Assembly: GCA_015057305.1 (NCBI GenBank)
Contig: SVES01000020.1
Span: 1 to 53,953, forward strand
Length of the DNA: 53,953 nucleotides
Direction of reading: 5' to 3'
Source: Pseudobutyrivibrio ruminis
Lineage (GTDB): Bacteria > Bacillota > Clostridia > Lachnospirales > Lachnospiraceae
A program made the translations under genes and the position numbers. This document shows positions 1-53,953 of this stretch, piece by piece; within the stretch, counting starts at the first letter, position 1, and each line of letters opens with the position of its first letter. Below the pieces are notes generated by a model. The model was not told the origin of the DNA. It was given only the letters and a program-made list of their open reading frames with translations, and did no database searches.

Positions 1-13
1 AGGGATTTAAATA

Positions 14-1609
14 ATGGAAGTAGTAAATATGATTGAGGCGAAAATCAAAGGCTTCATTTCGAAACTTACTGATTATCAAAAGTTTGCATTTTATTCTGCA
101 GTAATCCTTGGAATAATAGCTCATGGATTTGCATTATTTAATAGACTATCAGTTCATGATAATAGTCATTGCCTTTTCGCACTAGGTGCTACCTATGAGG
201 TGAATAGATGGGGCTTGGGTATTATTTACAAGCTTCAGGTTTTATCAACAAAGACCTTTTCGCTACCATTATTTAATGGATTACTATCTATCATATTTAT
301 CGCCTGTGCAGCTATGGTTCTTGTTAAGACATTTGACATTAAATCCAAGCTTGTGGCGGCTATCATAGGCGGATTAATGGTAGTATTCCCAATGGTCACC
401 AGTACTTTCTCATTTATGTTTACAACCTGGCCATATTTTATGGGATTATTGTTTGCATTTATGGCAGCTTATACCTTAATCAGAGAAGTATCGGTAAAAA
501 ATGTAATAATCAGTGTAATCTGGCTGACGCTTAGCCTTGGTCTTTACCAAGCATTCCTTGGGGTAGTAGTTACACTGTTCCTTACAAAGATGATGTTTGA
601 CGTAATCGACGGCAAAACAGAATCCATCGTAGACTATGCAAAAGGCGGAGTAATCTATCTAATAGATTTAGGATTAGGATTAGGTCTATGGGCGATTATT
701 GGAAAAGCTTTTAGAACAGTAAAACACATTGAGCTTGAAACATATAAGGGCTGGGATGAAGGATATAATTTGGCAAAGCTACCAGCCAGACTAGCAGAGG
801 CTATTAAGAATTTCCTGACCTTTAGAATGGAAGGAATCAATGCCCTTAGATACCTTAGAATGTTGGCAATGCTTATTTTCGTACTTGCAGTAGTTATGAT
901 TATCATGCTGGTGATTAAATCCAGTGCGAAAGCATCTGTTAAAATAGCAAGTGTGGTTGGCATTATTTTGATTCCAATCGCAATGATGGTAGTATATTTA
1001 TTATCAACAAGCAGTCAGTACAAGGTAAGCACATTAATGGTTTACCCTGAAATTTTTGTTTATCTCATACCGCTTTTGATGTTAGGCAGGTTTGAAGGCT
1101 TTAAAGCAGGCATAATGCAGCTACTTTCAAAATGTGTGTCAGCATTACTAATACTATGTACAGTGGTTGTGACAATAGGCTATGTTTATTTAGATAATGC
1201 GGCATATTTTAAGGCTGCCATATATCAGGAGCAGGCTGTGGCATACATGACAGCACTTTTAGCAAATATCAAATCCACCCCAGGCTTTTCAGATGACCTT
1301 GAGATTGTATTCGTAGGCTTTGGAAATGTAGAAGATGCTACAATAAACGAGGTGGCTGCCAAGGAAGAAATGGATGGGGTGCAGTTGGAGAAATACTACA
1401 ACACACTTGTAGAAATGCTAAACGAAGGTGTTAACATCCAATTCTTAAGAGACCATTTGGGCATAGGTAATGAGAATATGCGTATTGAAGATCCAAATCA
1501 TGATACAGAAGTTTCCGATATGCCTGAGGTAAAGGCTATGCCAGTATATCCAAATGACGGAAGTATACAGATTATTGATGATATGCTTGTGGTAAAAATG
1601 GGAGAGTAG
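14..1609 (+). CDS. GtrII-type integral membrane glycosyltransferase
   Basis: Multi-pass membrane protein of 531 residues that I recognise as the glucosyltransferase GtrII (Glucos_trans_II) type. These enzymes move a sugar from an undecaprenyl-phosphate donor to a surface glycan on the outer face of the membrane. Hydrophobic segments run from about residue 25 to 405, with an acidic loop (H48-D49-N50) after the first one and an RWGLGII stretch near residue 67. The last 120 residues are soluble and end in a DMPEVKAMPVYPNDGSIQ stretch. The gene at 15509-17062 has the same layout, the same RW..GII motif and the same type of C-terminal end (DMPKYPSYGSIK), so the two are paralogues. AGGGA at 1-5 supports the start at 14; ATG 29 is an alternative. 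The actual sugar is unknown. Confidence 0.8.
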   Translation: MEVVNMIEAKIKGFISKLTDYQKFAFYSAVILGIIAHGFALFNRLSVHDNSHCLFALGATYEVNRWGLGIIYKLQVLSTKTFSLPLFNGLLSIIFIACAAMVLVKTFDIKSKLVAAIIGGLMVVFPMVTSTFSFMFTTWPYFMGLLFAFMAAYTLIREVSVKNVIISVIWLTLSLGLYQAFLGVVVTLFLTKMMFDVIDGKTESIVDYAKGGVIYLIDLGLGLGLWAIIGKAFRTVKHIELETYKGWDEGYNLAKLPARLAEAIKNFLTFRMEGINALRYLRMLAMLIFVLAVVMIIMLVIKSSAKASVKIASVVGIILIPIAMMVVYLLSTSSQYKVSTLMVYPEIFVYLIPLLMLGRFEGFKAGIMQLLSKCVSALLILCTVVVTIGYVYLDNAAYFKAAIYQEQAVAYMTALLANIKSTPGFSDDLEIVFVGFGNVEDATINEVAAKEEMDGVQLEKYYNTLVEMLNEGVNIQFLRDHLGIGNENMRIEDPNHDTEVSDMPEVKAMPVYPNDGSIQIIDDMLVVKMGE

Positions 1610-1652
1610 AAATCTAGAAGGATTACTTCTAAACTAGGATTATTATGATATA

Positions 1653-2738
1653 ATGCAAAAGATAAAAATTGTTTCTGATAAGAAATTAATATGTTACTCA
1701 AAAAGCTTTTATCTCTTTGGTAAAGGACCAAGGCTTTATGTGTCAACAGAGCTTGGAGGAGAGGAAGATTATATAGCTACACTTCCAATTAGTACCACTA
1801 GAAAATTTCTAGGTGGAGTAAGGATACTTGCAAGAGCCCTTAGGTTAGAGATTCGCTGCGGTATATTTGTAGACGAATCCACAGCCATTGTGTCTTACCA
1901 TGGTGCAATCTACAAGGTGGATTGCAAAAGAGGGACAGTAGAACTAGAGCACATGTTTAAGCCTGGAATGAATAATCCACTTGCTTTCACAGAGATAAGA
2001 GGAGTAGAAGGCTTTACAGATGGTATTTATTACGGTGAATATTATTTGAACAATGATAGAGACACTGTGAGTGTGTATCGTAGAAATAAAGATGGAACAT
2101 GGACTAGTGTTTACACCTTTAATTCAGGCAGCATTTACCACATTCATACCCTTGTACTGGACCCTGAAAAAGGAATAGTATACATCCTGACAGGAGATGA
2201 TGATTCTGAATCGGCTATATATGAATGTAGAAATGATTTCTCAGAAGTTAAACCGGTAGTGATAGGAAAGCAAGCCTATCGTTCCTGCGTGGCATTGCCT
2301 GGTGCAAAAGGCATGGTCTATACTACGGATACGCCATTAGAGGATAATTATTTATATAATCTAGATTTCGATTCAAAAGAAAAAAAAGAGATCATACCAA
2401 TATCAGGACCAGCCATTTATGGAAAAATCATTTCTAAAAATGAAATGTTGTTTTCTACATCGGTGGAGGCTGACAGCCGTATAAAAGGACTAAGATACCA
2501 GTTCACCAGAAAGCTGGGCGAGGGTGTAAAGGATAGATATACACATTTATACTATGTAAAAATAGAAGAAGAGAGTATAATAGCAAAAGAGATTTTTAAA
2601 GCAAGAAAAGATATATTCCCAATGGGAGCCTGTCAGTTTGGTACAATGATGTTTCCAGCTGGGGATGGTAAATTGGTTTTTACATGCCAATCAGTTCGAA
2701 AATACGATAATAAGACTTTGATGATAGAAGCGCTTTAA
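1653..2738 (+). CDS. Beta-strand-rich protein of unknown function, possibly a beta-propeller
   Basis: I do not recognise this 361-residue protein. It has no signal peptide and no clear membrane segment. The sequence is a series of short strands and turns with repeating patterns such as GIYYGEYYLNND, VYRRNKDGTWTSVY, GIVYILTGDDDSES and GMVYTTDTP, which resemble blades of a beta-propeller, but no textbook WD40 or Kelch signature is visible. It lies between a GtrII enzyme and the DltA-like gene on the same strand with short gaps (43 and 15 nt), so it is probably co-transcribed with glycan genes. A role in glycan binding or modification would be a guess from context. Confidence 0.7.
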   Translation: MQKIKIVSDKKLICYSKSFYLFGKGPRLYVSTELGGEEDYIATLPISTTRKFLGGVRILARALRLEIRCGIFVDESTAIVSYHGAIYKVDCKRGTVELEHMFKPGMNNPLAFTEIRGVEGFTDGIYYGEYYLNNDRDTVSVYRRNKDGTWTSVYTFNSGSIYHIHTLVLDPEKGIVYILTGDDDSESAIYECRNDFSEVKPVVIGKQAYRSCVALPGAKGMVYTTDTPLEDNYLYNLDFDSKEKKEIIPISGPAIYGKIISKNEMLFSTSVEADSRIKGLRYQFTRKLGEGVKDRYTHLYYVKIEEESIIAKEIFKARKDIFPMGACQFGTMMFPAGDGKLVFTCQSVRKYDNKTLMIEAL

Positions 2739-2753
2739 GAAAAGAGATATTCT

Positions 2754-4286
2754 ATGGAATTATTAAAGAGACTAAAAACATATTCAGAGGATAATGCAGA
2801 AAATATAGCTTTCAAGAATGCATATACAGAGGAAAGTATCACGTATGCTCAACTGTGGTTCTATTCTAATAAGATTGCAGAGCATATAGATGCCACTGTA
2901 GCAGATGATAAAAAGCCTATAGTAGTATACGGTCATAAATCGCCGCTTATGCTAGCTACATTTTTGGCTTGTGTTAAGACAGGGCATCCATATTGCCCAG
3001 TGGACATTTCAATGCCAAAGGACAGGCTTTCGGATATAGTTGATGCCTCTGAAACAAAGCTACTTATTGCACTGGAAGACACAGAAGTATCCTGTGAAAA
3101 TAAATTTACATATGATGATATAAAAGAATTTGTTCAGGATGATAATGAGGTGGAAATCTCCGAGGACAGATTTGTAAGTGGCAGTGATGTGTACTACATC
3201 ATTTTCACATCTGGTAGCACAGGAAAGCCTAAGGGTGTAATGATTACCGCTGATTGCTTGGATAACTATCTGTATTGGATGGAATCCATGATGAATCGTA
3301 GCACTGATAGAAAGCATTTGGTATATTTAAATCAGGCTCCATTTTCGTTTGATCTTTCAGTAATGGATACTTATACATCCCTATTTACATGCGGAACCAT
3401 TTGGTCCATGGAAAAGAGATTACAGGAAGACATGGGGCTTATGCATTCAAAGCTTAAGGAAAGTGGTTTGAATGTGTGGGTATCCACTCCATCATTTATG
3501 AATGTATGTCTTTTAAATAAAGAATTTAATGGTGAGAATTTACCAGAATTTACCACATTTTTATTCTGCGGTGAGGTACTTACTAACAAGACTGCTAGGG
3601 AGCTTCAAAAGCGCTTTCCTAAAGCAGAGGTTATAAATACCTATGGTCCTACAGAATCTACGGTAGCAGTTACAGAGGTGGTTATAGATGAGTCTATGGC
3701 AAATTCTGAGCATCCGCTGTCAATTGGGTATGACAAGCCAGGCACTCATATATTCATTATGGATGAAAGCTATACATACCCTGGAAAGCCTGAGGGAGAA
3801 AAGGGTGAGATAGTAATAGCAGGCAATACTGTTGCAGCAGGCTATCTGAATCAGCCTGAGCTTACGGAAGACAAATTCTTCAAGCTATCTACACCTGACG
3901 GAGAAATGTGGGCTTATAAGACCGGTGACGAGGGCTATAAGGAAAATGATTTGCTCTACTACTGCGGTAGAATGGATTTTCAAATAAAGCTGAATGGTTA
4001 CAGAATAGAGCTTGGGGATATTGAAAGTAATATCCTTGAGATGGATGATGTGACCTATTGCGTGGTTCTTCCAATTGAAAAACGCGGGGAGATAAAGGGC
4101 TTGGCAGCATTTGTCACCCTGGACCATGATATAGAGGATGAGTTTGAGTATTCCCAAACTGTAAGAAAATATGTGGGAGAAAAATTGCCTCACTACATGG
4201 TACCTAAAAAGTGTATAGTATTAGAAGAAATGCCAATGACAAACAATGGTAAGGCTGATAGAAGGGCATTAAAGGAAATGCTTTAG
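2754..4286 (+). CDS. AMP-forming adenylation enzyme, DltA-like
   Basis: A 510-residue stand-alone adenylation domain (ANL superfamily), the size of DltA (D-alanine--carrier protein ligase). The P-loop-like motif FTSGSTGKPKG lies at residues 151-161, NTYGPTEST near 295, YKTGDEG near 388 and the C-terminal catalytic lysine in NNGKADRR at K500. Such enzymes activate a carboxylic or amino acid with ATP and load it on a carrier protein. The next gene, 8 nt downstream, is a DltC-like carrier. No DltB or DltD is present; an AAC(3)-like acyltransferase follows instead. I therefore infer that the activated acid is delivered to an amino sugar of the glycan rather than to teichoic acid. The substrate cannot be read from the sequence. 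Confidence 0.88.
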   Translation: MELLKRLKTYSEDNAENIAFKNAYTEESITYAQLWFYSNKIAEHIDATVADDKKPIVVYGHKSPLMLATFLACVKTGHPYCPVDISMPKDRLSDIVDASETKLLIALEDTEVSCENKFTYDDIKEFVQDDNEVEISEDRFVSGSDVYYIIFTSGSTGKPKGVMITADCLDNYLYWMESMMNRSTDRKHLVYLNQAPFSFDLSVMDTYTSLFTCGTIWSMEKRLQEDMGLMHSKLKESGLNVWVSTPSFMNVCLLNKEFNGENLPEFTTFLFCGEVLTNKTARELQKRFPKAEVINTYGPTESTVAVTEVVIDESMANSEHPLSIGYDKPGTHIFIMDESYTYPGKPEGEKGEIVIAGNTVAAGYLNQPELTEDKFFKLSTPDGEMWAYKTGDEGYKENDLLYYCGRMDFQIKLNGYRIELGDIESNILEMDDVTYCVVLPIEKRGEIKGLAAFVTLDHDIEDEFEYSQTVRKYVGEKLPHYMVPKKCIVLEEMPMTNNGKADRRALKEML

Positions 4287-4294
4287 GAGATAAT

Positions 4295-4528
4295 ATGGAA
4301 CAGAAGATATTAGATTTAATCTATGAAGTTTGCGATGATAAAATCATTTATGATAAGCGAGATGTGAATATGTTTGATACAGGCTTGTTAGAATCTATGG
4401 ATTTTATCGAGCTTCTTATGAATATCGAAGAAGAATTTGATATGGAAATTCAGCCAGAAGAAATCAAAAAGGATGAAATGGCTACACCAAACAAGTTGAT
4501 TGCATTTATACAGGCTAGATTAAACTAG
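4295..4528 (+). CDS. Acyl/aminoacyl carrier protein, DltC-like
   Basis: A 77-residue acidic carrier protein. The phosphopantetheine attachment serine is S34 in the segment DTGLLESMDFIELLM, matching the DltC pattern (GLLDSM) more closely than fatty-acid ACP (DSLD). AGGAGA directly after the stop of the adenylation gene and 8 nt spacing indicate translational coupling. It most likely carries the acid activated by the upstream enzyme and hands it to the acyltransferase encoded next. Confidence 0.9.
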   Translation: MEQKILDLIYEVCDDKIIYDKRDVNMFDTGLLESMDFIELLMNIEEEFDMEIQPEEIKKDEMATPNKLIAFIQARLN

Positions 4529-4536
4529 GAGTGTAT

Positions 4537-5484
4537 ATGAAGTTATCATTGATGGAAAAATATGGGATTATAGAGGTTGGTTCTCGCATTATCCTAGATA
4601 GTTTTCCAAACCTAAAGAAAATTGCAAAGAAGATTAGAGCGAAAGAAAGCCACGGCAGCGCATTAGACAAGGATAATGCTAAGATGGACCCTGATATCAG
4701 GCTCAAGTATTACGATAAGCTTAGGGCTGTAATCGCCAAGGATGATGTAGTGTTAATCCATTCATCTATGGATGGGCTGGAGTCTATCGGCATTACTGCT
4801 GAGGACTTTATGAGATTTATGAAATCAATGGTGGAGGAAAAGGGCATTACATTTGTGTTACCATGCTTTCCAATTACAAATCTTCCGTCCAAATCCGGCA
4901 GAATTAGGGCTTATGACCCTAAAAAGACCTTGTGTTGGACGGGAATGCTTCCCAATATGTTCATTGGAGACCGTGATGTGATACGCACATCTTTTCCATA
5001 TAATTCATTGGCTGCTATGGGACCTAAGGCAGAAGAAATGATGTCAAAGGATAAGGAGCAGGACTACGTTTACGACGAGAATAGTGCATGGCATTACTTG
5101 CTAGAGCATGATGCTAAGATACTGTTCTTAGGAGTAAAGGCCAGCAGCTCTAATACCATGGCAATACATGCCATGCCAGATTTCTTAGGTGAGGATTGGC
5201 CGGTACAGAAATGGTACGAAAGACGTACATATAAGGTCAAAATCGATGGCGAGGAATCTGATAGAACAATAATGGTTCAAGCGGATCATTGGTATAAATA
5301 CTGCATGGAAGAACGTACATCAGGCAGGCTGAAGCTTGCTGGAATTCTCAAAGAAGACGATAGCTTGGGCTGCAATTTCGGAGTTATTCAAAGCTCTAAG
5401 GTAATGGTGGAGATTCTTACAGACCTTTGTAGCAGAGGAAAGCTGATGTATATGATACCTAAAAAGTATCTGAGAAAGCGATAA
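4537..5484 (+). CDS. AAC(3)-family N-acyltransferase
   Basis: A 315-residue protein of the aminoglycoside 3-N-acetyltransferase fold (Antibiotic_NAT), which in glycan clusters usually acylates amino sugars and not antibiotics. Family landmarks are HSSMDG at residues 75-80 and RTSFPYNSLAAMG near 148-160. In most members the latter reads RT/RS..HP..S, so the usual His is Phe here, which may mean a different acyl group or a changed active site. ATG 4537 is chosen because AGGAG at 4527-4531 sits 5 nt before it; the GTG at 4531 lies inside that site. Its position right after the adenylation and carrier genes suggests that it takes the acyl group from the carrier (inference). Confidence 0.8.
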   Translation: MKLSLMEKYGIIEVGSRIILDSFPNLKKIAKKIRAKESHGSALDKDNAKMDPDIRLKYYDKLRAVIAKDDVVLIHSSMDGLESIGITAEDFMRFMKSMVEEKGITFVLPCFPITNLPSKSGRIRAYDPKKTLCWTGMLPNMFIGDRDVIRTSFPYNSLAAMGPKAEEMMSKDKEQDYVYDENSAWHYLLEHDAKILFLGVKASSSNTMAIHAMPDFLGEDWPVQKWYERRTYKVKIDGEESDRTIMVQADHWYKYCMEERTSGRLKLAGILKEDDSLGCNFGVIQSSKVMVEILTDLCSRGKLMYMIPKKYLRKR

Positions 5485-5487
5485 GAT

Positions 5488-6699
5488 ATGAAACTTGTAT
5501 TGATAAATGCGGAAAGTGGCAAGGGTGGAGGCCCGGCTACTATCTGTGATGATATATATGCCAATTTCTGTGAGCTGGATGGCAATGAAGCCCTTGTGTG
5601 CTATGGTAGACAGTGCAACGATAATGCATCGGTAAACAGATATAAGATTGGTGGAAAGCTCAGCCTTGGGTGCCATTTGGCAATGACTAGATTGTTTGAT
5701 GCCCATGGTCTAGGCTCAGTTATTGCTACAAAAAAGCTGGTTAGTAAGCTAAAGGAATATAAGCCTGATGTTGTAAATCTTCACAATATCCACGGCTATT
5801 ATATTAACTATAAAATATTATTCAAATACTTAAAAGAAGCAAATGTACCTGTGGTGTGGACATTTCATGATTGTTGGCCTTTTACAGGGCATTGCGCTTA
5901 TTTTGATTTAGCCGGATGCAAGAAATGGCAAACTCATTGTGAGGAATGCCCACAGAAGAGTAGCTATCCCAAGTCTCTATGGCTAGATGCATCTTCTAAG
6001 AATTTTGACAAAAAAAGAATACTATTCACAAGCCTAGGAAAGAATCTGACAATTGTAACTCCATCAGAGTGGTTGGCAAATCTTGTAAAAAAATCTTTCT
6101 TAAAGGATTGTAATATATCGGTTATAAATAACGGAATAGACTTGAATATTTTTAGACCATGCAAGGGGAATTTTAAAAAGGAACATGGCATTGAGGATAA
6201 GCGAATGGTGCTGGCGCTAGCTTCTGAATGGACAGCACGTAAAGGCTTTGACGATATAAAATATTTAGGTCAGCATCTGCCTGATTATTATAAACTTGTG
6301 ATAGTAGGCCTTGCCGAGGAACAGCTGTCAGAAGTTCCAGATAATATTATTGGCATTACAAGGACTGACAATGTGCAGCAGTTAGTAGAGATATATTCAG
6401 AGGCGGATGTGTTTGTAAATGCATCTGTAGAGGATAATTTTCCTACTGTCATTTTGGAGGCTCTCGCTTGCGGTACTCCCGTGGTAACCTACGATACCGG
6501 AGGCTGCAAGGAGGAAATAAATGCCGATTGCGGTATGCTGGTAGAAAAGTACGCCAAAGAAAAATTGACAGGTGCAATACTCATGCTGGGAGCTAAGGAT
6601 GAGGTAAGAGAACAGGCTTGCGTGAAAAAAGCTGAGGATTTTGAAAAGAAAAAGATGTATGACCTTTATAATGAAATTTTTTTTAAAATTTGCAATTAA
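5488..6699 (+). CDS. GT4-family glycosyltransferase
   Basis: A 403-residue cytoplasmic GT-B glycosyltransferase. The N-terminal GKGGGPATIC glycine-rich start, the Cys-rich segment containing DCWPFTGHC and CEECPQKS (near residues 130-155, also seen in WcaC-like enzymes), and the C-terminal donor-binding motif PTVILEALACGTPVV near residue 320 all fit family GT4. It starts 4 nt after the preceding stop, so it is translationally linked to the acylation trio. Donor and acceptor are unknown; it probably adds one sugar to the lipid-linked repeat unit. Confidence 0.88.
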   Translation: MKLVLINAESGKGGGPATICDDIYANFCELDGNEALVCYGRQCNDNASVNRYKIGGKLSLGCHLAMTRLFDAHGLGSVIATKKLVSKLKEYKPDVVNLHNIHGYYINYKILFKYLKEANVPVVWTFHDCWPFTGHCAYFDLAGCKKWQTHCEECPQKSSYPKSLWLDASSKNFDKKRILFTSLGKNLTIVTPSEWLANLVKKSFLKDCNISVINNGIDLNIFRPCKGNFKKEHGIEDKRMVLALASEWTARKGFDDIKYLGQHLPDYYKLVIVGLAEEQLSEVPDNIIGITRTDNVQQLVEIYSEADVFVNASVEDNFPTVILEALACGTPVVTYDTGGCKEEINADCGMLVEKYAKEKLTGAILMLGAKDEVREQACVKKAEDFEKKKMYDLYNEIFFKICN

Positions 6700-6750
6700 A
6701 GGAATAACGATATAAAATAAAATGATTCATTTAGGAAAAGCAGGTAAGAT

Positions 6751-7281
6751 ATGAACGTATTCAAAAGATTATACTTGCAGTTAGCTAGGGGCGGAGTGCT
6801 TCCAATAGATGAGCTTAGGCGCAGAGGAATGACAATCGGTGAAAACTGTTATGTCGGAACAGCAAAGATTGATTACCCTCATGCTTATTTAATCTCTATA
6901 GGAGATAATGTGACTGTAAGTGATGCTAGACTATTAGTTCATGATGCTAGCACGAAAAGAGCACTAGGACACTCTAGGGTAGGACGGATTGATATAGGAA
7001 ATAATGTGTTTATAGGTGCTGATGCTACTGTCCTTCCCAATGTTACAATTGGAGACAATGTGATTGTAGGTGCAGGTTCTGTAGTCACAAAAAATATTCC
7101 TGCTAATAGTGTTGCTGTGGGAAATCCTGCCAGAGTAATTTGCTCATATGATGAATACATAGAAAAAAACAGAAAAATAATGGAAACAAATCCAGTATAT
7201 GATACATATGAAAAGACTCCTGAAGAAATTGATGAAATGAAAGAAGCCTTGAAAAATAATACGATTGGATTTGACATGTAA
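6751..7281 (+). CDS. Hexapeptide-repeat O/N-acetyltransferase
   Basis: A 176-residue left-handed beta-helix (LbH) acyltransferase of the WbbJ/maltose-acetyltransferase type. Hexapeptide repeats run from about residue 50 to 130 ([32 protein letters not shown]), and the end of the helix carries [19 protein letters not shown], the usual acetyl-CoA-site signature. It is preceded by AGGTAAG. It probably acetylates a sugar of the repeat unit. The closeness to wecE makes Fuc4N one possible acceptor, but O-acetylation of another sugar is equally possible. Confidence 0.85.
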
Positions 7282-7303
7282 GAATTTGATTAGGAGGATA
7301 AAT

Positions 7304-8437
7304 ATGATTCCATTTAACGTACCACCATTTGTAGGAACAGAAGAAAAATATATACATGATGCCATTTCAAAACGCAAGATTTGCGGCGATGGGGAATACA
7401 CTAAAAAGTGTAATGCGTGGTTAGAAGAAAAGACAGGTGCTTCAAAGGTATTACTTACCACATCCTGTACACATGCTACAGAAATGGCGGCACTTCTTTG
7501 TGACATTAAGCCAGGTGATGAGGTTATTATGCCTTCATTCACCTTCGTATCTACAGCAGATGCATTTGTACTCCGTGGTGCCACAGCTGTATTTGTGGAC
7601 ATCCGCCCAGATACTATGAATATTGATGAAACAAAAATAGAAGCAGCTATCACTGACAAGACAGTAGCAATCGTGCCAGTACACTATGCAGGTGTATCTT
7701 GCGAGATGGATACCATTATGGATATTGCAAAAAGACATAATCTCAAAGTGGTAGAGGATGCTGCTCAGGGCATCATGAGTACATACAAGGGGAAGGCTCT
7801 TGGTACTATAGGTGATTATGGTGCATTCTCATTTCATGAGACCAAGAATTATTCTATGGGGGAAGGTGGAGCCCTCCTCATTAAGGACGAAGAAAATGCA
7901 GAGCTTGCAGAAATTATTCGCGAAAAAGGTACTAATAGAGCAAAATTCTTCCGTGGACAGATTGATAAGTATACATGGGTAGAGGCAGGTTCTTCTTATC
8001 TGCCATCAGAGCTTAATGCTGCATATCTCTACGGACAGCTAGAGCAGGCTGACAAGATTTTTGATGACAGAATGAATTCATGGAATAAGTATTATGAAGC
8101 CTTCAAGGAGCTCGCTGATGCTGGAAAGGTAGAGCTTCCTACTATACCAGAGGGATGTACACACAATGCCCACATGTTCTACCTTAAGTGTAAGGACTTA
8201 GAGGAGCGTACAGCACTTATTAATTTTGCGAAAGAAAATGATATTCTCATGGTATTTCATTACATACCACTTCATTCAGCTCCAGCTGGTAAGAAGTATG
8301 GTCGATTTAGCGGTGAGGATGTTTACACTACAAAGGAAAGTGAACGTTTAGTTAGATTGCCTTTATACTATGGGCTCACAGATGAGGATAGGAAAAAGGT
8401 AATCGATACAGTAAAGGCTTTTTATAATGGAAGATAA
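7304..8437 (+). CDS. wecE: dTDP-4-amino-4,6-dideoxygalactose transaminase
   Basis: A 377-residue PLP enzyme of the DegT/DnrJ/EryC1 family with strong similarity along its whole length to E. coli WecE (RffA), which makes dTDP-Fuc4N from dTDP-4-keto-6-deoxyglucose and glutamate. Shared stretches include VPPFVGTE, KICGDG, GDEVIMPSFTFVSTADAF, PVHYAG and REKGTNR. The PLP lysine is K181 in SFHETKNYS. ATG 7304 follows AGGAGG at 7292-7297; the TTG further upstream (7265) lies inside the preceding gene and has no such site. The dTDP-glucose synthase and dehydratase (RmlA/RmlB) are not in this window, so the precursor must come from elsewhere. Confidence 0.92.
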   Translation: MIPFNVPPFVGTEEKYIHDAISKRKICGDGEYTKKCNAWLEEKTGASKVLLTTSCTHATEMAALLCDIKPGDEVIMPSFTFVSTADAFVLRGATAVFVDIRPDTMNIDETKIEAAITDKTVAIVPVHYAGVSCEMDTIMDIAKRHNLKVVEDAAQGIMSTYKGKALGTIGDYGAFSFHETKNYSMGEGGALLIKDEENAELAEIIREKGTNRAKFFRGQIDKYTWVEAGSSYLPSELNAAYLYGQLEQADKIFDDRMNSWNKYYEAFKELADAGKVELPTIPEGCTHNAHMFYLKCKDLEERTALINFAKENDILMVFHYIPLHSAPAGKKYGRFSGEDVYTTKESERLVRLPLYYGLTDEDRKKVIDTVKAFYNGR

Positions 8438-8948
8438 CAAAAGAATTGAGGGCGCTAGGGTATTCCTAACGCCCATCACTTATGATGATTGTGAAGATTT
8501 TATTAGATGGCGTAATAGTGATTTTATAAAGTCTCACTTCATATACAGAAAAGATTTAACCATAGAAGATCAGAAGAATTGGATTAAGACAAAGGTGGAA
8601 ACTGGCCAGGTGATACAATTTATTATCTGGGATAAAGCGGATAATAAAAAGATAGGTTGTGTCTATATTCAAAAGATAGATATGGATAAAAAAGAAGGAG
8701 AGTTTGGCATTTTGATAGGTGAGGAGTCCTATACTGGAGGAGGACGAGGCACAGAGAGTGCTAAATTAATTAATGAGTACGCTTTCGATAAGGTTGGTTT
8801 GAAAAGGATATACCTTAGAGTGCTGAAGGATAACGGACGGGCTAGAAGAGCTTATGAAAAAGTTGGTTTTCAAATAGAAGATTACGAAGAAAAGCTTGAT
8901 ATAGATGGAGTGGAAACAGATGTTGTTTTCATGTCTATAGTTAAATAG
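8427..8948 (+). CDS. GNAT-family N-acetyltransferase (RimJ/RimL type)
   Basis: A 173-residue GNAT protein with the ITYDDCEDFIRWRNSD start typical of RimJ/PseH-type enzymes and a C-terminal acetyl-CoA segment (LRVLKDNGRARRAYEKVGF, residues about 130-150). Its start overlaps the wecE stop by 11 nt, a strong sign of coupled translation. By analogy with WecD, which acetylates dTDP-Fuc4N in E. coli, it may N-acetylate the WecE product, although by sequence it is closer to RimL/PseH than to WecD. Confidence 0.85.
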   Translation: MEDNKRIEGARVFLTPITYDDCEDFIRWRNSDFIKSHFIYRKDLTIEDQKNWIKTKVETGQVIQFIIWDKADNKKIGCVYIQKIDMDKKEGEFGILIGEESYTGGGRGTESAKLINEYAFDKVGLKRIYLRVLKDNGRARRAYEKVGFQIEDYEEKLDIDGVETDVVFMSIVK

Positions 8949-8962
8949 GGAGTTGTAGATAT

Positions 8963-9913
8963 ATGAAATTGTCATTTGTTATTCCTTGCTACAGATCAGA
9001 AAAGACAATCGAGATAGTGGTAAAGGAAATTACAGATAAGCTGCAGGAAATGAAAATAGAGGATTATGAAATCATCCTTGTAAATGATTGTAGCCCAGAT
9101 GGTACATTTGATGTAATTAGAAAGCTTTGTGCCATGAATAAAAATATAATAGGCATTAATCACGCTAAGAATTTTGGACAGCACGCTGCTTTGATGGCGG
9201 GCTTTCATTTTGTTACAGGTGACGTTGTTGTCTGCCTTGATGATGATGGGCAAACACCTGCTAATGAAGTGGATAAGCTTTTGGACAAAATTAATGAGGG
9301 ATATGATGTGGTGTATGCCGAGTATGAGCATAAGCAGCACTCTGGATTTAGAAACTGGGGCAGCCATGTGAATAAGGTGATGACAGAGGTTATGCTGGGA
9401 AAGCCAAAGGAATTATATGTATCTAGCTATTTTGCTGCTAGAAGATTTATTGTGGATGAAATGCTTAGCTATAAAGGTGCATATCCTTATGTAATAGGCC
9501 TGGTCCTTAGAACTACCAGAAATATTTGCAATGTTCCTGTTAATCATAGAGAGAGAATGGAAGGAAATAGTGGCTACACCATCAAAAAGCTTCTTGGCCT
9601 TTGGATGAATGGGTTTACATCATTTTCAATCTTGCCGCTTAGAATTGCATCCTATGGTGGAAGCTGTATAGCTATCTTAGGATTTCTCTATGCAATTTAT
9701 GTAATAATAGAAAAGCTTACTATTCCAGATAGAGTGCTGGGCTGGAGTTCCACTATATCTATCATCATGATTTTGGGCGGTCTTATACTCTTGGTACTTG
9801 GATTGATTGGGGAGTATGTAGGAAGAATATACATTAGTATTAACAATTCACCTCAGTATGTAATCAGGGAGGTAGTTGGTATTGAGACAACTAACCAGGG
9901 AAAAGAAATATAG
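8963..9913 (+). CDS. GtrB/ArnC-like GT2 glycosyltransferase with membrane tail
   Basis: A 316-residue polyprenyl-phosphate glycosyltransferase. The GT-A domain (residues 1-225) has FVIPCYRSEKT, VNDCSPDGT and the metal-binding LDDDGQTPANE near residue 92. Two hydrophobic hairpins near residues 230-290 anchor it in the membrane. Such enzymes load a sugar on undecaprenyl phosphate for outer-face transfer by a GT-C enzyme. The next gene is exactly such a multi-pass protein and overlaps this one. GGGAG at 8949-8953 supports the start. It is one of four GtrB-like genes in the cluster. Confidence 0.88.
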   Translation: MKLSFVIPCYRSEKTIEIVVKEITDKLQEMKIEDYEIILVNDCSPDGTFDVIRKLCAMNKNIIGINHAKNFGQHAALMAGFHFVTGDVVVCLDDDGQTPANEVDKLLDKINEGYDVVYAEYEHKQHSGFRNWGSHVNKVMTEVMLGKPKELYVSSYFAARRFIVDEMLSYKGAYPYVIGLVLRTTRNICNVPVNHRERMEGNSGYTIKKLLGLWMNGFTSFSILPLRIASYGGSCIAILGFLYAIYVIIEKLTIPDRVLGWSSTISIIMILGGLILLVLGLIGEYVGRIYISINNSPQYVIREVVGIETTNQGKEI

Positions 9914-11573
9914 TTTAGTCTATTACATTTTGTTTACTATTATCACCATTGGATTGTTCGTGAAAGCAAAGTACGGTTTTGCAGACGTAGATGAACCATT
10001 TTTCTTGTCTATTCCACTTAGAATGATAAATGGTGATAAGTTGTTTTTGCACGAATGGAACCTGTCACAATTGACAGGTTTATTGTTGTATCCCTTTGTG
10101 AAAATTTATCTTATGATTTTTAAATCTACGGATGGGATATTACTTAACTTCCGATATATTTATGTTTGCGTGCAAGCAATATCTTGTATTCTTCTATTTA
10201 ATCTATTAAAAAAGTATTCTAAGGCAGCAGCAATTTGCTTTTCGTTAATTCTTCTCCTTTATACACCTCTTAATGTAATGACCCTATGTTATAACACATT
10301 GGGTATTCTATTTATGAATTTCACAGCAGTATTAATCCTAGACGAGGATAAAAAATATAGATTTTTTATTGCAGGCATTTTATTTGCATGTGGCTGTTTG
10401 TGCAATCCATATGCTGTAGTAATATACATTTGTGTTTTGATTTGCATACTTTTCAAAAGGAATAAGGCTATAAGAAAAAGTAAGCTACAATTGCTTGGAA
10501 ATTTTACATTGGGAGCATTAATAATACTTGGGATTACTCTCATTTGTATATTTTCAAGAATATCTATAAACGAATTTATCACAAGCGTTCATGAAATACT
10601 TACGGGAGATTTGGGACACACTGGGGAATTGTGGAAGAAACCAATTACATTTTTGCTACAGGTTTTTGCAGTATATACCCTAGGAACTTTAGTATACATA
10701 ATATATATTCCACTAATTATACTGGCAAGAAAAGCAGAGATGCAGGTTAGAAATAAATATGCAATAGCAGCTATAATTCTGGCGGCTGTGAATGTTGTCT
10801 TTGTTTTGCAGTTTATAAAGCCTATGAATTATAATGTCAATGCATACACAATGCCAATTAGTGGTTTGGGATTATGTTTGGCTCTTATGTATTGGGACAA
10901 GTTAAATCATAGTTATTTCTATAAAATATGGTTACCTGGAGCTTTATATGCATTTACACTTCATGTGGCCTCTGACAACGGAATCGCAACTATAACAATT
11001 GCTGGCACAGTGATGATGATGGCTAGCTTATTATATTTGGCAGATGTATATAAAATCATAGAGGCTGAGGGTACAATAAATCAGCAAAAGATGGCTAAGT
11101 ACGCTTGCTTCGTATTGATTGCCTTACAAATAGGCTTCATGTCGGTGTTTAGGTGGATTGGAATATATTGGGACAAGCCAATAACCTATCAGAATACGTT
11201 AATAAATAAGGGACCAGAAGCAGGGATTATCGCTTCAGAGGATAGGGCAAATACTTACAATCAAATATATGATGAAATAATGAGTTTAGATTCTGATAAA
11301 AAGACATTGTTCTTTACTAGCAGAACCTGGCTATATGATTTGCAGCAGTTTGAAAACTGTAGCTTTTCGGCTTGGATTTGGCATATTAGCCCTGATACTG
11401 TGGCTCGCTTTGCTAGGTACTATGAGATTAATCCTGATAAAAAGCCAGAGGTTGTTTATATTGACCAGGATAATGCTAATCTTGCAGGCTACTGGGTGGC
11501 GGCAGGTTATGAAATATCAGAACAGACTGCCAGTGGTGGATATGTCTTACAATTGGTAAATAATAATGAGTAA
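9882..11573 (+). CDS. Multi-pass GT-C-like membrane glycosyltransferase
   Basis: An integral membrane protein of 563 residues. The YGFADVDEPF motif after the first membrane helix is the acidic first-loop signature of GT-C (PMT/ArnT-like) enzymes, which use lipid-phosphate sugars. About ten hydrophobic segments are followed by a soluble C-terminal domain from about residue 430. It overlaps the GT2 gene by 32 nt. There is no ATG near the N-terminus; TTG 9882 is preferred because AGGGAGG at 9866-9872 lies 9 nt upstream. TTG 9876 is the alternative but is only 3 nt from that site. It is presumably the partner of the upstream GtrB-like enzyme. Confidence 0.78.
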   Translation: MRQLTREKKYSLVYYILFTIITIGLFVKAKYGFADVDEPFFLSIPLRMINGDKLFLHEWNLSQLTGLLLYPFVKIYLMIFKSTDGILLNFRYIYVCVQAISCILLFNLLKKYSKAAAICFSLILLLYTPLNVMTLCYNTLGILFMNFTAVLILDEDKKYRFFIAGILFACGCLCNPYAVVIYICVLICILFKRNKAIRKSKLQLLGNFTLGALIILGITLICIFSRISINEFITSVHEILTGDLGHTGELWKKPITFLLQVFAVYTLGTLVYIIYIPLIILARKAEMQVRNKYAIAAIILAAVNVVFVLQFIKPMNYNVNAYTMPISGLGLCLALMYWDKLNHSYFYKIWLPGALYAFTLHVASDNGIATITIAGTVMMMASLLYLADVYKIIEAEGTINQQKMAKYACFVLIALQIGFMSVFRWIGIYWDKPITYQNTLINKGPEAGIIASEDRANTYNQIYDEIMSLDSDKKTLFFTSRTWLYDLQQFENCSFSAWIWHISPDTVARFARYYEINPDKKPEVVYIDQDNANLAGYWVAAGYEISEQTASGGYVLQLVNNNE

Positions 11574-12729
11574 AAAGAAAATTCTATTTGTTATTCCATC
11601 TGTGAAAATTGGTGGTATTGAAAATGCACTATTAAATATGCTGGAGCATTTTGACTATAGTAAATATGATGTTTATCTCTACGTATTTCATCTGGATAAA
11701 GAGCGGGCAAAAAAGATTAACAAAAGCGTAAAGGTGCTGACTGGCGGCAGGCTATTAGATGCAGCCGCAATGACACTATCGGAAGCTAAGTCCGCTGGTA
11801 AAATTACTTATATTTCCAGAGCTGCTCTAGCTGTGGGGTGCAAATTATTTGGCTCTAATCCAGTATTTAAGGCAATCTTTTTCTTTGAAAAAAGCATTAC
11901 TGATATGGATTGTGTTATCTCATATTCCAATAATGTAAATCTAAAGAGCACGTATTTTGGCGCTAATTTATTTGCGTTAACAAAAGTTGAAGCTTCAAAA
12001 AAGATTGCATGGCTTCATGTAGATTATGATGCAATGCATATGGACTCTGAGATAAATAATAATGAGTATCGAGCATTTGATGCAGTAATAGCAGTTTCAA
12101 AAGCTGTCAAAGATAGCTTTGTTAGATGCAACCCTATGATGAGTGAAAAAACTCATGTGGTATATAATGTACTGCCCCAAAATGCATATAATACTGTGAA
12201 ACAAGAAAATCATATATTAGAAAAAAAGATTGTTACTGTAGGACGTCTAGATCCTAATAAGAATCAGATTGAATGTATAAGAATTGCGCGTAAGTTAAAG
12301 GATGATGGCATATCTTTCAAATGGTATTTGATTGGCGACGGCCAGGATAGACAGACTTTAGAACAGCATATTGAAATGGCAGGCCTGCAAAATGAAGTAT
12401 TGATAACTGGCTATACAGATAATGTAAATGACTTGACAAATGATGCAGATTTATTTGTATCCACATCCTTATCAGAAAGCTATGGAATGGCGGTGGTAGA
12501 AGCGCAGGCCATGGGAGTTCCTGTTGTTGTAAAAGAGTATCCTGCAGCAAAAGAGATAGTTGATGGCGGAAATGGTATATTAGTGAGTGACTATGATACA
12601 ATGTATCAGGAAATTAAAAAGCTATTAACAGATGAAAAGGCATATAAAAGGCTAAAGGATGAAACGAAGGTTTTATGCAATGATAACGAAAGCATGGAAC
12701 GCTTGTATGATATAATAGATAGTCTGTAA
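11566..12729 (+). CDS. GT4-family glycosyltransferase
   Basis: A 387-residue GT-B glycosyltransferase. The N-terminus IPSVKIGGIENALLNML is the GT4 acceptor-side signature. The C-terminal half has VGRLDPNKNQ and the donor-binding ESYGMAVVEAQAMGVPVVV near residue 305. It overlaps the previous stop by 8 nt. It is cytoplasmic and probably assembles the repeat unit; the sugar is unknown. Confidence 0.88.
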   Translation: MSKKKILFVIPSVKIGGIENALLNMLEHFDYSKYDVYLYVFHLDKERAKKINKSVKVLTGGRLLDAAAMTLSEAKSAGKITYISRAALAVGCKLFGSNPVFKAIFFFEKSITDMDCVISYSNNVNLKSTYFGANLFALTKVEASKKIAWLHVDYDAMHMDSEINNNEYRAFDAVIAVSKAVKDSFVRCNPMMSEKTHVVYNVLPQNAYNTVKQENHILEKKIVTVGRLDPNKNQIECIRIARKLKDDGISFKWYLIGDGQDRQTLEQHIEMAGLQNEVLITGYTDNVNDLTNDADLFVSTSLSESYGMAVVEAQAMGVPVVVKEYPAAKEIVDGGNGILVSDYDTMYQEIKKLLTDEKAYKRLKDETKVLCNDNESMERLYDIIDSL

Positions 12730-12738
12730 AGGGATTAA

Positions 12739-13671
12739 ATGATGGATTACGGTCTTATTTCGATAATTGTTCCAATATACAATGTTTCAAAATACTTGGA
12801 TAAATGCGTAGAAAGTATTTTGAATCAGAATTATAAAAATATAGAATTAATACTTGTGGATGATGGCTCTACAGATGGCAGTAAAAAAAAGTGCGATGAC
12901 TGGGCCCAAAAAGATACCAGAGTGGTGGTTATACACAAGGAAAATGGTGGCTCGGCAGATTCTAGAAATGTAGGAATGGAAGCTGCTAAAGGGGATTACA
13001 TAGGGTTTGTAGATAGCGATGACTGGATTGCACCTGAAATGTATGAGAAGCTTATGGACGCAATCCAAGAAAGAAATCTGGATATGTCTGTCTGCTTTTT
13101 TAAAGCTGTTAGTGATGAAAACTATGAATTTAACAATACCGAGTATCCTACTACAGAATACACAGGCAGAGATTTTGCAAATCTCATCATAGCGGAGAAG
13201 AAACCAAGAATTTCGTATGCTATATGGAAATGTTTATATAAACGCGAAGTTATAAAGGACATTAAGTTTTACAAGGGTGTGCATTATAACGAGGATGCAG
13301 TGTTTTTGATTGAGAGCTTGTGGAATGCAAAGAAAATGGCATTTATAGATGCTCCAATGTATTATTATAGGGTGCATGGGAGTAGTATTTCGAATATTGA
13401 TATATCTGAAAAGAGGATAAAAGATATTCTATTTAAGTGCCAATGGCTGCTGAATTATTATGAAAAAAATGCAAATGATTCAGAAATAAAAAAAGTAAGA
13501 AAATGTGTAATAAATGAATTGTTATCGTATCTTCGTCTTGCATCAAAGCAAAAGAGCTTAAATAAATGTGAGGTTTTAATAAAAAAATATATAAACGATA
13601 ATAAATTGGGTGTTAAAGATATAAGGTTTGATATAAAGAATTTGTTAAAGTATATCTTTTTTGTATTATAA
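12739..13671 (+). CDS. GT2-family glycosyltransferase (EpsJ-like)
   Basis: A 310-residue GT-A enzyme with SIIVPIYNVSKYLDKC, LVDDGSTDGS and the metal-binding FVDSDDW near residue 95. Unlike the GtrB-like enzymes in the cluster it has no membrane tail, so it probably extends the repeat unit in the cytoplasm. It starts 9 nt after the previous stop; GGGATTAA provides a weak ribosome site and ATG 12742 is an alternative start. The C-terminal 60 residues are Lys- and Asn-rich, as is common in capsular GT2 enzymes. Confidence 0.87.
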   Translation: MMDYGLISIIVPIYNVSKYLDKCVESILNQNYKNIELILVDDGSTDGSKKKCDDWAQKDTRVVVIHKENGGSADSRNVGMEAAKGDYIGFVDSDDWIAPEMYEKLMDAIQERNLDMSVCFFKAVSDENYEFNNTEYPTTEYTGRDFANLIIAEKKPRISYAIWKCLYKREVIKDIKFYKGVHYNEDAVFLIESLWNAKKMAFIDAPMYYYRVHGSSISNIDISEKRIKDILFKCQWLLNYYEKNANDSEIKKVRKCVINELLSYLRLASKQKSLNKCEVLIKKYINDNKLGVKDIRFDIKNLLKYIFFVL

Positions 13672-13724
13672 ATATAGGGATTGTGTAGAGTTACCACTAA
13701 TTATATGAAGGGTGAATTGTATTC

Positions 13725-15464
13725 ATGAAAATGATTGAAGGGAAATTGAATTACGATAGAAAAAAAAAGTTGTATATAATGGTAACCAGTATACATTTCA
13801 TACTTACATTTATTTGGGAACGGTCGATACTGGTGTTGGATAATGGATATGAAGAGCTGATTAGTATTCCAATAGTAGAAAGTTATATTAGCGCACGCAG
13901 TGAATTTATAATCATATACATTTTGTCTAAAGTGATTTGCTTCGCTTTAGTCGCATTTTTATGGTATTTGCTGTTTTATGTTATAAAAAAAATTGAAAAA
14001 AAAATACTTATACCAATCGTACTGGTGTTTGCCATCGGCCTTATTATAGGAATTATTACTTACCCTGACAATTATATGGATGATATAGATAATTATACCA
14101 ACTATTTGTATGCAGTGCGTTTGATTCCTACATATTGGCAACATGTGTTTACAGGAGCATTTTATGCAGGATGCTGTATGACATTCCCTCATCCGGTGTC
14201 AATTGTGGTGATTCAGTGGAGTTTATTTGTGAGTGCATTAGGGTATATTATGCAAAAAATTAATAATTGTTTTGGAGGAAAGCTATATTTATTACCTTTA
14301 ATTCTTCTGCTGCTGCCTGATACATTTTTTATTGCATATGATCCTTACAGAAATAATTTGTACACCATTTTAACTGTATTTTATTTTTCCTTTTTATATT
14401 TTGATATATATAAATCTAATGGTGCCCTAAGGGGGTGTCAAAAAGTTTTATACGTTATTACCACCGCATTAATTGCATCATGGCGTGCGGAGGGGATAAT
14501 AGTTGGATTTGCTGGTGTACTACTTTACATTATATATATAGATATTCCAAAAAGAGCAATTAAGAATAAAATAATTATTGTCATGTGCACCCTATTCGCT
14601 TGCGTATTGTTCAATAGAATACAGCATATAGGTGAGGCGAAATATTACGGAAGTGATTATTCTATAGTTAATACAGCTAATGTGCTGAGTGAAATATTTA
14701 ATAATCCTAATGCAAATCTTTCGTATGAAAATGTAGATGACGATATTGAAGCAATAAATAACATTGTTTCTGTAGAAGTATTAAAAGAACAGGGACTGAA
14801 TGGGCTAAGAAGCAGTAATTGGTCCAAAGGCCATAAAGATTTCAATCAGACACTTGCCTCTGAAAGTGAGGCTGAGAATTATATGAATGCATACTATAAT
14901 ATAGTAGTAAATAACCTTAGAGACTATTTAAATGTTCAGCTCAATGTATTTTTTTCATCTTTGGGCATGAGCGGCACGCAATTTGAACAGTATAGTTTTA
15001 GTGGGGAAAGTAGTGTTTCATTAACATATTTTCAGTATACACAATGGGAAAAGGGGCAAACTGAATTGTTAGCTACTTGTGGGACTTTGAGTTGGCAACA
15101 AAGCAATGTGAGACAAGTGTGTTACACGATTACTGACACAATTAGACAAACTATTTTATTATTATTCAGAGAAAGTGGATTGATTCAGCTGTTGAGAGTA
15201 TGTTCTATATTATTCATGCTTTGTATTTGCATTCGAGAATTGTTAATAATGCTAGATAATTTCAATAAAACAAAAATGTTTTATTTTATTACTTCATTTT
15301 TCATTATTCTTCAATATATAGGAATTATATTATTTATGCCAGTAGCTAGAGAACCCTATTTTTATCCTATGCAATATGCAAGCTTTCTTATAATTACCTG
15401 TTTGATTTGTGAAAAGGTGATATCAAGTAGAGAAAATAAAGCTAAAACCGGAACGAATATATAG
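13725..15464 (+). CDS. Multi-pass membrane protein, putative GT-C glycosyltransferase
   Basis: A 579-residue membrane protein with about eleven hydrophobic segments. After the third segment it has an acidic patch, YPDNYMDDIDNYTNYLY, in an outside loop, which may be the GT-C catalytic loop. A soluble insertion of about 140 residues lies between membrane blocks (residues 305-450). The overall shape resembles glycan-cluster membrane proteins of the DUF6020/GT39-like type, but I cannot name the family with certainty. An O-unit polymerase (Wzy) is the other possibility, since no other clear polymerase is visible in the cluster. Confidence 0.7.
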   Translation: MKMIEGKLNYDRKKKLYIMVTSIHFILTFIWERSILVLDNGYEELISIPIVESYISARSEFIIIYILSKVICFALVAFLWYLLFYVIKKIEKKILIPIVLVFAIGLIIGIITYPDNYMDDIDNYTNYLYAVRLIPTYWQHVFTGAFYAGCCMTFPHPVSIVVIQWSLFVSALGYIMQKINNCFGGKLYLLPLILLLLPDTFFIAYDPYRNNLYTILTVFYFSFLYFDIYKSNGALRGCQKVLYVITTALIASWRAEGIIVGFAGVLLYIIYIDIPKRAIKNKIIIVMCTLFACVLFNRIQHIGEAKYYGSDYSIVNTANVLSEIFNNPNANLSYENVDDDIEAINNIVSVEVLKEQGLNGLRSSNWSKGHKDFNQTLASESEAENYMNAYYNIVVNNLRDYLNVQLNVFFSSLGMSGTQFEQYSFSGESSVSLTYFQYTQWEKGQTELLATCGTLSWQQSNVRQVCYTITDTIRQTILLLFRESGLIQLLRVCSILFMLCICIRELLIMLDNFNKTKMFYFITSFFIILQYIGIILFMPVAREPYFYPMQYASFLIITCLICEKVISSRENKAKTGTNI

Positions 15465-15508
15465 GTTACTAATACAATATTTTATTAGTTAAAAGGAAAA
15501 GGGTATAA

Positions 15509-17062
15509 ATGTCTACTTTAAAAGAATTAAACAATAATATAAAAATAGAAGAAAAAATGAGATGGGACGTAGTAAAGAAAATTACATGGATTGTAGTAAT
15601 AGGCTTCGTGATACATGGTACATACGCATTTGACAAAACCATATGGTTTGATGATGCAGCCTCATTAAATGGTTGGTATCCGTGGGCTGCGATTGAGCAT
15701 GGTAGATGGGCATGGGGGATTATAGACTATGTGATGAAATTCTTAGTAGGAACAGAGTTGATTGCTTCATGGCATATAATGAATTCATTTATAATAATTG
15801 CGTTGATTGCATTAGTTCTATTAAGAAGATTTGATATTAGTAATAAGGCAGAACAATGGATTTTAATAGTCTATATGCTGGTTAATGTTTCTGTATTGGG
15901 AAATATAGCATATGTTGGTTCATCGGCTATGAATTTCTTTGGCCTGCTAATAACCACAATTTCCGCGATAGTTGTTTTTGATAGTGACAATTTTAAAAAA
16001 GCAATTATAGGAATATTGTTGCTGGTATTATCACTTGGAATGTATCAGTGCTATTTGGCATATTTTGTAACACTAGCACTAATATTGTTTATAAAAGACG
16101 TACTTTCAAGTGATGAAAAAGACTTGTATTCTTATTTGAAGAGTGGATTGAAAATAATTGGGATTATTATTATATCATTAGGCATATACTTTGTAGTAAC
16201 AAATATTGTGTGTAAAGTTACAAACCATCCTTTAACAGATTATGCCGGTACGGCTTCATATGGAATAGTAGATTTGAATACTTATTTACAACGCGTTATA
16301 TATGCCTACAGACAATTTTTTCTACAAACCAAAGGTTATTATTATTCATTGTTTCCTTTTGAATGGGGCGGATGGTGGATTATATTTCTAGTACTATTAA
16401 TAATTATTCAGGTATTAATTGTATTAACGCTTTTTAGAAAAAAACAGTATAAAAAGTGTTTTGCTTTTGTAATTCTTAATATGTTGCTTCCGCTAGCACA
16501 TAATTTGATATTTGTAATGTACAATCCTATAAATGCATCCTCGTTGCATGTATATCAATCGATACTAATATTCTTTTATGCCATTATTTTGGTGAACTTT
16601 ATAGAGATAAAAAAAGAATATTTGTACATCATGAGGATATTTCTACTCATAATTATTGCAGTGATTGACATGTTGCTGATTAAATATGATAATAAGTGTT
16701 ATGTTTCAATTAAAATTGAAAGAGAGCAAAGCATATCATTTATGAATCGATTACTAGCAGAGATTCATTCAACAGAAGGATATGTGGATGGGATGGAAAT
16801 ATTTGTGGCTGATTTGGAAAATCTGGCTGAAATGGGTGAGGATAAAACGACCTTTTCAGAAGGTATTTCAACAAACCCATATGACGTGACAACATTTGAT
16901 TATACTAAAAATGATTTTGTGTATATTTATAATGGGGAAAAAGTAAACATAAGGGATCTCTATGAAGGAGATTATGAGTATGTAGGTATATATGATATGC
17001 CTAAATATCCAAGTTATGGGTCTATAAAAGTTATAGATGATAGAGTAATTGTAAATTTGTAG
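15509..17062 (+). CDS. GtrII-type integral membrane glycosyltransferase (paralogue)
   Basis: A 517-residue membrane protein and paralogue of the gene at 14-1609. The first outside loop has FDDAAS (D48-D49) and is followed by HGRWAWGIIDY, the GtrII-type signature. The C-terminal soluble tail of about 110 residues ends like the paralogue (YDMPKYPSYGSIKVIDD). A small inverted repeat (ACTAATA/TATTAGT) lies in the 44-nt gap upstream and may tune expression inside the operon. Two GtrII copies suggest two side-branch sugars, each possibly fed by one of the GtrB-like enzymes. Confidence 0.8.
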   Translation: MSTLKELNNNIKIEEKMRWDVVKKITWIVVIGFVIHGTYAFDKTIWFDDAASLNGWYPWAAIEHGRWAWGIIDYVMKFLVGTELIASWHIMNSFIIIALIALVLLRRFDISNKAEQWILIVYMLVNVSVLGNIAYVGSSAMNFFGLLITTISAIVVFDSDNFKKAIIGILLLVLSLGMYQCYLAYFVTLALILFIKDVLSSDEKDLYSYLKSGLKIIGIIIISLGIYFVVTNIVCKVTNHPLTDYAGTASYGIVDLNTYLQRVIYAYRQFFLQTKGYYYSLFPFEWGGWWIIFLVLLIIIQVLIVLTLFRKKQYKKCFAFVILNMLLPLAHNLIFVMYNPINASSLHVYQSILIFFYAIILVNFIEIKKEYLYIMRIFLLIIIAVIDMLLIKYDNKCYVSIKIEREQSISFMNRLLAEIHSTEGYVDGMEIFVADLENLAEMGEDKTTFSEGISTNPYDVTTFDYTKNDFVYIYNGEKVNIRDLYEGDYEYVGIYDMPKYPSYGSIKVIDDRVIVNL

Positions 17063-17076
17063 AAAGAGGAGAAAAA

Positions 17077-17853
17077 ATGAAAGTAGTACTTTTGGCAGGT
17101 GGATTTGGTACAAGAATCTCAGAAGAATCACAGTATAAACCGAAGCCGATGATCGAAATAGGAGGAAAGCCAATCCTATGGCACATTATGAAGGAATATT
17201 CATATTACGGATACAATGAATTCGTTATATGTGCTGGTTACATGCAACATGTTATAAAAGAGTGGTTTGCAGACTACTTTTTGCATAATAGTGATATCAC
17301 ATTTGATTATACTTCTGGCGAAAGAAAAATGATTGTTCATGATCAATATCTTGATAAGTGGAAAGTTACAGTTGTGGATACTGGACTTAATACAATGACA
17401 GGTGGTAGAATTAAAAGAATTCAAAAGTATATTGGTAACGAACCATTTCTAATGACATACGGTGATGGGGTTTGCGATGTAGATATTAATGAATTAGTTA
17501 AGTTTCATAAATCTCACGGTAAAATAGCTACACTTACAGCTGTTAGACAGGATCAGTCCAAAGGTGTCCTTGATATTGGTGGAGATAATGCGGTACGTAG
17601 ATTTCGAGAGAAGAAAGCGTCAGATGGTGTGCCTATCAATGCAGGATACATGGTTTTAGAACCAGCAATATTCGATTATATAGAAGGCGATAGCACAGTG
17701 TTCGAGAAAGAACCATTGGAAAGGCTGGCATCTCAAGGCGAATTAATGAGCTATACGTATGATGGTTTCTGGCAGTGCATGGATACAAAACATGAGATGG
17801 AAAAGCTTAATGAAATGTTAGCAAATAATAAGGCCCCATGGAAAAAGTGGTAA
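17077..17853 (+). CDS. rfbF: Glucose-1-phosphate cytidylyltransferase
   Basis: A 258-residue nucleotidyltransferase, the normal length for RfbF (DdhA). The N-terminal GGFGTRISEESQYKPKPM motif and the segments GGKPILWHIM, FVICAGYMQHVIKEWF and FDYTSGER are diagnostic. It makes CDP-glucose from CTP and glucose-1-phosphate, the first step to CDP-3,6-dideoxyhexoses. The start has a good AGAGGAG site. In most clusters rfbG (CDP-glucose 4,6-dehydratase) follows; here rfbH follows directly and no rfbG is in the window. Confidence 0.93.
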   Translation: MKVVLLAGGFGTRISEESQYKPKPMIEIGGKPILWHIMKEYSYYGYNEFVICAGYMQHVIKEWFADYFLHNSDITFDYTSGERKMIVHDQYLDKWKVTVVDTGLNTMTGGRIKRIQKYIGNEPFLMTYGDGVCDVDINELVKFHKSHGKIATLTAVRQDQSKGVLDIGGDNAVRRFREKKASDGVPINAGYMVLEPAIFDYIEGDSTVFEKEPLERLASQGELMSYTYDGFWQCMDTKHEMEKLNEMLANNKAPWKKW

Positions 17854-17875
17854 TAAAGTTTAAGGAGATATATAG

Positions 17876-19234
17876 ATGTCTAAGTGGAATAGTGAAGAAG
17901 AAGCACGAAATGAAATAAAATCGTTGGTCGCTGAGTTTTATAGAGATTTTAAAGAGCCAAAGGAGTCAAAGGCAAATTTTAAACCAGGGGATAGAATTAG
18001 CTATGCTTCTCGTGTTTATGATGAAAAGGAAATGCAATCTCTCACAGATGCAATGCTTGATTTTTGGCTCACAACAGGTCGTTTTTCAGATCAGTTTGAA
18101 AAGGAGTTTGCAAGTTGGATTGGCGTGAAGTTTGCACATCTAGTAAATTCAGGCTCATCCGCAAATCTTATTGCGTTTATGACTCTCACAGCTCCAGAGC
18201 TTGGTGATAGACAGATTAAGCGTGGTGATGAAGTTATCACAGTTGCTGCAGGCTTTCCAACTACAGTAACTCCTATGATTCAGTTTGGCGCAGTTCCTGT
18301 ATTTGTTGATGTTACAGTACCTCAATACAACATTGATGTTACAAAGCTTGAGGCAGCCCTTTCACCAAAGACAAAGGCTGTTATGATTGCTCATACACTT
18401 GGTAATCCATTTGATATCAAGGCTGTAAAGGAATTCTGTGACAAGCACAATCTGTGGCTCATAGAGGACAACTGTGATGCCCTTGGTACAAAATATACAA
18501 TCGATGGAGAAACTAGATTTTCCGGTACATGGGGAGATATTGGTACATCATCTTTCTATCCACCACATCATATGACTATGGGGGAGGGTGGCTGTGTATA
18601 TACTAATAATCCACAGCTTCATAGATTGATTCTTTCTTTCCGTGATTGGGGCCGAGATTGTATATGTCCATCTGGACAGGATAATTTCTGCGGACATAGA
18701 TATGATGGGCAGTATGGACAGCTTCCACAGGGATATGACCATAAGTATGTTTATAGTCATTTCGGATATAACCTAAAGGTTACAGATTTGCAAGCTGCTG
18801 TAGGTGTGGAGCAGCTTAAAAAGTTCCCAAGCTTTATCGAAAGACGTCGTCATAACTGGGCAAGGCTTCATGACAATCTAGAAAATAGCTTAGTTGCAGA
18901 TAAAATTATATTGCCAACACCAGCTGAAAATTCAGAGCCAAGCTGGTTTGGTTTCCTTATTTCTGTAAAGCCAGAAAGCGGTGTAAAAAGAAATGATGTA
19001 ACAAAATATATAGAAGAACATAATGTGCAGACAAGACTTCTATTCTCAGGAAATCTTATTAAGCATCCATGTTTTGATCAAATCAGGGATACAGATGCAT
19101 ACCGTGTAGTAGGTGATTTAGAAAATACAGAATACATCATGAATAATACATTTTGGGTTGGTGTATATCCAGGAATGACTGATGACATGATTGATTACAT
19201 GGCACAGGTCATTATTGAGGCTGTAAGTCAATAG
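17876..19234 (+). CDS. rfbH: CDP-6-deoxy-4-keto-glucose-3-dehydratase (E1)
   Basis: A 452-residue PMP-dependent, iron-sulfur dehydratase (RfbH/DdhC) that removes the C3 hydroxyl from CDP-4-keto-6-deoxyglucose. The lysine of ordinary aminotransferases is replaced by His in YPPHHMTMGEGG (H231-H232), the hallmark of the family. The cluster-binding cysteines are C262, C264 and C272 in RDCICPSGQDNFCG. AAGGAGATATA supports the start. Its reductase partner (E3) is not in the window and may be supplied from elsewhere. The product, CDP-3,6-dideoxy-4-keto-glucose, is the branch point for abequose, paratose or yersiniose-type sugars. Confidence 0.94.
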   Translation: MSKWNSEEEARNEIKSLVAEFYRDFKEPKESKANFKPGDRISYASRVYDEKEMQSLTDAMLDFWLTTGRFSDQFEKEFASWIGVKFAHLVNSGSSANLIAFMTLTAPELGDRQIKRGDEVITVAAGFPTTVTPMIQFGAVPVFVDVTVPQYNIDVTKLEAALSPKTKAVMIAHTLGNPFDIKAVKEFCDKHNLWLIEDNCDALGTKYTIDGETRFSGTWGDIGTSSFYPPHHMTMGEGGCVYTNNPQLHRLILSFRDWGRDCICPSGQDNFCGHRYDGQYGQLPQGYDHKYVYSHFGYNLKVTDLQAAVGVEQLKKFPSFIERRRHNWARLHDNLENSLVADKIILPTPAENSEPSWFGFLISVKPESGVKRNDVTKYIEEHNVQTRLLFSGNLIKHPCFDQIRDTDAYRVVGDLENTEYIMNNTFWVGVYPGMTDDMIDYMAQVIIEAVSQ

Positions 19235-19248
19235 ATTGGAGAATAGAG

Positions 19249-20877
19249 ATGCGTGACATAAAATTATTAGATTGTACGCTAAGAGATGGCGGATATGTTA
19301 ATGACTGGGAATTTGGTCATGAAAATATTTGTTCAATTTTTGAGAGATTGGTTGATTCTGGAGTTGATGTTATAGAAGTGGGCTTTATAGATGAAAGGCG
19401 TCCATTTGATATTAACCGTAGCATTTTCCCAGATACTGAATCAATCCAAAAGATATATGGTGGAATAAAAAAACGCCCTCCAATGGTGGTTGGCATGATT
19501 GATTATGGTACATGTGGTATTGAGCATATTCAACCATGTGAGGAAAGTTTCATTGACGGTATTAGGGTAATATTTAAAAAGCATATTATGCATGAAGCAA
19601 TGGCATTTTGTGCAGAACTAAAAAAGCTGGGATATAAAGTATGTTCACAACTTGTTTCTATTACTAGCTATAATGATGAAGAATTGATGGAGCTTATAGG
19701 TTTAGTGAATCAGGTTAAACCATTTGCCGTTGGTATAGTCGATACATACGGATTACTAGAACCAGACACACTAATTCATTACTATGAGTTGTTAGATAAC
19801 CATGTAGATTCTGAAGTGAGAGTAGGCTTCCATGCTCATAATAATTTCCAACTTGCCTATGCAAATACAAGAGCGTTTTTGGAAAGAAAAACAAATAGAA
19901 ATGTAATTGTTGATGGAACATTGTTTGGTATGGGAAAAAGTGCTGGAAATGCACCGGATGAATTGGTTGGATTATATTTAAATCGACATTTTAACAAAGA
20001 TTATCAAATTAACCCAATGCTTGAGGCTATAGATGAAAGTATATTAGATTTTTATAAGAAGACACCTTGGGGATATAAAATGTATTTCTATCTGTCGGCA
20101 CTTAACAAAGTTCATCCTAATTATGTTCGGCAAATGCAAGATAAAACTAGCCTTTCAATATCTGCTATAAATAATTTGCTAGGTAAAATAGAGCCTGAGG
20201 ATACAAAACTTTTATATGATAAGGCTGCTGGGGAGGATGTGTATAATCATTTCGCAGAGAGCTGTCTTAATGATTCTGGGGCGTATGAGTTATTAGAAAA
20301 GGAATTGACTGGAAGAAATGTTTTATTGATAGGACCAGGAAAAAATATACAGTTGCAAAGTTCAAATGTTGAGGAATATGTATCTGATAAGAATCCTGTA
20401 ATTATTTCAATAAATTATATACCAGGAGCATTTAAGTGTGACTATGTATTTGTTACAAAATCCAATCGATATAAGGATATGTCGGATGATTTATTAGAAG
20501 TAAAAAATCGTGATACAAAGATTATTGGAACAAGTAACGTGACTGCAAGAGGCGAGGATTTTACTTATTCTTTCACTAGGGAGAAATTACTTGAAAAGAA
20601 TGAAAGTATTGTAGATAATTCGTTTCTTATGTTGCTAAAAATCCTTAGTGATTGTGGAATAAGGAATGTGGCTTGCGCTGGATTTGATGGATATTCTGAT
20701 AAGGAAGATAATTACTTTAACCCTAAAATGGAATATTCATTTGTAAAGCAAGAAGCAAGACATCTAAATAGACATATCAGAGAAGTTATTAATGAAACTT
20801 ATAAGGATATGAATATAGATTTTATAACATATTCGCACTACATGGATGTTGAAGACAGTCATGATGCAGCATTTTAA
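19249..20877 (+). CDS. HMGL/DmpG-like aldolase with a Rossmann-like C-terminal domain
   Basis: A 542-residue two-domain protein. The N-terminal TIM-barrel (1 to about 300) is of the HMG-CoA lyase/4-hydroxy-2-oxovalerate aldolase family: LLDCTLRDGGY at residues 6-16 (metal ligand D8 and catalytic R12) and FHAHNN with metal ligands H195 and H197. The C-terminal part (about 355-542) starts with VLLIGPGKN and looks like a nucleotide-binding fold as in DUF115/MptE-like proteins. It sits between rfbH and a ThDP enzyme with 14-nt gaps. I infer that it supplies, by retro-aldol cleavage or condensation, the short keto acid or aldehyde that the next enzyme attaches to a sugar. The substrate is not known. 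Confidence 0.8.
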   Translation: MRDIKLLDCTLRDGGYVNDWEFGHENICSIFERLVDSGVDVIEVGFIDERRPFDINRSIFPDTESIQKIYGGIKKRPPMVVGMIDYGTCGIEHIQPCEESFIDGIRVIFKKHIMHEAMAFCAELKKLGYKVCSQLVSITSYNDEELMELIGLVNQVKPFAVGIVDTYGLLEPDTLIHYYELLDNHVDSEVRVGFHAHNNFQLAYANTRAFLERKTNRNVIVDGTLFGMGKSAGNAPDELVGLYLNRHFNKDYQINPMLEAIDESILDFYKKTPWGYKMYFYLSALNKVHPNYVRQMQDKTSLSISAINNLLGKIEPEDTKLLYDKAAGEDVYNHFAESCLNDSGAYELLEKELTGRNVLLIGPGKNIQLQSSNVEEYVSDKNPVIISINYIPGAFKCDYVFVTKSNRYKDMSDDLLEVKNRDTKIIGTSNVTARGEDFTYSFTREKLLEKNESIVDNSFLMLLKILSDCGIRNVACAGFDGYSDKEDNYFNPKMEYSFVKQEARHLNRHIREVINETYKDMNIDFITYSHYMDVEDSHDAAF

Positions 20878-20890
20878 TTTGGAGTAGGAA

Positions 20891-22699
20891 ATGAGAGTTG
20901 TAGATTATATAGCGGATTTTTTAGTAGAAAAAGGCGTGACACATAATTTCATGGTTACGGGTGGTGGCGCAATGCAATTGGACGATGCACTAGGCCACAA
21001 AGCAGAAATAAAAAATATTTTTAATCATAATGAGCAAGGGTGTTCTATTGCGGCAGAAGCATATGCCAGAGTCACAGGTAAGATTGCTAGTGTATGTGTT
21101 ACCAGTGGACCAGGTGGAACAAATGCTATTACAGGTGTTATGGGTGGCTGGCTAGATTCAATCCCAATGTTTGTTTTATCTGGTCAAGTAAAGAGAGAAA
21201 CAACTTTATGGTCAGTGCCTGAGTTGAAACTTCGTCAACTTGGGGATCAAGAATTTGATATTATAAATTCAGTATCTAATATGACAAAATATGCAGTTAT
21301 GATTACAGAGCCATCAGATATAGCATATCATTTAGAAAAAGCATGGTATTTAGCAAATACTGGACGAAAAGGTCCTGTGTGGCTAGATATACCATTAGAT
21401 GTTCAAGGTGCTAAAATAGATAATTTAGAACTTAGGCATTTTGATGCTGTGGAAGAGGGATTGGATAGTAAAATCAAACCGATTTCCGACGAACAATTAT
21501 ATTCAGTATTGGAAAAAATTAAATCTGCTAAAGCACCCTTGATTTTTGCTGGATATGGAGTGAGATTGTCTAATTCTGCAGATTTATTACTAAAGCTTGT
21601 TGAAAAGTTGAAAATTCCAGTAGCGGTTGCATGGAATTCAGGTGATTTAGTTGCTTATGATAATCCATTTTATGCAGGTTCGCCAAGTAGAGAAGGTACA
21701 CGTGGTAGCAGTTTTATAGTTCAAAACTGTGACTTACTTTTGGTGCTTGGAAGTAGAATGAACATAAGGACTATCACATATAATAAGCATGATTTTGCTA
21801 AGAATGCATATAAGATAATGGTCGATATTGATGATCAGGAATTAAAAAAGCCTACATTTGTACCAGATATGTCTATAAATGGTGATGTTCATCAATTTAT
21901 ATCTTCGATGTTAGAATTAGAATACGAGCCACAAAAAGCTCATGAAGATTGGACTAAGTGGTGCAGGAAAATGGTTGGTAAATATCCAGCATGCTTACCT
22001 GAATATCATCATAATTCCAAAGAAGAATTATTAAATCCATATGTATTTGTAGACACTTTGTTTGATTGTATGGATAAAAATGATGTGATGACTTTAGGAA
22101 ATGGAAGTGCATGTGTAATGCCATTTGCTGGAGCAAAAATCAAGCAAGGACAAAGAATGTTTACAAATTCTGGTTGTGCGGCTATGGGATATGGTATGCC
22201 AGCTGCATTGGGAGCGGCAATTGCCACGGAAAATAAAAATGGACGCGTTGTTTGCGTGGATGGCGACGGAAGCTTAATGATGAATATTCAAGAGCTTGCA
22301 ACCATAGCATATAATAAATGTAATGTTAAATTATTTGTACTTAATAACAATGGATACCATTCAATTAGACAGACTCAAAGGAATCTATTTAAGCCACCAC
22401 TCATAGGGCTAGATCCAGAGACTGGTGTGGGATTTCCAGAATTTGATAAGATTGCAGATGCATTTGGATTTAAATATTATCAGGTTGATAATGAACCTGA
22501 TGTAAAGAATACTATAACAAAAGCACTTAACACAGATGGACCTGTTTTTGTTAATGTAATCGTTGATCCAGGTCAAAACTTTGTGCCAAAGCTTTCTAGC
22601 AAAGTTATGCCAGATGGAAGCATAGTTTCGCCATCTATGGATGATATGTTTCCATTTTTGCCAAGGGATGAATATGAAGCTAATAGGTATTTAAAGTAA
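20891..22699 (+). CDS. ThDP-dependent enzyme, acetolactate-synthase fold, YerE-like role
   Basis: A 602-residue thiamin diphosphate enzyme. The catalytic Glu is E48 in NHNEQGCSIAAEAYAR, and the ThDP/Mg motif runs from GDGS (458-461) to NNNGY (485-489). By domain order (PYR, central, PP) it resembles acetolactate synthase. In Yersinia, YerE of this family adds a two-carbon unit from pyruvate to CDP-3,6-dideoxy-4-keto-glucose. Its place after rfbF, rfbH and an aldolase argues for a branched-chain sugar function and not for amino-acid synthesis. It shares its stop with the next start (TAATG). A second member is at 26523-28301. Confidence 0.85.
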   Translation: MRVVDYIADFLVEKGVTHNFMVTGGGAMQLDDALGHKAEIKNIFNHNEQGCSIAAEAYARVTGKIASVCVTSGPGGTNAITGVMGGWLDSIPMFVLSGQVKRETTLWSVPELKLRQLGDQEFDIINSVSNMTKYAVMITEPSDIAYHLEKAWYLANTGRKGPVWLDIPLDVQGAKIDNLELRHFDAVEEGLDSKIKPISDEQLYSVLEKIKSAKAPLIFAGYGVRLSNSADLLLKLVEKLKIPVAVAWNSGDLVAYDNPFYAGSPSREGTRGSSFIVQNCDLLLVLGSRMNIRTITYNKHDFAKNAYKIMVDIDDQELKKPTFVPDMSINGDVHQFISSMLELEYEPQKAHEDWTKWCRKMVGKYPACLPEYHHNSKEELLNPYVFVDTLFDCMDKNDVMTLGNGSACVMPFAGAKIKQGQRMFTNSGCAAMGYGMPAALGAAIATENKNGRVVCVDGDGSLMMNIQELATIAYNKCNVKLFVLNNNGYHSIRQTQRNLFKPPLIGLDPETGVGFPEFDKIADAFGFKYYQVDNEPDVKNTITKALNTDGPVFVNVIVDPGQNFVPKLSSKVMPDGSIVSPSMDDMFPFLPRDEYEANRYLK

Positions 22700-23361
22700 T
22701 GGGAAAAATAGCTATATTTGATTTTGATGGGACTATTGTTAATACTATTACAGATGTGGCTCTTGCCTTTAATCAAGCTCTAAAAGAAAATGGATATCCA
22801 GAACATCCAATGGAAGCGTTTGATGGCTTTGTAGGGGGTAATTTAGAAACAGTTGTTGCAAGAATGCTCCCAGAGGATTGTATCAAAGACAAGAATATTG
22901 ATTCAGTAAAATTCGCATATAGAAGAATATATAGTGAGAGCCAAAAAGAGAATACTAAGCCATATGATGGAATTGTTGAACTTTTGGAAAAACTGAAAAA
23001 AAACGGTTGGAAAATTGCAGTTAATTCAAATAAGGGACAGCAGTTGTTAGATGAATTGGTTGCTGAATTATTTCCGAAAGGTTACTTTGATTCTGTAGTT
23101 GGTTATTTAGAAAGCAGACCATCGAAACCTGATGCATGTGGAGTAGAGCTAATATATGCTGACTGTTGTGAAACGGCTCCAATTGCAATATACGTGGGGG
23201 ATGGAATGAGCGACGTGCGTACAGCAATAAATGCTGGTATTCCTTGCGTATTTGTAAATTGGGGGCAGGGCAAGTTGGAAGAAGCATACCAGGAAAATGT
23301 AATATGTGTTGAAACTATTGAAGAATTAGAAAATGTTTTGTTGGATTGGAAAGATAAATGA
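22699..23361 (+). CDS. HAD-superfamily phosphatase, Gph-like
   Basis: A 220-residue HAD hydrolase: motif I is FDFDGTIVNT (D8 nucleophile, D10), motif II is VNSNKG near residue 110 and motif IV is YVGDGMSDVRTA near residue 175. The cap arrangement is as in phosphoglycolate phosphatase. Overlaps on both sides (1 nt upstream, 4 nt downstream) tie it firmly to the ThDP enzyme and the SDR. It probably dephosphorylates an intermediate of the branched-sugar route, such as a phosphorylated aldehyde or keto acid made for the aldolase or ThDP step (inference). Confidence 0.87.
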   Translation: MGKIAIFDFDGTIVNTITDVALAFNQALKENGYPEHPMEAFDGFVGGNLETVVARMLPEDCIKDKNIDSVKFAYRRIYSESQKENTKPYDGIVELLEKLKKNGWKIAVNSNKGQQLLDELVAELFPKGYFDSVVGYLESRPSKPDACGVELIYADCCETAPIAIYVGDGMSDVRTAINAGIPCVFVNWGQGKLEEAYQENVICVETIEELENVLLDWKDK

Positions 23362-24242
23362 GAGTAGTAATAACAGGAGCCGCAGGTTTCGCCGGGTATA
23401 GTTTAGTAGAAGCATTAGTAGCTAGTGGAGATGAGGTGTATGCAATTTTACGCCCTCATTCGAATCATAATGCTAGATTTGATAATCACGAGAGTAATTT
23501 ACATTTAATAGAAATTGATTGTAGTGATTTCGACAAGATAGCGGAACATATTAGTGAAGAATGTGATATTTTCTATCATCTCGCTTGGTTTGGAGGGCGA
23601 GATGATTTTGCTGTCCAAAATAGAAATATAGACTATAATTTGAAGGCTGTTGAATCTGCTCATAAGCTAAAATGCCACCGATTTGTGGGCATCGGTTCCC
23701 AGGCGGAATATGGTGCCGTTTCAGGAGTGATACATGAAGGATTGATGCCAAAGCCAATAAATGCATATGGCAGTGCAAAAGTGGCTGCAATGTATCTATC
23801 AAAAAGAAGATGTGAGCAACTAGGTATAGAATGGGTTTGGGGCCGTATTTTCAGTTTATACGGTGATTATGAGCCTAGTGGACGTATGTTACCGGATCTT
23901 TTAACTAAGTTGAAAAATAATGAGATTATACAACTAAGCAGTTGTGAGCAAAATTGGGATTATCTCCACGTACGAGATGCTGCTGAGGCAATAGTATCTA
24001 TAGGACAAGCTGGAAAATCTGGAGAGATATATAATATTGCAAATGGAGACTATCGGAGTCTAAAATCTTTTGTAAATGAAGCAATAGAAATGATTAATCC
24101 AGATGCAGAAGTTATTTTCGGGGAAAGGGCTAATCCGTTTATTTCATTACAACCAGATGTGATTAAAATTAAAAATCATACAGGGTGGCAACCGAAAATA
24201 TCATTTAATGAAGGCGTAAAAAGATTTATTGATAGTATGTAG
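23358..24242 (+). CDS. NAD(P)-dependent sugar epimerase/reductase (extended SDR)
   Basis: A 294-residue extended SDR with the nucleotide-binding GAAGFAG (residues 7-13) and the catalytic pair Y137 and K141 in NAYGSAK. RfbJ (CDP-abequose synthase) and YerF are SDRs that reduce the last keto group in this type of pathway, so a terminal CDP-sugar reductase is the likeliest role here. Being a dehydratase replacing RfbG is less likely, because RfbG is longer (about 350 residues) and carries its own signatures. It overlaps the HAD gene by 4 nt (ATGA). Confidence 0.82.
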   Translation: MRVVITGAAGFAGYSLVEALVASGDEVYAILRPHSNHNARFDNHESNLHLIEIDCSDFDKIAEHISEECDIFYHLAWFGGRDDFAVQNRNIDYNLKAVESAHKLKCHRFVGIGSQAEYGAVSGVIHEGLMPKPINAYGSAKVAAMYLSKRRCEQLGIEWVWGRIFSLYGDYEPSGRMLPDLLTKLKNNEIIQLSSCEQNWDYLHVRDAAEAIVSIGQAGKSGEIYNIANGDYRSLKSFVNEAIEMINPDAEVIFGERANPFISLQPDVIKIKNHTGWQPKISFNEGVKRFIDSM

Positions 24243-24261
24243 ACATTTGAAAGGTAAGATC

Positions 24262-25209
24262 ATGAAAAAAATAAGCATAATGATTCCATGCTTTAATGAA
24301 GAAGAAAATATAGTTCAAATTGGTGAGGCATGTGAGAGTATTATAAAGGAAAAGCTTAGCAATTATGATTATGAGATATGCTATGTTGATAATGCTTCTA
24401 CAGATAGAACAAGAAGTTTAATAGAGGAAGTGTGCGCTAATAATAAAAAGCATAAAGCAATTTTTAATATAACAAATTTTGGACAGTTTAATTCTCCTTT
24501 TCATGGAATTTGCTCCTTGGACGGTGATTGTGTAATACCTGTATGTGCTGATTTTCAAGATCCAGTTGAGATGATTCCGGTATTTGTGCATGAATGGGAA
24601 AATGGTCATAAGATAGTTAGTGGAGTGAAGTCATCTAGTAAAGAAAATGGCTTTATCTATTTATTAAGATCTATTTATTACAAGCTAATTAAAGGTATGT
24701 CTTCTGTGAAAATGATTGAGCATTTTACCGGATTTGGTTTGTATGATCATTCATTTGTGAAACTTCTTAGAGAACTAAATGATCCAATGCCATTTATAAG
24801 AGGAATTGTAGCGGAGTATGGAGAGGGGTTTAATCTAAAAATAGTAGAGTATGAGCAGCCGGAGCGTAGGGCGGGAAAAACCCATAATAATTTCTATACT
24901 TTATATGATGCAGCCATGCTAAGCTTTACTAGCTATACAAAAGTAGGACTTAGACTTATGACATGGCTGGGATTTCTTATAGGGGCAACAGATGTAATTG
25001 TTGCAATAGTATATCTTGTATTAAAACTTACTCATTGGAATGATTTTAACGCAGGTTCGGCACCGATGGTAATTGGTGTATTTCTACTAGGAGCAGTTCA
25101 GCTCGTGTTTATGGGGTTAATAGGAGAGTATATTTTAAATATTAATTCTAGGACAATTAATAGACCTATTGTGGTAGAGGAACGAAGGATTAATTGGGAC
25201 GAAGAATAA
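24262..25209 (+). CDS. GtrB/DPM1-like GT2 glycosyltransferase with membrane tail
   Basis: A 315-residue polyprenyl-phosphate glycosyltransferase: ISIMIPCFNEEENI at the N-terminus, VDNASTDRT, CADFQDPVEM near residue 95 (the DxQDP metal site) and two membrane hairpins from about 225 to 295. ATG 24262 after AAGGTAAG is preferred over the upstream TTG at 24229, which lies in the end of the SDR gene. It is the last gene before a 116-nt gap. It is close in sequence to the genes at 31531 and 33964, so the three form a paralogue group. Confidence 0.87.
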   Translation: MKKISIMIPCFNEEENIVQIGEACESIIKEKLSNYDYEICYVDNASTDRTRSLIEEVCANNKKHKAIFNITNFGQFNSPFHGICSLDGDCVIPVCADFQDPVEMIPVFVHEWENGHKIVSGVKSSSKENGFIYLLRSIYYKLIKGMSSVKMIEHFTGFGLYDHSFVKLLRELNDPMPFIRGIVAEYGEGFNLKIVEYEQPERRAGKTHNNFYTLYDAAMLSFTSYTKVGLRLMTWLGFLIGATDVIVAIVYLVLKLTHWNDFNAGSAPMVIGVFLLGAVQLVFMGLIGEYILNINSRTINRPIVVEERRINWDEE

Positions 25210-25325
25210 AATGGTCAAATTATTAATGTAAAAGGTTAATTCAAATCGTTTTTTAGGTGAATATTTAATAGCAAATGACATATAAATTATCAATGAGAGC
25301 AATATAAAGCTAAGGAGGAATTATT
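25210..25325. other. Intergenic gap before pseC
   Basis: A 116-nt non-coding gap, long for this tightly packed cluster. It is very AT-rich and ends in AAGGAGGAA, the ribosome site of the GTG-started pseC. TATAAA-like hexamers occur at 25281 and 25303, but neither has a convincing -35 box at 16-18 nt, so I do not call a promoter. No terminator hairpin is visible. Confidence 0.5.
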
Positions 25326-26519
25326 GTGGAAAAATTAGCTATCAATGGTGGCTACCCAGTTCGTGCGGGGGTAATTAAATATGGTAGACAATGGATTGAC
25401 GAAAAGGATATTGAAGCAGTTGATGAGGTTCTACGTAGTGACTTCATTACATGTGGTCCTAAAGTTGATGAGATGGAACGCAGCTTGGCTGAATATACCG
25501 GTGCGAAATATGCAGTTGCAGTAAGTAACGGAACTGCGGCACTGCATTGCGCTTGTATAGCTGCTGGCATAGGGCCTGGAGATGAGGTTATAGTTTCACC
25601 AATTACTTTTGCTGCTTCTGCAAATTGTATTCTATATTGTGGGGCAAAACCTGTATTTGCGGATATTAATATTGAAACGTATAATATTGATCCAAAATGC
25701 ATTCGTAAGAAAATAACCGATAAAACAAAAGCTGTCATAGCAGTAGATTTTACTGGACAAGCAGTTGAGATAGATGAGATAAGAAAAATATGTAAGGAAC
25801 ATAATCTTTTGTTTATTGAGGATGCGGCTCATTCTATTGGAACAAAATACAATGGCAAACAGGTAGGTTCGTTAGCAGATATGACTTGTTTTAGTTTTCA
25901 TCCAGTTAAGACTATCACAGGTGGAGAAGGTGGAGCGATAACTACAAATGACGAGGGACTATATAGAAAATTAGTCTTGGCACATACACATGGAATAACA
26001 AGGCTGCCGGAAGAGATGGTTCATGAAAGCGAAGGGTCTTGGTATTATGAAGAAATAAGTATGGGTTACAACTATAGGTTGACTGATTTCCAAGCAGCTT
26101 TAATAACTAGTCAAATGACTAAGTTAGAGAAGTTTGCAAAAAGAAGAAAGGAAATAGTGAAAAGATACAATAAAGAATTTAAAGACATACCGGAGATAAT
26201 CATCCAAAAGGAAATTCCGGAATCTGATTCATGTCGTCATTTGTATATCATTAGATTGGACTTAAACAAATTAAAATGCACTAGAAAAGAATTTTTCCAA
26301 GCATTGTGGAAAGAAAATATTGGATGTCAAGTACATTATATACCTGTATATTGGTTCCCTTATTACGAAAAACTTGGATATACAAGAGGGTTATGCCCAA
26401 ATGCAGAGGAGTTATATAAAGGCATAATCAGTATACCACTTTATCCTCGCTTGACTGATGAGGATGTTTCGGATGTAATTCATGCAGTTAAGAAATTAAT
26501 AGATAATTATAGGAAGTAA
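25326..26519 (+). CDS. pseC: UDP-4-amino-4,6-dideoxy-N-acetyl-beta-L-altrosamine transaminase
   Basis: A 397-residue PLP aminotransferase with the PseC signature start (KYGRQWIDEKDIEAVDEVL, SDFITCGPKV) and PLP lysine K195 in SFHPVKTITGGEGG. PseC makes the 4-amino sugar on the route to pseudaminic acid; pseI and pseG are found about 10 kb downstream. The start is GTG with AAGGAGGA 5-6 nt upstream. It is separated from the other pse genes by the second ThDP enzyme and the two repeat-headed modules, so the pathway has been split or the product is shared with another route. Confidence 0.9.
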   Translation: MEKLAINGGYPVRAGVIKYGRQWIDEKDIEAVDEVLRSDFITCGPKVDEMERSLAEYTGAKYAVAVSNGTAALHCACIAAGIGPGDEVIVSPITFAASANCILYCGAKPVFADINIETYNIDPKCIRKKITDKTKAVIAVDFTGQAVEIDEIRKICKEHNLLFIEDAAHSIGTKYNGKQVGSLADMTCFSFHPVKTITGGEGGAITTNDEGLYRKLVLAHTHGITRLPEEMVHESEGSWYYEEISMGYNYRLTDFQAALITSQMTKLEKFAKRRKEIVKRYNKEFKDIPEIIIQKEIPESDSCRHLYIIRLDLNKLKCTRKEFFQALWKENIGCQVHYIPVYWFPYYEKLGYTRGLCPNAEELYKGIISIPLYPRLTDEDVSDVIHAVKKLIDNYRK

Positions 26520-26522
26520 AAG

Positions 26523-28301
26523 ATGAAAAAAAGAGTTGCAGACATTGTGATGGATGTCTTAGTAGAAAATGGTATAACAGTTTGTTTTTCTGTAGTGGGT
26601 GGAGGGGCAATGCATTTGGATAATGCATTGGCACTTAATGATAAGATTAATAAAGTATTTAATCACCACGAACAAGCCTGCGCTATGGCAGCAGAAGGAT
26701 ATGCGAAGGCATGTGGAAAAATGGCTGCGGTGTGTGTAACAAGTGGCCCAGGAGCTCTTAATACACTTAATGGTGTTGAGGGGGCGTATGTAGATAATGT
26801 ACCAATGATTGTTATTGCGGGACACCCTCGATGGGATACGACTGTTAATGTGACGGGACTAAATCTGAGATATAGGGGAGTTCAAGAATATGACATTATT
26901 CCTTCGGTAGAGGGAATGACGAAATATGCTAAGATGGTTACAGACCCATTGTCTATAAAACGAGAATTGCAAAGGGCGATAAATATTGCAAATCAGGGGC
27001 GTAAAGGACCAACTTGGCTAAGTATTCCATTAGATATCCAGAGCAAGATAGTTGAAATGGATGAATTGTATCCGATTGAGCCTATTGCGCAGCTTAAATA
27101 TACTTTAACAAATGAGAAAATCTACGAATTAAACAGGCTTATTACTGACTCTAATAGACCGGTCATCCTGCCAGGTTCAGGCGTGAGAACTGGAAACGCT
27201 ATAGATGAATTTAGACAATTTGCAAGTAAAATGAATATTCCTATTGTTAGTGGAGCTCTACTTCCTGATATAATGTGGGAATCTGCTGATAATTTCTATG
27301 GTACATCAGGCAATGTGGGCGAAAGAAGAGGCAATTTTATACTTCAGAATGCTGATTTAATCATAGCAATAGCAAATAGCTTGGCATTAAAGCAGACTGG
27401 ATTTAATCAAGATGCATTTGCGCCAAATGCGAAAATTGTAATGATTGATGCTGGTGAGGATGAATTTAAAAAACCAGGAGTAAAGGCAGATTTTGAAATA
27501 TATTGTGATGCGAAGACGTTTTTAAACGAAGCTAATAGAAGTATAAATCCGTGGAATACCAAACAAGATTGGATTGACTACTGTGATTCGGTAAAAGAAA
27601 TACTTGGAGATATTGATGAGCCAGTAATGGGTGACTCAATGTCTAGAGTGCCACAAGCTTTGTTTTGGAAAATTGTGAATGAAAAAATGCCAGAAAATGC
27701 CATGGTTGCATTAGGAAATAGTCCTGGTGGATGCGGAAGATTACAACATGCAATAAAGCATCCGAACCAACGAGTTATTGTAAATTACAATAGTGGTTCG
27801 ATGGGAGACGATTTACCAGAGGCAATTGGTATGATAGTTTCCGGAGCAGATGAAGTCATTTGTGCAACGGGCGATGGTTCCATAATGATGAATTTGCAAG
27901 AGCTGCAAACCATAAAAATGCATAATTATAATATTAAGATAGTGGTATTTTCAAATGAAGGCTATGGAGCTATTAGACAAACTAATAAGAATTTCTTCGA
28001 TGGTTTGTACATAGGTTGTGATGATAAAAGTGGCGTAAGTATGCCAGATTTTGAAAAGATTGCAATGGCATTCGATATACCTTTTAAACGATGTGATAAT
28101 ATTGGACAATTAACAGAATCTATCCAATGGCTATTTGATAATAATGGTCCACTATTGTTGGATTTATGCCAGGAGATTGATGATCCGGTGATGCCAAAGG
28201 TGATGTCGAAAATGAGAGAAGATGGAAGCTTCTTTACACCTCCATTGCAAGATATGTATCCATATATATCAGATGAGAAGATGAATCAACTGATGCTATA
28301 A
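26523..28301 (+). CDS. Second ThDP-dependent enzyme, acetolactate-synthase fold
   Basis: A 592-residue paralogue of the enzyme at 20891-22699. Catalytic Glu E50 lies in NHHEQACAMAAEGYAK, GDGS at 450-453, and the second half of the ThDP motif is NEGYG near 480. Both proteins end in a similar way (PKVMSKMREDGSFFTPPLQDMYP here, PKLSSKVMPDGSIVSPSMDDMFP there), a feature I do not associate with acetolactate synthase. It starts 3 nt after pseC. Two such enzymes imply two branched sugars or two acyl donors. Its pairing with PseC suggests an amino-sugar substrate, but that is inference. Confidence 0.84.
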   Translation: MKKRVADIVMDVLVENGITVCFSVVGGGAMHLDNALALNDKINKVFNHHEQACAMAAEGYAKACGKMAAVCVTSGPGALNTLNGVEGAYVDNVPMIVIAGHPRWDTTVNVTGLNLRYRGVQEYDIIPSVEGMTKYAKMVTDPLSIKRELQRAINIANQGRKGPTWLSIPLDIQSKIVEMDELYPIEPIAQLKYTLTNEKIYELNRLITDSNRPVILPGSGVRTGNAIDEFRQFASKMNIPIVSGALLPDIMWESADNFYGTSGNVGERRGNFILQNADLIIAIANSLALKQTGFNQDAFAPNAKIVMIDAGEDEFKKPGVKADFEIYCDAKTFLNEANRSINPWNTKQDWIDYCDSVKEILGDIDEPVMGDSMSRVPQALFWKIVNEKMPENAMVALGNSPGGCGRLQHAIKHPNQRVIVNYNSGSMGDDLPEAIGMIVSGADEVICATGDGSIMMNLQELQTIKMHNYNIKIVVFSNEGYGAIRQTNKNFFDGLYIGCDDKSGVSMPDFEKIAMAFDIPFKRCDNIGQLTESIQWLFDNNGPLLLDLCQEIDDPVMPKVMSKMREDGSFFTPPLQDMYPYISDEKMNQLML

Positions 28302-28335
28302 TAAATATATATAATAATTTTGTAAATAAAAAAAG

Positions 28336-28367
28336 CTTGACATATAATTAGTAGAGGACAAAATTTT
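28336..28367 (+). promoter_or_regulatory. Leader of repeat module 1: shared 12-mer, ribosome site, TTG start
   Basis: CTTGACATATAA at 28336-28347 differs in one base from CTTGACAAATAA at 32511-32522 in front of the second module, and lies at nearly the same distance from the repeat (33 and 35 nt). TTGACA looks like a -35 box, but there is no good -10 at 17 nt. TATAAT at 28343 with TTGTAA at 28320 would start RNA too close to the ribosome site. AGAGGA at 28353-28358 precedes TTG 28366. Aligning the two leaders puts AAA here where module 2 has its ATG, so module 1 starts two codons later. Confidence 0.55.
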
Positions 28368-30261
28368 GAGCAGAGCAGAGCAGAGCAGAGCAGAGCAGAG
28401 CAGAGCAGAGCAGAGCAGTCTTGTTTTAGCATTTTTAGGTGCAATGCTGGTTTCTATGGTTGCGAGTATTTATGTGCTTGTTGCAACTAGATTACTAAAA
28501 GAAGGCTATATTACAAATCTTCGAATATCATTGGCTATCGTAAACTTTACATGGTTGTCTTTGACGATTGGAAGTTATAGAGGGCTTAAGAGATATACAT
28601 GTAAATGTATAATATGTTCATCCATTTTGGTTATTCTTGTTGCGATATCAATGGTGAATGAGTATTGGTCACAATATTATACAATTTTTCCAATCCAGGC
28701 GATAAATCAAGAGACCAATGGATTTGCAGCGACTGATTTAATGTATTTCTCCACACTATCAGAAAGTTTCAAGAATTATGGGTATCCTTCTGCATTAATT
28801 AATAACGCTGAATTTCATAACTACCATTTTGTAGGCATGGCAATTGTTGGCATTATCGCTAAAATAACGTGTATGCCAGCAATATATATTTATTCATATT
28901 TGGTGCCTATAATTGCGTTTCCCCTATTTTTCTTTCTTCTACTGTGCGTGCCATACCTTTACCGAAATTTATGTAATCAAGGAAACAGCATAATAGGATT
29001 TCCAGATGTGATTTTGGTTAGTTGCTTTTTGACATATTTTTTTATAAGCAAAGAAATGGCCAATATGGTTACGGATTTAAAGTTGGACTGGTTGGTTAGC
29101 ATAAGTTATCTACTGTCTGGTATATTATTTTTATCATATTTTGCTCTAATAATATTTTTTAAGAGTAAACTGGAAAAAAGAGGAACAAAGATTAATTTAT
29201 ATTTAGTAACACCGTTATATATTGCTCTTCTTTCATATGGAAAAATATCTATTGGATTAATATTTACAGCATGTGCCTCATACTATTTAATTAGGCGTTA
29301 TAAAAATTTCAGCGCACCAGTTTATTATATAATTGTTTTTATAATGATATATATTCTTCCAAAGCATATATACTCCCCAGTGAAAAGTTTGTCAAATGGA
29401 AATATAGGAGATTTGTTTAGTATACTTGATTATTACAATGTCTTTTTGAATAAAAAACTAGTTGGGATACATTTTCTTACTGTTTTTGCTTATTCTATTA
29501 TCTTTATTCTATGGTCGATTAGAAATGAAAAAAACATTAAAGATATTTGGGGACTTTGTAAAAGAGGTAAATTAATCTCTGTTGAGGTATTAATACTTTC
29601 TTGTTTCTTAGGAATATTGCCAGGAAATATAATACATATAGCAAGTGGCAGCGCATGGTATTTTGTTTCTGTTCAACAGATTATTGCTGTAGGATTACTT
29701 ATAGCTTATAATGTTCCAAATGAATTGTTTGAAATACTATCAAAAAAGAAGTCTATTTCTTATAGAATTTGTTCGTATACTCTATTTATATGTTTAGCAC
29801 ATCAGTTTTTGTACAATGTATGGGGGCGCTTGTGTTCGTTTGAAAATGTAATATATGATGGTTCAATAAATGAAGGGGCTAGTAGTAGGATTGAAAAATC
29901 ATATTATTCAGAGGTTAGTGCGATTAATAAGATAACAGAAGGGCATAAGTCGGACTATTATATTTATGTTGATGATACTGCTGATATTTGGAAACGCTTT
30001 GATAAGATTGGCACAGCGGTTTGGTTTTATCCTGCTTTCACAGGTGTAGTCTGTATTGGTGAGATATATAATGATGAGAATGGAAACGTTTATTTTAACG
30101 ATGGTACATCAGAGGCAAGGGAATGGGGATATGTTTCTAAATATATTGAGCCGCGTATGACGTGGGATGATGCAATAGATAAAGCTCGAGAAGATAACAA
30201 AAAGGCTGTTATTCGAATAAGTAATAATCATAATATATATATTGAGGAAATAGGAGATTAA
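28366..30261 (+). CDS. Phase-variable multi-pass membrane protein, putative GT-C glycosyltransferase
   Basis: A 631-residue membrane protein whose first 17 residues are the repeat-encoded S-R-A-E-Q series. The first membrane helix starts right after the repeat. About eleven more hydrophobic segments follow up to residue 480, then a soluble C-terminal domain of about 150 residues. An outside-loop segment (NGFAATDLMYFSTLSESFKNYG, in part) resembles the donor loop of GT-C enzymes. Start TTG 28366 has AGAGGA 7-8 nt upstream. A 10-nt gap leads to the pyruvyltransferase-family gene, so a frameshift here would probably also lower those genes by polarity. The family is not certain; a polymerase is possible. 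Confidence 0.78.
   Translation: MSRAEQSRAEQSRAEQSSLVLAFLGAMLVSMVASIYVLVATRLLKEGYITNLRISLAIVNFTWLSLTIGSYRGLKRYTCKCIICSSILVILVAISMVNEYWSQYYTIFPIQAINQETNGFAATDLMYFSTLSESFKNYGYPSALINNAEFHNYHFVGMAIVGIIAKITCMPAIYIYSYLVPIIAFPLFFFLLLCVPYLYRNLCNQGNSIIGFPDVILVSCFLTYFFISKEMANMVTDLKLDWLVSISYLLSGILFLSYFALIIFFKSKLEKRGTKINLYLVTPLYIALLSYGKISIGLIFTACASYYLIRRYKNFSAPVYYIIVFIMIYILPKHIYSPVKSLSNGNIGDLFSILDYYNVFLNKKLVGIHFLTVFAYSIIFILWSIRNEKNIKDIWGLCKRGKLISVEVLILSCFLGILPGNIIHIASGSAWYFVSVQQIIAVGLLIAYNVPNELFEILSKKKSISYRICSYTLFICLAHQFLYNVWGRLCSFENVIYDGSINEGASSRIEKSYYSEVSAINKITEGHKSDYYIYVDDTADIWKRFDKIGTAVWFYPAFTGVVCIGEIYNDENGNVYFNDGTSEAREWGYVSKYIEPRMTWDDAIDKAREDNKKAVIRISNNHNIYIEEIGD
28368..28418 (+). repeat. Pentanucleotide tract (GAGCA)10, module 1
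   Basis: 51 nt of perfect period 5 (ten GAGCA plus one G), starting in the second codon of the 631-residue membrane protein. In frame it encodes SRAEQ repeated. Because 5 is not a multiple of 3, one repeat gained or lost shifts the frame. As sequenced the downstream gene is in frame (ON). The two other frames meet TAG within about five codons after the tract, or TAG about 24 codons after it. This is the structure of a slipped-strand phase-variation switch, as in Neisseria opa (CTCTT). Confidence 0.95.
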
Positions 30262-30271
30262 TGGAGAATAT

Positions 30272-31534
30272 ATGAAGTACGGAGTCATAATATATAACTA
30301 TGAGGATATTGCGATAAAATGCGCTGGATATAATTTAGGAGATCCTGTTCAAACTATTGCGGTGTTACACCTATATAAGCAAATGGGTATACCTGAGAAT
30401 GAAATTGTCCATATTGGGATGCAGCATTTAAAAGATTACAATGGTGAATATGTCATTTTACCTATCATTGGAGTTGGAATTGTAGGCGATTATGCACCCC
30501 CATATTCTGAAAGGATTATACCAATATTTATCAGTTCACATTTTGTCTTAGATGAATTAACACAAGAACAAATAAGTTATTTGAATCATCACGCTCCAAT
30601 AGGATGCAGAGATGAATGGTCTTTAAATACAATGCGTAAATACAATATTCCGTCTTATTTATCTGGATGTATAACCGTATTAATGCATCCCAAAATGGAT
30701 ACGCTGAATTGTAGAAATGACGGCAAAATATGGGCAATTGATGTTCCAGAGTTTATAAAACCTGAGTTAGAGAAGCACTTTGATAAGGAAAATATTATAT
30801 ACGGTACGCATTTGGTTCCATTTTCTCATGATGGTGCAATGACTGCAAAAGATACAAAAGACTATATTAATATGGCAAAGCAAAGAATAGAAGAATATAG
30901 GAAAGCTAAGCTTGTCATTTCAAGTAGGATGCATGCAATAATACCAGCGATGACGGCTGGAACACCAGTTATAGGGGTATTTGAAAATATATCATATAGA
31001 TTTTCGTGGCTAGACAAATATATTCCACTCTATACAGAGTCTGATATTGACAAAATAGATTGGACACCAAAATCGGTAGAAATTCAACAATATGATTTAA
31101 TTTATAAAGTCTTTTCCAAAAGAATTTCAGATATTTATAACAAATATGCGGATTATATGGATATCTCTTTATATTATGAAGAGAGGCATAAAGCTCAATA
31201 TGGAAATAGATATAAGAAAATAATTAACAGATTTATTGACAAAGAAAAAAAGGTAAATTATATGATATTTGGATGTGGCTTGATAGGGGCTGTTGCATAT
31301 AAAATCATCCAAGAAGAATATCCATATGCTAATTTTTTAGGGGCTATAGACAATTATGTTGAAGGGGAGTGGAAAGGAAAACCAGTGTACAAACCAAATA
31401 AAAATGTAATTTATCCTGATACAAAAATTATTATAGCTACATATTCTGGCAAAGAGTCAGCTTTAAATTTCATGAAATCATTAAATTACAAGGAGAATAG
31501 CAATTATTGTTATATTGCAACAACAAGCGGATGA
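30272..31534 (+). CDS. Polysaccharide pyruvyltransferase-family protein with extra C-terminal domain
   Basis: A 420-residue protein. The N-terminal 300 residues match the polysaccharide pyruvyl transferase family (CsaB/WcaK type): NLGDPVQTIAVLHLY, PIGCRDEWSLN, VISSRMHAIIPAMTAGTPVIGV. The last 100 residues (VNYMIFGCGLIGAVAYKII) look like a small Rossmann-type domain. Family members transfer pyruvate ketals to sugars, or in some cases sugars. GGAGA precedes the ATG, and the stop overlaps the next ATG (ATGA). It is a clear paralogue of 32718-33977, with the same length, the same motifs and the same extra domain. Confidence 0.85.
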   Translation: MKYGVIIYNYEDIAIKCAGYNLGDPVQTIAVLHLYKQMGIPENEIVHIGMQHLKDYNGEYVILPIIGVGIVGDYAPPYSERIIPIFISSHFVLDELTQEQISYLNHHAPIGCRDEWSLNTMRKYNIPSYLSGCITVLMHPKMDTLNCRNDGKIWAIDVPEFIKPELEKHFDKENIIYGTHLVPFSHDGAMTAKDTKDYINMAKQRIEEYRKAKLVISSRMHAIIPAMTAGTPVIGVFENISYRFSWLDKYIPLYTESDIDKIDWTPKSVEIQQYDLIYKVFSKRISDIYNKYADYMDISLYYEERHKAQYGNRYKKIINRFIDKEKKVNYMIFGCGLIGAVAYKIIQEEYPYANFLGAIDNYVEGEWKGKPVYKPNKNVIYPDTKIIIATYSGKESALNFMKSLNYKENSNYCYIATTSG

Positions 31535-32472
31535 AAAAAATTAGCATAGCAATTCCAACAAGGAATGAAGAGGATAATATACAACCATTAGTGGAATGTA
31601 TTAGGACAATATTCAAAGAAGAATTGACTGAATACGATTATGAAATAATAATTTCCGACAACAAGTCTAATGATGGCACACGACGGATAATTAGAGAAAT
31701 TTGTAAGAAGGATAGAAAGGTGAAGGCGATTTTTAATGCCAATAGTTTTTCGTACTCAGCAATAAATGCAATGATTAGTAGTACTGGAGAATGTACATTA
31801 TTGATGCCCGCTGATTTTCAAGATCCTCCTGAATTAATTCCCGATTTTGTTCATAAATGGGAAGAAGGTTTTGATGCAGTTGTCGGAGTTAAAACCGCAA
31901 GCAAAGAAAACCCTCTGATGTTTTGGATTAGAAAAAAATATTATTCACTAGTTAGAAAAATTAGTGATGTCAATCTTATAGAAAATTTTTCAATGTTTGC
32001 ATTATATGATAGGAAGATGGTAATGGCATTAAGTCAAGTTACAGATCCTTTGATTTATTTAAGAGGGTTATTAGTAGAATTCACTGATAGTATTGCAATT
32101 ATAGAATATACGCAAAATAAACGTGAAAGAGGCAAATCAAGTAATAATATCTATAGATTATATGATTTCGCAATGAGAGGAATCACATCCTATTCGAAGG
32201 TTCCTTTAAGAATGGCTATATTTACGGGTATGATAGGTTGTATCGTAGGAGTAATTACAGGGCTTTATTACTTGATAAAAAAGTTTGTGTATTGGAGTAC
32301 ATTTGATGCGGGAATTATACCATTAGTTGTATTAATAGTGTTGTTCGGATCGCTTCAAATGATAGTACTTGGTATTATGGGTGAATACATCATGAATATA
32401 AACGTTAGAGTGATGAATCATCCAAGAATTGTAGAGGATGAAAGAATCAATTTCGAGGATATAGAGTCATAA
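31531..32472 (+). CDS. GtrB/DPM1-like GT2 glycosyltransferase with membrane tail, module 1
   Basis: A 313-residue enzyme starting at ATG 31531, which overlaps the preceding stop by 4 nt; the upstream TTG (31507) is unlikely. ISIAIPTRNEEDNI, SDNKSNDGT, PADFQDPPEL (metal site near residue 93) and two membrane hairpins (about 225-300) place it with the polyprenyl-phosphate GT2 enzymes. It is closely related to 24262-25209 and 33964-34962. It completes the first repeat-headed module, presumably making the lipid-phosphate sugar used by the phase-variable membrane protein. Confidence 0.87.
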   Translation: MKKISIAIPTRNEEDNIQPLVECIRTIFKEELTEYDYEIIISDNKSNDGTRRIIREICKKDRKVKAIFNANSFSYSAINAMISSTGECTLLMPADFQDPPELIPDFVHKWEEGFDAVVGVKTASKENPLMFWIRKKYYSLVRKISDVNLIENFSMFALYDRKMVMALSQVTDPLIYLRGLLVEFTDSIAIIEYTQNKRERGKSSNNIYRLYDFAMRGITSYSKVPLRMAIFTGMIGCIVGVITGLYYLIKKFVYWSTFDAGIIPLVVLIVLFGSLQMIVLGIMGEYIMNINVRVMNHPRIVEDERINFEDIES

Positions 32473-32510
32473 TAGAGAAAAACTAAAAAATTAGGAAAAG
32501 ATAAAAAGTA

Positions 32511-32539
32511 CTTGACAAATAAAGGAGTTAGCGCAAATG
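32511..32539 (+). promoter_or_regulatory. Leader of repeat module 2: shared 12-mer, AGGAG, ATG
   Basis: CTTGACAAATAA at 32511-32522 repeats the element in front of module 1 with one mismatch. AGGAG at 32523-32527 lies 9 nt before ATG 32537, a good ribosome site. The sequence from the start into the repeat (ATTTTTAGCAG) matches module 1 (ATTTTGAGCAG) in 10 of 11 bases. A -10 at the right distance from TTGACA is not evident, so RNA may come from an upstream promoter. Confidence 0.55.
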
Positions 32540-32623
32540 ATTTTTAGCAGAGCAGAGCAGAGCAGAGCAGAGCAGAGCAGAGCAGAGCAGAGCAGAGCAG
32601 AGCAGAGCAATTGTAGGGTTTGA
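32537..32623 (+). CDS. Repeat-encoded leader peptide (28 codons), currently in the short frame
   Basis: A short open frame: ATG, Ile, Phe, four SRAEQ units, then SNCRV and TGA at 32621-32623. It has its own AGGAG site. A second frame hits TAG at 32614-32616. The third frame runs without a stop from the tract through the terminator hairpin at 32646-32691 to TAA at 32709-32711, only 6 nt before the next gene. Only one of three repeat lengths therefore lets ribosomes cross the terminator. The current length does not; one more repeat or two fewer would. I infer that this is a regulatory leader peptide and not a functional protein. Confidence 0.75.
   Translation: MIFSRAEQSRAEQSRAEQSRAEQSNCRV
32546..32609 (+). 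repeat. Pentanucleotide tract (AGCAG)12.8, module 2
   Basis: 64 nt of perfect period 5, the same unit as at 28368 but longer. It starts at codon 4 of the leader peptide. Both tracts are read in the same frame relative to the repeat (SRAEQ). The minus-strand reading (LLCSA repeats) is a shadow. Copy number may vary within the culture, so the sequenced number is a consensus. Confidence 0.95.
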
Positions 32624-32645
32624 TTGCTCTTATTTTGATAACAAG

Positions 32646-32691
32646 AAGGAAAGTATATTTTCTGTATTCAGAAAATATACTTTCCTTTTTT
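32646..32691 (+). terminator. Strong intrinsic terminator inside the leader of module 2
   Basis: Perfect 19-bp inverted repeat (left arm 32646-32664, right arm 32669-32687) with a TATT loop, followed by TTTT. The reading frame opened by a gain of one repeat passes through the whole hairpin without a stop. In the present frame translation stops 22 nt before the hairpin, so it is free to form. Confidence 0.9.
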
Positions 32692-32717
32692 GTTGTAAGA
32701 AAGGAGCCTAAAACAAA

Positions 32718-33977
32718 ATGAAATTTGCTAATATTTATTTTGATGGAAACAGAAAAGGCTCTGTTAATATAGGAGATGATTTGCAATTAGTGGCAATTGA
32801 AAATTTATATAAAGAAATGGGTATTAATTATGATGATGAAGTAGTCAGAATTGGATTATCAGAATTAAGTACTTATGATGGAGAATATGTGGTTTTACCT
32901 ATTTCCTTTCCTTTATATGGATATCGAGAGGGAACCTATATAACGATGTTTTCCCCTAAGATAATACCAGTTTTTTTAGCGCTCTCTATAATGAGTGGTA
33001 ATATAAGTCAAGAAGAATGTGATTATTTTCGTCGCTTTGAGCCAATAGGATGCCGCGATTATTACACGGCAAATCTTTTGAGAAAGAACAATATAATGGC
33101 ATATGTGAATGGGTGTATGACTGTAACGTTTCCGAAACAAAAAAACTTATTTGGAAGTAAAGTATATTTGGTAGATGTACCAGAAAGCTATTATAAATAT
33201 ATACCTTTGCATATATTGGAAGAATCGGTCATGTGTTCTCAGGTGTTATATGATTGTGCTAACCCAGAAAAAGAAATAAAAAATCGATTAGAAGAATATG
33301 CTAGAAATGCATCTTTAATAATAACTACTAGACTTCATTGTGCTATGCCTTGTTTGGCAATGGGGCTTCCAGTGATATTGATGAAAGATAAATATTCATT
33401 TAGATTTACTTTTGTTTCAAAATATATACATGTATACGAGAAAGAAGAATTTTCAGAAATAGATTGGAACCCGAAGTCTATAGATTTTGAACCTGAGAAA
33501 AGAAAAATTCTTGATTTGGCAAAAAAAAGAATTACAGAAACATGGGATAAATATTATGACATGTATGCTCTATCTGAGTTCTATGAAAAAAGCAATATTC
33601 GAAAAGATGCATATATTGAACATTTTGACAATGTAAAAGAATTCATTGATAAAAAATTTAACCAAAACGAATGCTTCAGGTATGCAGTATGGGGAATAAC
33701 GCAGAAAGCAGACATGATTTGTTCATATATAGAGAGTAACTACAAAAATGCAAGGTTATCATATGTTTATGACAAAAATAAAAAAATAGAATTTCATGGA
33801 GTTATGAGTGGAAATGATGATGATGTGATCACTGCTGATGATATTTTTGTATTTGTTACCGCAGCAACTGCTAATCCAATTGCTAAAGAAAAATTTGAAA
33901 AGATTGGGAAGACTAATTATCACATAAGTGATGATGGAATCGATGTTTCTAGGAGTGATGAAAATGATAGGAGATAA
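32718..33977 (+). CDS. Polysaccharide pyruvyltransferase-family protein, module 2
   Basis: A 419-residue paralogue of 30272-31534: NIGDDLQLVAIENLY, EPIGCRDYYTANLL, LIITTRLHCAMPCLAMGLPVIL, and a C-terminal 100-residue Rossmann-like domain starting at YAVWGITQKAD. AAAGGAG at 32700-32706 precedes ATG 32718 by 11 nt. It lies just behind a strong terminator, so its expression from upstream transcription should depend on read-through. The last 14 nt overlap the start of the next gene. Confidence 0.85.
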   Translation: MKFANIYFDGNRKGSVNIGDDLQLVAIENLYKEMGINYDDEVVRIGLSELSTYDGEYVVLPISFPLYGYREGTYITMFSPKIIPVFLALSIMSGNISQEECDYFRRFEPIGCRDYYTANLLRKNNIMAYVNGCMTVTFPKQKNLFGSKVYLVDVPESYYKYIPLHILEESVMCSQVLYDCANPEKEIKNRLEEYARNASLIITTRLHCAMPCLAMGLPVILMKDKYSFRFTFVSKYIHVYEKEEFSEIDWNPKSIDFEPEKRKILDLAKKRITETWDKYYDMYALSEFYEKSNIRKDAYIEHFDNVKEFIDKKFNQNECFRYAVWGITQKADMICSYIESNYKNARLSYVYDKNKKIEFHGVMSGNDDDVITADDIFVFVTAATANPIAKEKFEKIGKTNYHISDDGIDVSRSDENDRR

Positions 33978-34962
33978 AATATCTATACTTGTTCCATGTT
34001 ATAATGAAGAAGAAAATGTTGTTTCGGTTGCTGAAGAAATAACCAGAATAATGACTACTAAGTTGACTGGATATGAATATGAAATAATATTTAGAGATAA
34101 TGCATCAACTGATAATACAGTCGTAATGCTTCGTAGACTTGCTTCAAAAGATAATCATATAAAGGTAATTGTTAACAGTAGGAATTATGGTGTTTTCCCA
34201 GATAATAATACTTTCCTGGGTAAAATTAGCGGAAATATTTGTATAGGTGTGCCTTGTGATTTACAAGATCCATTAGAAATTATTGTAGAGCTAGTTGAAT
34301 GGTATGAAAAAGGTTATGAAGTAGTTGCAGGACAAAAAATATCTTCAGAAGAGGGCGTAATTAAGTACGGGTTTAGGCAGTTATATTATAAAATATTGCA
34401 ATTCTTTTCGGAGAGAAAAAGAGTGGCAAATATAAGTGGATCAATACTTATGTCTAAAAGAATCTATGAAATATATAATAGTGGATATAAGTTCCAAATG
34501 TTTGATACATTTGCTGCCGATTGTGGCATAGAGATTAAAACAGTTCCATATAGGCAGAAAAAAAGAGAGCATGGAAAATCATCATATAATTTGGCGAGGT
34601 CATTTAATTATTCGATAAATGGATTAATACAGACTAGTATAAAGCCAATAAGGATAGCAACTGTGTTGGGAACAATTTTTTCATCAGTATCTTTTGTGGC
34701 AGGTTTAGTATATTTTATTCTCAAAATAATATTTTGGAAAATGTTTCCGGCAGGTACAACACCAATTTTACTAGGAATGTTTTTCATAGGCTCAATACAA
34801 CTATTATTTTTAGGACTGATAGGAGAATATGTTGGGCAGATATATAAATTAACAACACCATCTAACCCAGCCGTGGTTTCGGAATTAATAAATTTTGATG
34901 ATGAAATAGTAAATAGCACTTTGATTATAAAGAATAAAAATTATTTAGAAGAGGACAATTGA
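33964..34962 (+). CDS. GtrB/DPM1-like GT2 glycosyltransferase with membrane tail, module 2
   Basis: A 332-residue enzyme with ISILVPCYNEEENVVSV, RDNASTDNT, PCDLQDPLEI (near residue 100) and two membrane hairpins (about 225-295). ATG 33964 is chosen because AGGAG at 33951-33955 lies 8 nt upstream; ATG 33958 is only 2 nt away from it. It forms the second half of module 2 and mirrors module 1, except that no GT-C gene stands between the repeat tract and the pyruvyltransferase gene here. Confidence 0.87.
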   Translation: MIGDKISILVPCYNEEENVVSVAEEITRIMTTKLTGYEYEIIFRDNASTDNTVVMLRRLASKDNHIKVIVNSRNYGVFPDNNTFLGKISGNICIGVPCDLQDPLEIIVELVEWYEKGYEVVAGQKISSEEGVIKYGFRQLYYKILQFFSERKRVANISGSILMSKRIYEIYNSGYKFQMFDTFAADCGIEIKTVPYRQKKREHGKSSYNLARSFNYSINGLIQTSIKPIRIATVLGTIFSSVSFVAGLVYFILKIIFWKMFPAGTTPILLGMFFIGSIQLLFLGLIGEYVGQIYKLTTPSNPAVVSELINFDDEIVNSTLIIKNKNYLEEDN

Positions 34963-34976
34963 ACGGGGGTACTTGT

Positions 34977-35003
34977 ATGAATAGTAGTGAAATCCTAGCT
35001 TAG
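34977..35003 (+). other. Possible 8-codon leader ORF
   Basis: ATG at 34977 preceded by GGGGGT opens an 8-codon frame (MNSSEILA, stop at 35001-35003). It lies 42 nt before a hairpin at 35046, in the 130-nt gap in front of pseI. The arrangement resembles a leader peptide and attenuator, but the frame is so short that chance is a fair explanation. Confidence 0.3.
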
Positions 35004-35045
35004 AATTAGTAGATTTTTATACAATAAATTATGCAAATATGATAG

Positions 35046-35078
35046 AATAAGAGCGGTTTAGAAACTGCTCTTATTTTA
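35046..35078 (+). terminator. Intrinsic terminator before pseI
   Basis: Inverted repeat AATAAGAGCGGTTT / AAACTGCTCTTATT with one G-U pair and a tiny loop (35060-35061, more when the last pairs open), ending in TTTTA. It lies after the module 2 genes and 15 nt before the pseI start, so it probably ends the module 2 transcript. pseI then needs read-through or its own promoter. Confidence 0.7.
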
Positions 35079-35092
35079 TCATGGAGAATTGA

Positions 35093-36124
35093 ATGTTTAG
35101 GTTATATAACAAAATAAGGAATAAAGACGTATATATTATAGCAGAAATGAGTGCCAATCATGGTGGCTCATTAGATAATGCACTCAAGATTGTTAGAGAA
35201 GCAGCAAAGGCGGGAGCAGATTGCCTTAAGATTCAAACGTATACAGCCGACTCTCTAACTATAGACTGCGATAATGAGTATTTTAAAATTAAAGGTGGTC
35301 TTTGGGACGGATATAAACTTTATGATTTATATCAAGAAGCAGGGACTCCATATGAGTGGCACCAGGCAATCAAAGATGAATGTGAAAAATGTGGCATTGA
35401 TTTTCTGTCAACTCCTTTTGATAAAGTTGGAGTTGATTTTTTAGAGTCATTGGGCGTTGAAGCTTATAAAATTGCCAGCTTTGAGCTTGTTGATATCCCT
35501 TTGATTGAATACACAGCTTCAAAGGGCAAGGCAATGATTATATCAACTGGTATGGCGTCATTGGAAGAAATACAGGATGCTATAGATGCGTGTCACAGTG
35601 TAGGAAACGACCAGGTAGTGCTTTTGAAATGTTGTAGCGAATACCCGGCACCATGGGCAGATATGCATCTTGGAAATATTCCAGACATGTCTAAACGATT
35701 TAATCTTCCAGTAGGATTATCTGATCATAGTGCAGGTAGTTTAGGGGCAGTAGTAGGAGTGACTTTAGGAGCATGTGTGGTTGAAAAACATGTTATGCTG
35801 GAAGGTGTGGAAAGCGCTGATAGTAAGTTTAGCATGCCAATGGATGAGTTTGCGCAGATGGTCAATGATGTACGAAATGCAAAACTTATAGCACAAGGTC
35901 CCAATTATGAGCTGACTGATGGCGAAAAAGCGTCTACAGTATTTAGACGTAGTGTATTTGCAATAAAAGACATTAGAGCTGGTGAGAAGTTTACCGAAGA
36001 TAATATAAGAGTGATTAGACCAGGATATGGTTTGGGTCCTAAATACTATAAAGAATTATTAGGTAAAACATCAAGTCAGTTAATTGAACGAGGAGCACCT
36101 ATTAAGAAGGAGATGCTAGATTGA
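35093..36124 (+). CDS. pseI: Pseudaminic acid synthase
   Basis: A 343-residue NeuB-family synthase that condenses phosphoenolpyruvate with 6-deoxy-AltdiNAc. IIAEMSANHGGSLDNA at the N-terminus and the segment SLW/GGLWDGYKLYDLYQEAGTPYEWH (in part) are typical of PseI as opposed to NeuB or LegI. A C-terminal antifreeze-like SAF domain follows from about residue 285 (RRSVFAIKDIRAGEKFTEDN). The ribosome site GGAG is 6 nt upstream. The partner genes are pseC (25326) and pseG (37720); pseB is broken at 38801 and no pseF (CMP-Pse synthase) is seen. Confidence 0.92.
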   Translation: MFRLYNKIRNKDVYIIAEMSANHGGSLDNALKIVREAAKAGADCLKIQTYTADSLTIDCDNEYFKIKGGLWDGYKLYDLYQEAGTPYEWHQAIKDECEKCGIDFLSTPFDKVGVDFLESLGVEAYKIASFELVDIPLIEYTASKGKAMIISTGMASLEEIQDAIDACHSVGNDQVVLLKCCSEYPAPWADMHLGNIPDMSKRFNLPVGLSDHSAGSLGAVVGVTLGACVVEKHVMLEGVESADSKFSMPMDEFAQMVNDVRNAKLIAQGPNYELTDGEKASTVFRRSVFAIKDIRAGEKFTEDNIRVIRPGYGLGPKYYKELLGKTSSQLIERGAPIKKEMLD

Positions 36125-37158
36125 TGGTTTTAGAAATAGGAAAAACATCTACAATTAAGAACATCATTGAAGAAAATGATATACAAGCATTTGCAAACAT
36201 TAGCGGAGATTATAATCCAGCGCATACAAATGATGAATATGCAAGAAAAAGTGTGTTTGGAAGAAGAATAGCTCATGGAATGCTTTCTGCAAGTTATATA
36301 TCGGCAGTTCTTGGAACTAAAATGCCAGGCCCAGGAACGATTTACCTACATCAAGATCTTGACTTTAAGAAGCCAGTTTATATTGGAGATGAAATTACAA
36401 CAATAGTAGAAGTGGCAAAAATACTTAATCCAGAGAAAGGCATATATGAGCTAAAGACGAAGTGCGTAAATCAAAATGGAGATATAGTAGTTGATGGTAC
36501 CGCCGTTGTAAAATATATTGAAGAGAATATCCATACCAGTGATTTTGTGGATAAGAAAAGCAACACATTCTATTCAGAGGAAGAACTGGCACACTTGGGG
36601 CTAAAGAAATATGGAAAGAATGTGCTGATTAGCAGAAATGCAATATTGTATTCACCAGAAAAGTTAGAAGTGGGTAATGACGTTAGAATAGATGACTTCA
36701 CTACTATTAGTGGGAATGTAAAACTAGGTAGCTTTATTCATATAGCACAGTTTTGTGGACTATATGGCGGGGATGAAGGCATTATAATGGAAGATTTTTC
36801 AGGTTTGTCTTCTAAGGTGACGATTTATGCTACATCAAATGATTACTCTGGGAATTCGATGACCAATCCGATGGTGCCAGCTAAATATAAACCTGGAGAC
36901 AAAGAAGCTAAGGTAGTATTGGAAAAACACGTGATTGTGGGTGTTAATTCTGTAATATTACCAGGTGTTGAGATAGGTGAGGGCTCATCTGTGGGAGCCA
37001 TGAGTATGTGTGCAAAATCCCTCGAACCATGGGGAATATATGTAGGCGCACCTGCAAAAAAAATTAAAGATAGAAGTAAGAAGTTGTTAGAGTTAGAGAA
37101 ACAGTTTATTGAAGAACGTAAGTTCCTCGGGGGGGGTACAGACCTCTCGATAGAATAG
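36124..37158 (+). CDS. MaoC-like hydratase fused to a hexapeptide acyltransferase
   Basis: A 344-residue fusion. Residues 1-140 form a MaoC-like hot-dog hydratase with the catalytic pattern ISGDYNPAHTNDEYA and FGRRIAHGMLSASYIS. Residues 150-330 form a left-handed beta-helix acyltransferase (VGNDVRIDDFTTIS, VIVGVNSVILPGVEIGEGSSVGA). MaoC proteins make (R)-3-hydroxyacyl-CoA from enoyl-CoA, so the fusion could produce and transfer a 3-hydroxybutyryl-type group to an amino sugar (inference). It follows pseI with a shared base (TGATG), where PseH would be expected. ATG 36124 is preferred over TTG 36121. A G8 run lies eight codons from the end. Confidence 0.85.
   Translation: MVLEIGKTSTIKNIIEENDIQAFANISGDYNPAHTNDEYARKSVFGRRIAHGMLSASYISAVLGTKMPGPGTIYLHQDLDFKKPVYIGDEITTIVEVAKILNPEKGIYELKTKCVNQNGDIVVDGTAVVKYIEENIHTSDFVDKKSNTFYSEEELAHLGLKKYGKNVLISRNAILYSPEKLEVGNDVRIDDFTTISGNVKLGSFIHIAQFCGLYGGDEGIIMEDFSGLSSKVTIYATSNDYSGNSMTNPMVPAKYKPGDKEAKVVLEKHVIVGVNSVILPGVEIGEGSSVGAMSMCAKSLEPWGIYVGAPAKKIKDRSKKLLELEKQFIEERKFLGGGTDLSIE
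37129..37136 (+). repeat. G8 homopolymer near the end of the MaoC-acyltransferase gene
   Basis: Eight G in a row in AT-rich DNA, eight codons before the stop. Loss of one G ends the frame at a TAG a few codons later; gain of one G extends it by about 14 codons to TGA. Either change alters only the last residues, so the effect would be small. Poly-G runs are classic slippage sites in Campylobacter. Confidence 0.6.
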
Positions 37159-37185
37159 TTTCTATAGCTTTTGTTGCCTGATTGC

Positions 37186-37659
37186 ATGATAGCCACTAAC
37201 GATAATCATTCAAGTTCTTATGGCGAATTGTACCTTCGCAAGGCATGTGAGGATGATTGTGATTTATTATTCAATTGGGCAAATGACGAAATAACACGTA
37301 AAAATTCATTTGATACTAAAAGCATATCATATGATGATCATGTTAAGTGGTATGAAAACTTATTGTCTGATTCCAATAGAGTACAATATATACTAATGGA
37401 TAAGAGTGAACCAATAGGGCAAGTTAGATTAGAATTTAGTGCTAATAGTGTAGAGCTTGGATATAGCATAGATGAATGTAAAAGGGGTTTAGGTTATGGC
37501 AAAAGAATAATTTCATTGGCTGTAGAGCAGGTTAAAAAAGACTATCCTAATGTTAATGAAATTATAGCAAAAGTTAAGCCAACAAATGTTGCTTCGATAC
37601 ATTGCTTTTTGAAGAATGATTTTGAGGAGCAATATCAATTATACAAGTTAGACTTATAA
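37186..37659 (+). CDS. GNAT-family acetyltransferase, PseH-like
   Basis: About 157 residues with LYLRKACEDDCDLLFNWANDEITRKNSF, in part, the RimJ/PseH-type start, and an acetyl-CoA segment IAKVKPTNVASIHCFLKNDF near the C-terminus. Between pseI and pseG this is the natural place for PseH, which N-acetylates the 4-amino sugar. No ribosome site is visible before ATG 37186 or the upstream TTG 37171. The frame is the same as that of the preceding gene, separated by two stop codons, so the 5' end may have been rearranged. Confidence 0.75.
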   Translation: MIATNDNHSSSYGELYLRKACEDDCDLLFNWANDEITRKNSFDTKSISYDDHVKWYENLLSDSNRVQYILMDKSEPIGQVRLEFSANSVELGYSIDECKRGLGYGKRIISLAVEQVKKDYPNVNEIIAKVKPTNVASIHCFLKNDFEEQYQLYKLDL

Positions 37660-37719
37660 ATGTAGAGCTGATTGTATAGGGAACATAATCAAATTCTTGT
37701 ATAAAGAGGAATTATTATT

Positions 37720-38811
37720 ATGCTTTTTTTTAGAGCAGATGGAAATGAGAAAATTGGAGCAGGTCATATCATGCGTTGCCTCAGCATTGCAAGAGCAGCA
37801 TTTGACCAGGGAGAGAAAGTTGTATTTTATACAGCTGGGAATGAGTTCTCAAAAGTAATTAAGGAAAAGGGTATTGAAAATATTGTGTTGAGTTCAGACT
37901 TCATGAAAATGGAGTCTGAACTTGTTTTCTTGAAAAAAGAAATATTAAGTCGCAAACCTGAATTTATATTTGTAGATTCATATTATGTTACAAAAATGTA
38001 CTTGGCATCAATACTTGAATGGTGCCATTCTTACGGTGGCAAATTAATATATATCGATGATGTAATGGCGTTTGCTTATCCCTGCGATTTTCTTGTAAAC
38101 TATAATATTTTTGGCCCAGATATGAAAGAGACTTACATAAAAATGTATTTAGAAGATGGCATCAAGGAGGGGATGGATGAATTCCCTAAGTTGATGTTGG
38201 GGTTAGAGTACGTGCCATTACGAAAAGAATTTACAAATCTGCCGCCGCGAGTGGCAAGACCAGATGCAAAAGATATTCTGGTTTCTACAGGTGGGGCAGA
38301 TACAGAACATATTGCTTTAGAAATAGCGCGAGCAATCATAGATATGCCAAAAGAAACAAGGGGAGATTTAGTATTTCATATCCTTGTAGGAACAATGAAT
38401 ATGGACAAGGCTGAAATAGAAAATATAGCAGCAGCTTGCAAGAATATTGTTGTGCATTACAATGTTAAAGATATGGTATCATTGATGCAGAGTTGTGATG
38501 CTGCAATTAGCGCTGCTGGAAGTACATTATATGAATTATGTGCAACACAGACTCCTACGATTACTTATGTGGTGGCTGATAACCAGATATTGGGTGCGGA
38601 AGGATTTGAAAAGGCTGGATTGATGGAGTATGGTGGGGATGTGAGAGCGTTAGGCAAGGAGGCTCTTGCTATGTGTTTAATAGATAAATCAATAAAACTT
38701 ATATCGAATATGCAAAATAAAAAATATGAGACGATTCAGATTTTAAATGGTGCAAGAAGTATTATGCATGGTATAGAATGCATTAGTGAGGTAGAGTATG
38801 ATGAATTGTAA
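37720..38811 (+). CDS. pseG: UDP-2,4-diacetamido-2,4,6-trideoxy-beta-L-altropyranose hydrolase
   Basis: A 363-residue GT-B-fold hydrolase that releases UDP in the pseudaminic acid route. The catalytic His is H16 in GAGHIMRC, with SAAGSTLYELCATQTPTI near residue 265. AGAGGAATT precedes the start. The second to fourth codons contain a run of eight T (37724-37731), a possible slippage site right at the N-terminus. Its stop overlaps the remnant of pseB by 11 nt, an arrangement that suggests pseB was once the next gene in a working operon. Confidence 0.92.
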   Translation: MLFFRADGNEKIGAGHIMRCLSIARAAFDQGEKVVFYTAGNEFSKVIKEKGIENIVLSSDFMKMESELVFLKKEILSRKPEFIFVDSYYVTKMYLASILEWCHSYGGKLIYIDDVMAFAYPCDFLVNYNIFGPDMKETYIKMYLEDGIKEGMDEFPKLMLGLEYVPLRKEFTNLPPRVARPDAKDILVSTGGADTEHIALEIARAIIDMPKETRGDLVFHILVGTMNMDKAEIENIAAACKNIVVHYNVKDMVSLMQSCDAAISAAGSTLYELCATQTPTITYVVADNQILGAEGFEKAGLMEYGGDVRALGKEALAMCLIDKSIKLISNMQNKKYETIQILNGARSIMHGIECISEVEYDEL

Positions 38812-39158
38812 TTTGTTTATAGATAGGACTTTGATGATAACAGGTGGTACAGGTTCGTTTGGGAGCACAGTACTGTAGCACTTTTTAGACTAGGATTTAA
38901 AGGAAATTCGTATTTTTCCCAGTGATGAAAAGAAACAGGATGCTATGCCAGGTGCTGATTTCATTTTCCATGCAGCAACACTTAAGCAGGTGTCTTCATG
39001 CAGCTGTAGAGGCTGGCGTTCAGCGTGTTGTTTGCCTTTCAACAGACAAGGCTGCTTACCCAATCAACACAATGGGTATTTCAAAGGCTGTGATGGAAAA
39101 GGTTATCGGCGCTAATGCCAGTGTAGCCGCAGGTAAGACTACTAAAATGGAAGGTTAG
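38801..39158 (+). pseudogene. pseB: Broken pseB (UDP-GlcNAc 4,6-dehydratase/5-epimerase)
   Basis: Three pieces of PseB are recognisable in order. The N-terminus ends in MITGGTGSFGSTVL and a TAG at 38876-38878. Then follows HFLD, TAG, DLKEIRIFPSDEKKQDAM joined by deletion to ADFIFHAATLKQV. After a frameshift comes AAVEAGVQRVVCLSTDKAAY, then PINTMGISKAVMEKVI and ASVAAGKTTKMEG with a stop. Two internal deletions, a frameshift, two stops and loss of the C-terminal half make it non-functional. Its base composition is less AT-rich than the flippase next to it. If pseudaminic acid is still made, another PseB must exist elsewhere in the genome. Confidence 0.9.
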
Positions 39159-39215
39159 TTATCGTAGGAAGGATATTAATTATAAAGTAATAATTAGTAA
39201 TGGAATTAGATATTT

Positions 39216-40472
39216 ATGTATAAAAGAGATTTTATTTGGAATTCAATTGCAGGATTAATTAATGCAGCAGAAGCAGTAGTTATGGCTATAATGGTTACTA
39301 GAATTACAAATTTATCAGATGCAGGAATACTGACGATTGCATTTGCTGTAGGAAATTTACTAATGTCAGTTGGTAAATTGGGAGTTAGAAATTATCAAGT
39401 GACGGATGTAAAAACGCAATATAAGTATGAAACGTATTTCACAATGCGCATTATTAGTGTTTTGCTTATGTTGCTTTTGTCAGTAAGCTATGTCACAGCG
39501 AAAATGATGCTGTTTTCAGAATCATTTTTTAAGGAAGGATGCATTTTGGCAATATGTGCAATATACATAATAGAATCTTTTGAAGACGTTATTTGGGGAG
39601 AGTTTCAGCGAAAAAAAAGGCTAGATATTGGTGCAAAGATTTTTGTAACTAGGTGGTGCGTGATATTTTTTACCTTTGCTATTTCATTATATTTTAATCA
39701 TAATCTATTTGTTTCTTTATGGTTATGTTTTGCAACTTCTTTCATTTGTTTTTTGACTATGACGAATATTTATGAAAAAAAGTATAACCTTGAGTGTGTA
39801 AAGAATCAGCAAATTCATCTCTGGAAAATTCAAAGGAATAAGAAAAATTTATATAAACTATTGGGGCAAGTTTATCCATTGTTTTTAGTATCATTTCTTG
39901 CATTTTATATTAATAATTCTGCTAAATATGCCCTTGATGTATATGTTGATAATGAAACGCAGGCTTGCTATGGCTTTGTCTCAATGCCAGTTTTTGTAAT
40001 AGGATTATTAAATGGGATGATTTATCAGCCATCAGTTGTATGGTTGTCTGAACAGTGGACCAAGGGGAACAAAAACATTTTCATAAGTAAGATAAGAAAA
40101 CAATGTTTGATTATACTTGCGATTAGTATAATATGTATAATTGGAGTTGCAAGCATTGGTATACCGGTGCTTTCTGTGTTGTATAGTACAAATCTAAAGA
40201 ATTATTGGAAAGAATTGGTTATTCTGCAATTTGCTGGAATGTTTCTTGCGCTATCGGGATATATGGTTTTGATATTAACAATTATGCGTATGCAAAAGGC
40301 GTTATTATTAGGATATAGTATTGTATTTTTTGTTTCTCTGTTAGGAATGAAATTCATGGCATATAAATACGGAACTGTAGGTGTTAGTATGTACTATTTA
40401 TTCTGCATAATTCTTTTGTTTATGATATATGCACTGATATTTTTAAAAAATTATAATATGGAAAGAGAATAG
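39216..40472 (+). CDS. wzx: Wzx-type oligosaccharide flippase
   Basis: A 418-residue protein with about twelve membrane segments of the MATE-like/MVF polysaccharide flippase superfamily. It starts with YKRDFIWNSIAGLINAAEAV, and LTIAFAVGNLLMSVGKLGVRNYQVTDV is the typical first-third segment. It would carry the lipid-linked repeat unit across the membrane. It follows the pseB relic with no clear ribosome site and more AT-rich DNA, perhaps marking a recombination joint. It is the only clear flippase in the window. Confidence 0.85.
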   Translation: MYKRDFIWNSIAGLINAAEAVVMAIMVTRITNLSDAGILTIAFAVGNLLMSVGKLGVRNYQVTDVKTQYKYETYFTMRIISVLLMLLLSVSYVTAKMMLFSESFFKEGCILAICAIYIIESFEDVIWGEFQRKKRLDIGAKIFVTRWCVIFFTFAISLYFNHNLFVSLWLCFATSFICFLTMTNIYEKKYNLECVKNQQIHLWKIQRNKKNLYKLLGQVYPLFLVSFLAFYINNSAKYALDVYVDNETQACYGFVSMPVFVIGLLNGMIYQPSVVWLSEQWTKGNKNIFISKIRKQCLIILAISIICIIGVASIGIPVLSVLYSTNLKNYWKELVILQFAGMFLALSGYMVLILTIMRMQKALLLGYSIVFFVSLLGMKFMAYKYGTVGVSMYYLFCIILLFMIYALIFLKNYNMERE

Positions 40473-40473
40473 T

Positions 40474-43443
40474 ATGAGAGGAAGTGTTATGAGGGTAAAA
40501 AAGCAACTTTCAATAATTGGCTTATGGTGTTTAGTCGTTTTGATGCTTGTTCTGGTTGTTTTATTAATTAAAAATAAAAATGGTGGTGATTATTATTCTG
40601 AATACGGAATAAGTGGTGTAGGGACATTTTTAAATCCATATAAGATTTCCTCAGAAGAAGATTTAGAAATATTTTCCAACATAGTGAACTCTGGAGTTAC
40701 ATTTGAAGGACAATATATTGTTCAAACATGTGATATAGAGTTGCTGGATAGCGAAAAATATTTGCCTATAGCTTCTGATTCGAATTGTTTTAAAGGTAAT
40801 TATAATGGAAACGGTCATTCACTTTATAACGTAAATATTCATGCTGATAAAGCTGCTTTATTTGAAAATATGCAAGGATCGCTCAGAAACATTACAATTA
40901 TATCAGGAACAATTAGTGGAGATATAGTTGCATCATTTATGATTAATTCTAATGAGAATGAAGCTAGTGTTATTAATTGTTATAATTACGCTTGGTTAAA
41001 TGGAACCACAATGGTTTCGGGAATAGCAAATGATATTAGTAATGGAGAAATAGTGTTTTGTAAAAATTATGGTAATTATTCCGGAAATGTATATTATTCA
41101 CTATGTGGTGGAAATGCGAAAGATATAGTTACAATCGGAAAGGAAGAATTATTTGTTTCTAGCAACTTTGATGGAAATATATATGAGCTTAATGGCTCGT
41201 TGAAAGAGCAAGCGCGAGTTATAAATGGGTATATGGCAATGAATACCGCTAGTTTTTGTTCTAATGTACGTGTTGATGTAATTGATAATAGATTTGTTCT
41301 TTCAAGTGAAATATTGAAAAAAGGAACTTTAGACGGAATAGATGGCATTGGAACAAAGCACGACCCATATCTCATTAAAACCATAGAAGATTTTGAGGTT
41401 TTTAAAGATTTAGTTAATTGCGGGATAGATTTTTATCAATGCTATTGGAAGCAATGCGCAGACATTGACTTATCTCAGTTTCATAATTTTGACCCAATAG
41501 GAATATATGGTAGTAATCATTACTTTTGGGGATATTATGATGGCAGTGGATATAAAATAAAAAAAATGGTTATGACACGTGATGATAATTGCGGCTTATT
41601 TGGGCAGTTAGCTGGAACAGTTATGAATTTGCAGCTAACAGATAGTTATATTGAAGGAGCGTGTGTGGGAGGGATAGTTTCACATTCAGTTGGAGGTACT
41701 GCACCCCAGATAATTAATTGCTATTCTGATGCTGTTGTAAATGGATTAGTACGTTCTGGTGTATTAGTAGATAACTTTGAAGGTGGAAATGTTGTTTTGT
41801 GTATTGGTAAAGCTATAAACGATGAAATATTGTGTTCTTATTCAGCAAAGAATATTATTGAATCTTATTTAATTGGAGAAAAAGGTGTAGACAATGCTTC
41901 TGTTCCGCAACTAGATGGGGTAGAAACAAATATATTAAATTCTTCATTACAAGATTCTAATATAGGTGAGCACTTCAATAATTACATTAGCAATCACTTT
42001 ATGATAAGAAATATCAACCATAATCGATTATGCTTGTGGCATGAAAATGGCCGACTGGAATTAAGTAATAATCGACAAGGTATTTCATTAGGCATATTCT
42101 TAAATTATTTTACAATTATTATAGCAATAATTATGACGGTTGCGTTTTATCGACTGGAGAACAAATTAGTTTCAAAAAAAAGAGAAGTAGCTATTATCAC
42201 CCGTGTTCCAAATGCTAATCATAAAGATATTTATCTATTTGTAGTATATGGATTGGCGTTAAGTTATATACTGCTCAATATTGTCACGAATGGTTTGGGG
42301 ATAAATAGACTATTTTATGTAGCATTACGTGATACATTTTCTGACAGAATAGCTATGATAGAAAGTGCAGATATGTATGCATCGTATAGATACACATTAG
42401 TGCCAAGTTTTTACCCACCACTCAATAATTTTTTATATTGGATTCCAAGTCTATTGCTGGGAAATAGTATAAAAAATCGTTTTGCATATAATGGTACAGA
42501 TATAGAAAATGATAGCTTTATAATTATGTTGTGGATGACATATTTAGTTTTATTAATAATAATGTTATTTTCTATTATAAAAAATAGTATAGTGGATAAC
42601 AGTAATACTAGAAAAATGTTGTTTGCGATTTCCTTTTTTTTGATGGGGCCAGTCTTGTACAGTATTGAAAGAGGAAATAGTGTATTATTAGCAGTTTTTT
42701 TTAGTGTATTATTTTTTAGGTACCAAGAAGATAAGAAGCCTTTATTTCAAGAACTTGCTCTAATTTTTTTAGCACTCGCAACATCAATAAAATTATATCC
42801 AATGCTTTTCTTTTTTATGATTATTACTCAGGGAGAAACTATAAAAAACATTATATTGAAATTTATAAGGTTTGTGTGTTATTGCTTTACTATAAATGTT
42901 TTAATTTTAATCCCATATGGTGGAATCAATACAATTATTAGTTATATAAATAATGTTTTTATAGCTCGAGGAAATACTAATACTAGGCAATTAGCATGGC
43001 AAGAGGGGGGCATTGATTTTTATAATCTATTTAGGATGTATTACACTAGCGACGTGGCAAGCAGTCTTAGGATAATCTTAATAGGGATTACTCTTCTTAG
43101 CGCTTTTGTTGTTTTTTTTAATGCTAAGGATAAATATGAGCAAACAATTGTACTGATTGTAATAATTTGTTGTTTTCCTATTGAGTCCTATTATTATGTT
43201 CTTTCTTTTTTTATAATTCCATTGATACAGATATACAATAGAAGGAAGTTAAATGTAATAGATTATATAATCACTGCAGAATTAATAGCTATAGTTGGAC
43301 TATGTCCATATTATTTTTTAAATACAGAATACAGAATAAATGGAATAATTAGTACAGTTGTTATGATTCTTTTGATCCTCACGTTGGATATAAAAAAATC
43401 TTATGAACTCAGAAGTGAATTTAACAAAATTACATGTAAATAA
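40474..43443 (+). CDS. Fusion: GLUG-like repeat domain then GT87-like membrane glycosyltransferase
   Basis: A 989-residue protein. A membrane helix (residues 12-32) is followed by an extracytoplasmic region with two copies of a GLUG-like beta-repeat domain. Each starts with a G.G...(N/D)PY.I pattern (GVGTFLNPYKISS near 38, GIGTKHDPYLIKT near 295) and has a C.DI(D/E)L segment. After a helix near 545, a multi-pass domain shows GPVLYSIERGNSVLL and LATSIKLYPMLFF, the GT87 (DUF2029) mannosyltransferase-like motifs. ATG 40489 after AGAGGAAG is an equally good start. The gene at 44156 has the same parts in the reverse order. Confidence 0.8.
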   Translation: MRGSVMRVKKQLSIIGLWCLVVLMLVLVVLLIKNKNGGDYYSEYGISGVGTFLNPYKISSEEDLEIFSNIVNSGVTFEGQYIVQTCDIELLDSEKYLPIASDSNCFKGNYNGNGHSLYNVNIHADKAALFENMQGSLRNITIISGTISGDIVASFMINSNENEASVINCYNYAWLNGTTMVSGIANDISNGEIVFCKNYGNYSGNVYYSLCGGNAKDIVTIGKEELFVSSNFDGNIYELNGSLKEQARVINGYMAMNTASFCSNVRVDVIDNRFVLSSEILKKGTLDGIDGIGTKHDPYLIKTIEDFEVFKDLVNCGIDFYQCYWKQCADIDLSQFHNFDPIGIYGSNHYFWGYYDGSGYKIKKMVMTRDDNCGLFGQLAGTVMNLQLTDSYIEGACVGGIVSHSVGGTAPQIINCYSDAVVNGLVRSGVLVDNFEGGNVVLCIGKAINDEILCSYSAKNIIESYLIGEKGVDNASVPQLDGVETNILNSSLQDSNIGEHFNNYISNHFMIRNINHNRLCLWHENGRLELSNNRQGISLGIFLNYFTIIIAIIMTVAFYRLENKLVSKKREVAIITRVPNANHKDIYLFVVYGLALSYILLNIVTNGLGINRLFYVALRDTFSDRIAMIESADMYASYRYTLVPSFYPPLNNFLYWIPSLLLGNSIKNRFAYNGTDIENDSFIIMLWMTYLVLLIIMLFSIIKNSIVDNSNTRKMLFAISFFLMGPVLYSIERGNSVLLAVFFSVLFFRYQEDKKPLFQELALIFLALATSIKLYPMLFFFMIITQGETIKNIILKFIRFVCYCFTINVLILIPYGGINTIISYINNVFIARGNTNTRQLAWQEGGIDFYNLFRMYYTSDVASSLRIILIGITLLSAFVVFFNAKDKYEQTIVLIVIICCFPIESYYYVLSFFIIPLIQIYNRRKLNVIDYIITAELIAIVGLCPYYFLNTEYRINGIISTVVMILLILTLDIKKSYELRSEFNKITCK

Positions 43444-43539
43444 AAGATTAAGATACTATATGAGACTGAATTTCAAAAGATGTTATTATCTGTTTTAGTC
43501 GTAATGCTTATAATCTTACCAACATATTCACTTAGATAA

Positions 43540-44020
43540 TTATATAAAAGTCTATATAGTCGGCGTAAGCTTGTGTATAGCACCTATTAATAGAGCTTTG
43601 CATCAACCATTTGAAATGCTCAGTATTGGGAATAAAAGGTTTACTTTGTATTTACGTTCAATGATAGCAGCAAGTGAGTCAATTTCGTAACGCATTTCAG
43701 AGCAACCGCAAACTGCATAGAATGCAGGGAAGTAATTGAAATCAGCACCCTTAAGCGTGACGAACCGCCTTTGGAGCTTTCGCCAAGAGATAGTCGGATG
43801 AATTTTCTGTGATTTTGATTGTGATGCCTTCAATGGAAAGCTTAAGAGTAGATAGCTTTTCGAATGTTGTATTAGTTGCACAACTTGTGCAGCACTGTTG
43901 CGTAACAGATGTATTCAACGGAACATGTTCGAAAGCTGAGATTCTACAAGCTGTTTTTTTAACTTCCGCTTTCAATAGTAGAATTGAGTTTTTCAATGCC
44001 GTTGTTTTCCCCCTACGGGT
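43540..44020 (-). mobile_element. IS66-family relic between the two GLUG/GT87 genes
   Basis: The 43444-44155 gap has no intact gene. On the minus strand it holds the end of an IS66 TnpA (KLSIEGITIKITENSSDYLL, 43752-43860 region). Then, frameshifted, comes the start of TnpB (KGADFNYFPAFYAVCG, EMRYEIDSLAAIIERKYKVN, about 43640-43760), joined by an internal deletion to the TnpB end (FKWLMQ, near 43605). The TAAGCTTGTGTATAGCACC at 43564 matches the hairpin that follows tnpB in the copy at 53.5 kb. The transposase gene tnpC is gone, so the element cannot move. 43444-43540 shows nothing recognisable. Confidence 0.8.
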
Positions 44021-44155
44021 ATTTTAAGCACTTATAATTAACCGGAGATTGAATGTAAAAAAGCGAAGTAATCGTTGCGCTAACAGGCGTGGCTAAATTT
44101 AAGAATGATACTATGAACATTGCAAATATACTTATTATTCGGAAGGATTGTAGTT

Positions 44156-46768
44156 ATGCAAGTAATAAGATATATAAAAAATAATTATATGAATATCATT
44201 ATGTTTATATGTCTATATGTGCTAGGATTAATATTTTTCTTTGAGTTGGTAGAAGGGAATAATCGGTTTGCTACGAATCAAGTGGTTAACGACTATGACA
44301 AAATGAGAAAAATAACTTATCATGATTTAGAGTATAGTAATGGCGTCTATACAATTATTGGAAGCAACTCTTATTTAATTATTCCCAATACTGAAAAATA
44401 TAATAGAGTAACATTGGAAGTAAAAGGAGATTTGGCCGGAAGCCAGATGTATATTCGAGTGTGGAATAAGGCAAAAGAAAAGTGGAGTATAGAGAATTCA
44501 CTATCTCAAAGGATAAATGCAGAAAAAGAAAGCTATACCTTTGACTTTGCGTATGATAATACAGGTTGTATAAAAATATCGATATTAGGATGTAATGGTC
44601 AACAAATATCATTGGGAAAAGTGACATTTTCGCTAAACCATTTCACATTGAGTTTCTTTAGCGTTATTAGATTGACATTATTTGCTGGCGTATTTGCAAT
44701 TATTTCAGGGTATGTTTTATATCGATTGTATAGATATGCTGACAAACTGGGTTTGTTTTGGGGAATAGTGGCTAGTGGTATCGCTGTTTTCTTATTGATA
44801 AATTTATCTACAAATAGTTATTATTTGACTGAATATTTATACAGTGGCGGCACATATAATAATTATGGAGACTCATTTATGGACTATTTTAATATGTTAG
44901 CGCTTATGAGTAATGATGATCCATACTATTTAGATGCTAGCTATCCTCCATTATGTTTTGTTATATTAAAGCTATTGCATTTGTTTTTGCCTAAAGGGTT
45001 ACAATCGGTGTACCAGGGCTGGATTTTGAGAGAAACTACTATAGCAGTTGTATGGTTTCTAGTTCTTTTTGTAGGCTTAATTGCTATAGCTTGTTACCTT
45101 ATAAAATCGATTTTAGGGGAAAAGCAAAGGAGTATATATGCAATAGTGTTTGTCCTATCTGGCCCAATGCTATATTTGATTCAAAGAGGCAATTTGCTGA
45201 TTATTGCATTTGTATTTTCACTAATTTATTTTAAATATTATAATTCTGAAAGTAAAAAATATAGGTATATAGCGTATATAGCCCTCGCTATTTCAGCTAG
45301 CATAAAAATTTACCCAGCATTGTTGGGATTTATGACATTGAGAACGAAAAGATACAAAGAAACTATACATTTAGCAATTATTGGCGCCATTATATTCTTT
45401 TTACCTTTTTGGGCATTTGATGGAGTGGATACTATGAATGCCCTACTGCATGGTTTGAGAGTTGTTAGCGATGAAATGACTAATAATGGGCTTGGACAGA
45501 ATTTTAGTTTGGTAAATCTTTTTGCTATTCTAAGTGCTTATTTAGGATTAGAAATAAATGTAAGTCAAGTATTCTTGATTTTAATAATGATAAGTTTAAT
45601 ACTGGGAGCTATTTTTTCTAAAAAAGAATGGCATAGCTGGTTTTTGTTGGTGACTGCATTTGTATGGTACCCAGCGTTTTCTTTTACATATGTTTTAGTG
45701 TTTTATTTTTTACCAGCATTAGCACTTTTACGGAAGGATTATGATTATAGAGACAAGATTGATATATCGTTGCTTGCAATGTTGCAAATACCTTACGCGC
45801 TTCCATATATGTACTGGATGGATAATAAGGTAAATAACGAGTCAATGAGAGTTATGAGTTATGGTACACTTGTACCTAATTTAATAATTGTCTGGCTAAC
45901 ACTTAATATATTATTGGGGATAATATGTTTTTATATATCTAAGGAAAAAAATAGTCTTTATATAGATATAAAGGCTAAGAAGGTATCTGCAAGTATTTTT
46001 CTACTTGCAATTATCAGTATAGGAATTGTAACGTTAAATTCAACGTATTCTGAAGACTATGATTTTTCCGGAAAGGGGACAAGAATTAATCCATACAAGA
46101 TATCATCCACCGAAGAATTTGTTGATTTTTTGAATGCAGTTAATGATGGAGAGGATTTCAAAGGGGCATATTTTGTACAGACATGTGATTTGGATTTTGG
46201 TGAATACGAATCATTTTCACCTATCGGCAATATAGAGACAGGGTGTGAGTTTGCCGGGATATATGATGGGAAAGGCTATTCTATAGATAATTATTCTGTT
46301 GTGTCTAATAATACTAGTGGAGTTTGGGGCGAATTATCAGGAGAAATTCGGAATGTTCAAATAAATAATTGTGTTGTTAGTGGTATGAATGTAGGTACTA
46401 TCGCCTATTCTGTAGGGCAAGAAGGAAAAATCAGCAATTGTATTTTTAATGGTATAGCATGTGGATATCATGTCGGTGCAATATCAGCATACTGTTCAGG
46501 CACAATTGAAAATACTCTTTCATTTATAGGTGTTGAGGGTATAGATGAAGGTCATATTTATTCGGATAATATAGCGACAATATATTCAACAGCTTCAGTA
46601 ATTAATTCTTATAGCAATCTTTCATCTGGAAATGGAGAATTAATAAATTTTGAGGGAACTGAGTTAGACGAACTGAACAAACATGTTAGAATATGTAATT
46701 CAATTTGGAATAAAGAATTTGTTATGAAGAGTTGGACTATTAAGGATGGATTGTTTTGTTTGGAATGA
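44156..46768 (+). CDS. Fusion: GT87-like membrane glycosyltransferase then GLUG-like repeat domain
   Basis: An 870-residue protein with an N-terminal helix and an extracytoplasmic beta domain (residues 40-165). A multi-pass GT87-like domain follows with SGPMLYLIQRGNLLII and ISASIKIYPALLGF. After the last membrane helix (near 620) there is a GLUG-like domain beginning FSGKGTRINPYKISS, with FSPIG, GIYDGKGYSIDNY and later repeats. ATG 44156 is preferred because GGAAGGAT at 44141-44148 precedes it; the upstream TTG has no such site. The donor motifs match the gene at 40474 but the domain order is reversed. It probably acts on lipid-linked sugars outside the membrane, with the beta domain binding glycan (inference). 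Confidence 0.8.
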   Translation: MQVIRYIKNNYMNIIMFICLYVLGLIFFFELVEGNNRFATNQVVNDYDKMRKITYHDLEYSNGVYTIIGSNSYLIIPNTEKYNRVTLEVKGDLAGSQMYIRVWNKAKEKWSIENSLSQRINAEKESYTFDFAYDNTGCIKISILGCNGQQISLGKVTFSLNHFTLSFFSVIRLTLFAGVFAIISGYVLYRLYRYADKLGLFWGIVASGIAVFLLINLSTNSYYLTEYLYSGGTYNNYGDSFMDYFNMLALMSNDDPYYLDASYPPLCFVILKLLHLFLPKGLQSVYQGWILRETTIAVVWFLVLFVGLIAIACYLIKSILGEKQRSIYAIVFVLSGPMLYLIQRGNLLIIAFVFSLIYFKYYNSESKKYRYIAYIALAISASIKIYPALLGFMTLRTKRYKETIHLAIIGAIIFFLPFWAFDGVDTMNALLHGLRVVSDEMTNNGLGQNFSLVNLFAILSAYLGLEINVSQVFLILIMISLILGAIFSKKEWHSWFLLVTAFVWYPAFSFTYVLVFYFLPALALLRKDYDYRDKIDISLLAMLQIPYALPYMYWMDNKVNNESMRVMSYGTLVPNLIIVWLTLNILLGIICFYISKEKNSLYIDIKAKKVSASIFLLAIISIGIVTLNSTYSEDYDFSGKGTRINPYKISSTEEFVDFLNAVNDGEDFKGAYFVQTCDLDFGEYESFSPIGNIETGCEFAGIYDGKGYSIDNYSVVSNNTSGVWGELSGEIRNVQINNCVVSGMNVGTIAYSVGQEGKISNCIFNGIACGYHVGAISAYCSGTIENTLSFIGVEGIDEGHIYSDNIATIYSTASVINSYSNLSSGNGELINFEGTELDELNKHVRICNSIWNKEFVMKSWTIKDGLFCLE

Positions 46769-46791
46769 AAGGGAGATTGGAGGGATTTTTT

Positions 46792-47367
46792 ATGGATGCT
46801 GTGAAAGAGTTTCGTAAGGCAAAAAGAGAAGATTTTAAAGAGTTTTAGCGGATTGTAAAGGGGAAGGAAGATGGAAAAACGTCCTTAGATTTTTTTAATT
46901 ATGTAAAAGAAAAATATAATAACTGCGATATTGGTCAACTGGAAAATTTGAAATACAATTTATCAGACTATAAATGGTCATTAGATGTTAGTACAAAGCG
47001 GGACAAAATTATGTATGCAATGTATAACGAACCATGCAAGTTTTTGCCATCTTTCATCATGGCAATGATAGCGATATATACTATTACAGCTCAATTAGTT
47101 GTAGGTAAAGTTGATGTGGCAGTAAATAGTAATTATATGGAAGCCACTAAATTATTGTTATCTACAATGAAAAAATGTCTGGATTTTATGCAAGCAGTAG
47201 GGATTGTATTTGTAGTAATTATTCTTATAGGGGTGCTTGTGAATATTGCAAAGAATTATTCTGCGAAAAATATAGATTATAATAAATATTATATAGATGG
47301 ATATCTTAAAACCATAGATGAGATAATTGAGGCGAAAAAGGATGTGAAAAACGTTGAATTGGAATAG
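46792..47367 (+). pseudogene. Small 2-TM protein gene with an in-frame amber stop
   Basis: ATG 46792 with a strong GGAGGGA site opens an 18-codon frame ending in TAG at 46846-46848. The same frame then continues without a break for 172 more codons to 47365. The long part carries two hydrophobic segments (FIMAMIAIYTITAQLVV and AVGIVFVVIILIGVLVNI) and charged ends. The simplest reading is one protein of about 190 residues with a nonsense mutation. A shorter product from TTG 46948 is possible but lacks a good ribosome site. I do not recognise the family. Its place just before an AbiH gene suggests a defence partner or membrane effector, but this is only context. Confidence 0.65.
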
Positions 47368-47369
47368 TA

Positions 47370-47406
47370 GTAGCTATAATGTTAAACTTTTTTAATGTTT
47401 AGCTAC
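47370..47406 (+). terminator. Possible hairpin between the 2-TM gene and AbiH
   Basis: GTAGCTA (47370-47376) and TAGCTAC (47400-47406) can pair, with AAAC/GTTT forming an inner stem around a T-rich loop. A run of T occurs 10 nt later, not directly after the stem, so termination would be weak. Confidence 0.35.
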
Positions 47407-47478
47407 AAAACAAAATATTTTTTATAGATGGTATTTATGGTATTGATAATGATGTGAGGGAGATAAGTATATAGAACT

Positions 47479-48564
47479 ATGGGAGATATATTAATAATTG
47501 GAAATGGATTTGATTTAGCACATGGATATCCAACAAGATACACTGATTATTTATTTTTAGTTAAAAATATAGATTGTTTTGAAAAAGAATATAAAATGAG
47601 GCTACTTGGAAATTCATTGGATAGTCGATATGATAAATACTTTTATAAAGGTGTGCTAGATAAAAAGGATAAAATAAGTGATTTTATTTCTATTGCAAAA
47701 AAGAATGCCTGGATATATTATTTTTCAAATTGTGATGCGGAAATAAAAGGGTGGATAGATTTTGAAAATGAAATGCTTCCTATATGTAGGGCGTTTGATT
47801 GCTTGTTTAATGCAGATTTTAAGGCGTACACGCCAAAGGAAAGAGAATCTGAAATGGCTTATGATGTTGTTATAGAGTCTTGGTATGATATGTTAAATCT
47901 TTTGTTGTGGAATGATATTATTCTGAAAATTAGAAGCGGTAAAACGGTTTTTTTAAAAGAAAAATATGCGAGTCCTAAACAAGGAATATTACAGGCAAGA
48001 ATAATTAAAACATTACGATCTTCATTTGAAGAATTTAAGTTATCAATGATTCTTTATATGATGATATTTGTAGATGAATTAGATTCGAAATTTTTACCTC
48101 AAATTAAAGGAATGAATCCAAATGCTATTTTATCATTCAATTATACAGAAACAGAAAAAAAGTATTTTTCATTAAAAGATGATAAGATTTGTCATGTGCA
48201 CGGAAGTGTTGAATTGAGACAAATTGTTTTGGGGACAGACTTGATTGCTGATGATAGTAAATACATTTTTTTGAACAAGCAATTTCAAAGACTTACATGT
48301 GTTAAAGAGTTTGGTTACAAAAGATTGTTAGATGCAATGGGAAATAATTCGTCCGTTGATATTGTTGGACATTCTCTTAATATAAATGATGAACATATTT
48401 TTAAACCATTTATAGAAAAAAGCAATAAGACTAATATTTATTACTATGATGATGAAGATTTTGGAACTAAAATTGCTAATCTATTAAAAATATTTGGCAG
48501 TGACAAGATTGAGGATTGGATATATTGTAAGAAAATAGTATTTAAGAAATTGAAAAATATATAG
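47479..48564 (+). CDS. abiH: AbiH-family abortive-infection protein
   Basis: A 361-residue protein of the bacteriophage abortive infection AbiH family. The nucleotide-binding-like start ILIIGNGFDLAHGYPTRY (residues 4-21) is diagnostic, followed by IDFENEM near residue 95, AILSFNYTETE near 215 and CHVHGS near 235. The first members were found as plasmid-borne phage resistance in Lactococcus; the mechanism is not well established. It is intact, unlike the second AbiH gene at 50894. It follows the broken 2-TM gene and precedes a decayed transposon, a typical defence-island setting. Confidence 0.87.
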   Translation: MGDILIIGNGFDLAHGYPTRYTDYLFLVKNIDCFEKEYKMRLLGNSLDSRYDKYFYKGVLDKKDKISDFISIAKKNAWIYYFSNCDAEIKGWIDFENEMLPICRAFDCLFNADFKAYTPKERESEMAYDVVIESWYDMLNLLLWNDIILKIRSGKTVFLKEKYASPKQGILQARIIKTLRSSFEEFKLSMILYMMIFVDELDSKFLPQIKGMNPNAILSFNYTETEKKYFSLKDDKICHVHGSVELRQIVLGTDLIADDSKYIFLNKQFQRLTCVKEFGYKRLLDAMGNNSSVDIVGHSLNINDEHIFKPFIEKSNKTNIYYYDDEDFGTKIANLLKIFGSDKIEDWIYCKKIVFKKLKNI

Positions 48565-48840
48565 ATGTTCAGCGACGCGCTCTCGCCTGAACCAACGACG
48601 ATTTTAAATTACCCCAATTTTTGAAATACGACAGGCTTGTATCTGACCGACACAAGTACAGCTGAAAAGCGACGAAATGTCGTGGCCTTATCTTTTTCTC
48701 AGGTTTTCCAGATATTAGATAAGGCCATGACTAGCATAGCCTTGTAGATTGAAAATTGAATATCAACTTGTTAATGCTTGCTCATTTACTGCAGCCATTA
48801 TCACTTAAGAGTCGATAGTGTTTTCTGAAGTTGCGCCCCT
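48565..48840. other. Non-coding stretch with an inverted repeat
   Basis: No gene seen. TGGCCTTATCT at 48683-48693 and AGATAAGGCCA at 48717-48727 form a perfect 11-bp inverted repeat around 23 nt, and a smaller hairpin (CGAC-GAAA-GTCG type) lies just before it at about 48671-48682. They may belong to the end of the decayed transposon that follows or end the AbiH transcript; there is no clear T tract. Confidence 0.5.
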
Positions 48841-49430
48841 AGAAGCAGAGTATTCGCCATGACATTGTCTATGAGGCTAGGATTGCCCTGACTGCAGCCA
48901 GCAAGAACGGTGCTGGCATTACTATCAATGATGGTAGAGGCTCCACCTGCTCAGTTAAGTTTGGGGTAAATATACCGAGCTGTTTCATCAGTATCTTTAG
49001 ATCTTTTTGGATTCCAGCTGATAAGTATTGGGCTACATCAATGGCTAAAATCACAGGTATTCGCTTTTCTTTGTATAGATAAAACAGTCTGTCTTGGATA
49101 GCCTAAACATAACGGTTTTACCACCTTTTGTATCGAGAGCTAGTCTTTCATAGAACTGTTTGTAGAAGTCGGCTACTGTAACAGTTGATAAAGGAATGTA
49201 TTTCATGTTGAAGAGATTTTTGTCAAGGTTATTTTCCAAGCATCTTAGAGTGTAGGATTTCCCATACCAGGTGAAGCAGTAAAGACACCAATACCTCGGG
49301 TTTCGGTTAGGTATGTAAGTCTTGCCATCATTTCCTTATGCACTGTGGATTCAAGATATTGGTTACTTTAAGGCTATGTGTATAAATTGGATTAAAAGCT
49401 GAGCTATAGAAAGAGTTATTAGTCATTTGC
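48840..49430 (-). pseudogene. Decayed AAA ATPase of a transposon (ExeA/IstB/TniB-like)
   Basis: Minus-strand fragments in order: an N-terminus beginning MTNNSF near 49428; HKEMMARLTYLTETRGIG and VFTASPGMGNP with a spoiled Walker A near 49270-49350; NNLDKNLFNMKYIPLST; and VILAIDVAQYLSAG, a Walker B in which the expected Glu is Val. A C-terminal GCSQGNPSLIDNVM stretch lies near 48870. Frameshifts and small deletions separate the pieces. Such ATPases accompany Mu/IS21-like transposases. It is not functional. Confidence 0.7.
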
Positions 49431-50124
49431 TTTCTCCTTTCTTGAGTAGTCAATCCTTGGATAAGGATTATTGTGTTTGGTTTTGCTGTTTGAATATTTA
49501 TCAGTGAGGGCTAAAGGGAAATGCTTTTCGTCATAGTAGATATAGGCTTTCTTCATTGGGGCAGGATAATAGCGTATCTCGACAGTAGCCCCAATGAATT
49601 GAATTGGTGCATCAAACCAAGTCTTTTTGATGGTGATGCAAGGGTCATTGTTAACTTTTCTTGTCACACGATTATGGAAGCATTCATCCAACCATTCAAT
49701 AGATTTAGGAACACGATATGATTTTTTGTTGCAAGAAACTGCCTATAGGAGTCTTATCAGTTCCTGAGTGCTTGGTTTTATTGCAGGTTTGAATGTAGTT
49801 ACGCAAATGTTTATTAAATTCAGCCAAGGGCTGAATTGGTTTTGTATCTAGAGCGTGAAGCCAGCAATCTTTCAATGTGCGAAAGTTTCTTCCAACTCTG
49901 CTGGAGAGATTATATTTTTGCTCATGGCAAGTCCTCCTTTCTTTCATACTTTGCGGATAGAACAGGACGCTGGGAATGTACATTTCGTAATTGTGTGAAT
50001 AGGTATTTTTGAAAATCAGTTAGGTGGAGATAGGCAGGGGAGCGACTATTTTCTTGTCTGAAGAGATGAAAAATTGAATCTTTTGAAGAAGTTGACCGGG
50101 AAATTTTCAAATGAATAAACCGTT
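49419..50124 (-). pseudogene. Decayed DDE (Mu/IS21-like) transposase
   Basis: The minus strand carries PIQPLAEFNKHLRNYIQTCN and KTKHSGTDKTPIGSFL (49705-49983), typical of the region after the catalytic core. Then comes the Mu-transposase C-terminal barrel (VNNDPCITIKKTWFDAPIQF and GATVEIRYYP, 49419-49691). The two parts are in different frames, and the catalytic DDE core upstream is mostly missing; only scraps remain between 49985 and 50124. Confidence 0.65.
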
Positions 50125-50526
50125 TCAATAGCAGCTGGCTACTGCCATTTTAGAAGTGGTTTGCTCCATGACAGAAGACCAAGCATTGAAATGCTCTCTA
50201 AAAAGCATAAGCCAGGTGCAGAGTGTAGAGACAGAAATGTTGTAACGTATGCATAGCTCTGCAATTGGGTATTTAACCTTGGAAGAATCGTAGATAACAG
50301 CTAAGATAAAGCAAATTGAATAGCTGCCGTAAGGTTTGAGATAATCAGGGATTAAGGCATGGGTTTTACCACAAGATTCACAGCAAACGCGAGGAATTAT
50401 GACTTGTGATTCTTGGCGCTTGCCGTGATAAAGAGGAATGATGTTTCTTTTATTAAGAAGCATGAACACGGTAGCAACCTGTGGCTTTACATTCGGAATT
50501 TGGACAATTTTCATTTGAAAGATCAA
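50125..50526 (-). pseudogene. DUF6431-like zinc-ribbon protein of the transposon, damaged
   Basis: A 133-residue minus-strand frame with PRVCCESCGKTHALIPDYLKP, a Cys-rich motif I associate with DUF6431 proteins encoded next to transposases in Clostridia. It continues with a helix-turn-helix-like ELCIRYNISVSTLCTWL. The order DUF6431, transposase, ATPase on one strand fits one transposon. The frame may be shortened at both ends. Confidence 0.6.
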
Positions 50527-50893
50527 CTAAGGATAGAGAAGCATTAAATAAGTCGATATCAGATATTTTACAAGAAAGTATCTTGCCAATTTTGGCGCTA
50601 ACTTTTATCATGACATTGTAGTTGCGGTATACTATTTGGTTACCGTGATGCTGATAAGAAGGTGAGTCAAACTTTGGTCGATGGAGCTCCCTTCTTTTTT
50701 ATTTATAGTTACGTGGAATAATACAAGGATACTTATTCTTGAAAAACAATACAACAAAAAAAGTGTCGCGTAAAACGACACATAGTAAAATTAAAAGGGG
50801 ATGGCTTAAGAATTCAGTTTGTTGCAGAGTTGTCGTCTGAGGTAATTAGTATTCGGCGGTCAACAATATATAATTATTATCGTGGGGTGAGAA
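50527..50893. other. Non-coding stretch, probable transposon end
   Basis: No gene seen. GTGTCG (50763-50768) and CGACAC (50776-50781) form a perfect 6-bp inverted repeat; TGTCG-type ends are common in Mu/Tn5053-like transposons, so the right end may lie here, but I could not find a matching left end. The ribosome region of the truncated AbiH gene (GGGGTGAGAA) is at its end. Confidence 0.45.
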
Positions 50894-51565
50894 ATGAGAT
50901 TATTAATAATTGGTAATGGCTTTGATAAGATGCATAATTTGCCAACTGGATATAATGATTTTTTAGATTTTATAAAAGAGCTTTACATGGCAATTAATGT
51001 ACCTATGGATAAGATGATGGCACAAATACAGATAGCACAGAGACAAAAAGATATTCTGGCATTAATGGAGGATATTGATAATGGGATAACAAATATACAA
51101 ATAACACATGCGATGTATATGATGAGTCAATTGGCAACGGATGAATTGACGGAGTTCTATCAAGAATCAGCTAAGTGTTTTTGGATAGAGTATTTTTTTC
51201 AGGTAAGAAATAAAATTGGTGATAAATGGATGAATATTGAAGAAGAGATTGAACGTGTTGTTAAGGATCTTTTCTCAGATTCTTATAAGGATGAATTAAT
51301 TAATTATTCTAATATTCCAAACAAAGCGGTAGCTGAATTCTTCGTCAAAAATTATCGAAGAAACTTGTATTCTAGGGACTTTGAAAAAATTTTTTATGGC
51401 GAATTTATCTTATTGACAAGCTTAATAAATCGATACATGGGATATGTGGACAAGTTAAATGTACGACCATTGAAAATTTTTGGAGATATGAATTATGATA
51501 AGGTGTTGACATTTAATTACACACATACCTACGAACGCTTATACAACAACGATGATTCATCGTAA
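50894..51565 (+). pseudogene. abiH: AbiH-family gene truncated by IS66
   Basis: 223 residues of a second AbiH-family protein: LLIIGNGFDKMHNLPTGY at the N-terminus, MNIEEEIERVV near 115, and the conserved LTFNYTHTYERLYN at the end. The family continues for roughly 100 or more residues past this point. The reading frame breaks off exactly at GTAAGTCC, the likely end of the IS66 element, and the TAA stop (51563-51565) is supplied by the GTAA of the insertion sequence. The gene is distinct from the intact AbiH at 47479, with only motif-level similarity. Confidence 0.85.
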
Positions 51566-51593
51566 GTCCTCAATCATGAGTACCAGATATCAA

Positions 51594-51615
51594 AATACCC
51601 AGCATTTCCGCTGGG
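51594..51615 (-). terminator. Terminator of the IS66 transposase gene
   Basis: On the minus strand CCCAGC-GGAAAT-GCTGGG forms a perfect 6-bp stem followed by TATTTT. It lies 30 nt beyond the tnpC stop and inside the IS end, as expected for a transcript ending there. Confidence 0.75.
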
Positions 51616-51645
51616 CTTAAGATATAAATTATGTAACTTGAAAAT

Positions 51646-53301
51646 TTAAGATTTTTTATACTTGCTTGGACATTTTTGCTGAACTGATTTTGACCAAGGC
51701 ATTAAATCGTTTAGGAAGTTAAGATTATTATCTTCCATGTGCTTTGGAATCTCACTAAGAAGCAGTTCAAAGTATTGATAAGTGTTAAGACCATTAGCCT
51801 TAGCAGTTTCAGCTAGACTAAAGATCATAGCACTTGCATTAGCTCCTTTTGACGATTCAATAAGAACAAAGTTCTTACGAGCGATAGTGAATGGGCGAAT
51901 AGCTTGTTCGGCGTAGTTGTTGTCCATAGGAATTTTACCATCATTTAAGAATGCTCTTAGGTATTCTTCCTGGTTAAGGCTATAAGCAAGAGCTCGTCCA
52001 ATTGTGCTGTTGTGGGTGACCTGAGTATATTTTAATTTTGCCCACTCAAAGTAAGCATCGACTTTCTCTTTGAGGACAAGTTGACGCTGCTTTTTACGAT
52101 CTTTGTTTGTGAGGTCATCGAAGGAATTATCGATGTGCATGATTTCAGAAATCATTGCATAAGCTTCCGCGGCTACCGTATCTTTTGCTGCTTCAGTCCC
52201 AACGGACTTGATGAATTCTGCAAAAGGTCTTCTTGCATGAATCCAGCAGCCAGCGATTTGAAGGTCTTGTCGTTCTTTACCAAGCTTATGGTAGACCTGA
52301 TAACCATCCGTGACCACGGTGCCGGAGAAGTCTTTTAAGAATTCTCTTGGATGGTCAGCTTTTCTGGATGGTTGCCAATCGTATAAAACGATTGGATGTT
52401 CAGAGCAGTGCGGGTTGTTTCTATAGACCCACATATAAGTCTTCTTGCCATTTTTTATTTTTGTTTTATCTATCTGCATTACCTTGACAGGTGTTTCATC
52501 TGCGTGGATTACCTTGCTGTCGTAGATAAGCTCATGCATACGGTCATAAACTAAAGAGAGGTATCTTTCAGCAGCCATGATAATCCAGTTGCATAAGGTG
52601 TTTGTCTCAAGGTTTATGCCGTTGTCTTTAAAAGCCCGTCTTTGGCGGTCTACAGGTAACGCATTTACGAATTTACCATTTATAAGAGATGCAACTAATG
52701 ATGCAGTCGCAAGACTATTTCTGAATAAATCAACAGAACGAGGAGCTTTAACAATTGTTCCGTCGTTGTCCTTAGAAGCGTATACGTGAACGTGGTGTTC
52801 ATCAACAATAAATGTTTCAGGGATAATCTGAAGACGCTTATAAATTTCTTCAGGAAGTTCCTTGTACCCGTTAGGAAATTTTTCTGCGAGTTCTTCTTCA
52901 GATAGTTTGTGCTCGATAATACGTGCTGGAAGACCATCAAGGTCTATATCTCGCTTACCTTTAGTTTTAGAACGCCTATAAGAAGAGATAATTATCTCTG
53001 TGATTTCTGGTTCTGGAGCAGATGGATCTGCTGTTGCTTCGACTTCATTGAATGAATCAAAAAGAGACATCTGTCCTTCGATTTCAGAAGAAGCTTCAGA
53101 TTTCTTTCCAAACTGACGCTGATTCATGATACGAATCTGCTCTGTGAGAAGTTCAATCTGGCGATTAGTATCAGCCAGTTGAGCGTTAGCAGTATCGAGT
53201 TGCTCCTGCATAAAACCTAGCTGGCTTTGAAGAGAAGACGCAATAATAACCAACGCTTCTTTGTTGAGATTATTAAGTTGTTCGTCGGTTAATTGCATCA
53301 T
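51646..53301 (-). CDS. tnpC: IS66-family transposase TnpC
   Basis: A 551-residue transposase with an N-terminal coiled coil and Gln-rich leader (NAQLADTNRQIELLTEQIRI), RQFGKKSE, a DDE core with HADETP, VTDGYQVYHKL and NNYAEQAIRPF, and the C-terminal IS66 tail. All three catalytic residues are present, so the protein should be active. The start at 53301 is chosen because AAGGAG lies 7 nt upstream; the longer frame to 53346 has no such site. It is less AT-rich than its neighbours. Confidence 0.93.
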   Translation of the reverse strand: MMQLTDEQLNNLNKEALVIIASSLQSQLGFMQEQLDTANAQLADTNRQIELLTEQIRIMNQRQFGKKSEASSEIEGQMSLFDSFNEVEATADPSAPEPEITEIIISSYRRSKTKGKRDIDLDGLPARIIEHKLSEEELAEKFPNGYKELPEEIYKRLQIIPETFIVDEHHVHVYASKDNDGTIVKAPRSVDLFRNSLATASLVASLINGKFVNALPVDRQRRAFKDNGINLETNTLCNWIIMAAERYLSLVYDRMHELIYDSKVIHADETPVKVMQIDKTKIKNGKKTYMWVYRNNPHCSEHPIVLYDWQPSRKADHPREFLKDFSGTVVTDGYQVYHKLGKERQDLQIAGCWIHARRPFAEFIKSVGTEAAKDTVAAEAYAMISEIMHIDNSFDDLTNKDRKKQRQLVLKEKVDAYFEWAKLKYTQVTHNSTIGRALAYSLNQEEYLRAFLNDGKIPMDNNYAEQAIRPFTIARKNFVLIESSKGANASAMIFSLAETAKANGLNTYQYFELLLSEIPKHMEDNNLNFLNDLMPWSKSVQQKCPSKYKKS

Positions 53302-53453
53302 GATTTGTCTCCTTAATTCTGCATTTATTATAGCAAAATCAAGCATTAAAGACGAATTTTGGGGAACTGAAAAATGGTGAAAATGCCCATAAATACGGCA
53401 TCCGTAGAGGCAGTATAAGGAATCTTAGATTATAGATAAAAATAAAAAGAAAA

Positions 53454-53519
53454 GTGCTGTGTAGAGCTTAGATTACTACATAAAAAGGCTTAGTAGCGGT
53501 CATAAGCTGTGCACAGCAC
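53454..53519. other. Large hairpin between tnpB and tnpC
   Basis: GTGCTGTGTAGAGCTTA (53454-53470) and TAAGCTGTGCACAGCAC (53503-53519) pair in 15 of 17 positions; ACTAC/TAGTAG can add an inner stem. It sits in an unusually long 283-nt gap (53302-53584) between the two IS66 genes. One arm survives next to the tnpB relic at 43564, so it belongs to the element family. The rest of the gap shows nothing recognisable. Confidence 0.65.
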
Positions 53520-53584
53520 CATCTGAAAAGGTGGTAAAAACAGCGATAAATAATCTCTGTTTTGCACAATAATTAAATAATAAA

Positions 53585-53911
53585 TCAAGCAGAATACTTG
53601 GGCTCAGCATCATAAATGATTGGATCAATGGCAAAGCCTTGCATCAACCATTTGAACTGTTCAGGACAAAGTTGGCGAAGTTCATCACTTGTTCTAGGCC
53701 AGGTGAAGTGACCACGTTCAACTCGTTTATAAAGAAGCAGGAACCCATCGCCTTCCCAAAGGAGACCTTTGATTTTGGTTGATTGCCTTCCACAGAAAAG
53801 AAATAAAGTGTTAGGAACAAATAGGTTAACCTTGTATTTCTTTTCAATGATAGCAGCAAGAGAATCTATTCCGTATCGCATGTCAGTGTTATTCGAGAAA
53901 TAAAATAACAC
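53585..53911 (-). pseudogene. tnpB: IS66 TnpB, 5' end replaced
   Basis: The minus strand encodes TDMRYGIDSLAAIIEKKYKV, then GRQSTKIKGLLWEGDGFLLL, KRVERGHFTWP and PEQFKWLMQG: nearly a whole IS66 TnpB (about 115 residues in the family). Upstream of TDMR the conserved KGADF...CG start, still visible in the relic at 43.7 kb, is replaced by MLFYFSNN from a different sequence. The gene is therefore probably 5'-truncated by an insertion near 53889, though a GTG start at 53911 leaves an open frame. Confidence 0.75.
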
Positions 53912-53943
53912 TGATTATCCGAGAATTATTATTATTCGAGAAA
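53889..53943. repeat. Three 12-bp direct repeats TTATYCGAGAAW
   Basis: Copies at 53889-53900, 53915-53926 (one C for T and the last base different) and 53932-53943, spaced 26 and 17 nt. They begin exactly where tnpB loses similarity to its family and run to the window end. They could be subterminal transposase-binding sites of another element or operator sites; there is too little sequence to say. Confidence 0.6.
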
Positions 53944-53953
53944 TATTTGTCAA

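Follow-up and report, generated by a model that had tools for sequence, protein, structure and literature searches.

In attenuation of the trp type, terminator formation depends on where the ribosome stands in a leader ORF. Leader translation also governs a terminator at the pil1 locus of Streptococcus gallolyticus (Danne et al. 2014, PMC3894217). In the sections of that paper on which we draw, GCAGA repeats lie in a leader ORF with an RBS and an ATG, followed by a stem-loop terminator, and out-of-frame repeats lengthen the leader peptide such that ribosomes open the terminator. The experiments included deletion of the terminator, an RBS/ATG mutant, added stop codons and chloramphenicol. Gaps of 28 nt or more between leader stop and terminator corresponded to the low state and a gap of 4 nt to the high state. 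The pil1 promoter was mapped (TTGTGT/AATAAT), and variants supported the same repeat logic at pil3. In Streptococcus suis, GAGCA(n) switches the gene that carries it, the type III methyltransferase gene modS (PMC6265453, as excerpted).

Here we analysed a 53,953-nt stretch of Pseudobutyrivibrio ruminis DNA (the window). It very probably contains a transcription attenuator of the pil1 type, phase-variable and under ribosome control, inside a surface-glycan operon. The elements of the switch are as follows.

32521..32527, + strand: leader RBS, AAAGGAG (sequence)
32537..32623, + strand: leader ORF in the sequenced frame (predicted OFF), 28 codons, from ATG 32537-32539 to the stop TGA 32621-32623
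32546..32609, + strand: (AGCAG)12.8 tract, 64 nt, 100% match (TRF), SRAEQ in every frame
32604..32630, + strand: T1, a small terminator-like hairpin, AGAGCAAT...ATTGCTCT then TATTTT, -9.6 kcal/mol; its 5' arm is the last repeat unit
32614..32616, + strand: TAG, stop of the second frame, also 5' of the main terminator
32645..32691, + strand: T2, the main intrinsic terminator, stem-loop 32645-32688 plus a T-rich tail (terminator scan, folding)
32700..32706, + strand: pyruvyltransferase RBS, AAAGGAG (sequence)
32537..32711, + strand: ON-frame leader ORF after gain of one or loss of two units, 59 or 54 codons, through T1 and T2 to the stop TAA 32709-32711

The original prediction, made from the sequence, had named the leader with AGGAG, the ATG at 32537, the 64-nt pentamer tract and the three frame stops, and all of these reappeared at the same positions in our analysis. 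As in a leader of the pil1 type, the tandem repeats lie inside an ORF having an RBS and a start codon, and the frame sets whether the leader stops before the terminator (32614, 32621) or in or beyond it (32709). The sequenced-frame peptide is MIF(SRAEQ)4SNCRV. All three frames of the tract are stop-free SRAEQ repeats, as the unit length, five, is not divisible by three. Recomputing the stops gave 32709 for a change of +1 or -2 units, the same outcome as predicted for one repeat gained or two lost, 32614 for -1 or +2, and 32621 again for +3. The distance to the base of T2 is 21 nt from the TGA and 28 nt from the TAG. The ON frame runs across the ribosome site of the next gene and ends, with its TAA, 6 nt 5' of that gene's ATG (32718), another point on which the coordinates agreed with the prediction. 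Four tandem AGCAG units occur at only two places in the 3.42-Mb genome (89% complete), both within the window.

By sequence and fold, an intrinsic terminator lies between the leader and the first gene. The predicted hairpin had been placed at 32646-32691, 22 nt past the TGA; it is present, with the stem-loop at 32645-32688 and a gap of 21 nt. The T2 stem has 20 pairs (tool count), five of them G-C, and a free energy of -25.7 to -26.3 kcal/mol. A terminator scan of 26500-36200 returned 9 rows versus 3.2 +/- 2.0 in shuffles; three of these were the T2 hairpin (one on the opposite strand) and one was T1. The earlier reading had seen T2 alone and overlooked T1. Folding of 32595-32717 gave -44.7 kcal/mol (z = -6.8 versus 200 shuffles). 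T1 is not part of the minimum-energy fold of this segment, in which its 3' arm pairs with the next RBS: both the minimum-energy fold and the centroid pair AGGAGC (32702-32707) with GCUCUU (32626-32631), thus extending the T2 stem and masking the RBS. Since GCUCUU also serves as the 3' arm of T1, T1 and RBS masking are mutually exclusive. Untranslated read-through RNA is therefore predicted to hide the pyruvyltransferase RBS, and an ON-frame ribosome to open it. An Rfam search gave 0 matches and a tRNA search 0 tRNAs.

We infer the course of events as follows. RNA polymerase would read the leader while a ribosome starts at the ATG (32537) and traverses the repeats. In two of the three frames the ribosome would halt at 32614 or 32621, 28 or 21 nt short of T2, which would allow T2 to fold and stop most transcripts. 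If slippage adds one unit or removes two, or makes any change with an equal remainder modulo 3, the ribosome would instead pass through T1 and T2 to the TAA at 32709. This ribosome would hold both hairpins open and free the RBS, which is predicted to be base-paired in its absence. As the leader then ends 6 nt short of the pyruvyltransferase ATG, the operon would be turned on at the level of transcription and, by coupling, probably at that of translation as well. The sequenced frame is thus predicted to be OFF. It may leak, because its 21-nt gap is intermediate between the 28 nt or more of the low state and the 4 nt of the high state in the excerpted pil1 data.

The switch lies between genes of the same direction, of which the following adjoin it.

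31507..32472, + strand: upstream glycosyltransferase family 2 gene (PF00535, 1.5e-22)
32718..33977, + strand: polysaccharide pyruvyl transferase gene, the first controlled gene, ATG at 32718 (PF04230, 8e-15)
33958..34962, + strand: next gene, glycosyltransferase family 2, overlapping the pyruvyl transferase gene (PF00535, 2.1e-19)

The neighbourhood holds a gene for a TPP enzyme, two pairs of a pyruvyl transferase and a family 2 glycosyltransferase gene, and a NeuB-family gene; the attenuator sits between the two pairs, and the pyruvyl transferases of the window are 36% identical. The hairpin is separated from the next ATG by 29 nt. This is too short for a separate pyruvyltransferase promoter, so that a downstream gene with its own promoter after the terminator, the case named as contrary evidence in the original prediction, has no room here. 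The other 28 genomes of the genus contained no close homologue of the pyruvyltransferase (best, 37% over part of the protein), and at E <= 1e-20 there were matches in 2/29 genus genomes, its own included, at 36-37%. Consequently, there is no orthologous locus in the genus for comparison.

The window's second repeat tract had escaped the earlier reading.

28368..28418, + strand: (AGCAG)10.2 tract, in frame with the ORF 28366-30261 (TTG start), ON as sequenced (TRF, ORF list)

The product of this ORF has 631 aa and no Pfam match; from its sequence we read it as a membrane protein. The arrangement suggests that the tract is a classical translational switch, ON as sequenced.

We then asked how widely the layout occurs. 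AGCAG tracts were present in 3/29 genomes of the genus and 11/397 of the family (own genome included in both), and in 4/197 genomes of the genus to which Streptococcus azizii belongs. Scanning species genomes gave at least 116 stretches with an AGCAG tract, which are not a random sample. Together with the earlier loci there were at least 132 tracts in 96 clusters, and 106 had at least 250 nt downstream; four weak matches (L055, L056, L057, L062) were left out since they contain no run of three perfect units. Loci were classed as attenuator-like when the tract was followed by a hairpin of -11 kcal/mol or better with a T-run and no long fused frame, and as fused when it entered a frame of more than 400 nt, a rule that also catches some high-GC loci. 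Among the matches listed, the 106 loci comprised 44 attenuator-like (27 clusters), 29 fused (29 clusters) and 33 unclear ones (25 clusters). A recurrence of the repeat-terminator layout in related genomes had been suggested as a check on the original prediction, and these 27 clusters bear it out. The translations of fused proteins included acyltransferase-like and methyltransferase-like ones, as read without a family search. Likewise among the matches listed, T1 was found in 10/27 attenuator clusters (1.0 expected), 1/29 fused (2.2) and 4/25 unclear ones (1.2); by the rule applied it was missing in 17/27 attenuator clusters. Very long tracts also occur: L078 (minus strand, 6599-6929) has 66 AGCAG units. 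Twenty-two viral-contig stretches (L198-L219) contain at least six units.

The T2 threshold was -15 kcal/mol in the frame test (37 loci), -11 for the classes (44 loci) and -13 when three repeat units were pooled (63 loci). In the frame test, on 21 clusters among the matches listed, a frame reached T2 in 21/21 (18.3 expected with shuffled spacers, P 0.03). Switch-capable clusters, in which one frame extends to T2 and a second ends well short of it, numbered 17/21 among the matches listed (12.6 expected, P 0.02). These excesses over chance are mild. A conserved leader family of Lachnospiraceae is more informative. In 20/20 rows (L019 and L132 belong to a single contig), a frame leaving the tract stays open for 42-83 nt until it meets a stop codon at the T2 base. 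The motif by which the rows were picked includes this stop codon but did not require the frame ahead of it to be open. Of the other frames, one ends 14 or 23 nt inside T2 in 13/20 rows, 17 nt inside it in L048 and far past it in L102; in five rows no other frame extends that far. The usual 3' part of T2 is absent from L068, the first L076 tract, L087 and L114. The leader peptide MRNR(T/N/K/P)TLL is found in 12/17 rows, with Arg and Asn codon changes that are mostly synonymous (counted by eye); in L087, which is among these 12, a stop codon closes the frame shortly ahead of the tract. A search with the family member L133 gave no match among phage and plasmid sequences. In a plasmid search for strain-level length variants, four E. 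faecalis plasmids had a 72.5% similar region without the tract.

The layout does not depend on the AGCAG unit. Of 397 family genomes, 53 had GACA matches and 14 AAGC matches; we read 30 GACA and 16 AAGC loci among the matches listed and found the attenuator layout with both units, often before genes for proteins with a hydrophobic N-terminus. The genome of the window itself has a (GACA)16.8 attenuator before such a gene (L229, G000:C69 near 57861), with stops at +1, +6 and +107 and T2 at +35 to +69. At L260, a tract of another unit is followed by hairpins that, by eye, look like T1 and T2 as they occur in the conserved AGCAG leader family. Independence of the unit was also visible in other repeats within the collected loci. 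For the three units together there were, among the matches listed, 63 loci with a T2 of -13 kcal/mol or better. This count includes L050 twice (its tract is split by N), drops L132 (same contig as L019) and takes in probable non-switches, e.g. L090, L101, L119, L127, L152 and L164. In 54 of the 63 listed loci, T2 is followed by an ORF of at least 80 aa with an RBS in front of it, and by a simple rule 42 of the 54 ORFs encode a hydrophobic N-terminal segment, unlike the controlled pyruvyltransferase, which has none. The called leader start predicted 16 of the 63 listed loci to be ON and 19 OFF; 28 were uncalled. On an Erysipelotrichaceae contig (L149), an (AAGC)15 and an 8.4-unit AGCAG tract form two attenuator-like loci. 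A very long tract of another unit, at L231:1498-2198, has 175 GACA units. In several Lachnospiraceae, GACA tracts grouped by eye lie at the apparent end of hsdS (L223, L224, L228, L235, L236, L239, L241, L242). Pfam assigned the two tested (L223, L236) to the specificity subunit HsdS (PF01420), which ruled out HsdM. By sequence, these loci are probably phase-variable type I restriction systems.

Both tracts of the window adjoin a promoter-like element, P2, that the original prediction did not mention. At the second tract it reads TTGACA (28337-28342) and CAAAAT (28359-28364); at the attenuator it is located as follows.

32512..32541, + strand: P2, promoter-like TTGACA-18-AATGAT, ending 4 bp before the tract and overlapping the leader RBS and ATG

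Among the matches listed, TTGAC lies 27-36 nt 5' of the tract in 41/85 clusters, and 4 have it at another position of the final 60 nt; in 200 shuffles the mean was 0.8 and the maximum 4. The hexamer 16-18 nt past TTGAC (best of three spacings) matched TATAAT at 4.3/6 positions versus 2.8 in shuffles, with A in the second place in 95% and T in the sixth in 93% of these 41 listed clusters. We defined the full geometry as a TTGACA-N16-18-TATAAT type element with at least 4/6 and 3/6 matches, ending 0-7 bp before the tract. Tracts with less than 60 nt upstream were omitted from the upstream counts (160 nt in the promoter scan, 40 nt in the T1 and class counts). The full geometry was found, among the matches listed, in 47/89 non-redundant AGCAG clusters, 17/23 GACA tracts (2.7 expected) and 7/10 AAGC tracts (0.8 expected). 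Removal of eight hsdS tracts, which are weak evidence because TTGACA is coding sequence there, left 10/15 listed GACA tracts with P2. Other arrays had it in 4/16 cases (both strands). The background for all these counts was 6.9% of 5512 gene-start positions on the same contigs. By class, 16/20 attenuator, 13/27 fused and 3/21 unclear clusters among those listed carry P2. Judged by record title, the P2 loci are mostly from Bacillota; two delta-proteobacterial MAGs (L081 and L125) and an Enterovibrio (L138) also qualify.

P2 is unlikely to be the promoter of the repeat ORF, because the start codon usually lies upstream of the would-be P2 transcription start. An RBS and start codon opened into the tract in 40/47 P2-bearing clusters (17.1 expected) and 13/42 others (12.0 expected), among the matches listed; in the streptococcal tracts the start codon is ATG. 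Separate upstream promoters scoring >=10/12 preceded 27% of 44 listed P2-bearing clusters versus 3.8% in shuffles, and 7.3% of 41 listed clusters without P2 versus 1.7%. With the RBS and start over-represented and upstream promoters enriched, we rejected the idea that the tract is present solely in P2-made RNA. A bolder proposal is that the repeat switches of Bacillota are two-part units, a tract of any sequence plus a P2 only a few bases away, and that P2 may transcribe the tract and thereby raise slippage. We regard this as rather unlikely; the alternatives are pausing of RNA polymerase and a mutation bias that makes tracts arise beside promoters. The P2 start would fall inside the tract, and in attenuators T1 and T2 would end the P2 RNA. 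A transcript from P2 could not express the leader or the gene, whose start region P2 overlaps. If the proposal holds, the switching rate is a promoter-controlled trait.

The locus itself could be read in other ways. The tract might be a remnant, the degraded 5' end of a conventional phase-variable gene that has since lost its coding part, with the hairpin serving as the end terminator of the upstream glycosyltransferase gene. AGCAG tracts entering long open frames are indeed common, as the 29 fused loci among the matches listed attest, and one such tract lies 4 kb away within the window. The recurrence of tract, terminator and gene in 27 listed clusters, the conserved leader peptide, the GACA layout in the same genome (L229) and the lack of promoter space between T2 and the next ATG nevertheless make this quite improbable. 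A mainly translational effect, in which the extended hairpin masks the pyruvyltransferase RBS, leader translation unmasks it and little termination occurs at T2, would fit the predicted pairing of GCUCUU with AGGAGC and the end of the ON frame close to the ATG. We consider it improbable, since T2 has a T-rich tail, as intrinsic terminators do, and since coupling is unlikely across the tens to hundreds of nucleotides that often separate T2 from the following start codon in relatives.

Finally, the repeats could act as RNA and not through their frames, one possibility being a (GAGNN)n site of the kind bound by TRAP. A TRAP site consists of GAG triplets with 2-nt spacers, which the GAGCA repeats resemble. 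The window genome (89% complete) gave no match to the TRAP family PF02081 (0/1), and a control search was positive in B. subtilis. Moreover, GACA and AAGC units build an equal layout, and the unit itself is thus unlikely to be the signal. We rejected TRAP-like binding on these grounds and hold an RNA role of the repeats to be extremely improbable. The pil1-type attenuator is the reading that we prefer. That the switch acts on transcription of the downstream operon and not on the gene carrying the repeat, as the original prediction proposed, is supported by the fit to pil1 and by the recurring layout.

By layout, these data would extend a device known from one streptococcal species to rumen and gut Lachnospiraceae. 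Within Bacillota the same layout is built from AGCAG, GACA or AAGC units, mostly before genes for proteins with signal-peptide-like N-termini. In the window, a translational switch (read as ON) and an attenuator (read as OFF) in one glycan locus would give four surface states. P2 beside the tracts raises the testable question of whether bacteria adjust how fast they switch through transcription of the repeat. Among the open-licence papers listed, no title or abstract opening described P2 or the spread of the device. A term search of a 2025 review of phase variation (PMC11868660) found no occurrence of leader peptide, gallolyticus, terminator or termination.

Compared with described systems, the mechanism is not new in kind: the same device with the same repeat was demonstrated experimentally at pil1, a precedent absent from the original prediction. 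GCAGA is AGCAG rotated and, as at pil1 and pil3, repeat number sets the leader stop before, in or after the hairpin. A trp-type attenuator likewise lets the position of the leader ribosome govern a terminator, but here the input would be a heritable frame change and not amino-acid supply. The S. suis modS gene shares the repeat unit and the frame switching, and in this respect is analogous to the tract at 28368-28418; in the modS text available, it is the repeat-carrying gene that is turned on and off, and a terminator is no part of the switch. The pil1 device, as described in the sections used, controls a pilus operon behind a mapped promoter, whereas the present one lies between the genes of a glycan operon. 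A pilus target is a trait of the known cases and not of the device, and the target here is a polysaccharide pyruvyl transferase (PF04230). Further differences from pil1, to the same extent, are the extra hairpin made from the repeat, the predicted RBS masking and an ON leader that reaches the start of the next gene. What is new is a member of this class inside a Pseudobutyrivibrio glycan operon, with an unusual target and position.
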